From NCBI GenBank assembly GCA_018335015.1, contig JAGXKX010000011.1, positions 2,029 to 36,175 of the forward strand: a stretch of 34,147 bases of DNA. Reading direction: 5' to 3'. The notes beneath the pieces were generated by a model. The model did no database searches, was not told the origin of the DNA, and saw only the letters and a list, made by a program, of their open reading frames with translations. Of this stretch, positions 1-34,147 are shown in pieces. Each line of letters starts with the position of its first letter. The first letter of the stretch is position 1. A program made the position numbers and the translations under genes. This stretch comes from Candidatus Bipolaricaulota bacterium. Lineage in GTDB: Bacteria; Bipolaricaulota; Bipolaricaulia; M55B111.

Positions 1-425
1 AGCCACTGGGTCCACCTGTAATAGCCCGAATCGTGAGTCTGAACTTCTTTGTCCCAATCGTACTCTATTCCCCACTGACGGAACTGTTCTTTAAAGTCGG
101 CGATGTTTTCCTGAGTCCACTCTCCGGGCTGGATCCCCCTCTCTATTGCTGCGTTCTCGGCTGGAAGACCAAATGCATCGAATCCCATGGGGTTCAGAAC
201 ATTTAGCCCCTTCATCTGCATAAACCTGGTCAAAGTATCCCCGATTATGTAGTTCCTTCCGTGGCCTACGTGCATCGTCCCGGAAGGATAGGGAAACATG
301 TTCAGGTAATAGAAATTGTTCTTCGTATCGTCAAGGTCGGCTTTAAAGGTACCTTCCTCTTTCCAGTAGTCTCTCCACTTCTCTTCTATTGCCTCGAAGT
401 TGTAGTCTTCGGACACTTCTTTCAT
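1..425 (-). CDS. leuS: Leucyl-tRNA synthetase, N-terminal part (runs off the window)
   Basis: This class I aminoacyl-tRNA synthetase charges tRNA-Leu in the cytoplasm. Only the first 141 codons are inside the window; the rest lies beyond base 1. The translated start (MKEVSEDYNFEAIEEKW) leads into FPYPSGTMHVGHGRNY, the LeuRS form of the class I HIGH motif, at about residues 44-59, followed by NPMGFDAFGLPAENAA, a hallmark of LeuRS. The start is the ATG at 425, which has GGCAGGTGA upstream and an in-frame stop just before it. It begins 6 bp after the phosphohexomutase stop codon, so the two are probably co-transcribed. The identification is secure. Editing and anticodon domains cannot be assessed. 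Confidence 0.95.
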   Translation of the reverse strand, partial: MKEVSEDYNFEAIEEKWRDYWKEEGTFKADLDDTKNNFYYLNMFPYPSGTMHVGHGRNYIIGDTLTRFMQMKGLNVLNPMGFDAFGLPAENAAIERGIQPGEWTQENIADFKEQFRQWGIEYDWDKEVQTHDSGYYRWTQW

Positions 426-431
426 CTCGTT

Positions 432-1886
432 TTATTCACCTGCCAGGTTTCGTGCGTATTTTTCCGCTTCGGATAGTACTTGATCGACTTTGCTTGGTTC
501 GTCCATCTCACAGTAAAGACGAAGCAACGGCTCTGTCCCGGAAGCTCTTATAAGCAACCACCCGTCGTCGAACCGCAGTTTTGTCCCGTCCGTCGTTTCC
601 ACTCTTCTAACCTGATAGCCTCCGATACTCTCCGGAGGATCTTCCGTAGTTTGTTCCTCGACTTTCTTTCGTGCTTCCAGGTGGATATCGTTTCTCCGGT
701 AGTAGTGACCCCCGAATTCGTCCATCATATCTTCTACTAGCTCCGTGGGCCGCTTTCCTGACCGGGCCACCATTTCTACAAGCAATAGAGAACAGAGAAT
801 CCCGTCACGATCGGGTATGTGATTCTTCAGACCGATGCCTCCGCTCTCTTCCCCACCTATTAGCACGTCCTCTTTCACCATCTTCTCGGCAATAAACTTG
901 AAACCAACTGGCGTTTCGGTCACGTCCCTATCGTGCTTTTTCCCTATCTTGAAGATCATGTCAGTCAGGGGAAAGTTCTTGACCGCCTTCCCTTCCCAGC
1001 CCTTTTCTTCTATCAGGTACCTCATTAACAGGGCGTAGGTTCTGTGAGCGTCTATAAAGGAGCTATCTTCCGCCACGGCCGATACCCGGTCTCCGTCACC
1101 GTCCGTTACCACGCCTATGATCGGGACATCAGTTTCTTTCCTCTGTTCCGCGATTTCTTCTTTTAGGGGATCGAGATACTCCTCCAGCGGTTCCGGCCTG
1201 ATACCCTTAAAGCTCGGGTTGAAGTCGCCCCGAACCTCCACTGACGGAACTCCAAATTTATCCAGTACCTTCCCGGTAAGACCTTGTGCCGAACCGTACA
1301 TTGAATCTATAACAGCCATCACGGGGTTTTTGGTGATCATATCCTCATCGACGATATCTCCCAGGGCGTCGACGTAGTCGGAAGATATATCCACCCTGTC
1401 AACCTCCAACCCTGAGTCTACTTCAGGCGAATCTTCGGGTAAACTGGCCTCTATCCTGTCAGTTACTACCGGGGGGGCGGAAGCACCCGATTCTATCTTT
1501 ATTTTGAAACCGTTGTATTCTGGGGGATTGTGACTGGCGGTAATCATTATACCCGCAGCCGCTTCCATTTCCCTGACGGCAAAGGCCAGTGCGGGTGTGG
1601 GAACCATCGTCTTCGATACGCAGGCGGGTACGCCACATTCCTTTAATACTCTAGCTGCGTAAAGGGCAAAGTTCTCCGACGCGAACCTTCCGTCGTAACC
1701 TACGACTACTCCATCATCGGAGGACCTATACGGAGTGCCCCATTGGTCGTATATTTCAAGCTCTCGCCTTTCTGGCGATTTTAAGTAACTCGCCGTCGCC
1801 TCGGCGACCCGGCCGAGGTTCTCGTAGGTATAATCATCGGCGATAACCCCTCTCCAGCCGTCGGTGCCAAAGCTTACCTCTTCCAC
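432..1886 (-). CDS. Phosphoglucomutase/phosphomannomutase (alpha-D-phosphohexomutase)
   Basis: This enzyme interconverts hexose 1- and 6-phosphates and supplies sugar-1-phosphates for glycan and envelope synthesis. All four active-site signatures are present: the phosphoserine loop TASHNPPEYNG (Ser about 118), the metal-binding loop DGDGDR (about 262-267), the sugar loop GGEESGG (about 344-350) and the C-terminal phosphate-binding RASGTEPLLR. The 484 residues are normal for the family. The start is a GTG at 1886 preceded by GAGGAGGGT. It overlaps the end of the small upstream gene by 13 bp, which suggests translational coupling. Whether glucose or mannose (or both) is the substrate cannot be read from the motifs. 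Confidence 0.93.
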   Translation of the reverse strand: MEEVSFGTDGWRGVIADDYTYENLGRVAEATASYLKSPERRELEIYDQWGTPYRSSDDGVVVGYDGRFASENFALYAARVLKECGVPACVSKTMVPTPALAFAVREMEAAAGIMITASHNPPEYNGFKIKIESGASAPPVVTDRIEASLPEDSPEVDSGLEVDRVDISSDYVDALGDIVDEDMITKNPVMAVIDSMYGSAQGLTGKVLDKFGVPSVEVRGDFNPSFKGIRPEPLEEYLDPLKEEIAEQRKETDVPIIGVVTDGDGDRVSAVAEDSSFIDAHRTYALLMRYLIEEKGWEGKAVKNFPLTDMIFKIGKKHDRDVTETPVGFKFIAEKMVKEDVLIGGEESGGIGLKNHIPDRDGILCSLLLVEMVARSGKRPTELVEDMMDEFGGHYYRRNDIHLEARKKVEEQTTEDPPESIGGYQVRRVETTDGTKLRFDDGWLLIRASGTEPLLRLYCEMDEPSKVDQVLSEAEKYARNLAGE

Positions 1887-2104
1887 TCTTTACCCTCCTC
1901 GCTATCAACAATTTCGTCTATTCTTTCGGGAAAATCAACCATACCTCTATCCAGGACTTCAATTATCAGGTCCTTTGGAACGGAAGTCTCCAGCTGAATT
2001 TGCCTGGTATCGACCGCTCCGTTCTTCGCGGCTAATCTATTCAAAGCCTCCTCAACTGCTCCGGCATACCGCGCGTAATTGAAGCCTTCTTCTCCATTTT
2101 GCAT
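1874..2104 (-). CDS. Small conserved-looking protein of unknown function (76 aa)
   Basis: I do not recognise this 76-residue protein. It is charged and predicted helical, with no membrane segment. The middle (VDTRQIQLETSVPKDLIIEVLDRG) has the look of a small helix-turn-helix or winged-helix fold, which is inference only. It lies between the DUF4139 gene and the phosphohexomutase gene and overlaps the latter by 13 bp, so it is probably part of the same transcript and may be translationally coupled to it. No clear ribosome binding site precedes its ATG; instead a 22-bp palindrome abuts the start codon. That it is a real gene is supported by its tight packing and the absence of a longer competing frame. 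Confidence 0.65.
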   Translation of the reverse strand: MQNGEEGFNYARYAGAVEEALNRLAAKNGAVDTRQIQLETSVPKDLIIEVLDRGMVDFPERIDEIVDSEEGKEWKR

Positions 2105-2126
2105 GGTTAAAACTTAAGATTTAACC
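2105..2126. promoter_or_regulatory. 22-bp near-perfect palindrome abutting the start of the 76-aa gene
   Basis: GGTTAAAA and TTTAACC half-sites flank a central CTTAAG; the two 11-bp halves match at 10 positions. It directly precedes the ATG at 2104 on the minus strand, where a ribosome binding site would be expected. It could be a repressor operator or an RNA hairpin controlling the small gene and the phosphohexomutase behind it. The role is inferred from position only. Confidence 0.4.
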
Positions 2127-2148
2127 GATCATAATTCCAGGGAAGCGA

Positions 2149-3495
2149 TCAAAGCTCGTACTGGACAAGGTAGGAGACCTCGATGGTCCCCTTAGCAGGC
2201 ACGGCTTCCCCGTACTGAATTACCCGAGAATTGACCTTTTCGTAATCGTGGCTGGACCGGATTATTTCCCAGTCCCCGGGTAATCGTTCCTTTATCAGCA
2301 GCTGAATCGGCTTCTCTTTCTTGTTTTCAATTGTTATCTCAATTCGATCCTTCCAGATCCTCTCGCCTATTCTGTCGTGATCAATCCTCTTCCTCTCGCC
2401 TTTTACGTCAAACGCGTCACCCAGTTCCAATTCCGTCTCTCTTTCCACGGGGAGGTTTGGTAACGAATCTTCTCCGATAAAAGTTTTCTCATCGGAACCC
2501 TCATATATTCTAATAGTCCCCGAGGCAATAGGGATTCCCAAGCCCTGTTCCTCCGTATTTTTTAGTTCCAGCATCGTCCTCACTGCAGAGGAGGAGTAGG
2601 GCTCGAACAAATAATACTTTCGATAGCTCACGGAATCACTGTGGAAGAACTTAACCTGCGTTTCTACCGCGCTGGTCAAGTCCACGGGAAACCCAACTTT
2701 GTAGCGATAATACTCGAATACCTGCTCGGGCTCAGGAGCTTCCTGCTGATTGAGACTCCTGACTGCGGCAAAATAGTTTCTCTCGCCCTCATCCCTTTTA
2801 GGTTCTCCTGCCAGCAACCTCAACTGTACTCCTTGGAAATTCCAGCCAGTCCGGTTTTCGATATTGGCGACTCCCCGGAGGTCCAACGTTTCGTTTTCTT
2901 CGTCCAGAAATCCGACGTACTGGGGAGACCAGTTCAACTTCGAAAGTTGATAACCGACGGCCAATTCCGTCCTAACTTCTTCGCCGGCGTCCAGCTTTAG
3001 TTCCAGCCTGGCGTTCTTTCTTTCAGGAGAAAATCCCCGAAATCGGTACTCCTCCGGATTATCGATCAACCTCATCTCACCATCCGAGGTTTTTAGCAGA
3101 GGTTTACCATTAAATATTCCAACCAGGGTACCCTCAAGAGCTGTTTCTGAACTACCGGCCTTGACTACCGAAACGTTAGTACCGACGAGTGTCTCGAGTA
3201 ACCGATCCTGCGAGTTTACCGCCGGGACGATCCTTGAACTTTTCAGGCTGGCCCCGGGGCTGGTAGTGAAAACCGTCTCCGTCACTACCGTTTCGGGCAG
3301 ACTCCGGGAGATATCGTTCAACCCTTTCGCCAGCATTATTTGGTCCTTCTCTATAACTAGCGAAGGACCACTCTGGTAAAGTGTTATAATTTTCTTCGCC
3401 CCGGAATTACCCTGCTCCGCCAGTCCCCCCAGAGTAAAGATCAGCACCAAGCCAAAAACAAAGGGGATCAAAAAGCACCTCTTATGGTTCTTCAT
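2149..3495 (-). CDS. Secreted DUF4139-family protein
   Basis: The protein begins with a classical signal peptide (positive KNHKR, hydrophobic core to about residue 24, cleavage near GLA-EQ), so it is probably exported to the periplasm or outer envelope. The segment LSKLNWSPQYVGFLDEENE, followed by a DLRGVANIENRTGWNF-type stretch and LRLLAGEPKRD, matches the core of DUF4139, a beta-sandwich family whose biochemical role is not known. The C-terminal part (about 340-448, with KKEKPIQLLIKERLPG and VSYLVQYEL) continues this beta-rich domain. Length (448) is typical. The ATG at 3495 has GGGGGTGG upstream, and a good promoter lies 30 bp further up. It heads the minus-strand run toward leuS, with only a 44-bp gap to the next gene. 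Confidence 0.8.
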   Translation of the reverse strand: MKNHKRCFLIPFVFGLVLIFTLGGLAEQGNSGAKKIITLYQSGPSLVIEKDQIMLAKGLNDISRSLPETVVTETVFTTSPGASLKSSRIVPAVNSQDRLLETLVGTNVSVVKAGSSETALEGTLVGIFNGKPLLKTSDGEMRLIDNPEEYRFRGFSPERKNARLELKLDAGEEVRTELAVGYQLSKLNWSPQYVGFLDEENETLDLRGVANIENRTGWNFQGVQLRLLAGEPKRDEGERNYFAAVRSLNQQEAPEPEQVFEYYRYKVGFPVDLTSAVETQVKFFHSDSVSYRKYYLFEPYSSSAVRTMLELKNTEEQGLGIPIASGTIRIYEGSDEKTFIGEDSLPNLPVERETELELGDAFDVKGERKRIDHDRIGERIWKDRIEITIENKKEKPIQLLIKERLPGDWEIIRSSHDYEKVNSRVIQYGEAVPAKGTIEVSYLVQYEL

Positions 3496-3524
3496 ATTGC
3501 CACCCCCGATAAGTTGTTCAGCAA

Positions 3525-3553
3525 ATATTAGCTCATTAAAGTAATACGATCAA
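3525..3553 (-). promoter_or_regulatory. Sigma-70-type promoter for the DUF4139 gene
   Basis: On the minus strand TTGATC (3553-3548) and TAATAT (3530-3525) are separated by 17 bp. The predicted transcript has a leader of about 25 nt before the ATG at 3495, containing a strong ribosome binding site. Confidence 0.55.
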
Positions 3554-3609
3554 AAGCGACACCTCGGAGAATTAGAAGCGCATCCGTCATCCAGCTAAAA
3601 CCTGATTTA

Positions 3610-3638
3610 TTGCAACCCACTTCACGCTTTACTATCAT
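3610..3638 (+). promoter_or_regulatory. Sigma-70-type promoter for the aminotransferase operon
   Basis: TTGCAA (3610-3615) and TATCAT (3633-3638) are separated by 17 bp. It is divergent from the DUF4139 promoter within the 236-bp intergenic region and gives a leader of about 85 nt to the ATG at 3732. Confidence 0.5.
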
Positions 3639-3731
3639 AGTCTAGTCCGACCGATAGAAAGCCCACCAATTATTGACCCTGTAAGGTCGGAAAGAGTAAA
3701 CAAAAAATTTCGAGTCGAGGGGGAAAGTCAA

Positions 3732-5000
3732 ATGAACAGAGAAAACCTGGAAGATTATCTGCCGGAACCGATGAATTCGCTCGTTCCGGAATACATCGAA
3801 CGGGCACAGGGGGCGATAGTTTACGACAAAAGCGGTGATTCTTACATCGATTTCAGCGGAGGCTGGGGTTGTCTGGCAGTAGGTTACAGTCACCCCAAAG
3901 TGGTAAATGCGGTAAAAAGCCAGGCGGAGAAATTTTTCCACACCGACTTTAGCGCCATCCCTTACGAAAGTTATCCCGAACTTGCCGGCAGGCTCTCCGA
4001 GTTATCTCCCGGAGGAACTCCAAAAAAAGCTGTTTTCTTCAACAGCGGAGCGGAGGCAGTTGAGAACGCCGTAAAATTCGCGAAGGCGGATACGGGTAGA
4101 GGAGCGCTTGTCGCGTTCGAAAACGGTTTTCACGGCAGGACTTTGCTCACAATGGCGCTGACTCACAAGGCGACTCCTTATAAAGCTGGCTTTGGGCCGT
4201 TCGCCCCGGAAGTATACAGGCTGCCTTATCCCAATCAGTACAGGTCGGGAGTTGCCGTAGAAGAACTAGAACAAAAATTAAAGCACATGGTCGACCCGGA
4301 GGATGTCGCAGCTATAATCGTGGAGCCCGTCATGGGCGAGGGAGGCTTCCTGGTTCCGCCGGACGACTTCTTACCCTACCTCCGAGAACTGTCGGATAAG
4401 TACGAAATCGATTTAATATTCGACGAAATTCAGTCCGGAATGGGTAGAACGGGGAAGTTTTTCGCCTGCGAGCACTTTGACGTCGAACCGGATCTCATAA
4501 CCGTGGCAAAGTCCCTTGCTGCTGGGCTACCTCTTTCAGGGGTTATCGGAAGGGAAGAAATTATGGACGCCCCGGACCCGGGAAGCATCGGAGGAACTTA
4601 CGTCGGAAACCCGGTCGCGATAGAGTCGGCTCTCGCGGTACTGGACGTAATGGAGGAGGAGCACCTGCTAGAACGGGCTACAGAGATCGGAGAAAAGGTC
4701 ACGAGAGAATTCACCAGGCTTGAGGAGGAGTACGAAATAGTCGGGGACGTTAGAGGACTCGGTGCTATGGTTGCGATGGAGTTAGTAAATGACGAAGAGA
4801 CAAAAGAGCCCGCACCGGAAATAACTCAAGAGATAGTCGATCGCTCCCTGAAAGATGGACTCATTCTTCCTACAGCCGGTCTCCACAACAACGTAATAAG
4901 GCTTTTAACCCCTCTCGTTATAGAGGAACAAGATCTGGAAGAAGGGCTGGAGATAATAGAACGGGCAATTTCAAAAGTGCAGGAAGAGTTGGGTAACTAA
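3732..5000 (+). CDS. Class III PLP-dependent aminotransferase, 4-aminobutyrate aminotransferase-like
   Basis: This enzyme transfers an amino group from an omega-amino acid to a 2-oxo acid using pyridoxal phosphate. Visible landmarks are FFNSGAEAVENAVKFAK (cofactor phosphate, about 102-118), NGFHGRTLLTMALT (about 131-144), the aspartate loop LIFDEIQSGMGRTGKFFACEH (Asp about 231) and TVAKSLAAGLPLSGVIG with the Schiff-base lysine at about 260. GGTYVGNPVAIESALAVLDV resembles GabT more than the acetylornithine or adenosyl-methionine branches. Length (422) is normal. The start ATG follows GAGGGGG. The next gene begins at the base after its stop codon. GABA, putrescine-derived or other omega-amino substrates cannot be told apart here. 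Confidence 0.85.
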   Translation: MNRENLEDYLPEPMNSLVPEYIERAQGAIVYDKSGDSYIDFSGGWGCLAVGYSHPKVVNAVKSQAEKFFHTDFSAIPYESYPELAGRLSELSPGGTPKKAVFFNSGAEAVENAVKFAKADTGRGALVAFENGFHGRTLLTMALTHKATPYKAGFGPFAPEVYRLPYPNQYRSGVAVEELEQKLKHMVDPEDVAAIIVEPVMGEGGFLVPPDDFLPYLRELSDKYEIDLIFDEIQSGMGRTGKFFACEHFDVEPDLITVAKSLAAGLPLSGVIGREEIMDAPDPGSIGGTYVGNPVAIESALAVLDVMEEEHLLERATEIGEKVTREFTRLEEEYEIVGDVRGLGAMVAMELVNDEETKEPAPEITQEIVDRSLKDGLILPTAGLHNNVIRLLTPLVIEEQDLEEGLEIIERAISKVQEELGN

Positions 5001-5645
5001 ATGAAGATAAACGAGCTGATAAAGGGGGCAGTCAGGGAAACCGTCAACTTCCCCATATTGTTTGCCCCTTTCTTCGTTTCCGCGTTCTTAAACGCCTCTC
5101 TGGGGTCGGATCGGGCGCTAACGGCCTTCGGACCGGGCTGGAGCGTAATACTGAGAATACTGGTCCTGTTGCTTCTCACACCCCTCACCTCCGGAATGAC
5201 CATCTTCCTCGACAGAAATATCCATTCCGGCGAATCTCCCAATTTGCCTGGGTCTTTCGACAGGGTGATGCCGAACTATTTGCCGTTAGTAGCGGTAAAT
5301 CTCGTGGCCTGGACGGGAATCGTTCTCGGGTTTTTCCTGTTCATCGTTCCCGGGGTCTACCTCTACGTAAAATTTATCTTCACCAACCAGGAAGTCCTCC
5401 TCGGGGGAGAAACCGATATTACAAAAGCACTGGAGAACAGCTGGAACCATACCACCAACAGGTGGGGCAGTATCTTCCAGATCATCCTGATCTTCGAAGT
5501 TCCGCTTTTACTGATCAGTTTCAGCCTGGGTGGACTACCTCCAGGGTTGGGAGCGACGGTGAGCGTGTTGCTCACCACCGTATTCCAGACCTGGGTCACG
5601 CTGGTACTAACTCACCTTTACCTGGTGATTTTCAAAGAGGACTAA
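5001..5645 (+). CDS. Polytopic membrane protein of unknown function
   Basis: A 214-residue protein with about five or six hydrophobic segments: roughly 17-35, 49-70, 92-120 (possibly two helices around LFIVPGVYLYVKFIF), 154-175 and 183-210. The stretch VPGVYLYVKFIFTNQEVLL followed by TDITKALENSWNHT is reminiscent of the loosely defined bacterial membrane families near the glycerophosphodiester phosphodiesterase membrane domain and YciC-like proteins. That resemblance is weak, and I do not assign a function. It starts at the base after the aminotransferase stop, so the two are almost certainly co-transcribed; transport or membrane support of the aminotransferase substrate is a guess from context. 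Confidence 0.75.
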   Translation: MKINELIKGAVRETVNFPILFAPFFVSAFLNASLGSDRALTAFGPGWSVILRILVLLLLTPLTSGMTIFLDRNIHSGESPNLPGSFDRVMPNYLPLVAVNLVAWTGIVLGFFLFIVPGVYLYVKFIFTNQEVLLGGETDITKALENSWNHTTNRWGSIFQIILIFEVPLLLISFSLGGLPPGLGATVSVLLTTVFQTWVTLVLTHLYLVIFKED

Positions 5646-5670
5646 CCGAGAATGTTTGGCCTGTCCTGTA

Positions 5671-5700
5671 TTGAAGGATAGGCGCTCCCGCCTATATAAT
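5671..5700 (+). promoter_or_regulatory. Strong sigma-70-type promoter for the 122-aa orphan gene
   Basis: TTGAAG (5671-5676), an 18-bp spacer and a consensus TATAAT (5695-5700). The expected transcription start is near 5707, so the leader is only about 11 nt and begins within or just at the ribosome binding site GAGGTGAT (5706-5713) of the ATG at 5718. Confidence 0.6.
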
Positions 5701-5717
5701 AATTTGAGGTGATTTAA

Positions 5718-6086
5718 ATGGCCTTAATTGGTTATATGGAAGGAACGGATCCGGATTTATTAAGCAGTCTCTGTGCTCAGGGTAACGATACGCTCCCTCT
5801 CGGAAACGGCACTGACGGACATGGAAAATACATAGCTCATGTCACCAGCTCGGATGGTTTTAATGTAATAATTTCCTACCTACATAAACTGGTTTCGGTC
5901 TCCGGTATGGAACACGTATCGATAGACGACAGACTTTTTGCCTGCCGGAGACACGATATACCGGTCATAATTGTGGTGCCGGACAAATTCAAAGAAAAAG
6001 CAAAAGAAAAGATGGAAGAGTCCAGGGACTACGTTGACCTGGTATCTCCGGAGGAGCTCGAAGCAAAAGTAATGGAAATAATTTAA
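5718..6086 (+). CDS. Orphan 122-aa cytoplasmic protein, unknown function
   Basis: I do not recognise the family. The protein is soluble, with no signal or membrane segment. It is predicted alpha/beta, with strands such as KYIAHVTSS, FNVIISYL and IPVIIVVPD alternating with helices and a highly charged helical tail (KFKEKAKEKMEE). Cysteines sit at positions about 19 and 76. The strong ribosome binding site, consensus promoter and strong intrinsic terminator at 6129-6166 show it is a free-standing single-gene unit, probably well expressed. It lies between the aminotransferase pair and the mur/fts cluster but shares no transcript with either. Codon use and composition look like its neighbours. 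Confidence 0.8.
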   Translation: MALIGYMEGTDPDLLSSLCAQGNDTLPLGNGTDGHGKYIAHVTSSDGFNVIISYLHKLVSVSGMEHVSIDDRLFACRRHDIPVIIVVPDKFKEKAKEKMEESRDYVDLVSPEELEAKVMEII

Positions 6087-6128
6087 CCACAACAGTCAAT
6101 CATGTTATCGTGAATAATAACCGTGTCC

Positions 6129-6166
6129 GCGAACTACCTCGAGGTTACGGGGTAGTTCGCTTTTTT
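6129..6166 (+). terminator. Rho-independent terminator after the 122-aa gene
   Basis: A perfect 10-bp stem GCGAACTACC/GGTAGTTCGC (6129-6138 and 6151-6160) with a 12-nt loop is followed directly by six T residues. Confidence 0.93.
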
Positions 6167-6420
6167 AATCTCTGAACCATCCTGAAACGTTACCTTTGAG
6201 ATACCTGCAGGTTCGTTCCCGCAGGGACCGGAAAGAGTTCAACCCGGTTAATCATTGAATTCCCTACCTTAACGATCTCGGAAAACCTGGGGATTGTTCC
6301 CAATTAGAAACAAACTGACCGCCCGGTTCTTTTAGTTCGCCCGGGAAGAGGACAAGAGTCGTTGAACTTCCTCCACCGGAAAAGTAAGGTTTTCCCAAAT
6401 GATTCCGGGAGTGGAAGAAA
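6167..6420 (+). other. Intergenic region upstream of murD; weak promoter candidate
   Basis: This region lies between the terminator and murD. The only promoter-like pair I see is TTGAAC (6362-6367) with TAAGGT 17 bp downstream (6385-6390), which has a poor -10. No coding sequence or strong hairpin is visible. Confidence 0.3.
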
Positions 6421-7710
6421 TTGGGTAGCAATGACCTGCTCGAAAAATCCGAAAAAATAACGGTTTTTGGTGCCGGCTTGTCGGGGCAAGCCGTTGTGGA
6501 CTACCTGATCGGGAAAGGCGTAAAAGTATTCGTAACGGAAAAAAACGAGATAAACTCTGGTACCAGAAGCAAGTTCCAAGAGAGGGGAGTAAAATTCGAG
6601 GAGGGCGGTCATTCGCGAAGAGTCCTTAATTCAGATCTGATAGTTCTTTCTCCCGGAGTACCACCCGACCACGAGCGGGTGAAAGAAGCACGGAACCTTG
6701 GGATTCCGGTGATCGGGGAGCTGGAACTGGCCTACAGACTTTCACCGACAAACAGGATTATTGGGGTAACAGGAACTAACGGAAAATCCACGACCGTAAA
6801 TCTTATAAAAGAAATCCTGGAATACGCGGGAGTGAGTTCGATGGCCTGCGGCAATATTGGTACTCCGTTCATCAGTCTGATTCCTGAGCTGACCCCATTC
6901 GACGCGGCCGTAGTAGAGGTAAGCAGCTATCAACTCGAGACCACGGAAAGATTTAAACCGCGGGTGGCTGTTTTAACCAACCTGGAGCAAGACCACCTGA
7001 AGCGACACGAATCGTTCGAAAAATACCGGGAAGTAAAACTGAGGATTTTTAACAACCAGGGGGAGGAGGATTATGCCGTAATCAAAGAAGGGCTGAATCT
7101 GGATATTCCCAATAAAAAACCCACCCCGATCGAATTCTATCCCAGGGAACACCGGGGAATGGAATTACCACCCCATCAGGAGGAAAACGTCGGGGCTGCG
7201 CTCGCGGCGGTAAATTGTCTGCTGGAAGGGACCGAATTCGATAGTCCGCCCCTCGAACCGGTCAACCGGGGGCTTGAGCTACCACATAGATTGGAGTTTG
7301 TGGGGACTATAAATGGTATCGAGTTCATCGACGACTCCAAAGCTACAAATCCGGCCGCAACGAGAGCGGCCATCAATAGTATCGAGAAACCTATCCGGCT
7401 ACTGCTCGGAGGAAAGGGGAAAAGATCCGACTACGACAATCTTTTCGGGGCGATAGGACCAAGTTCGGTCCGAGCCACCTACCTATTCGGATCGGCTAAG
7501 GAAAAGCTGGCCAAAACCATGGGCAAACTTGAGACCCTTAACTTCGGGACTTACCCCTCCCTGAAGAGAGCGGTTCGAGAGGCTTTCGCCGATGCAATTC
7601 GGGGCGAGGTAGTGCTTCTATCGCCGGGTTGTTCGAGCTTCGACAGTTTCAATAACTTTGAAGAGAGAGGGGAAAGATTCAAGGAGATCGTGAATGAACT
7701 GGAAAATTAA
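6421..7710 (+). CDS. murD: UDP-N-acetylmuramoyl-L-alanine--D-glutamate ligase
   Basis: MurD adds D-glutamate to UDP-MurNAc-L-Ala in the cytoplasm, using ATP. The N-terminal Rossmann-like domain starts at ITVFGAGLSGQAV (about 13-25). The Mur ligase ATP-binding loop GVTGTNGKSTT is at about 115-125, followed by EVSSYQLETTERFKPRVAVLTNLEQDHLKRH (central domain). The C-terminal ligase domain has HRLEFVGTINGIEFIDDSKATNPAAT and LLGGKGKRSDY. Length (429) is normal. The start is a TTG at 6421 with GGGAG about 9 nt upstream; no ATG in frame gives a complete N-terminal domain. It opens the mur/fts cluster here; murE, murF and mraY are not adjacent on the upstream side. Confidence 0.94.
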   Translation: MGSNDLLEKSEKITVFGAGLSGQAVVDYLIGKGVKVFVTEKNEINSGTRSKFQERGVKFEEGGHSRRVLNSDLIVLSPGVPPDHERVKEARNLGIPVIGELELAYRLSPTNRIIGVTGTNGKSTTVNLIKEILEYAGVSSMACGNIGTPFISLIPELTPFDAAVVEVSSYQLETTERFKPRVAVLTNLEQDHLKRHESFEKYREVKLRIFNNQGEEDYAVIKEGLNLDIPNKKPTPIEFYPREHRGMELPPHQEENVGAALAAVNCLLEGTEFDSPPLEPVNRGLELPHRLEFVGTINGIEFIDDSKATNPAATRAAINSIEKPIRLLLGGKGKRSDYDNLFGAIGPSSVRATYLFGSAKEKLAKTMGKLETLNFGTYPSLKRAVREAFADAIRGEVVLLSPGCSSFDSFNNFEERGERFKEIVNELEN

Positions 7711-7785
7711 CCGAATATGCGACAGGTTACGACATACATCACTTAATATAACGACAGCGCTGAAACGCAGAAGAGACGGGAATCC

Positions 7786-7814
7786 TTGCAGAACCAGGAC
7801 ATTAGGGATATAAA
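7786..7814 (+). promoter_or_regulatory. Possible promoter for ftsW
   Basis: TTGCAG (7786-7791) and TATAAA (7809-7814) with a 17-bp spacer lie in the 127-bp gap between murD and ftsW. It may provide a second transcription entry into ftsW-murG-murC-murB. Predicted leader is about 17 nt. Confidence 0.45.
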
Positions 7815-7837
7815 ATAAAATCCGGGCTGGTGAACTG

Positions 7838-8914
7838 ATGGGCGATTTCAACGGGTCGAGTTCCAGGCTACTGTTAAGCGCCTCTTTACTTACTTCATTC
7901 GGGTTGATCATGGTATATAGTTCCAGTTGGGCGTATTCGGATTATTATTTTGGAAATTCATACTACCTGCTTGCAAAGCAGACCGTGGCCGCTGTAATCG
8001 GGTTTGCCGCGCTGGCTTTTTTTATAAGTGTAGACTTAACCAGGATAGTCGACTTGAGTGGATATCTGCTCGCCGGTTTTACCTTCCTGACGCTCCTGAC
8101 ACTGGTCCCGGGGCTTTCTTCCGGAGGAAGATGGCTCGATCTGGGCCCACTTTCCTTTCAACCGACGGAGGGTTTGAAGTTCGGTCTGATTACCTGGACC
8201 TCTTTAGCCATAGTAGACCTGGGAGACAGAATCAAAGATTTTTCCCGGGGTATAGTTCCTTTCCTGATAGTAATAGGCCCGATCTCGCTCATCACACTGC
8301 TTCAGCCCGATTTTAGCATGACATTTCTCCTCATATCCACTACGGGGTTTCTCCTCTTTCTTGGAGGTGCCAGGCTGGTGGACCTGGGTAAAGTTATCGC
8401 CCTGGGGGTCCCCCTTATGGGCGGCTTACTCGTTCTTAAACCGTATAGATTGCAGAGGTTGATTTCGTTTTTCGGCTCCGGAGAAGATCAGCTGGGGACA
8501 GGTTATCAATTGACACAATCTCTAATTGCTTTCGGATCCGGCGGAATATTCGGAAAAGGACTGGGGGAATCGGTCGGAAAATTTCTTTACCTTCCGGCGG
8601 GCTACAACGACTTTATATATTCGATAATAGGGGAAGAATTAGGTTTTATCGGAACCCTGATAATAATAGGTTTGTTTGTTGTTCTGGGTGTTGAAGGCTT
8701 CAGAATAGCACTGAACCAGGACGACAGGATAAAGGGACTGTTAGCAGGTGGTTTTACCTTCGTAATTTGTTTTCAGGCCCTGTTAAATTTCAGCGTTACT
8801 CTTGGACTTTTACCGGTTACCGGGTTGACGCTGCCATTTGTAAGTTACGGTGGGTCGTCGCTTATCGTATCACTGGCAATGATAGGCTGTATAGTCAATA
8901 CAGCTAACTCATGA
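7838..8914 (+). CDS. ftsW: SEDS-family septal peptidoglycan glycosyltransferase FtsW
   Basis: FtsW polymerises lipid II glycan strands at the septum together with a class B penicillin-binding protein. The 358 residues form a polytopic membrane protein (about 10 helices) starting at MGDFNGSSSRLLLSASLLTSFGLIM. Family signatures are LPAGYNDFIYSIIGEELGFIG, whose Asp corresponds to the essential Asp of SEDS proteins, and the C-terminal LPFVSYGGSSLIVSLAMIG. Its position between murD and murG supports FtsW over RodA. GGTGA precedes the ATG at 7838, and the stop overlaps the murG start (ATGA). The protein is short at the C-terminus, ending about 20 residues after the SYGGSS motif. Confidence 0.92.
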   Translation: MGDFNGSSSRLLLSASLLTSFGLIMVYSSSWAYSDYYFGNSYYLLAKQTVAAVIGFAALAFFISVDLTRIVDLSGYLLAGFTFLTLLTLVPGLSSGGRWLDLGPLSFQPTEGLKFGLITWTSLAIVDLGDRIKDFSRGIVPFLIVIGPISLITLLQPDFSMTFLLISTTGFLLFLGGARLVDLGKVIALGVPLMGGLLVLKPYRLQRLISFFGSGEDQLGTGYQLTQSLIAFGSGGIFGKGLGESVGKFLYLPAGYNDFIYSIIGEELGFIGTLIIIGLFVVLGVEGFRIALNQDDRIKGLLAGGFTFVICFQALLNFSVTLGLLPVTGLTLPFVSYGGSSLIVSLAMIGCIVNTANS

Positions 8915-10011
8915 AGTTACTGGTGGCGGGAGGAGGCACTGGAGGACATTTTTATCCTGCACTTGCAATCATGAAAAAATTACACGAAGAGGATCAGGAC
9001 AACAGAATTTCCTATATCGGCACGGGAAGGGGGCTGGAAGCAAAAATCGCGCCGAGATACGACTGGCTTGAATTCAAAACAATAACTATTCGAGGCCTTA
9101 GCCGTCAGAGCTTGAAAGGTTTCCTCAAAGGTCTGCTGCTTTTGCCAGTGGGATTGATTCAGGCCCTTTTCGTAATCAGGAAGTTCAAGCCCGACCTAAT
9201 TTACGGAACCGGAGGATACACGACGTTTCCGCCCGCTTTCTGGGGCGTAATCCTGGGGATTCCGGTACTGACTCACGAATTAAACGTTAAACCGGGGATA
9301 ACAAACCGTATTCTTTCCCGGTTCGTGACGAAAGTCCTTCTTTCCTACCCCGAAACCCGAAACCACCTTACAGCAAGAGATTCAAAGGTAACGGGCACTC
9401 CTGTTAGAAAAGAGATTAAAGACGATCAGGCAGCAGTAAACCCGGAAAGTTTTGGTCTGAAGCCGGATTTCCCTATAATACTTTTATTCGGGGGATCAAA
9501 AGGCTCAAAAGTTTTAATCGAAAAAATAATCCAGGAGTTTGAACAAAAGGGCGAAAAAACCGAGATACCGTTCCAATTCCTGATTCAGACTGGCAACAAA
9601 AACTTTACGACCTTTGGCGAGAGGGTAGAAGCCCTGCCCTCGGAGAGCGTTTCTACCGTCGAATACATAGAGAATATGGGCGAGGCTTACAGGATGAGCG
9701 ATTTGGTCATCTGCAGAGGCGGAGCGGGGACGATGGCGGAACTGGTAGCGGCGGAAAAACCGGCAATTATCGTACCCTGGAGCGGGGCGGCCGAAGATCA
9801 CCAGTACTACAACGGAAAATATCTGGAACAAAAGGGGGCTGCTTTTCTTGTCGAGGAAACGGATTGGCCTAACTATCCTCTACTTGAGACTCTAACCGAT
9901 TTATTTACTTCGAAGGATAAATTAGAGGAAATGTCAGGAAGTTACAAAGATATGGTCGAGGATAATGGCAGGAGAAAAGTAGTGAAAACTTTAAAAGATA
10001 CCATAAGTTAA
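8911..10011 (+). CDS. murG: UDP-GlcNAc:undecaprenyl-pyrophosphoryl-MurNAc-pentapeptide transferase
   Basis: MurG makes lipid II by adding GlcNAc to lipid I on the inner face of the cytoplasmic membrane. The N-terminal G-loop GGGTGGHFYPALAI (about 7-20) and the second glycine-rich motif YGTGGYTTFP are present. HELNVKPGITNRILSRF matches the lipid-binding stretch, LLFGGSKGS begins the UDP-GlcNAc domain, and CRGGAGTMAELVAAEKPAIIVPW followed by DHQYYNGKYL forms the donor-binding signature. Length (366) is normal. The ATG overlaps the ftsW stop by 4 bp. murC begins 8 bp after its end. Confidence 0.95.
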   Translation: MKLLVAGGGTGGHFYPALAIMKKLHEEDQDNRISYIGTGRGLEAKIAPRYDWLEFKTITIRGLSRQSLKGFLKGLLLLPVGLIQALFVIRKFKPDLIYGTGGYTTFPPAFWGVILGIPVLTHELNVKPGITNRILSRFVTKVLLSYPETRNHLTARDSKVTGTPVRKEIKDDQAAVNPESFGLKPDFPIILLFGGSKGSKVLIEKIIQEFEQKGEKTEIPFQFLIQTGNKNFTTFGERVEALPSESVSTVEYIENMGEAYRMSDLVICRGGAGTMAELVAAEKPAIIVPWSGAAEDHQYYNGKYLEQKGAAFLVEETDWPNYPLLETLTDLFTSKDKLEEMSGSYKDMVEDNGRRKVVKTLKDTIS

Positions 10012-10019
10012 GGAGAGTT

Positions 10020-11378
10020 ATGTTTAAGATAAACCCAGACAATAAATATCATTTGATTGGAATCGGCGGAGACGGAATGAGCGGGCTTGCACGAGTATTG
10101 CTTCAACTGGGCGCCAGCGTGGTCGGATCGGATATCAGAGAATGCTCAAATACCAGGGTATTGTGCGACGCGGGAGCCGAGGTATACATCGGGCACAGAA
10201 GTTCAAACCTTACCCGCGACGTGGACGCAGTAGTGGTATCTTCGGCGATTTCCGAAGATAACGTGGAGGTAAGAGAAGCCAAAAGTCGAGGAATACCTGT
10301 CCAGGAAAGACTTACGGCTCTTGCAAAACTGATGGAAGAAAAAAAGAGCGTAGCTATAGCCGGCACTCACGGGAAAACTACTACCACGACAATGACCTCC
10401 ACTCTATTCGAATTCGGTGGCAAGGACCCGACCTACATGATCGGCGCTAACTGCGACCAGCTTGACGGTAACGCCAAACTGGGCGATGGAGAACACTTTA
10501 TATCGGAAGTCGACGAGTCCGACGGACATTTTACAGAGCTTAGCCCTGATCTCTCGGTGATAACAAATATCGGCAAGGACCATCTGGATACCTATAGAGA
10601 TCAGGACGAGATACTCGAAGGTTTCAAGAGGTTTGCCGGGAAATCGGATGAAATGATAATATGCGCGGATGACAGAAATAGCAGAAAACTATACGACGTG
10701 CTTTCCTCTCCTTTCACGTTCGGAATTGACAGCCCGGCGGACATAACCGCCCAGAACATCTCCCAGGTCGGAGTTCATACGAGTTTCGATCTCCATTTTC
10801 GGGGTAAGAAACTCGGCAGAATTGATCTCCCGGCACCGGGGAGGCACAACGTGTATAACGCTCTAGCCGCTCTCTCGCTCGGCTATAAGTCGGGAATGGA
10901 CTTTTCGAAAATGATGGATATCATGGGTAAATTCCAGCTACCGAATAGAAGGTTCCAAATTCTTCAGAACAACGGCTCGATAATTGTGGACGACTATGCC
11001 CACCTACCAAAGGAGATAGAGGTAACGCTCAATGCGGTAAAAGAAGGGTGGAATCCGAACAGGATTCTCGCCGTCTTTCAACCTCACCGGTTCAGCCGAA
11101 CGAAACATATTAACGGTCAGTTCGGAAATTCTTTTGAGTCCGCCGATATGGTGGTAATTACGGGAATCTATCCGGCTTCTGAAACTCCAATCCCGGGAGT
11201 GACATCACAGTTGATTCAGAAATCCGTCGAAAAAACAAAAAAATCCGGAGTTCATCGAATTCTTGACCGGGAAGAACTCTACAACTTCGTAAATAATACC
11301 ATGGAAGATGGAGACTTTCTGATCGGACTCGGGGCGGGAGATATAAACCAGTTCACCCAGTCCCTGGCTGATAGTTAG
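10020..11378 (+). CDS. murC: UDP-N-acetylmuramate--L-alanine ligase
   Basis: MurC adds the first residue, L-alanine, of the peptidoglycan stem peptide. The N-terminal HLIGIGGDGMSGLARVLLQLG (about 11-31) is the UDP-binding glycine-rich motif of MurC, AIAGTHGKTTTTTM (about 112-125) is the ATP loop, and VDESDGHFTELSPDLSVITNIGKDHLDTY belongs to the central domain. NRRFQI, IIVDDYAHLPKEIEVTL and AVFQPHRFSRTKHI mark the C-terminal domain (usually YAHHPxE; here the second His is replaced by Leu). Length 452. AGGAG lies just upstream of the ATG. It follows murG closely. Confidence 0.95.
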   Translation: MFKINPDNKYHLIGIGGDGMSGLARVLLQLGASVVGSDIRECSNTRVLCDAGAEVYIGHRSSNLTRDVDAVVVSSAISEDNVEVREAKSRGIPVQERLTALAKLMEEKKSVAIAGTHGKTTTTTMTSTLFEFGGKDPTYMIGANCDQLDGNAKLGDGEHFISEVDESDGHFTELSPDLSVITNIGKDHLDTYRDQDEILEGFKRFAGKSDEMIICADDRNSRKLYDVLSSPFTFGIDSPADITAQNISQVGVHTSFDLHFRGKKLGRIDLPAPGRHNVYNALAALSLGYKSGMDFSKMMDIMGKFQLPNRRFQILQNNGSIIVDDYAHLPKEIEVTLNAVKEGWNPNRILAVFQPHRFSRTKHINGQFGNSFESADMVVITGIYPASETPIPGVTSQLIQKSVEKTKKSGVHRILDREELYNFVNNTMEDGDFLIGLGAGDINQFTQSLADS

Positions 11379-11406
11379 TCCTAAAACCCAGAGGGAGGAG
11401 GAGTTC

Positions 11407-12297
11407 GTGGTTTCGCCAGTTTCGGAAGAACGAAGACTCGACATAATAGAGAGGGAAGTCCCTCTTAGCGGTTTTACGACCTGGAACGTCGGTGGACCAG
11501 CTCGGTACTTTTGTGAGCCCGAGTCGCTGGAACAACTCCGGCAAGCGATGACCTTCGCGGACGAGTTCGAACTCGAGACCGAATTTCTGGGAAACGGAAG
11601 CAACCTTCTCGTCCCGGACGAAGGTTTTGACGGACTAGCCGTAAGACTCGGTCCAAGTTTCGGTAACGTCGAAAACGACGGGAACCTGATAAAGGCGTCA
11701 GCAGGTACGCCCCTTTACAAGTTAGCGGACGTAGCTAACAAAGCCGGAAGCAGTTGTTTCAACTTTCTCACCGGTATACCGGGCACTGTTGGAGGCGGTC
11801 TCGTCATGAACGCCGGGGCTTTCGGATCGGAAATCTCGGATTACCTGGCCAACCTCACCTATCTCGATCCTCCGGGCGAAGTCCACGAAGTTTCCCAGGA
11901 AGACATCAGGTACAACTATAGATCCAGCCCTTTTCAGGGTACTTCCGATAAGATCATCCTCGAAGCGGAATTCGAGCTCAACCAGGATGAGAGCCAACCT
12001 GACATGAGCGAAATACTCGAACTACGGCGGGAAAAGTTCCCTTACTCAAACCCTTCCGCAGGTTCGGTATTCAAGAACCCAACCGAAGCAGAGATGACGG
12101 CTGGTCAACTACTTGACGAAGTGGGGGCAAAAGGTTTTTCCGTGGGAGATGCAGCTGTCTCACACCAACACGCCAACTTTATCCTCAACAAAGGCCATGC
12201 CACGGCCAAAAACATCCAAAAAGCAATTGACATTTTGCGTGACAGGGTGTATAAAGAATTTGGGGTGACACTCGTCACCGAGATCGTGGTCATTTAG
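11407..12297 (+). CDS. murB: UDP-N-acetylenolpyruvoylglucosamine reductase
   Basis: MurB is an FAD enzyme that reduces UDP-GlcNAc-enolpyruvate to UDP-MurNAc with NADPH. It shows the start TTWNVGGPARYF (FAD domain), FLGNGSNLLVPDEGFDGLAVRL, FNFLTGIPGTVGGGLVMNAGAFGSEI, YNYRSSPF and, at the C-terminus, PSAGSVFKNP with the conserved Ser, then AAVSHQHANFILNKGHATAKN. The pattern matches the shorter type II MurB. Length is 296. The start is a GTG at 11407 preceded by GGGAGGAGGAG. It is 28 bp after murC and closes the first part of the cluster. Confidence 0.94.
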   Translation: MVSPVSEERRLDIIEREVPLSGFTTWNVGGPARYFCEPESLEQLRQAMTFADEFELETEFLGNGSNLLVPDEGFDGLAVRLGPSFGNVENDGNLIKASAGTPLYKLADVANKAGSSCFNFLTGIPGTVGGGLVMNAGAFGSEISDYLANLTYLDPPGEVHEVSQEDIRYNYRSSPFQGTSDKIILEAEFELNQDESQPDMSEILELRREKFPYSNPSAGSVFKNPTEAEMTAGQLLDEVGAKGFSVGDAAVSHQHANFILNKGHATAKNIQKAIDILRDRVYKEFGVTLVTEIVVI

Positions 12298-12319
12298 GAT
12301 TGACACCCCAGAAATAACT

Positions 12320-12348
12320 TTGCATCTAAAGAAAGTATATTATATTAT
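12320..12348 (+). promoter_or_regulatory. Promoter for the ftsA-parA-ftsZ unit
   Basis: TTGCAT (12320-12325), 17-bp spacer, TATTAT (12343-12348) inside a very AT-rich stretch. A TTGACA also occurs at 12300-12305 but has no matching -10 at normal spacing. Confidence 0.5.
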
Positions 12349-12474
12349 TAGAAATAGTAAATAATTAACGAGTTCTCGTTGGAGCGGACTTTTCGGGGAT
12401 ATATATAAGTCCAAACCAAATTTATTGAGAATTGGAGGCATTACATCTCCGGTCAGTTGGGGGATTGAGCGGAG

Positions 12475-12606
12475 ATGAAAAGTATGGTTTCGAAAGGCCA
12501 TAAAAAATTATATGGATCCGGGAGAACAAAAAACAACTCCGATATTTTCCTTATCTTGAAACTTAGCCAGGGAGTAAACGTATCTTTGAAGTTATTAGGG
12601 TGGTGA
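12475..12606 (+). CDS. Possible 43-aa leader peptide upstream of ftsA
   Basis: An ATG at 12475 opens 43 codons ending in TGA at 12606, 4 bp before the ftsA start. The peptide is basic (MKSMVSKGHKKLYGSG at its start) and ends in a mildly hydrophobic stretch. GGAG lies only 1 nt before the ATG, so initiation would be poor, and both are inside the right arm of an 8-bp hairpin. It could be a regulatory leader peptide coupled to ftsA, or chance. It has no resemblance to FtsQ that I can defend. Confidence 0.25.
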   Translation: MKSMVSKGHKKLYGSGRTKNNSDIFLILKLSQGVNVSLKLLGW

Positions 12607-12610
12607 TCCA

Positions 12611-13852
12611 ATGGAAAGTGAGGATTTGGTAGTGGGGCTGGATATTGGTACGACAAAAATTGTTGCCCTAGTGGGTAACGTTGTCGATGACTCAATCGAG
12701 ATTGTTGGAATAGGGCAGGCTCCTTCAAAAGGGTTGGAAAAGGGGGTAGTTGTAGATATCGGCCAGACGACTAGCTCCATTCGAAAAGCAGTTAGTCAGG
12801 CCGAAAAGATGGCGGACGTAAAGATCGACTCCGTCTACGCCGGAATAACCGGAAAACATATAAATTACCTGAACAACACGGGTACGGTCTCGATAAATAG
12901 GTCGGACAGCGTAATCCGTAAGGACGACGTAAGGCGGGTAATCGAGACTGCAAAGGCCATGCAACAAATTCCTCCCCAATCGGAAATGATCCACATCATA
13001 CCGCGACAGTTCGTCGTGGATAACCAAGAAGGAATTACTGATCCGATTGGTATGACCGGAACCAGACTGGAGGCGGACGTTCATATAGTTACCGGGGCAA
13101 GTACGGCCGTCCACAATCTAACTCGGTGTCTCAACTCTCTTGATATAGGAATAGAACAAATGGTACTCGAGCCGCTGGCGTCGTCTCACGCCGTCCTATC
13201 CTCAGCGGAAAAGCAGCTAGGGGTTTTGTTAATGGATATCGGTGGCGGTACCACTGATCTCGCCGTCTTCAAGAAGGGTGATATCTGGTTTTCAAAAGTA
13301 CTCCCGGTAGCCGGGGAGCACATGACAAACGACATAACGGTTGGCCTGCAGACACCGCTGGAGATTGCCGAAGAAATAAAGGTAGAGCATGGAACGGTTT
13401 TCATTAACGAGGAAAATCAGGACAAAAGGATTGAAGTTGCTACCGTTGGTGGTGATGAAGTCAAACAAATCCCGATTAAGAACCTTGCAAAGGTAATAGA
13501 ACCAAGAGTGGAAGAAATATTCAATCTCACATTCCAGGAACTGGAAGACGCCGGTTATCGCGACCTGATACCTTCAGGGGTAGTATTAACCGGAGGTACT
13601 TCCTTGCTTAACGGTATCGTGGAGTACGGAAACAGGCACTTCGACGTACCGATTCGCAGGGGCTCGACTCCTGACGATATCCACGGATTAAGGGATGTAG
13701 TTGAATCCCCCATATACGCAACTTCGGTCGGGCTGTTAAAATACTCCGTTGAATCTCACGACTACCTCAGAAACGGCAAAAGAAAGATGAGTCAGGGTGG
13801 TTCCGTTATATCAGACATCTTCAGCTGGCTGGGCAAGTTCTTTAGAAGTTAG
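12611..13852 (+). CDS. ftsA: Cell division protein FtsA (actin-like)
   Basis: FtsA is an actin-fold ATPase that anchors FtsZ to the membrane at the division site. Phosphate loop 1 is VVGLDIGTTKIVALVG (about 7-22), the 1C subdomain insert follows, phosphate loop 2 is GVLLMDIGGGTTDLAVF (about 203-219), and the adenosine motif is SGVVLTGGTSLLNGI. The C-terminus ends in IFSWLGKFFRS, an amphipathic helix of the type FtsA uses for membrane targeting. Length 413. The GGGTGGTGAT sequence before the ATG at 12611 serves as ribosome binding site. It is followed by parA (65 bp gap) and ftsZ. Confidence 0.95.
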   Translation: MESEDLVVGLDIGTTKIVALVGNVVDDSIEIVGIGQAPSKGLEKGVVVDIGQTTSSIRKAVSQAEKMADVKIDSVYAGITGKHINYLNNTGTVSINRSDSVIRKDDVRRVIETAKAMQQIPPQSEMIHIIPRQFVVDNQEGITDPIGMTGTRLEADVHIVTGASTAVHNLTRCLNSLDIGIEQMVLEPLASSHAVLSSAEKQLGVLLMDIGGGTTDLAVFKKGDIWFSKVLPVAGEHMTNDITVGLQTPLEIAEEIKVEHGTVFINEENQDKRIEVATVGGDEVKQIPIKNLAKVIEPRVEEIFNLTFQELEDAGYRDLIPSGVVLTGGTSLLNGIVEYGNRHFDVPIRRGSTPDDIHGLRDVVESPIYATSVGLLKYSVESHDYLRNGKRKMSQGGSVISDIFSWLGKFFRS

Positions 13853-13917
13853 ATGCAATTGGTTATTTATTTACGGATAATTTTTGCGGGCAGAATAAGA
13901 GTCAATCCTCGGTGAAA

Positions 13918-14658
13918 ATGAAAAAAATAGCGATAATTAACCAGAAAGGAGGAACGGGCAAGACGACAACCGCGGTCAATATCGGTAAAGGACTGGCTGA
14001 TAGGGGCATAAAAACTTTACTAATCGATATCGACCCACAGGGTAATCTGGCCACCTGGTTCGAACCCGACTACGAAAGGTCGCTATATCACTTGCTCGTC
14101 GACGAGGAAGCGCCGGAAAGCTGTATCGTAGAGATCGAGGACGACCTCCACCTGCTGCCAAGTGACGAAGCCACCGCTCAGGCGGAAAAAATCTTAACCG
14201 GTAAAACCAGCAGAGAAACTATCCTCAAGCGAAGACTCTCCGGAGTAGACTCATACGATGCGGTAATACTTGACTGCCCCCCGAGTCTGAGCCTGCTCAA
14301 TCAGAACGCCCTGGTTTATGCAAAAACCGCTTACATACCTGTAAGCATGGACTACCTGGCTGTGGTGGGCGTAAAGAATATTTTGAAAAACATCAGGAGA
14401 ATAAATGATTTACTCGAGCACGACGTCGAGGTTGGTCTCGTCATCCCAACCTTTTTCGACATTAGAACAAATCAGAGTAAGGAAATACTCGAGACATTAA
14501 AAAAGCACTTCGACAGCAAAGTTACCGAGCCAATTAGAACGAACGTTAGGCTATCCGAATCAGCCAGCTACAATGAGACAATCTTTGAGTACGCTCCCAA
14601 ATCTCACGGGGCCGAGGACTACGCAAAGTTAGTAGAGAGGGTGATAGAAGATGAATAA
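13918..14658 (+). CDS. Orphan ParA/Soj-family ATPase located between ftsA and ftsZ
   Basis: This is a P-loop ATPase of the ParA/MinD group that forms ATP-dependent dimers on DNA or membrane to position cargo. The deviant Walker A is INQKGGTGKTTTAVNIG (about 6-22), with the signature lysine and catalytic lysine; IDIDPQGNLATWF is switch I, and VILDCPPSLSLLNQNAL is Walker B. DNA-binding ParA proteins usually carry basic residues late in the sequence, and TNVRLSESASYNETIFEYAPKSHGAEDY matches that stretch. There is no MinD-type amphipathic C-terminal helix, so a Soj-like rather than MinD-like mode is more likely. No parB is adjacent. The start is ATG 13918 (GTG at 13912 is the alternative); the stop overlaps ftsZ by 8 bp. 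Confidence 0.9.
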   Translation: MKKIAIINQKGGTGKTTTAVNIGKGLADRGIKTLLIDIDPQGNLATWFEPDYERSLYHLLVDEEAPESCIVEIEDDLHLLPSDEATAQAEKILTGKTSRETILKRRLSGVDSYDAVILDCPPSLSLLNQNALVYAKTAYIPVSMDYLAVVGVKNILKNIRRINDLLEHDVEVGLVIPTFFDIRTNQSKEILETLKKHFDSKVTEPIRTNVRLSESASYNETIFEYAPKSHGAEDYAKLVERVIEDE

Positions 14659-15865
14659 AAAAAATAAATCAGTGGGGCAAGATCCCTTAGACGGCGTCAT
14701 GGAGGATTTCTACAAATCCGACTCCGGCCAGGAAGAAGAAAAGGAAGCTGAAAGCAACGGCGAAGCTAAGGACTCGGGGGAACCGTCACCTAAACCAGCT
14801 AAAACCCGGGCCAGCGACTACGACTTGGCAAACTTAATGGTTATCGGGGTCGGCGGGGGAGGAAACAACGCGATTGACAGGATGGTAGAAGCCGGAGTGG
14901 ACGGGGTTAAGCTAATTTCGATAAATACGGACGCTCAGGTTCTTGAAGTAAATAAGTCCGATAAAGCAATTCAAATAGGTAAGGACCTTACGGGCGGTCT
15001 GGGAGCCGGAGGCAATCCAGAGATAGGCAGGGAAGCTGCTCTGGAAAACCAGGAGACAATTGAGAACCTCCTGCAGGATGTAGATATGTTATTTATTACC
15101 TGTGGTATGGGCGGAGGTACCGGGACGGGCGCTACTCCCGTTATAGCCGACTTAGCACAGAAAATGGAGATACTGACCACGGGTATCGTAACGAAGCCTT
15201 TCTCTTTTGAAGGAAAAGAACGAGAGGAAAAGGCGCAGCGGGGACTAAAGAACCTGTCAGGTAAAGTTGATACAATAATTACGATATCGAACGATCGACT
15301 GCTGGAAGTTGCACCGGGTAACATTTCCCTTATCAACGCCTTTACCATGGTAGATGAAGTACTCATGCAGGGAGTAAGGGGGATATCCGAATTAATAACC
15401 GTACCCGGCATGATCAACCTGGATTTCGCGGACTTGAGAAACGCGATGAAGGATGGCGGGCCCGCACTCATGGGAATAGGGGAAGCTGAAGGGGAAGGAA
15501 AAACGAAAAAGGCGGCAAAAAACGCCATCTCTTCACCTCTTCTTGAAGGCTCTATAGAAGGCGCCAGGAACGTGATTATGAACGTCACCGGCAATACCGA
15601 TCTGTCCCTTGAAGAGGTCACCGAAGCAGCACAGCTTGTAAAAGACGAAGCTGACGAAGACGCCAACATCTTCTTCGGCACGACAATCCGAAATGACCTG
15701 GATTCCGTAAAGCTGACGGTAATTGCAACCGGTTACGACGGACGAAGGACCCAGGAGGAGGGTGACAACATAAGGGAAATTGCTTTCACGGACGAGGAGG
15801 ACGAAAATTTGAGGGACGAAAACGACCTCGATATTCCTACTTTCCTCAGAAAAAGTCAGAGATAA
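14651..15865 (+). CDS. ftsZ: Cell division GTPase FtsZ with a long N-terminal extension
   Basis: FtsZ is the tubulin-like GTPase that forms the division ring. The nucleotide-binding core begins at VIGVGGGGNNAID (about 64-76), and the tubulin signature GMGGGTGTG is at about 152-160. NDRLLEV and the T7-loop region NLDFADLRNAM are present. The conserved C-terminal peptide DLDIPTFLRKSQR, which binds FtsA, is intact. About 60 residues precede the core, compared with roughly 10 in most FtsZ proteins; the extension is acidic and low-complexity (Glu, Ser, Lys, Gly). The start at 14651 is supported by GAGAGGGTGAT upstream and by its overlap with the parA stop. Confidence 0.95.
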   Translation: MNKKNKSVGQDPLDGVMEDFYKSDSGQEEEKEAESNGEAKDSGEPSPKPAKTRASDYDLANLMVIGVGGGGNNAIDRMVEAGVDGVKLISINTDAQVLEVNKSDKAIQIGKDLTGGLGAGGNPEIGREAALENQETIENLLQDVDMLFITCGMGGGTGTGATPVIADLAQKMEILTTGIVTKPFSFEGKEREEKAQRGLKNLSGKVDTIITISNDRLLEVAPGNISLINAFTMVDEVLMQGVRGISELITVPGMINLDFADLRNAMKDGGPALMGIGEAEGEGKTKKAAKNAISSPLLEGSIEGARNVIMNVTGNTDLSLEEVTEAAQLVKDEADEDANIFFGTTIRNDLDSVKLTVIATGYDGRRTQEEGDNIREIAFTDEEDENLRDENDLDIPTFLRKSQR

Positions 15866-16002
15866 GGGTTACTACCGGAACTAATTATTTATACGTCCCT
15901 CCGTCTTCTACTTGCTGGCATCGGCCAGAGCTGAAATCACTTATGCCTTCGGTTCGATTTGCTTGATCACTTACCACTTTAACTCCGGCTCCAGAAAGCT
16001 AT

Positions 16003-16050
16003 AAAAACTTTCGCCCCCATGAACAAAAAATCTCTGTCCAGGGGGCGAAA
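16003..16050 (-). terminator. Intrinsic terminator of the fba-pfk operon
   Basis: On the minus strand, a 10-bp GC-rich stem TTTCGCCCCC/GGGGGCGAAA (16050-16041 with 16018-16009) with a 22-nt loop is followed by G and five T residues. It sits 30 bp beyond the pfk stop codon. On the plus strand it lacks a T run, so ftsZ is not obviously terminated by it. Confidence 0.8.
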
Positions 16051-16080
16051 ACGTCTGTCTAAGCACTTATAGAAACGGTG

Positions 16081-17112
16081 TTAATAAAACAGGTCCTTCA
16101 TTCTCAGCAGATCGTCGTCTATTGACTTGGGAGAATTCGCGATTACCTTTTCCAGACTGACCGGTTCCACGTTGCTCCCGTCAAACGAGGTCATACGGTC
16201 GAACTCTCCCTCCAAACATAACTCAACTGCAGATATCCCACACCTGGTAGCCATCAACCGGTCAAATGCCGTCGGCTCTCCTCCACGCTGCAGGTAAGCA
16301 AGAGTGGTGACTCTAATAGGCATATCCAGAACCGCATCAAGCTGGTCTTTCAGGTAGTGGCCTATTCCACCTAATTTTACGTGGCCGAAGGAATCGGTTC
16401 CGGTTTCCCTGGTAATTTGCTGATCAAGTCCTTCGGGGCTGGCACCTTCGGATACCACGACAATGGAAAAATGCTTGCCCGCGGACTCCCGGGCCTTTAT
16501 CCGCTCTTTGACGTCCTTAACTTTAAACGGTTCTTCCGGAACGAGTATCGAATCAGCTCCTCCTGCCAGTCCACCGAAGAGAGCTATCCAGCCCGAATCC
16601 CGCCCCATTACCTCCAGGACCATGATCCTGTGGTGAGAATAAGCCGTGGTGTGAAGCTGGTCGACGGCATTCATAACCTGGGTAAGGGCGGAACTAAACC
16701 CGATCGAATATTCCGTCTCGGCAAGATCGTTATCGATCGTCTGAGGAATACCGACAGCGTTGATGTCGTAATCCCTCAATTTGTGGGCTACGCCGAGGGT
16801 ATCGTCACCGCCAATAGCAATTATTGCATCTAGATCGTTCTTTTCATAATTATTGGCGACATCTTCAGGACCGTTCTGAAACGAAAACGGATTTGTCCTT
16901 GAACTACCTAGAAACGTTCCCCCGACGGGTAATATCCCTGACACGTCTCCTCGGGTCAATTCTTCTTTATCGTCTTCCAGCAATCCAGCCCATCCGTTCT
17001 TGAACCCGACAACGTCCATGTCTTCGTCTTTCGCCTTGCGAACTATGGCTCTGAGCGCCGCGTTGATGCCCGGAGAGTCTCCTCCTCCGGTTATCATGCC
17101 AATTTTATTCAT
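16081..17112 (-). CDS. 6-phosphofructokinase, mixed-substrate/PPi-type family
   Basis: This enzyme phosphorylates fructose 6-phosphate to the 1,6-bisphosphate in glycolysis. GMITGGGDSPGINAAL (about 5-20), IAIGGDDTLGVAH (about 99-110), IPQTIDNDL with catalytic Asp about 127, and VMGRDSGWIALFGGLAGGAD are all in place. Residue 104 is Asp (GGDD) where ATP-PFKs have Gly (GGDG), and residue 124 is Gln where ATP enzymes have Gly and PPi enzymes have Lys. By the known rule for residue 104 this predicts PPi use, or at least membership in the mixed-substrate branch. I chose ATG 17112 because GGTGAT lies 5 nt before it; the GTG at 17121 overlaps that site. It follows fba by 24 bp. Confidence 0.88.
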   Translation of the reverse strand: MNKIGMITGGGDSPGINAALRAIVRKAKDEDMDVVGFKNGWAGLLEDDKEELTRGDVSGILPVGGTFLGSSRTNPFSFQNGPEDVANNYEKNDLDAIIAIGGDDTLGVAHKLRDYDINAVGIPQTIDNDLAETEYSIGFSSALTQVMNAVDQLHTTAYSHHRIMVLEVMGRDSGWIALFGGLAGGADSILVPEEPFKVKDVKERIKARESAGKHFSIVVVSEGASPEGLDQQITRETGTDSFGHVKLGGIGHYLKDQLDAVLDMPIRVTTLAYLQRGGEPTAFDRLMATRCGISAVELCLEGEFDRMTSFDGSNVEPVSLEKVIANSPKSIDDDLLRMKDLFY

Positions 17113-17136
17113 ATCTATCACCTTTTGTTTATCGAT

Positions 17137-18132
17137 TTAACTGTATAGACTTTTGTCGACTGAACCAGCTTGCTCGAACAAGTTTCCAGCAGTTTCTTTT
17201 ATTCTATCTCGAATTACCCGCGAAACGACCCGAGGGTCGAAGTCAGATTTGACGGGACTCCAATCGATGTCGGAAAAGAAACCCTCTCTGTCATCCTTTA
17301 CACCTTCAGGAGGTAACACCGAATCCTTGTGTTCGAGGTAAAAATCCAGAGCAGTGCGAGCGTATTCGTATTGATACCGGGTGTCCTTGTTTAGCTTACA
17401 TACTCCATAATCCAGCACCTGGACGAGTTGTTCCTCCACCAGGCCGGACGAGCCATGTAACACCAGAGGAACGTCGTATCCTTCCCCGGCAAGCGTCTCA
17501 TTAATTTCCTCGACGAGGTCCACTCTCAGTTCTATGTCCTTTCCCTTACTTACTCCGTGCTGGGTTCCCACGGATACGGCTAGAAGATCTATTCCTGTAC
17601 GTTTCACGTACTCCACTGCTTCGTCAGGATCTGTGTAGAAAGCCTCTGCCGAAGCGGTTTCCTCATCCTCCACTCCTTTGATCTTGCCAAGTTCTCCCTC
17701 GATTAAAATTCCGCTTCCTTCGGCGTACTCGACGACTTCCCTGGTAATCCGAACGTTATCATCAAACGATTCTTTGGACGCGTCAATCATTATCGACGAG
17801 GCTAGTTTCTCGTCAATTGCGGCCTTTATCAGTTCCATATTGGACTCTTTCAGGTGGTCCATATTTAGAAAAACCCCGATGTCGTAATTCTCCGCCAGTT
17901 CTTCGATGTAATTCGACATCGTTCTCAAACCAGTTATCGGATCACCGTCGCCCGCAAACTTTGATGCACTGTTACTCAATTGAAGGACGAGATCACTATT
18001 CTTATCCCGAGCCGCCCTGAGTACTCCGATTAGAGTATTGGGCTCGGCTATATTTGATGCAATAAATCCGTAACCCGATTTCTTAGCTTGTGCGTAAACT
18101 TTTTCCAACTCCGATCCAGTTAAAAAAGGCAC
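17137..18132 (-). CDS. fba: Class II (zinc) fructose-bisphosphate aldolase
   Basis: The enzyme cleaves fructose 1,6-bisphosphate to triose phosphates (and the reverse) using a metal ion. Zinc and substrate motifs are VFLNMDHLKES (His ligand), ILIEGELGKIKGVED, LLAVSVGTQHGVSKG (His ligand), VLHGSSGLVEEQ (His ligand) and CKLNKDTRYQ. FASNIAEPNTL-like residues at the N-terminus (GFIASNIAEPNTL) match the class II start. Length is 331. The GTG start at 18132 has a perfect AAAGGAGGT. It is the first gene of an fba-pfk operon that ends at a terminator, which couples two consecutive glycolytic or gluconeogenic steps. Confidence 0.92.
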   Translation of the reverse strand: MPFLTGSELEKVYAQAKKSGYGFIASNIAEPNTLIGVLRAARDKNSDLVLQLSNSASKFAGDGDPITGLRTMSNYIEELAENYDIGVFLNMDHLKESNMELIKAAIDEKLASSIMIDASKESFDDNVRITREVVEYAEGSGILIEGELGKIKGVEDEETASAEAFYTDPDEAVEYVKRTGIDLLAVSVGTQHGVSKGKDIELRVDLVEEINETLAGEGYDVPLVLHGSSGLVEEQLVQVLDYGVCKLNKDTRYQYEYARTALDFYLEHKDSVLPPEGVKDDREGFFSDIDWSPVKSDFDPRVVSRVIRDRIKETAGNLFEQAGSVDKSLYS

Positions 18133-18477
18133 ACTTACCTCCTTTATTGGTTATGGTTCAGTTAATTCAGAAAATCGCCCCAGCCAGGGACGAAGCGCAG
18201 AAAACACTTCAAGTTAAAAGAGGTCTTCGGCTAAAAAGCCCAAAACCCAATTCCAGCGCTCAGCTCAACTAGATTGCTAGAATTTTTATCCCGTATCTAA
18301 TTACACTCTTATCTTTAAACAATATAGCTCAACCGAACTCTGGGGAGGAAACAAACACCAGCACCTAAAGCCAAGGCTAGCTTTATAGTTCCCTTTATTT
18401 TTATAGAGAATAAACTTGCAGCTAATTTTACTAAGAAAAACCCCAGTTGCAAAGGCTTAATAGTTTAAAAGATTAAT
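18133..18477. other. Intergenic region between fba and the first 202-bp element; nothing firm
   Basis: This AT-rich stretch holds no reading frame I can support. A short GGCT/AGCC hairpin (near 18228) and a TAAAGC/GCTTTA repeat (near 18377) are visible but unremarkable. No convincing promoter for fba was found, although one must lie here. Confidence 0.4.
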
Positions 18478-18679
18478 CTCAGCTCTTTCACCATCCTTGT
18501 ACATTGCTGTCTAGTCCTAATATGCCTCCTGCCCATTACCTGGCAACTGATTTAACCTTAAAATCCTACCAGTAGACGAAATCCCGGCAGCCAGGTAATG
18601 GGCAGGAGGCTTGAGCTAAAAAATATAGTGATTTCTTATATCTTACATCTCGCTTTCGAATAGTGGTGAAAGAACTGAG
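18478..18679 (+). mobile_element. 202-bp hairpin MITE-like element, copy A
   Basis: The element is bounded by 16-bp terminal inverted repeats: CTCAGCTCTTTCACCA (18478-18493) and TGGTGAAAGAACTGAG (18664-18679), one mismatch. Inside is a perfect 21-bp inverted repeat (18524-18544 and 18590-18610, core TTACCTGG/CCAGGTAA) enclosing a 45-nt loop. It has the same length as copy B and close sequence throughout. The flanks read TAAT on both sides, a possible short target duplication, although this is AT-rich sequence. It encodes no protein. The architecture (terminal repeats, small size, several dispersed intergenic copies) fits a non-autonomous transposable element. Confidence 0.75.
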
Positions 18680-18820
18680 TAATTATTGATGAAGTTGATA
18701 AAAGGCAGGCTATTCCGTAACGTAATATAGGTAATAGTAATTTAGGGGGATAAAGGTAGAGGTTTTAATTCTGGTTTTGATTATTGGTTGCAATCGGACC
18801 TCATTCATGGTTGATAAACG

Positions 18821-19303
18821 ATGGTGCAAGCTTTCATAGGACTGGGTTCCAATTTAGGGAACAGGAAAAAAAATATCGATAATTCCCTTCGCTTACTGGT
18901 TGATAGGGAAGACGTAGATCTGATCAGCCGGGCTTCGGACTACGAAACCGAGCCGGTTGGGCCCACTCAACCCTGGTTCATCAATACCGCAGTCAAGATT
19001 GAAACCCCTTCTTCTCCAGAAGAAATTCTCGAAAAATGCAAAGAGATCGAAGAACGAATAGGCCGTGTGGACTCACTGAAGTGGGGTCCCAGGCTCGTCG
19101 ATCTTGACCTTTTGCTTGTAGATAAATACGTTCTGGAGGAACGGAAGCTAACGCTACCTCATCCGAAGTTGGAAGAACGAAGGTTCGTCCTGCTTCCTTT
19201 GCTTGAACTGGAACCGGACTTAGTCCACCCCGAATTACAGACCCCCCTAAAAGACCTATTACCCAAACTGGAAGAAGACAAAAAGGTGATAAAGCTAGAA
19301 TGA
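18821..19303 (+). CDS. folK: 2-amino-4-hydroxy-6-hydroxymethyldihydropteridine pyrophosphokinase
   Basis: HPPK transfers pyrophosphate from ATP to the pterin precursor of folate. The N-terminal FIGLGSNLGNRKKNID, the central YETEPVGPTQPWFINTAVKIET and the Mg/ATP signature RVDSLKWGPRLVDLDLLLVD (usually PRxxDLDxL) are clear, followed by LPHPKLEERRFVLLPLLEL. The 160 residues are typical. The ATG at 18821 has no recognisable ribosome binding site. Its stop overlaps the start of the RNase G gene (ATGA). No folP, folB or folE is nearby; coupling with an RNase is a chance or lineage-specific arrangement. Confidence 0.93.
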   Translation: MVQAFIGLGSNLGNRKKNIDNSLRLLVDREDVDLISRASDYETEPVGPTQPWFINTAVKIETPSSPEEILEKCKEIEERIGRVDSLKWGPRLVDLDLLLVDKYVLEERKLTLPHPKLEERRFVLLPLLELEPDLVHPELQTPLKDLLPKLEEDKKVIKLE

Positions 19304-20535
19304 AACAAATACTAATTTCCTCAGATAACCGAAGTAATGGTGAAAAACGCGTGGCAATAACTGAAAACGGTAAACTGGTAGAAATCTTTTACGAAGATTT
19401 TCAGCAGGACAGATTGGTAAGCAATATCTACAAAGGAAAAGTGGAAGACGTGCTTTCGGGACTAGGATCCGCTTTCGTGGATGTTGGAGAAGAACAAAGT
19501 CTCTTTCTCTCCCGAAGCGAGATAAATCAGGCCATTCTCAGAAGCAGAGGGTTCGATCCTAACGAGTACCCTCCCCGGATCAATAAGATAATCCATGAGG
19601 GAGAATCTCTCATCGTCCAGGTCAAACGAGGCGGAATCGGGACGAAAAATCCTCAGGGCACGACAAAGATTAGCCTACCCGGTCGATACTGGGTGTTTCT
19701 CCCCAAGGATAGCCGACTGGGAATTTCGAGGAGAATTACCGACGATAAAGAAACCCAGAGGTTAAAGGATATAGCTCGAAATCTAAAAGAAGAAAACGAA
19801 GGTCTTATCGCCCGAACGGCCTCAAAAAACGCCTCGAAAGAGGATTTAAAACGAGATTTCAATTTCTTGCTGGGAACCTGGAAGGGTATCGAGGAGGAGG
19901 CAACAAAAGTCAAACCACCTCACCTGCTTCACTCACACGCGGGAATAGTCCGAAAGATTATCAGAGACCGCCTGCTTGAAGACGTAGATCAAGTATTAAC
20001 CGATTCAAAGGACGTATACGAAGACATCCTTGACTACATCCACTACCTCAGAATGGACGAATTCAAGGACTTGATTGATCTCTACAAGAACGAAGACACT
20101 TCGTTGTTTTCCAAGTACGGAGTCGAAAAACAACTAAAAGGCTGTCTTAAACGAGAAGTTAGTCTCGAGTCCGGCGGGTATCTGGCAATAGATGAGACGG
20201 AGGCCCTTACTGCCATTGACGTGAACACAGGGGGGAACGTAAACCACAAAAACCAGGCACAGGCGATTTTAAACACCAATCTCGCCGCGGCGAGGGAAAT
20301 TCCGATACAGCTGAGGTTGCGAAAAATCAGCGGAATAATCATCGTCGACTTCGTTGACATGTACGACAACGAAGACCAACAAAAAGTAATAAACGAACTA
20401 AAGGAGAACCTCAGGGAAGACAGGGTGCCGGCCGATTTTATAGATATGACTCCTCTCGGGCTCGTAGAAATTACGAGAAAAAGAGAGGGAGAAAGTCTGG
20501 CTGACCTGATGGAGGAATACGAGAACGAGGTTTAA
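19300..20535 (+). CDS. rng: Ribonuclease G/E family endoribonuclease, short form without a zinc-link
   Basis: This 5'-end-dependent, single-strand-specific endonuclease acts in rRNA maturation and mRNA decay. The N-terminal S1 domain shows SNIYKGKVEDVLSGLGSAFVDVG (about 41-63). The DNase I-like catalytic region has YLAIDETEALTAIDVNTGG and IPIQLRLRKISGIIIVDFVDM, placing the two Mg-binding Asp residues at about 307 and 350. It ends with PLGLVEITRKREGESLADLMEEYENEV, just where the CPxC zinc-link would follow in RNase E/G, so that dimerisation motif is absent. Length is 411. The start overlaps folK by 4 bp, and the stop overlaps the fabZ stop on the other strand. Confidence 0.9.
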   Translation: MKQILISSDNRSNGEKRVAITENGKLVEIFYEDFQQDRLVSNIYKGKVEDVLSGLGSAFVDVGEEQSLFLSRSEINQAILRSRGFDPNEYPPRINKIIHEGESLIVQVKRGGIGTKNPQGTTKISLPGRYWVFLPKDSRLGISRRITDDKETQRLKDIARNLKEENEGLIARTASKNASKEDLKRDFNFLLGTWKGIEEEATKVKPPHLLHSHAGIVRKIIRDRLLEDVDQVLTDSKDVYEDILDYIHYLRMDEFKDLIDLYKNEDTSLFSKYGVEKQLKGCLKREVSLESGGYLAIDETEALTAIDVNTGGNVNHKNQAQAILNTNLAAAREIPIQLRLRKISGIIIVDFVDMYDNEDQQKVINELKENLREDRVPADFIDMTPLGLVEITRKREGESLADLMEEYENEV

Positions 20536-20948
20536 AAAGCCAGGGTTATTTCAGCCTCCGCGACCAGTTCTTCATCCACGAAGGCCTTCACGTCAACTTT
20601 ACAGAGACTACTTCTGACTCTGTTTTTTTCGGCTTTCAGAATAAGTTGGTCACCCGGAGTAACCTTTTGTCGAAACTTTGCCCCGTCAACTCCAACCAGG
20701 TAACCTATCCCTTCCTCGCCTAAGACTTTCCGGGCGAGGAGGCCAGAAACCTGTGCCATACCCTCGACGATCATCGTTCCCGGCATAACGGACGGACCGG
20801 GTTCAGGGAAGTGACCCTGGAAGAACGGTTCGTTGATTGTCACGTTCTTCAGGGCCACCAGCTTTTCCCCATCGCTCTCGACTACTCTATCGACCAAAAG
20901 ATAAGGATAACGAAGTGCTATCGCGTCCTTGATCTCTTCAATATCCAT
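20532..20948 (-). CDS. fabZ: 3-hydroxyacyl-ACP dehydratase FabZ
   Basis: FabZ is the hot-dog-fold dehydratase of fatty-acid elongation. It begins DIEEIKDAIALRYPYLLVDRVVE as in the family. The catalytic His is in NEPFFQGHFP (about 46) and the catalytic Glu in VMPGTMIVEGMAQ (about 62). The linker between them (EPGPS before VMPG) is about two residues longer than the usual GRPVMPG. Length 138. AGGAG precedes the ATG. It is the last gene of the yraN-comM-bamA-ompH-fabZ run, a neighbourhood (bamA, skp, fabZ) familiar from Gram-negative envelope loci, here without lpxD or lpxA. Confidence 0.93.
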   Translation of the reverse strand: MDIEEIKDAIALRYPYLLVDRVVESDGEKLVALKNVTINEPFFQGHFPEPGPSVMPGTMIVEGMAQVSGLLARKVLGEEGIGYLVGVDGAKFRQKVTPGDQLILKAEKNRVRSSLCKVDVKAFVDEELVAEAEITLAF

Positions 20949-20968
20949 TTTCTCCTCTGTTGTACTTT

Positions 20969-21925
20969 TTAACCGCCTATTTCAGACCTCAAGACGTCTT
21001 TAGTGTCCTCGGTAAGGTCGTCTACTTTTTCGTTATTCCTGTAGAGGATAACATTTTCCTGTCTGAAAACCAGGTCATAGCCCTGGTTATTTGCCTCTCT
21101 GTTGGTGATCTGGAATATCTTCGTCTCAATTAACTGAGTCAACAGATTATCAAGCTGCTGGTATTGAGAGTTTATCTGCTGCAGGGTTTGAGCCACTTCT
21201 TCGGGTGCAGCCGACCCGTCTCTCATGTTTTCCAGTACCCCGTTCAATTCCGACATAATGGGATCTACCTGACCCTTAAGCTGTTGAAGTCTGTCCGAAA
21301 TCGATTCAAACCCAGGAGCGTTTATCATTTTCTCGACCATGGCGAGATCTATCGCCAGCTGCGCCTTCAGCTTCTCGGCCTGAAGTATATCGCTTTGTCT
21401 GTTGAATTCCTCTTCGGTAATCTCTCCCTGAATTGCCTGCTCACGGAGCTGGGTAAGTTCTTCGTTCTTACTCTGAGCCCGTTCCCGCTCTTCTGATACC
21501 GCTTCCGTAAATACGTTGAAGGCATCAGTGGCGTTCACGTAGCCGACCATGAGTCCTTCACCACCTTCCTGAGACCCGGTGTTTTCTAGCTCACTCACCT
21601 GGGTTTCCAGGTTTTGAATCTTGTTCTGCAAGTCTGCTACGTCCTCGCCCGAAACTCCGACCCCGGTCTGTTCGACCTTCTGTTCCAGCTGGTCGAAAGA
21701 AGTTTTGAGCGCACTTACCTCGTCTACACTCGCGAAAGAGGCGAAGTCGTCCGGCATTCTGTTTACCCTCGTTTGAAGGCTGCTTACCTCCTCGCCGATC
21801 GCGTCCACTTTATTCGACAAATCGGAGACGTCCGAATCTCCCCCAACCATCTGGGCCAGATATCCACCACCAAAGCCCAGAACTAGGGCCAGTAAAAGAG
21901 TTAAAACTATCTTGCTGTTTGACAA
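20969..21925 (-). CDS. OmpH/Skp-like periplasmic chaperone with an N-terminal anchor and added coiled coil
   Basis: Skp holds unfolded outer-membrane proteins in the periplasm. The N-terminus is a hydrophobic helix (about 5-27) acting as signal or uncleaved anchor. Residues about 33-120 are coiled-coil heptads (VSDLSNKVDAIGEEVSSLQ; DLQNKIQNLETQVSELE). The OmpH domain then begins at MVGYVNATDAFNVFTEA (about 125) with long helices (SEERERAQSKNEELTQL) and ends with DLVFRQENVILYRNNEKVDDLTEDTKDVL, a typical OmpH C-terminus. At 318 residues it is about twice the size of Skp. The start is a TTG at 21925 with GAGGTGA. bamA lies 32 bp upstream, which supports an outer-membrane assembly role. Confidence 0.82.
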   Translation of the reverse strand: MSNSKIVLTLLLALVLGFGGGYLAQMVGGDSDVSDLSNKVDAIGEEVSSLQTRVNRMPDDFASFASVDEVSALKTSFDQLEQKVEQTGVGVSGEDVADLQNKIQNLETQVSELENTGSQEGGEGLMVGYVNATDAFNVFTEAVSEERERAQSKNEELTQLREQAIQGEITEEEFNRQSDILQAEKLKAQLAIDLAMVEKMINAPGFESISDRLQQLKGQVDPIMSELNGVLENMRDGSAAPEEVAQTLQQINSQYQQLDNLLTQLIETKIFQITNREANNQGYDLVFRQENVILYRNNEKVDDLTEDTKDVLRSEIGG

Positions 21926-21957
21926 TATAATTCACCTCAAAGTACCTTTATTTGTGA

Positions 21958-24072
21958 TCAAAACATGGGTCCCATCCCGAAGTAAAAACTCGGAACGTAG
22001 TTGAAATCTTCCGAAAGACTCCAGGCAGCACCCAATCTCAGATGACCGAACAGCTGCAAATTGATCTCGAACCCGGCAGAATTTTTAAAATCGTAGTTAT
22101 TGTCCTCTCCGAACTTGACTCCGCTATCGACAAACGAGGTGAACCACAAACTACCGGGCAGCAGTTGTAATCTATACTCACCGTTAAGGAAACCGTAATT
22201 ACTCGCTACGTCCGCCCCCGATCCTCGAATCGAGTTCTTCCCGCCAAACTCGGTCTGGTAGTTCCTCGGAGCGTCCACACCCAGGCCGAGCTGGAGGTTA
22301 AACCCTAAGGTCTGCCTATTTTCGCCGGTAATATCCAAAGTGGGTAAACCCTGAAAATAACTCCCCGTAAACGTCAACTGGGTAAAACTCACTCCCGGGG
22401 CAAAATCTCCGGCCTTTTCCAGCTTTAGCGACCTTTTTGTGCCCGCGGTCGGGAACATGGGGTTGTCTCTATCGTCGTAGACCAGATCCGTCGACAAGAT
22501 ATGAGTAATCGAATCGAGCGAGTCGTCTCCAAGAATCCAGTCTGCGTTGTATCCCGTATTAAGAGAGAGTTTGCCCGTAAGGGGGTAACCGAAGGAGGCC
22601 TTTACTCCCTGATTGGAGCCAACGTTCCTGTATACACTTAACTTGGTAAAATCAAATCCTGCAGGATAATACACGTTCTTCCAGTCGATGCTTCCGCCAA
22701 ATTTAGCATCGAACTTTAGCTTTCTGTTCAAATTCAGGGAAACGTCCTGTCCCAGGCCTAAAACGTTCTTAGTTGATAGCTTTATCTTACCGGCCAGGCC
22801 ACTCCCGGACCAGGTTAGACCGCCATTTATGCTATTCAATTTCGACTTTTCTTTTACAGTGAAAGTCAGTTCTATCCCTTCGGAGGTCCTGGTCGGTTCC
22901 GGGTTGACTTCGGAAAAGTAACCCAGATCCAGCATTTTTCTCCGAGAATCCTCGACCAGGTCACTGTTGAATATTTCCCCTTCCGAGAGGAGAATTTTGT
23001 TTGAAATGACCTTTCTTGCTGTGTTCTTGTTCCCCTCGATATCAATATTAAAGATTTCCCCTTCGAATAATTCTATTAGGATGGTTTCACCCTGGACCCG
23101 ATCGAGAGAAAAATCCACGAACCTGTAACCGTCATTCAGGTATTTATCATAAACGCGTTCAAGAACCCTCAATAAATCGTAATTCGTTATCTTCCCTCCC
23201 GGGAGCTCCCCGGTCAACTTTCTCAACTCGTCACTGGAATACAGGGTATTTCCTTTCAAATTCAGCTCTGTTCCCTCAACCGCCTGGTCGATTATTTGCC
23301 TTTCAGTTAACTCCCAGCGTAGGATGATATCGGACCTGCTGTAGCCTCTCGTGGGGACCAGATTGACCGAGGTAAAGTAAATTGAATTCTGTAAGTTCTG
23401 ATAGGACTTCTGGAGATTTCTCAACTTTACCGGTTCGTCCTTTTTACCCTCGATCATATCCAGCGCTACTTCGTCGGGTACGGTATCCAGGCCCTCAATT
23501 CTTACCCCCGCCAGCTTTCCTTCGACCACTTCTATACTCAAAGTGGTATCGATATTAACATTTCCCAGACTCACAAAAGGGTATCCCTGTTTCTCGTACT
23601 TCTCCTGGATATTTTTCAGGCCTTCGTCCAGATTATTCTTATCTATTACCTTTCCCTTCTTGATGCCGGCATCCTTCAGCGCTCCCTTGAGCTTACCCTC
23701 ATTTAACATGTTAACGCCGGTGAATTCGTACTTATCCAGAACCGGATACTCCGATAGTTCAAGTTCCAGACTAATCTCTCCATCCGAGACCTCACTGCTG
23801 CTCTCGACGGACCTGAAAACTCCCATGTCCTTTAGGTTATCTACCTTTTTCTCCAACACACTCCTGCTGATTGAGTCTCCTTCATCGATGCCGAGTTCGG
23901 TCAGAATTTTCTCATCGTCGATTTCCTCGTTTCCGGTAATTGATATCTCTTTTACCACATATTTAGTCTCGGTCTCTTCATCTTGCCCGCTCATCGAAGC
24001 ACCGAAAGAGACAAGAAGAATCAAAATGGACAGGATTACGATCACTGAGAGTTTTGCTTTATCTGTTTTCAT
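21958..24072 (-). CDS. bamA: Outer-membrane protein assembly factor BamA (Omp85)
   Basis: BamA inserts beta-barrel proteins into the outer membrane. After a signal peptide (hydrophobic about 8-30) come repeated POTRA-like units starting near residues 37, 107, 180, 265 and 337 (for example YVVKEISITGNEEIDDEKI and FNIDIEGNKNTARKVIS), so about five POTRA domains. The barrel (about 410-704) contains VYDDRDNPMFPTAGTKRSLKLE, a strongly conserved BamA segment, and SIRGSG, the loop-6 [V/I]RG motif. It ends in aromatic Phe, as outer-membrane barrels do. Length is 704. AAGGAAGGGG precedes the ATG, 4 bp after the comM stop. Its presence is the best evidence that this organism has an outer membrane. Confidence 0.93.
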   Translation of the reverse strand: MKTDKAKLSVIVILSILILLVSFGASMSGQDEETETKYVVKEISITGNEEIDDEKILTELGIDEGDSISRSVLEKKVDNLKDMGVFRSVESSSEVSDGEISLELELSEYPVLDKYEFTGVNMLNEGKLKGALKDAGIKKGKVIDKNNLDEGLKNIQEKYEKQGYPFVSLGNVNIDTTLSIEVVEGKLAGVRIEGLDTVPDEVALDMIEGKKDEPVKLRNLQKSYQNLQNSIYFTSVNLVPTRGYSRSDIILRWELTERQIIDQAVEGTELNLKGNTLYSSDELRKLTGELPGGKITNYDLLRVLERVYDKYLNDGYRFVDFSLDRVQGETILIELFEGEIFNIDIEGNKNTARKVISNKILLSEGEIFNSDLVEDSRRKMLDLGYFSEVNPEPTRTSEGIELTFTVKEKSKLNSINGGLTWSGSGLAGKIKLSTKNVLGLGQDVSLNLNRKLKFDAKFGGSIDWKNVYYPAGFDFTKLSVYRNVGSNQGVKASFGYPLTGKLSLNTGYNADWILGDDSLDSITHILSTDLVYDDRDNPMFPTAGTKRSLKLEKAGDFAPGVSFTQLTFTGSYFQGLPTLDITGENRQTLGFNLQLGLGVDAPRNYQTEFGGKNSIRGSGADVASNYGFLNGEYRLQLLPGSLWFTSFVDSGVKFGEDNNYDFKNSAGFEINLQLFGHLRLGAAWSLSEDFNYVPSFYFGMGPMF

Positions 24073-24076
24073 CCAC

Positions 24077-25630
24077 TTATACCCCTTCCTTCCTTAATAT
24101 TTTCTCTCTCGTACTTCTGTACTGGACGGCTTCGGATACGTGCTCGGAATAAATCCTATCAGATTCATCCAGATCTGCAATGGTTCGGGAAATTTTGAGG
24201 ACTTTGTGGTACGCCCTCGCCGAAAAACCGTAGTGATCAATAGCTTGATCCACCAAACTTTCGGCCGATTGATCCAGCTGGCAGTAGTCTTCTACCTGCT
24301 CGGCCGACATCAGGGAATTCGTCAAACCCTCTCTACCAAACCGCCTCGACTGTATTCCCCGAGATACTTTAACCCTCTCCCTGATCGTACTGCTTTTTTG
24401 GCCCCCCGCCCGGTCCTTCATTTCTTCCTTTCCCAGTCTCTGGACGTCGACAAAGACGTCTATCCTGTCCATAAACGGGCCGGATATCTTTTTTCTGTAC
24501 CGACGAACCTCGTGGGGTCTACAGTTGCACTGTTTAACGTTATCACCAAGATACCCACAGGGGCACGGGTTCATAGCCCCGATCAAGGAAAAATTGGCGG
24601 GAAACCTGTAGGAGTTCGAAGCGCGAGAAATCGTTATCTCCTGATCCTCCAGCGGTTGCCTTAGTGTCTCCAGCACTCTTCGATTAAACTCCGGCAATTC
24701 GTCCAGGAAAAGCACTCCATTATGGGCCAGACTGATTTCTCCCGGAGTAGGGTTCCCGCGACCACCTCCGACCATTCCGGCGTAAGAAATTGTATGATGA
24801 GGAGCCCGAACTTTCCTTCGCGTAACGAGGGGCTTGGTTGAACTCAACTCACCAAGTATGCTGTAAATCTTGGTTACTTCTATCGCCTCTTCGAAGGACA
24901 GGGGAGGTAGAATAGTCGGGAGCCTCTTCGCGAGCATACTCTTCCCCGAACCCGGGGGTCCACTCATCAACACGTTATGTCCGCCCGCCGCAGCGATCTC
25001 CAGGGCTCGTTTCGCACTTTCCTGGCCTTTTACATCACTGAAATCCCTGGGAAAGCTACTTTCCGATTCGAAATAATCTTCCCGATCGAAAACGTACTCT
25101 TCAACCCCACCCTGGCTATCGTTATCCAGAAACTCAATTGCTTCCGTTAAACTTGAAACCGGATATACCTCCAGCGAGTCAACTATCGCAGCTTCTCCGG
25201 CGTTTCCCTGTGGAACGAGTATTTGGTCTATATCAGGGTGTTCCCGAGCGGCAAGAACAACCGGAAGAACGCCGCTTACCGACCTTAACTTGCCGTCCAG
25301 CGACAATTCTCCGATTAACAACTTATTTTGCAGCGAGCCCTCGGACATTTGCCCCGTTGACCGGAGGATAGTGCTTGCAATTGGTAAATCCAGTCCCACA
25401 CCTTCCTTCTTGACGTCCGCCGGTGCCAGGTTGGCGGTAATACTTTTAGTGGGAAACTCGTAACCGGAGTTATTAATGGCACTCTCTATCCTGTCCCGAC
25501 TCTCCTGCACTTCTTTTTCCGGTAGCCCCACCAGTTTGAAGCCGGGTAAGCCCCGAGAGACGTCGCATTGAACTTCAACTATAATCGCATCTATTCCGGT
25601 AACAGCACCACTCAAAGTTTTCGAAATCAT
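24077..25630 (-). CDS. comM: YifB/ComM-family magnesium-chelatase-like AAA+ ATPase
   Basis: ComM is a hexameric helicase that promotes branch migration of integrating DNA in natural transformation in some bacteria; elsewhere its role is unknown. The N-terminal Lon-protease-like domain shows IIVEVQCDVSRGLPGFKLVGLPEKEVQESRDRI. Walker A is MSGPPGSGKSMLAKRLP (about 222-238), and LFLDELPEFNRRVLETLRQPLEDQ is Walker B. CPCGYLGD...CNC is the cysteine cluster typical of the family, and FSARAYHKVLKISRTIADL is at the C-terminal lid. Length is 517, as expected. The ATG comes 1 bp after the yraN stop, a common pairing in bacterial genomes. Confidence 0.93.
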   Translation of the reverse strand: MISKTLSGAVTGIDAIIVEVQCDVSRGLPGFKLVGLPEKEVQESRDRIESAINNSGYEFPTKSITANLAPADVKKEGVGLDLPIASTILRSTGQMSEGSLQNKLLIGELSLDGKLRSVSGVLPVVLAAREHPDIDQILVPQGNAGEAAIVDSLEVYPVSSLTEAIEFLDNDSQGGVEEYVFDREDYFESESSFPRDFSDVKGQESAKRALEIAAAGGHNVLMSGPPGSGKSMLAKRLPTILPPLSFEEAIEVTKIYSILGELSSTKPLVTRRKVRAPHHTISYAGMVGGGRGNPTPGEISLAHNGVLFLDELPEFNRRVLETLRQPLEDQEITISRASNSYRFPANFSLIGAMNPCPCGYLGDNVKQCNCRPHEVRRYRKKISGPFMDRIDVFVDVQRLGKEEMKDRAGGQKSSTIRERVKVSRGIQSRRFGREGLTNSLMSAEQVEDYCQLDQSAESLVDQAIDHYGFSARAYHKVLKISRTIADLDESDRIYSEHVSEAVQYRSTREKILRKEGV

Positions 25631-25631
25631 T

Positions 25632-25976
25632 CTAGCACGACCTCAGGTTTATTGCGTCCTCGTAATGGCTAATTTCGCCTTCATGAATAGCGATAACGTC
25701 AAATCGGGCGTCTCCCCGATATTCGTTCTCCATTAACCACCTCTTGGCACAGTGTATCAGCCTTTGTTTCTTCTCCGCCGTTATCGACTTCTCCGGGGCA
25801 ACGTAACTTCCAGCTCCCCGGCGTTTCACTTCGACAAAGACAACGTAATCCCCGTCAAAAGTAATTATGTCAATTTCTCCACGATGGCAAAAATAATTTC
25901 TGGCAACTAAATGATGTCCGTGAGAACCAAGGTATTTAACTGCTCTATCTTCCGCCTTTCGACCCTTCTTTGTCAT
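25632..25976 (-). CDS. yraN: YraN/UPF0102 family nuclease-like protein
   Basis: YraN proteins have a Holliday-junction-resolvase-like (restriction endonuclease) fold; their role is not established. Visible motifs are GRKAEDRAVKYLGSHGHHLVARNYFCHRGEIDIITFDGDYVVFVEVKRR, where Glu and Asp of GEID and the E-x-K of VEVK form the PD-(D/E)XK active site, and the end RFDVIAIHEG. I chose ATG 25976 (114 aa, MTKKGRKAEDR); an in-frame TTG at 26009 adds a hydrophobic stretch not seen in the family. Neither start has a ribosome binding site. TTGAGG and TATTTA with 18 bp between them end about 3 bp before the ATG, so a leaderless transcript is possible. Confidence 0.88.
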   Translation of the reverse strand: MTKKGRKAEDRAVKYLGSHGHHLVARNYFCHRGEIDIITFDGDYVVFVEVKRRGAGSYVAPEKSITAEKKQRLIHCAKRWLMENEYRGDARFDVIAIHEGEISHYEDAINLRSC

Positions 25977-26177
25977 AAATAAATAGGAGTAGAGTAAAGT
26001 TAACCTCAAACCAATATCGGAAAATCTAAGGCCGATGCAGTATAAATTAAAAGAAACTGATGTGAAAATCGTATGAATAATAACGGCTGGTTTAGGAGTT
26101 ATTCAAACTAGAAGCCCCGTTCGATTCTGAAAAAGGCAATCTCCGACAGGACAAATGCGGTCTCGATCATCTAAATA

Positions 26178-26297
26178 CAGTTGTACGAAGTGTCTGGTCC
26201 TAATCTGCTATCCACTCCCTGCCTGGCAGCTAATTTAGACCTTGAAATCAAAGTCCGAACGTATGCCAGATCCCGGAAACCAGGTAAGAAGGAGAAA
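26178..26297 (+). repeat. Degenerate copy (E) of the 202-bp element family
   Basis: Scattered matches to copies A and B in the same order: TTGTAC, a TGTCTGGTCCTAATCTGC-like stretch, CCTGGCAGCTAATTTA, ATCCCGG and ACCAGGTAAG. The outer stem and the terminal repeats have decayed. It lies about 65 bp upstream of intact copy B. The remainder of 26010-26177 shows nothing I can identify. Confidence 0.5.
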
Positions 26298-26360
26298 GAT
26301 TCTAAGTCCGAACTCCCCAAAGGTCGGGGCGCGAGAACCAATGCAACTAGGTACTTTGAT

Positions 26361-26562
26361 CTCAGTTCTTTCACCATCGTTGTACATTGTTGTCTTGTCC
26401 TCATCTGCCTCCTGCCCATTACCTGGCAACTGATTTAACCTTAAAACCTTACCAGTAGACAAAATCCCGGCAGCCAGGTAATGGGCAGGAGGCTTAAACT
26501 AAAAAATACAGTGATTTCTTATGTCTTACATCTCGCTTTCGAATAGTGGTGAAAGAACTGAG
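26361..26562 (+). mobile_element. 202-bp hairpin MITE-like element, copy B
   Basis: Perfect 16-bp terminal inverted repeats CTCAGTTCTTTCACCA (26361-26376) and TGGTGAAAGAACTGAG (26547-26562) bound the element. Just outside each end the sequence is TTGAT, a clean 5-bp direct repeat (26356-26360 and 26563-26567) that looks like a target-site duplication. Inside, a perfect 21-bp inverted repeat (26407-26427 and 26473-26493) encloses a 45-nt loop in the same orientation as copy A. The two copies have identical length and only scattered substitutions. No transposase gene lies nearby. Confidence 0.8.
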
Positions 26563-26600
26563 TTGATCTTTTGCAAAAGAAGAACCGGCATCCCGGTAAC

Positions 26601-26629
26601 TTGATAAGGTTAAACCCCGGACCTAGAAT
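26601..26629 (+). promoter_or_regulatory. Promoter of the homocysteine methyltransferase gene
   Basis: TTGATA (26601-26606), 17-bp spacer, TAGAAT (26624-26629). Transcription should start near 26636, only about 9 nt before the ATG at 26645 and within the ribosome binding site GGTGAGA. A small ACCGG/CCGGT hairpin lies just upstream of the -35. Confidence 0.6.
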
Positions 26630-26644
26630 AACGCTGGTGAGAAG

Positions 26645-27904
26645 ATGGCCCTGGAAAACTACGAAGAGTTAACTGTTTTTGACGGCGCAATCGGAACCGA
26701 AGTTCAGAAACGGTCGCCGACCTCTGAAGATAGCCTGACGGACGTACTCAATTTAACCCAACCGGAAGTTATCAAAAGCATCCATCGGGACTACCTGGCT
26801 GCCGGGGCTCAGGTACTTACAACCAATACTTTTTCCTCTAACGAAATCAGGCTTTCCCGTTCGGGCTACGGGGAAAAGACTAAGGAGCTAAACGAAAAAG
26901 GCGCCCGGCTTGCCAGGAAAGCGGTTGAGGACATCTCCGGAGGTACCCGGGAAATATCTATTGCAGGGTCTATAGGTCCCACCGGTGAAACTCTGGTCCC
27001 TCTAGGAGATTGGACGTTCGACCAGTTTTACGAAACCTTCCGGAGCCAGGCAAAGGCGTTAAACCAGGGCGGGGTGGATTGGATAATAATTGAAACGATG
27101 GAATCGCTCAGAGAAGCGTCGGCCGCTCTGGTGGCCTGCAAAGAAATAGGTTTACCGGTTATCTCTTCCTTATCTTACGGCGATCGAGGAAGGACGAGTT
27201 ACGGGGTGATGCCGGCTTCCGGGGCAGTAACTTTAGATTACACTGGAGCTGATGTCCTGGCTATTAACTGTGGTACAGGTCCGGGTCCATACCCGGATAT
27301 CATAAAAACCTACAGCCAATCGACATCCAAACCACTCCTTGCGGAAGCCAACGCGGGTGATCCCAGACTTGAAGGCGGAGAGGCCGTTTACGACCTTACG
27401 CCGGAGCAGTATCTCGGGGAAATAAGGCCCGGTCTTCCCTACCTGTCAGGTGTTGGTTCGTGCTGCGGAAGCAACCCTGACTTTACCAAAGCCCTCGCGG
27501 AGGTCGCACCTGAGTACGGAGGGCGGACCAAATCGACGACACCAACCGAAGATGAATTAATTACTAATAACTCGACCGTAATACCTGTTTCGGAAGAAAC
27601 GGAATTCGAAGAAATTGCTATCGGAAAAGACGACCTGACGGACTTCAAGAATAAAATAATCAGCGGCAAAGTAAATATGCTGAATTTTTCCGAAATTTCC
27701 CGTCAACCGGCGGAACTGGAGGAGCTTTTAGCCCGTCAGTTCCTCCAGCTACGGTCCAGCAACCCGTTGGGGATAGTGACGGGTGATTCCAAATTGTTAA
27801 AAACCTTCCTAACGGCCAGTCCGGGGATTTCACCCGTCCGGGCAACTGGAAACGAGGATTCCGTCCGGTCAATTGCAGAAAAATACGGGGGACTTATTAT
27901 CTAG
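26645..27904 (+). CDS. Homocysteine S-methyltransferase-domain protein with a truncated pterin-binding barrel
   Basis: The first ~300 residues are a zinc-dependent homocysteine-methyltransferase barrel like the N-terminal module of cobalamin-dependent MetH. VFDGAIGTEVQ starts it, and the zinc cysteines are in INCGTGP (Cys about 209) and GSCCGSNPDF (Cys about 273 and 274). The last ~85 residues resemble the first strands of MetH's folate-binding barrel: SNPLGIVTGDSKLLKTFL, then a PG turn and EKYGGLII, where MetH barrels continue for another ~150 residues. The reading frame simply ends there at a TAG, and I see no continuation in other frames. It may methylate homocysteine from a corrinoid partner or another methyl donor. 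No cobalamin-binding module is in the window. Confidence 0.82.
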   Translation: MALENYEELTVFDGAIGTEVQKRSPTSEDSLTDVLNLTQPEVIKSIHRDYLAAGAQVLTTNTFSSNEIRLSRSGYGEKTKELNEKGARLARKAVEDISGGTREISIAGSIGPTGETLVPLGDWTFDQFYETFRSQAKALNQGGVDWIIIETMESLREASAALVACKEIGLPVISSLSYGDRGRTSYGVMPASGAVTLDYTGADVLAINCGTGPGPYPDIIKTYSQSTSKPLLAEANAGDPRLEGGEAVYDLTPEQYLGEIRPGLPYLSGVGSCCGSNPDFTKALAEVAPEYGGRTKSTTPTEDELITNNSTVIPVSEETEFEEIAIGKDDLTDFKNKIISGKVNMLNFSEISRQPAELEELLARQFLQLRSSNPLGIVTGDSKLLKTFLTASPGISPVRATGNEDSVRSIAEKYGGLII

Positions 27905-27927
27905 GTTAGGTTACTGGATTCGACAAC

Positions 27928-27956
27928 TTGAAAAACTAAAAGTGGAACTTTAGAAT
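27928..27956 (+). promoter_or_regulatory. Promoter of tRNA-Gly
   Basis: TTGAAA (27928-27933), 17-bp spacer, TAGAAT (27951-27956); the tRNA begins 11 nt downstream of the -10. Confidence 0.65.
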
Positions 27957-27967
27957 TCTTTGGACTA

Positions 27968-28042
27968 GCGGGCGTAGCTCAGCGGTAGAGCATCTGTTTG
28001 CCATACAGAAGGTCGCGAGTTCAAATCTCGTCGCCCGCTCCA
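27968..28042 (+). tRNA. tRNA-Gly (anticodon GCC)
   Basis: Acceptor stem GCGGGCG/CGCCCGC, D arm GCTC/GAGC, anticodon stem TCTGT/ACAGA with loop TTGCCAT giving GCC, and T arm with TTCAAAT. The CCA end is encoded. The flanks TTGGACT and AGTCCAA can pair, extending the acceptor stem by about 7 bp in the precursor. Confidence 0.95.
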
Positions 28043-28179
28043 GTCCAACTCTATATCCCCCATAAGACTTTATACCTCCAGAAGTTATAACATGGATTAG
28101 GCAATCTTGCATTTGATTTGGATATTCCTGGCTATTCTAAGAAAAATGTCGCAGTCACAACCAATGGTAACAATTCATT

Positions 28180-28336
28180 GCCTCCAGCCCCTTACCTGGC
28201 TGCCGGGATTTAGTCTACTGGTAGGATTTTAAGGTTAAATCAGTTGCCAGGTAAGGGGCTGGAGGTTTGAATTAAAATATAGTTATTGCTTATGTCCTGC
28301 ACCTCGCTTCCAACAAATAGTGGTGAAAGAACTAAG
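28180..28336 (+). repeat. Copy C of the 202-bp family: loop inverted, left end missing
   Basis: Stem arms are at 28180-28200 and 28246-28266 (20 of 21 pairs plus one G-T), and the right arm with terminal repeat TGGTGAAAGAACTAAG ends at 28336. Compared with copies A and B the right arm keeps its orientation, but the 45-nt loop (28201-28245) is the reverse complement of theirs with one difference from A. Two stem positions differ from A and B on both arms so that pairing is kept. The left outer arm and left terminal repeat are not recognisable. Confidence 0.8.
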
Positions 28337-28393
28337 GTTAAATCAGTTGCCCGGCAAGTGGCAGTGGTCAAACAAATTAAGCTAAATAATATA
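28334..28393 (+). repeat. Partial copy D, a truncated repeat of the right half of copy C
   Basis: AAGGTTAAATCAGTTGCC at 28334-28351 exactly repeats 28231-28248, 103 bp downstream, and is followed by a degraded version of the same arm (GGCAAGTGGCAGTGG for GGTAAGGGGCTGGAGG, then AATTAA..ATATAGTA). It overlaps the terminal repeat of copy C. Confidence 0.6.
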
Positions 28394-28448
28394 GTACTTC
28401 AACTTCTTGGCTAGCGGTTAAACTTGAATTATCGCCGAGTTGAAGTAC
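28394..28448. repeat. 11-bp inverted repeat overlapping the first tRNA-fMet promoter
   Basis: GTACTTCAACT (28394-28404) and AGTTGAAGTAC (28438-28448) are perfect complements 33 nt apart. The -35 of the tRNA promoter lies between them, and the right arm overlaps the -10. Confidence 0.55.
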
Positions 28449-28451
28449 AAT
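28424..28451 (+). promoter_or_regulatory. Promoter of the first tRNA-fMet
   Basis: TTGAAT (28424-28429), 16-bp spacer, TACAAT (28446-28451); the tRNA begins 10 nt downstream. The second tRNA-fMet has the same spacing and -10. Confidence 0.6.
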
Positions 28452-28461
28452 AATTAAACAT

Positions 28462-28538
28462 CGTGGGGTGGAGCAATTAGGAAGCTCGTCGGGCTCATAA
28501 CCCGGAGGTTGTCGGTTCGAATCCGGCCCCCGCAACCA
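28462..28538 (+). tRNA. Initiator tRNA-fMet (anticodon CAT), copy 1
   Basis: The unpaired C1-A72 at the acceptor tip and the three G-C pairs GGG/CCC closing the CTCATAA loop are initiator hallmarks. CCA is encoded. It differs from copy 2 only at position 3 (T here, giving T-G; C in copy 2). Confidence 0.95.
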
Positions 28539-28566
28539 GATTCCTATCTTATCTTCGCTTAACCTG

Positions 28567-28653
28567 GCCGGGGTGGCGGAATTGGCAGACGCAAGGGACT
28601 TAAAATCCCTTGGGGTAATGTACCCCGTGCGGGTTCAAGTCCCGCCCCCGGCA
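28567..28653 (+). tRNA. tRNA-Leu (anticodon TAA)
   Basis: Acceptor GCCGGGG/CCCCGGC, anticodon stem AGGGA/TCCCT with loop CTTAAAA, a long class II variable arm (GGGGTAATGTACCCC) and T arm GCGGG/CCCGC. CCA is not encoded. No promoter of its own is visible, so it is probably co-transcribed with the tRNA-fMet 28 bp upstream. Confidence 0.95.
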
Positions 28654-28697
28654 CTCAATAATTTGATTTGAGTTTCTCCGTAAATTGTTACCTAAAC

Positions 28698-28725
28698 TTG
28701 ATTTTTAGTCGTTTTCAATTACAAT
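28698..28725 (+). promoter_or_regulatory. Promoter of the second tRNA-fMet
   Basis: TTGATT (28698-28703), 16-bp spacer, TACAAT (28720-28725), tRNA 10 nt downstream. The arrangement mirrors copy 1, including the preceding AAAC. It may also drive tRNA-Met and tmRNA. Confidence 0.6.
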
Positions 28726-28735
28726 TAGTCTACAT

Positions 28736-28812
28736 CGCGGGGTGGAGCAATTAGGAAGCTCGTCGGGCTCATAACCCGGAGGTTGTCGGTTCGAATCCGG
28801 CCCCCGCAACCA
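28736..28812 (+). tRNA. Initiator tRNA-fMet (anticodon CAT), copy 2
   Basis: Acceptor CGCGGGG with C1-A72 mismatch, GGGCTCATAACCC anticodon arm and encoded CCA. Apart from one acceptor base it is identical to copy 1. Confidence 0.95.
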
Positions 28813-28817
28813 GATTT

Positions 28818-28891
28818 GGCGGCGTAGCTCAACTGGTTAGAGCGTTCGGCTCATATCCGAGAGGCTCGGGGTTCGAATCCCTGCGCCGCTA
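28818..28891 (+). tRNA. tRNA-Met, elongator (anticodon CAT)
   Basis: GGCGGCG acceptor, GCTC/GAGC D stem, loop CTCATAT and T arm with TTCGAAT. CCA is not encoded. The GGCGGCGTAGCTCA beginning is typical of elongator Met; a lysidine-modified tRNA-Ile2 also has CAT but usually a different acceptor, so Met is favoured. It starts 5 bp after tRNA-fMet copy 2. Confidence 0.88.
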
Positions 28892-28912
28892 GTTGTACGT
28901 GGTCTTTTACAT

Positions 28913-29325
28913 GGGGGTGAAAGGGTTCGACAGCATTGCCGAAGGGAGGCTACAAGCGGAGCCAGTCAGCTCCTAAAACTGGCTACATTTCTCTAATAAA
29001 TGCCAACGATACAACGGCACCCGCTTTTGGCGGAATGGGCAACGCTGCCGGCGAATTCAGTAACTCTACTGTCGCCGCAGGAGCGTTCGCTTAAGCCAAA
29101 AAGCGGCGTTCCTTCTGCTCTCTGCTCGTAGGAGCTTAAGGAACGACGACTATACGAGCTTACCTTCTGCTCTGGCTCTGAAGCAGAAGGAAAACTTTTA
29201 AGAGCTCGGGGCTAGAGCTGGCCGTTCCGTGCCACTCTATTCCTTAAAACTAAATCGGGACTAAGCTTGTAAATGCTGAACGGAGGCAATGCTGGACGCG
29301 GGTTCGATTCCCGCCACCTCCACCA
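28913..29325 (+). ncRNA. ssrA: tmRNA (transfer-messenger RNA) with a 30-residue tag
   Basis: tmRNA rescues stalled ribosomes and tags the nascent peptide for degradation. The 5' end GGGGGTG with AAAGGGTTCGACAG and the 3' end CGCGGGTTCGATTCCCGC-CACCTCC-ACCA form the tRNA-like domain; acceptor strands GGGGGTG and CACCTCC pair with one G-T. The open frame starts at GCC 29002 and stops at TAA 29092-29094. The tag begins ANDTTAPAFG and ends TVAAGAFA, 30 residues in total. Hairpin-rich sequence after the tag fits the pseudoknots. It follows tRNA-Met by 21 bp and may be co-transcribed. Confidence 0.96.
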
Positions 29326-29465
29326 AAAAGGATCAAAGTGCCACCCGCTTGCCTCTCCAGTTTTTACGTCCACCCTTATAACTAGATGAGTTGTTTAAAT
29401 CATTATTGACAACAGTTGCTAATAACCATTTGATTCTCTTAAATTGTGTTTATATTTTAACTCAG
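29326..29465. other. Spacer between tmRNA and the nested palindrome
   Basis: AT-rich sequence with an isolated TTGACA at 29407 lacking a matching -10. I see no terminator for tmRNA with a clear stem and T run, and no gene. Confidence 0.3.
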
Positions 29466-29762
29466 GTCCACCGGACCGGGGAAATTCCTGACTCGCGTAC
29501 TCAAACTGTCCTGTTCATGACAGTGGGTCTCACTTATAGGAACTATCACTCTTAAACAGTTAAACTTACTCGGTTATGGAAATATCCCTCACCAGCACCC
29601 AGTTGAGTAATCGTACCTGGTTTGGTTTACGTAGGATATTTATTGCAGGCAGCCATCATCTATCCTTCGTCACTAACCTTGACCAGGTAACTAAACTCAA
29701 CTGGGTGCTGGTTCGGTCAAACATATGCGCCGCTTCGCTAGGATTTCCCCGGTCCGGTGGAC
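29466..29762. repeat. 297-bp nested palindrome between tmRNA and dnaB
   Basis: Outer arms GTCCACCGGACCGGGGAAAT (29466-29485) and its exact complement (29743-29762) are 20 bp. Within them are perfect 18-bp arms ACCAGCACCCAGTTGAGT (29591-29608) and 29695-29712, and within those TACCTGGT (29614-29621) and ACCAGGTA (29682-29689). The three nested stems share one axis apart from an asymmetric 105-nt versus 30-nt interval between outer and middle stems. It encodes no credible protein. It could be a mobile hairpin element or a structured RNA. The inner TACCTGG/CCAGGTA also occurs in the stem of the 202-bp family. Confidence 0.7.
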
Positions 29763-29885
29763 GGATGCTCCCGATAAAGACTACCTGGGATTTTCCGCGC
29801 TCTGGGTCGTCGACTACACTTAAAGAAGAAAAGAAGCTAAATTTTTGAGAAGGTCCGAGCCAACCCTTGCTGACATATTTGATTC

Positions 29886-29914
29886 TGGATTATTCAAAAT
29901 AGCTTACCTATAAT
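29886..29914 (+). promoter_or_regulatory. Promoter of dnaB with a minimal leader
   Basis: A consensus TATAAT (29909-29914) has a weak TGGATT 17 bp upstream (29886-29891). Transcription would begin about 6 nt before the ATG at 29927, so the mRNA is nearly leaderless. Confidence 0.5.
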
Positions 29915-29926
29915 TGATTCAAGATT

Positions 29927-31285
29927 ATGCCTCAAGACCGAACTATACCAAAAAACAAGGAAGCCGAACAACTCGTTCTCGGGTCTATCCTCATGGACCC
30001 GGAAGATGTCGTACCCAAGGTAGTAGAGAAAGTCAAACCCGGTCATTTCTACTGGAAGGAACACAGGCTGATATTTCGGGCGGTCCTGGAACTCTTCGAT
30101 AAAGGAGATCCCGCCGACGTGGTGACAGTGACCAACCGCCTGAAGGAAAAGGACCAGCTTGAAGAAATCCAGGGCCGCGGCTATCTCGCAGACCTTCTGG
30201 ACAAGGTAGTAACCACCGCAAACCTCGAACACTACACGGAAATTCTCAGGGAAAAAGCTCTCATGAGGGCGCTAATTAACGGGGGAAGGAGAATTAGCGA
30301 GCTCGGCTACGATACCGAACAGGAATTAAAAGACGTCCTGGATAGAGCCGAGGAGATCGTATTCGAGATTTCCCGTCAGGAAACCGTGGATGACTTCCAC
30401 CTATTGAGCGATTTTTTAAGGGATCACTTCGACGAACTGGAGGAACTACACCATGACCCAAGCCAGCAGACTATCAGTGGCCTGTCCACGGGCTTCCCCA
30501 AGCTGGACGAAATGACCTCCGGATTCCAGGACGGTCAACTTATAGTCGTGGCCGGAAGGCCGGGCACTGGAAAAACCAGTTTCGCGCTTTCTCTGGTTCG
30601 AAACATAGCACTAAAAGAGGATACGGGAGTAGGCCTGTTCTCCCTGGAGATGACTAAAGAGCAGCTTCTGGAGCGATTGTTATGCGGAGAGGGACGGGTA
30701 AATCTTCATCAGCTACGGGGTGGGTTCGTTCCATCAAGCAAGTGGAGGGATATAGCAACCGCGGCCGGCAAGCTTCAGGAGAGCACGATCGTCATTGATG
30801 ACATGCCCGGCAACGCGATACTGGACGTAAAAGCGAAAGCCCGAAGGATGAAAGCCGAACACGACATAAATATGCTCGTCGTAGACTACCTTCAGCTGAT
30901 TGAGGGGAAACAAAACGTAAACACCAGGGAACAGGAGATAGCTCACATTTCCCGGTCACTGAAAGGAATAGCCCGGGAGCTCCGAATACCGGTGGTTGCC
31001 CTGTCCCAGTTAAATCGTTCCGTCGAGCGAAGGGAGAAAAAGCGACCGCGGCTCTCGGACCTCCGGGAGAGTGGGGCAATCGAGCAGGATAGTGACGTAG
31101 TAACTTTCATTTACAGGGAAGACTACTATGGAGATGAAGACGAGGCGGAAAGCGATTCCACGGTAAGTCCGACCGAAATAATTATCGGCAAGCAGAGAAA
31201 TGGCCCACTGGGAAAGGTTAAACTGAATTTTCACAAAGGTTACGCAAGCTTCTATAATCCGACGAGCCGCTCGCCAAGCAATTAA
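29927..31285 (+). CDS. dnaB: Replicative DNA helicase DnaB
   Basis: DnaB is the hexameric 5'-3' helicase that unwinds DNA at the replication fork and contacts primase. The N-terminal domain starts IPKNKEAEQLVLGSILMDPE (about 7-26). The RecA-like domain has GFPKLDEMTSGFQDGQLIVVAGRPGTGKTSFAL (Walker A about 210-217), MLVVDYLQLIEG (Walker B), SRSLKGIARELRIPVVALSQLNRSVE and LRESGAIEQDSDVVTFIYRE, ending with the arginine-finger region KQRNGPLGKVKLNFH. Length 452, no intein. The ATG at 29927 aligns with family starts but has no ribosome binding site. Its stop overlaps that of pyk on the other strand. Confidence 0.95.
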   Translation: MPQDRTIPKNKEAEQLVLGSILMDPEDVVPKVVEKVKPGHFYWKEHRLIFRAVLELFDKGDPADVVTVTNRLKEKDQLEEIQGRGYLADLLDKVVTTANLEHYTEILREKALMRALINGGRRISELGYDTEQELKDVLDRAEEIVFEISRQETVDDFHLLSDFLRDHFDELEELHHDPSQQTISGLSTGFPKLDEMTSGFQDGQLIVVAGRPGTGKTSFALSLVRNIALKEDTGVGLFSLEMTKEQLLERLLCGEGRVNLHQLRGGFVPSSKWRDIATAAGKLQESTIVIDDMPGNAILDVKAKARRMKAEHDINMLVVDYLQLIEGKQNVNTREQEIAHISRSLKGIARELRIPVVALSQLNRSVERREKKRPRLSDLRESGAIEQDSDVVTFIYREDYYGDEDEAESDSTVSPTEIIIGKQRNGPLGKVKLNFHKGYASFYNPTSRSPSN

Positions 31286-32697
31286 CCTACCTGCTCTACT
31301 TTAATGAGGTTCGTGGTTCCTTCTACGGAGAACGGTACACCTGCAGTAACTACTACTAGATCGCCCTTATCGACGTAACCCTCTTCCCTAGCAGAGTAAA
31401 TGGACTTTTCTATCATCTGATCGGTATTTCGGGTCGTTTCCATTCTGATTGGCTTTACGCCCCATACCAGAGCCAGTTGGTTGTAGACTGATCTGGAGGG
31501 GGTAACCGCAATAATTTGAACTTCGGGTCGGAATCGGGCAATCAACCTGGCCGTATAACCGGACCTGGTCGAGGTAATTATGGCCCCGGCTTCCAGCCGC
31601 TCAGCCATGGTACATGAAGCGCGACCTATCTCCGGAGCAGTTTCGCTTCTTTTCCCGTCTAACTGGCTCGTCAGGTTGTTGGACGGAGAAAAATTGTCAT
31701 CGGCTTTCCTGGCTATCTTTCTCATGGTGGACACGGTTTTTGCCGGATAGGATCCTATTGCCGTCTCTCCTGAAAGCATGATCGCATCAGTACCGTCCAG
31801 TACTGCATTAGCTACGTCCGTGACCTCAGCCCTCGTAGGCGTGGGTGCGTCGATCATCGTCTCGAGCATCTGAGTAGCTGTAACTACGGGCTTTGCCATA
31901 TTGTTAGCAAGCCGAATAATCCTTTTCTGAAGAAAAGGAACCTCTTCCATACCCAGAGCCATGGCAAGGTCGCCTCGGGCAACCATCAACCCGTCCGCCA
32001 CGAGGGCGATTTCCTCGATATTTTCTACAGATTCCGCGGTCTCAATTTTAGCAATTACAGGAACGTCCCTATCGTCCACGTCTCTGGCCAGTTCCTTTGC
32101 CTGTTTTATCTCTTCTCCCCCTTTGACGAATGATAAGGCAAGCCAGTCGGCGCCTTCGGAGACGGCAAACTTGATATCTTTCTTGTCCTGCTCGGTAATT
32201 GGAGGCAAAGGGAAGCTGATCCCCGGTACTGTTATCCGCTGTCTACCGGAGATCACGCCGGAACTCATGGTCCTACACCTAACGCCACGATCGGAAACGG
32301 TCTCGACGGTCAGAGAGAGTTCCCCGTCCCCGACGATTACTTCGTAACCCTCGTCGAGGAAACCCCGGATGTCTTCGTAATCCGCTATAAAACTCTTGTG
32401 CTCACCGGCTCGTCCGGACGTTAAAAGCACTACCTCGTCCTCATTCAGGTGGATATCTCCCCCTTCGGCCGGTCTTATCCTTACTTCGGGCCCCTTGGTA
32501 TCTGCAATAATGGATAAGGGGAGGTCGTTATCATTTCTTATCTTCTTGAGGCTCGCGATAAGGTCGGAATGTTTTTCTTTGGTTCCATGAGAGAGATTAA
32601 GGCGGGCACAGCTTACCCCTTCGTCAACCATACTTTCGATAACTGACGGCGATTGGGAGGCTGGTCCAAAAGTAGCGACTATTTTAGTTTTGCTCAT
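31282..32697 (-). CDS. pyk: Pyruvate kinase
   Basis: Pyruvate kinase makes ATP and pyruvate from phosphoenolpyruvate at the end of glycolysis. TKIVATFGPAS opens the barrel. IADTKGPEVRI carries the Glu that marks the K+-dependent type, IAKIETAESVENIEEI contains the catalytic Lys, GLMVARGDLAMALGMEEVP binds the divalent metal and TATQMLETMIDAPTPTRAEVTDVANAVLDGTDAIMLSGETA is the signature. Length 471; there is no extra PEP-synthase-like C-terminal domain. The ATG at 32697 lies only 25 nt after the T run of the rpoD terminator and has no ribosome binding site. It completes the glycolytic set with fba and pfk elsewhere in the window. Confidence 0.95.
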   Translation of the reverse strand: MSKTKIVATFGPASQSPSVIESMVDEGVSCARLNLSHGTKEKHSDLIASLKKIRNDNDLPLSIIADTKGPEVRIRPAEGGDIHLNEDEVVLLTSGRAGEHKSFIADYEDIRGFLDEGYEVIVGDGELSLTVETVSDRGVRCRTMSSGVISGRQRITVPGISFPLPPITEQDKKDIKFAVSEGADWLALSFVKGGEEIKQAKELARDVDDRDVPVIAKIETAESVENIEEIALVADGLMVARGDLAMALGMEEVPFLQKRIIRLANNMAKPVVTATQMLETMIDAPTPTRAEVTDVANAVLDGTDAIMLSGETAIGSYPAKTVSTMRKIARKADDNFSPSNNLTSQLDGKRSETAPEIGRASCTMAERLEAGAIITSTRSGYTARLIARFRPEVQIIAVTPSRSVYNQLALVWGVKPIRMETTRNTDQMIEKSIYSAREEGYVDKGDLVVVTAGVPFSVEGTTNLIKVEQVG

Positions 32698-32722
32698 CTA
32701 TCAAAAGAGAGGGGTGAAAAAT

Positions 32723-32762
32723 AAAAAAAGACCTGATTTAAGGTATCGCCTCAAATCAGGTC
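32723..32762 (-). terminator. Strong intrinsic terminator between rpoD and pyk
   Basis: On the minus strand GACCTGATTT (32762-32753) pairs perfectly with AAATCAGGTC (32739-32730) around a 13-nt loop, followed by seven T residues (32729-32723). Confidence 0.93.
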
Positions 32763-32783
32763 GTACATTGGGTAACAATCTCC

Positions 32784-33662
32784 TCACTCCTCTTCGCTAA
32801 GCTTCTTATATCTTCCGAGCTCTTCTTTAATTTCTGGCCTCTGGAGTTTTTCGATGGCCCTATTCTGGAGCTGTCTTACTCGCTCTCTGCTTATATCAAA
32901 AACCTCGCCCACCTCTTCCAGAGTCCTCGTCTTATAATCCTCAAGACCGTATCTTAGTTTAAGAATGTGCTTTTCCCTATCAGTTAATTCTTTGTTCAAC
33001 AGGCCCTTGAGTCTGCCCTTTAATAAAGAATCGAAGGTCTCCTGTTCCGGGGTGGGAAGGTTATCGTCGGCAAAGATATCTCCCAGAACTCCGCTGTCGC
33101 TAGACTCCTCACCCAGGGGCTTGTCCAGTGAAACAGTCGTCTGGGCTGCCTTCTTTGCCCTTCTAACCTTTTCGACAGTAACGTCAAGGTCCTCGGCAAC
33201 CTTCTCAATCGGTGGCTCGGTCCCGTGTTCCTGTATGTATTCTTCTTCCACTCTATCTATCTTTCGGCTCAATTCCTTCATATGAGCCGGAACCCTGACC
33301 GTCCGGGACCTGTTCGTTAATGCCTTCAATATTGCCTGCCTGATCCACCAGGTGGCGTAAGTACTGAACTTGTAGCCCTTCCTCCAGTCGAATTTCTCGA
33401 TCGCCTTCATCAGACCCAAATTCCCTTCCTGGATCAAGTCTAGAAAAGGTAATCCGTAGTTCCGGTATTTCTTGGCAATACTAATAACTAATCTGAGGTT
33501 GGAAGAGGCAAGCTTTTCTCTTGCTTCTTCGTCGTCCTGCTCGATCCTTTTCGCGAGCTCAACCTCTTCTTCCCTTGTGAGCAACGCCTCGTTGCCTACT
33601 TCGTCGAAATACCTCCTGATAGGATTCTTCTCGTTATCGTCTTTTAACTTCCTATTTGCCAT
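32784..33662 (-). CDS. rpoD: Primary-type RNA polymerase sigma factor (RpoD, compact form)
   Basis: This sigma-70 factor directs RNA polymerase to housekeeping promoters. Region 1.2 ([29 protein letters not shown]) is at about 14-42. Region 2 ([56 protein letters not shown]) has the full -10-binding helix, and region 4.2 ends in [30 protein letters not shown]. At 292 residues it lacks region 1.1 and the non-conserved insert. The match to primary sigma consensus is strong, but a group 2 sigma cannot be excluded. I chose ATG 33662, since GGAGG sits 5 nt before it and overlaps the alternative GTG at 33668. A terminator follows. Confidence 0.9.
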
Positions 33663-33853
33663 GTCCACCTCCGTAGCTTACTATTCTGTTAATCTTAGTC
33701 TGTTAGAGAACTAATTTCAGGTTGATAGATTATTTCAAGTTTAAGAAATAATTGCCCTTTGGCAGAGTTTATTAATAAGAAAGGAAACTGAAGTAATTTT
33801 ATAAGACACACGGCACTCGCAGGTAAGCAATCACTTCGCTAACACTCATATTT

Positions 33854-33881
33854 ATTATATATCGTTATCGTAATTTGTCAA
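33854..33881 (-). promoter_or_regulatory. Consensus promoter of rpoD
   Basis: TTGACA (33881-33876), 16-bp spacer, TATAAT (33859-33854), both hexamers perfect. The leader to the ATG at 33662 is about 185 nt; I see no strong hairpin in it. Confidence 0.75.
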
Positions 33882-33884
33882 GCG

Positions 33885-33901
33885 AAAGTTTTTGAAACTT
33901 T
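33885..33901. promoter_or_regulatory. Palindrome next to the rpoD -35 box
   Basis: AAAGTTT-TTG-AAACTTT, 7-bp arms, 3 bp upstream of the rpoD -35. A candidate operator by position only. Confidence 0.35.
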
Positions 33902-33924
33902 ACGAATTGCAGCCCTGGCTCCGA

Positions 33925-33942
33925 ATTGACCGGGAGGTCAAT
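33925..33942. promoter_or_regulatory. Palindrome between the divergent rpoD and Tat-protein promoters
   Basis: ATTGACC-GGGA-GGTCAAT, perfect 7-bp arms. It lies about 22 bp upstream of the -35 of the plus-strand promoter and 43 bp upstream of the rpoD -35; it could serve either gene. Confidence 0.35.
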
Positions 33943-33964
33943 AGATATTGAAATAACAAGCACT

Positions 33965-33993
33965 TTTCCGTTAGGATAGAAACTGATTATAAT
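33965..33993 (+). promoter_or_regulatory. Promoter of the Tat-substrate gene
   Basis: Consensus TATAAT (33988-33993) with a weak TTTCCG (33965-33970) 17 bp upstream. Leader about 37 nt to the ATG at 34037. Confidence 0.5.
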
Positions 33994-34036
33994 AGGACTA
34001 CACAACTGACCGCGTACTCTGGAGGAAAACACCAAA

Positions 34037-34147
34037 ATGACCACATCAGAAGAGACTAAACTTACGAGAAGAAAGTTCCTAAAGTGGGGTGCCGGCGGCT
34101 TAGTTGGTGCGGGTGCCCTGACCCTGGGACTAAGACCCTGGAAGGGA
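34037..34147 (+). CDS. Twin-arginine-exported protein, N-terminus only (runs off the window)
   Basis: Only 37 codons are inside the window. They form a Tat signal peptide: a polar N-region with Lys and Glu, the motif TRRKFLKWGAGG (consensus S/T-R-R-x-F-L-K) at about 10-21, then a hydrophobic GLVGAGALTLGL core. Tat substrates are exported folded, often with a redox cofactor. The mature protein is outside the window, so its function cannot be named. The ATG follows GGAGGAAA. The gene diverges from rpoD. Confidence 0.85.
   Translation, partial: MTTSEETKLTRRKFLKWGAGGLVGAGALTLGLRPWKG

Follow-up and report, generated by a model that had tools for sequence, protein, structure and literature searches.

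The 202-bp repeats described here form a mobile, non-autonomous, MITE-like family. This reading, which agrees with the non-autonomous transposable element proposed in an earlier sequence-only reading of the same DNA, is supported by the copy number of the repeats, a 5-bp target duplication, the absence of both window copies from sister species, an empty site beside the tmRNA gene and a strictly intergenic placement. Apart from a known parent element, the family showed the features of MITEs that we tested, i.e., terminal inverted repeats, a target duplication of fixed length (5 bp), a small, non-coding and multicopy character, and insertion polymorphism with empty sites. It carries a hairpin that is nested inside the terminal repeats, shared with other elements and able to flip. 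In the following, this inner hairpin is called the core and the element sequence around it the shell. The window, meaning the whole stretch of 34,147 nucleotides that was analyzed, is part of G000, a 1.96-Mb MAG of an uncultured Candidatus Bipolaricaulota from hypersaline sediment.

Repeats in the window

Two copies, A and B (Table 1), are 202 bp long each and 93% identical. Their terminal inverted repeats (CTCAGTTCTTTCACCA) measure 16 bp, with one mismatch in the left arm of copy A (CTCAGCTC). The inner arms (GCCTCCTGCCCATTACCTGGC) form a perfect 21-bp stem in both copies, with a loop of 45 nt in each. The sequence-only reading had described this layout, with copy B placed between two TTGAT motifs, and its description agreed with the DNA base for base at the coordinates of Table 1. 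No exact 5-bp duplication was seen at copy A, where TAAT/TAAT is the most that can be recognized. The fold of copy B lies about 9 sd below those of dinucleotide shuffles on either strand, and the hairpin is thus not a product of chance. A transposase had been said to be missing from the window, and indeed none was recognizable among its ORFs, all of which were read and ten of which were scanned against Pfam.

Three items had been overlooked in the sequence-only reading: a third copy, a core remnant beside copy B and an element of a second family (Table 1). The window also contains a 124-bp direct repeat (28419-28542 and 28693-28816; 90% identical), with a tRNA gene of the same type in each of its copies.

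Table 1. Repeat elements of the window and their parts (positions are those of the whole stretch)
Feature	Position	Strand	Remark
Copy A, 202-bp element	18478-18679	+	Absent at the same locus in G002 and G003
Left terminal inverted repeat, copy A (one mismatch)	18478-18493	+	
Inner hairpin, left arm, copy A	18524-18544	+	
Invertible loop, copy A, forward state	18545-18589	+	
Inner hairpin, right arm, copy A	18590-18610	-	
Right terminal inverted repeat, copy A	18664-18679	-	
Decayed remnant of an older core adjoining copy B	26206-26300	+	Covariance model 37.9 bits
Target duplication TTGAT, left of copy B	26356-26360	.	Family-wide 5-bp peak
Copy B, 202-bp element	26361-26562	+	Missing from the orthologous interval of G002
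Left terminal inverted repeat, copy B	26361-26376	+	
Inner hairpin, left arm, copy B	26407-26427	+	
Invertible loop, copy B, forward state	26428-26472	+	
Inner hairpin, right arm, copy B	26473-26493	-	
Right terminal inverted repeat, copy B	26547-26562	-	
Target duplication TTGAT, right of copy B	26563-26567	.	
Third copy, partly decayed; core 28179-28267 inverted vs. the shell on the right and the terminal repeat on that side (28321-28336); left end unrecognizable	28179-28336	+	Core covariance model 109.7 bits, - strand
Fragment of another core, half hairpin	28333-28364	-	
Member of a second nested-hairpin family, unrelated to the 202-bp one; outer inverted repeat GGTCCACCGGACCGGGGAAAT; inner hairpin at 29591-29712	29465-29763	+	

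Spread and mobility of the family

In G000, a DNA search gave about 40 copies of near full length; copies were also present in three of the four genomes of the same genus. A covariance model of the inner hairpin, built from 49 rows, detected at least 149 cores in G000, at least 63 in G002, 25 in G003, 9 in G001 and 1 in G004. The model had no match in a second genus of the same family, nor in 54 other members of the class; the hairpin was found to be confined to one Bipolaricaulota genus, with none in these 55 other class genomes. An exact core pattern derived from the loop was run against 84,980 GTDB species genomes, in a search that may omit the window's own or near records, and matched only two other MAGs. 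These, GSL_GSL3510_5 and Tobar15.5-16.5m-G30, come from hypersaline lakes (Great Salt Lake and Tobar) and both belong to Candidatus Bipolaricaulota. The same pattern had no match in viral contigs. Neither the core nor the second family matched an Rfam family at the gathering score, and only chance miRNA-like hits were seen; this result speaks against the repeats being part of a conserved RNA gene, an outcome that the sequence-only reading had left room for.

Both ends matched the terminal repeat at 12 or more of the 16 positions in 80 elements, while a reversed control pattern gave 0 hits. Nearly all of these elements (77/80) are 190-209 bp long, with no transposase ORF. Exact 5-bp target duplications were detected at 30 of the 80 vs. 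0.96 in shuffles; other lengths were near chance, and the duplicated target sites are AT-rich. Comparison with the sister species showed that copy A is missing from the colinear interval both in G002 and in G003. Copy B and the older decayed core beside it are both missing from the colinear interval of G002, although this is not a clean empty site, as the neighboring sequence differs too. On the 3′ side of the tmRNA gene, an element of G002 (L224) lies between two ATCAA motifs, and the window has one ATCAA; this is a textbook exact empty site in the window. The loci are thus not always filled, and the distinction between empty and filled sites, by which mobility was to be judged, could be made. 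None of 131 covariance-model core hits fell inside ORFs of at least 150 aa, though 72% of the same loci is taken up by ORFs of this size. The genes next to the cores were convergent in 28 cases, divergent in 23 and codirectional in 36, with no clear preference for convergent neighbors.

A transposase or full-length IS with the ends of the family was not found in these incomplete MAGs. Six genomes of the family lack PF01609, and G000 lacks PF00665; in G000, PF13701 and PF00872 are represented by decayed remnants only. Among the Pfam hits examined, no transposase was flanked by convincing copies of the family ends; with a genome completeness of 70-87% and many copies at the ends of contigs, the parent element could be unassembled. 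IS256-type transposases of G002 and G001 have CTCAGTTCCCTCATG near one end, but inside other terminal sequence. The duplication length is also against them, as elements of this type produce 8-9-bp target duplications. The IS1380-like (PF13701) remnants were likewise rejected as a partner, their matching ends being unconvincing. The longest pair of terminal inverted repeats (L265, G003:C58:7851-8746; 896 bp), considered as an autonomous partner, turned out to consist of several hairpin elements nested in one another, with no transposase ORF.

Some elements differ in what lies between the ends. L276 (G003:C52) is 101 bp long and has both ends but not the core, an apparent core deletion. Related ends of the form CTCA[AG]NTCTTTCACC surround other GC-rich inner hairpins in L267-L270, L272, L277, L278, L282 and L283. 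Since some elements with related ends occur in G005, which belongs to a different genus without the core, the family ends would seem to be older than the core.

Conservation, covariation and inversion of the core

Between copies of one shell, mean identity was 0.86 for the terminal inverted repeats, 0.85 for the loop and 0.82 for the stem, vs. 0.69-0.73 for the shell. The second shell and the unclassified shells gave the same ordering, with ends, loop and stem above the shell. The loop-proximal half of the stem (TTACCTGGC) hardly differs between copies; in the outer half, which is variable, the two arms change in step. When covariation was scored on the explicit structure, 83 cells had both sides changed vs. 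24.8 in shuffles, a value far above slid controls too (RNAalifold on an automatic alignment gave only 8 pairs, owing to gap columns). A mirror-image mismatch test counted 98 GU vs. 60 AC, and this modest wobble excess is a weak hint of RNA selection.

A different picture emerged from seven orthologous insertions, at which identity was about 88% for the loop, about 90% for the shell and about 85% for the flanks. This set comprises 7 of 17 candidates; the ten with shell identity below 80% were dropped, most of them resembling different insertions in one intergenic gap. No extra in-place constraint on the loop is visible at the seven insertions, which suggests that selection acts on spreading and not at each locus. 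As the loop is no slower than the shell in orthologs, its conservation between copies most probably comes from the differing success of elements in spreading, or from exchange among copies, and not from a use at individual loci.

The same core was present in at least three unrelated shells, including that of the second family (L109, L190, L206) and a third one (L168/L178). The second family occupies up to about 20 places in G000, and at least five different hairpins occur in its central slot, the one in L109 being the same core as in the 202-bp family. No case of the core moving independently of its shells was seen. These results raise the question of why one hairpin is common to unrelated small elements. 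In the second-family element of the window, the arms of the inner hairpin (29591-29621/29682-29712) end next to the loop in TACCTGGT/ACCAGGTA, which resemble TTACCTGGC of the 202-bp family. Short hairpins in second-family slots contain ATTACCTGAGGC. Unrelated hairpins here have a motif in common.

The loop was reversed relative to the shell in 7 of 52 elements with shell 1 and in 7 of 16 with shell 2, i.e., in about one in five of those classified (14/68), and the third window copy also has a reversed loop. On a tree made from shells only, the reversed state requires at least three changes on well-supported branches and six by parsimony. Three orthologous loci are decisive (L178/L212, L180/L255 and L203/L205): the same insertion, with colinear shell and flanks, has opposite loop directions in G000 and G002. 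The loop flips in place between species. At L178/L212, both arms differ by matched changes too. We thus found the features by which template switching is recognized, namely homogenization of the arms with multiple coordinated changes and inversion of the spacer with colinear flanks. In published work, a switch of template between inverted repeats renders the two arms identical and may turn the spacer around (PMC8604942, PMC8794818). Template switching explains both the covariation and the flips, so that a functional RNA is not needed for either; the GU excess, being only modest, agrees with this. There is a warning here: a stem whose sides covary is usually taken as proof of a functional RNA, yet such covariation can come about when no selection on RNA is at work.

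The spacer inversions published for template switching (PMC8604942, PMC8794818) are a few bases long, whereas the loop described here has 45 nt. Moreover, the second-family element of the window (29466-29762; about 300 bp) has the opposite orientation over its full length in G002, between flanks that are colinear on either side. Because both inversions exceed the published few-base spacers, homologous or site-specific recombination may be involved in the flips. The loop ends were considered as XerCD/dif half-sites and rejected on account of an overlong center and too loose a match. In the light of these data, the proposal of the sequence-only reading that the hairpin itself matters held in part. 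In its favor, copies resemble one another in the core as closely as in the terminal repeats, and the core is found again in other shells; on the other hand, it is not better kept than the shell at the seven orthologous insertions, and template switching alone yields the covariation and the flips.

Explanations and known systems

We consider it probable that the elements spread in trans in the manner of MITEs, that the core serves as a substrate for template switching or recombination, and that it is kept mainly through spreading. A putative transposase acting in trans would cut at the CTCAG... ends, and the elements would insert into AT-rich intergenic DNA with the 5-bp duplication that we observe. 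Each of them brings along the core, i.e., the 21-bp stem with its nearly fixed inner TTACCTGGC half and the 45-nt loop. The long, near-perfect arms would then allow template switching or recombination between inverted repeats. By such a presumed route one arm would be copied onto the other, giving the joint arm changes and the turned loops seen in the alignments. Cores would resemble one another chiefly because an element spreads only if both its ends and its core work, the usefulness of each inserted copy to the host being a lesser cause. Spreading would need the core probably because it acts in cis, as a site used in transposition or by a host factor. This account is drawn from incomplete MAGs in which no parent was found, and its in-place rate comes from seven orthologous insertions only.

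The strong stem covariation, a very stable fold, the mild GU excess, the strictly intergenic placement and a loop that is more conserved between copies than the shell would all suit a functional structured RNA (or an RNase III- or terminator-like hairpin) that is kept at each locus, as proposed for NEMIS/Correia, with mobility being secondary. We judge this quite unlikely, as inversion of the loop in many copies and between orthologs would place its complement in any transcript, orthologous loops are no slower than shells, and neither an Rfam match nor a clear convergent-gene preference was found. In another reading, the elements are plain old IS deletion derivatives, the core is a leftover of the parent and its similarity stems from recent common descent only. 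Although the 5-bp duplication, the IS-like ends and a loop without host-level conservation agree with this, the core is far more alike than the shell within one shell family (0.85 vs. 0.69-0.73) and is present in unrelated shells; descent alone is therefore insufficient, and we regard this reading as very improbable.

The presence of one core in at least three shells would suit a core that is a site for a dedicated invertase or recombinase, or a mobile hairpin cassette moving between shells, independent of template switching. The near-invariant inner half TTACCTGGC beside a variable outer half, the second-family slot with its at least five hairpins, and the occurrence of whole-element inversion point in the same direction. 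Nevertheless, no shell-less core was found at a fresh insertion site and no candidate recombinase was identified, while the whole inversion in the second family uses quite different repeats and favors a general inversion at inverted repeats; we hold such a site or cassette to be rather unlikely. A further idea, unlikely in our opinion, is that of the core as a dedicated, invertible cassette acting in cis, which a host or element protein would recognize via the fixed TTACCTGGC half-stem and the loop. Several unrelated elements would have acquired it separately as an aid to spreading, and the same system would flip it.

Among known systems, the Correia/NEMIS repeats of Neisseria (PMC2649163, PMC2229807) are the nearest relative in kind. 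They too are small, genus-restricted, non-coding and intergenic, with terminal inverted repeats, target duplication, a conserved directional core and presence/absence between strains. Inversion of whole Correia elements has been reported (Elbeyioglu et al. 2017, as cited in PMC10969869). An IHF site in the core and RNase III cleavage of the transcripts are further traits of Correia/NEMIS. Their ends carry 5′-TA-3′, whereas the present family has CTCAG...CTGAG ends, another sequence and a Bipolaricaulota genus as host. It further differs in the 5-bp duplication, the perfect hairpin nested inside the terminal repeats, the inversion of the loop and a core common to unrelated shells. Bacterial MITEs (PMC10969869, PMC6382973) are likewise short and non-autonomous, and they share the terminal inverted repeats and target duplications. 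For the family described here, the parent IS was not found, and its internal hairpin is conserved as strongly as the ends.

Arms that become identical and a spacer that turns in place, reversibly, are known from template-switch sites (PMC8604942, PMC8794818) and from small hairpin inversions in plastids (e.g., PMC6824564). The cases described in these sources concern yeast genes, RNA genes and plastid genomes, mostly with short spacers, whereas ours are dispersed bacterial elements with a 45-nt loop. With at least 149 natural copies of the hairpin in G000 and more in related species, the family is a ready data set on the change of bacterial inverted repeats. Repetitive hairpin elements of mitochondria (PMC2800124) and double-hairpin elements are similar in being dispersed hairpins with complementary changes, repeated insertion and spread in one lineage. 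Yet, in the sponge mitochondrial hairpins the stems are conserved and the loops vary, while in the 202-bp family the loop is conserved, the outer stem varies and the ends are clearly transposon-like.
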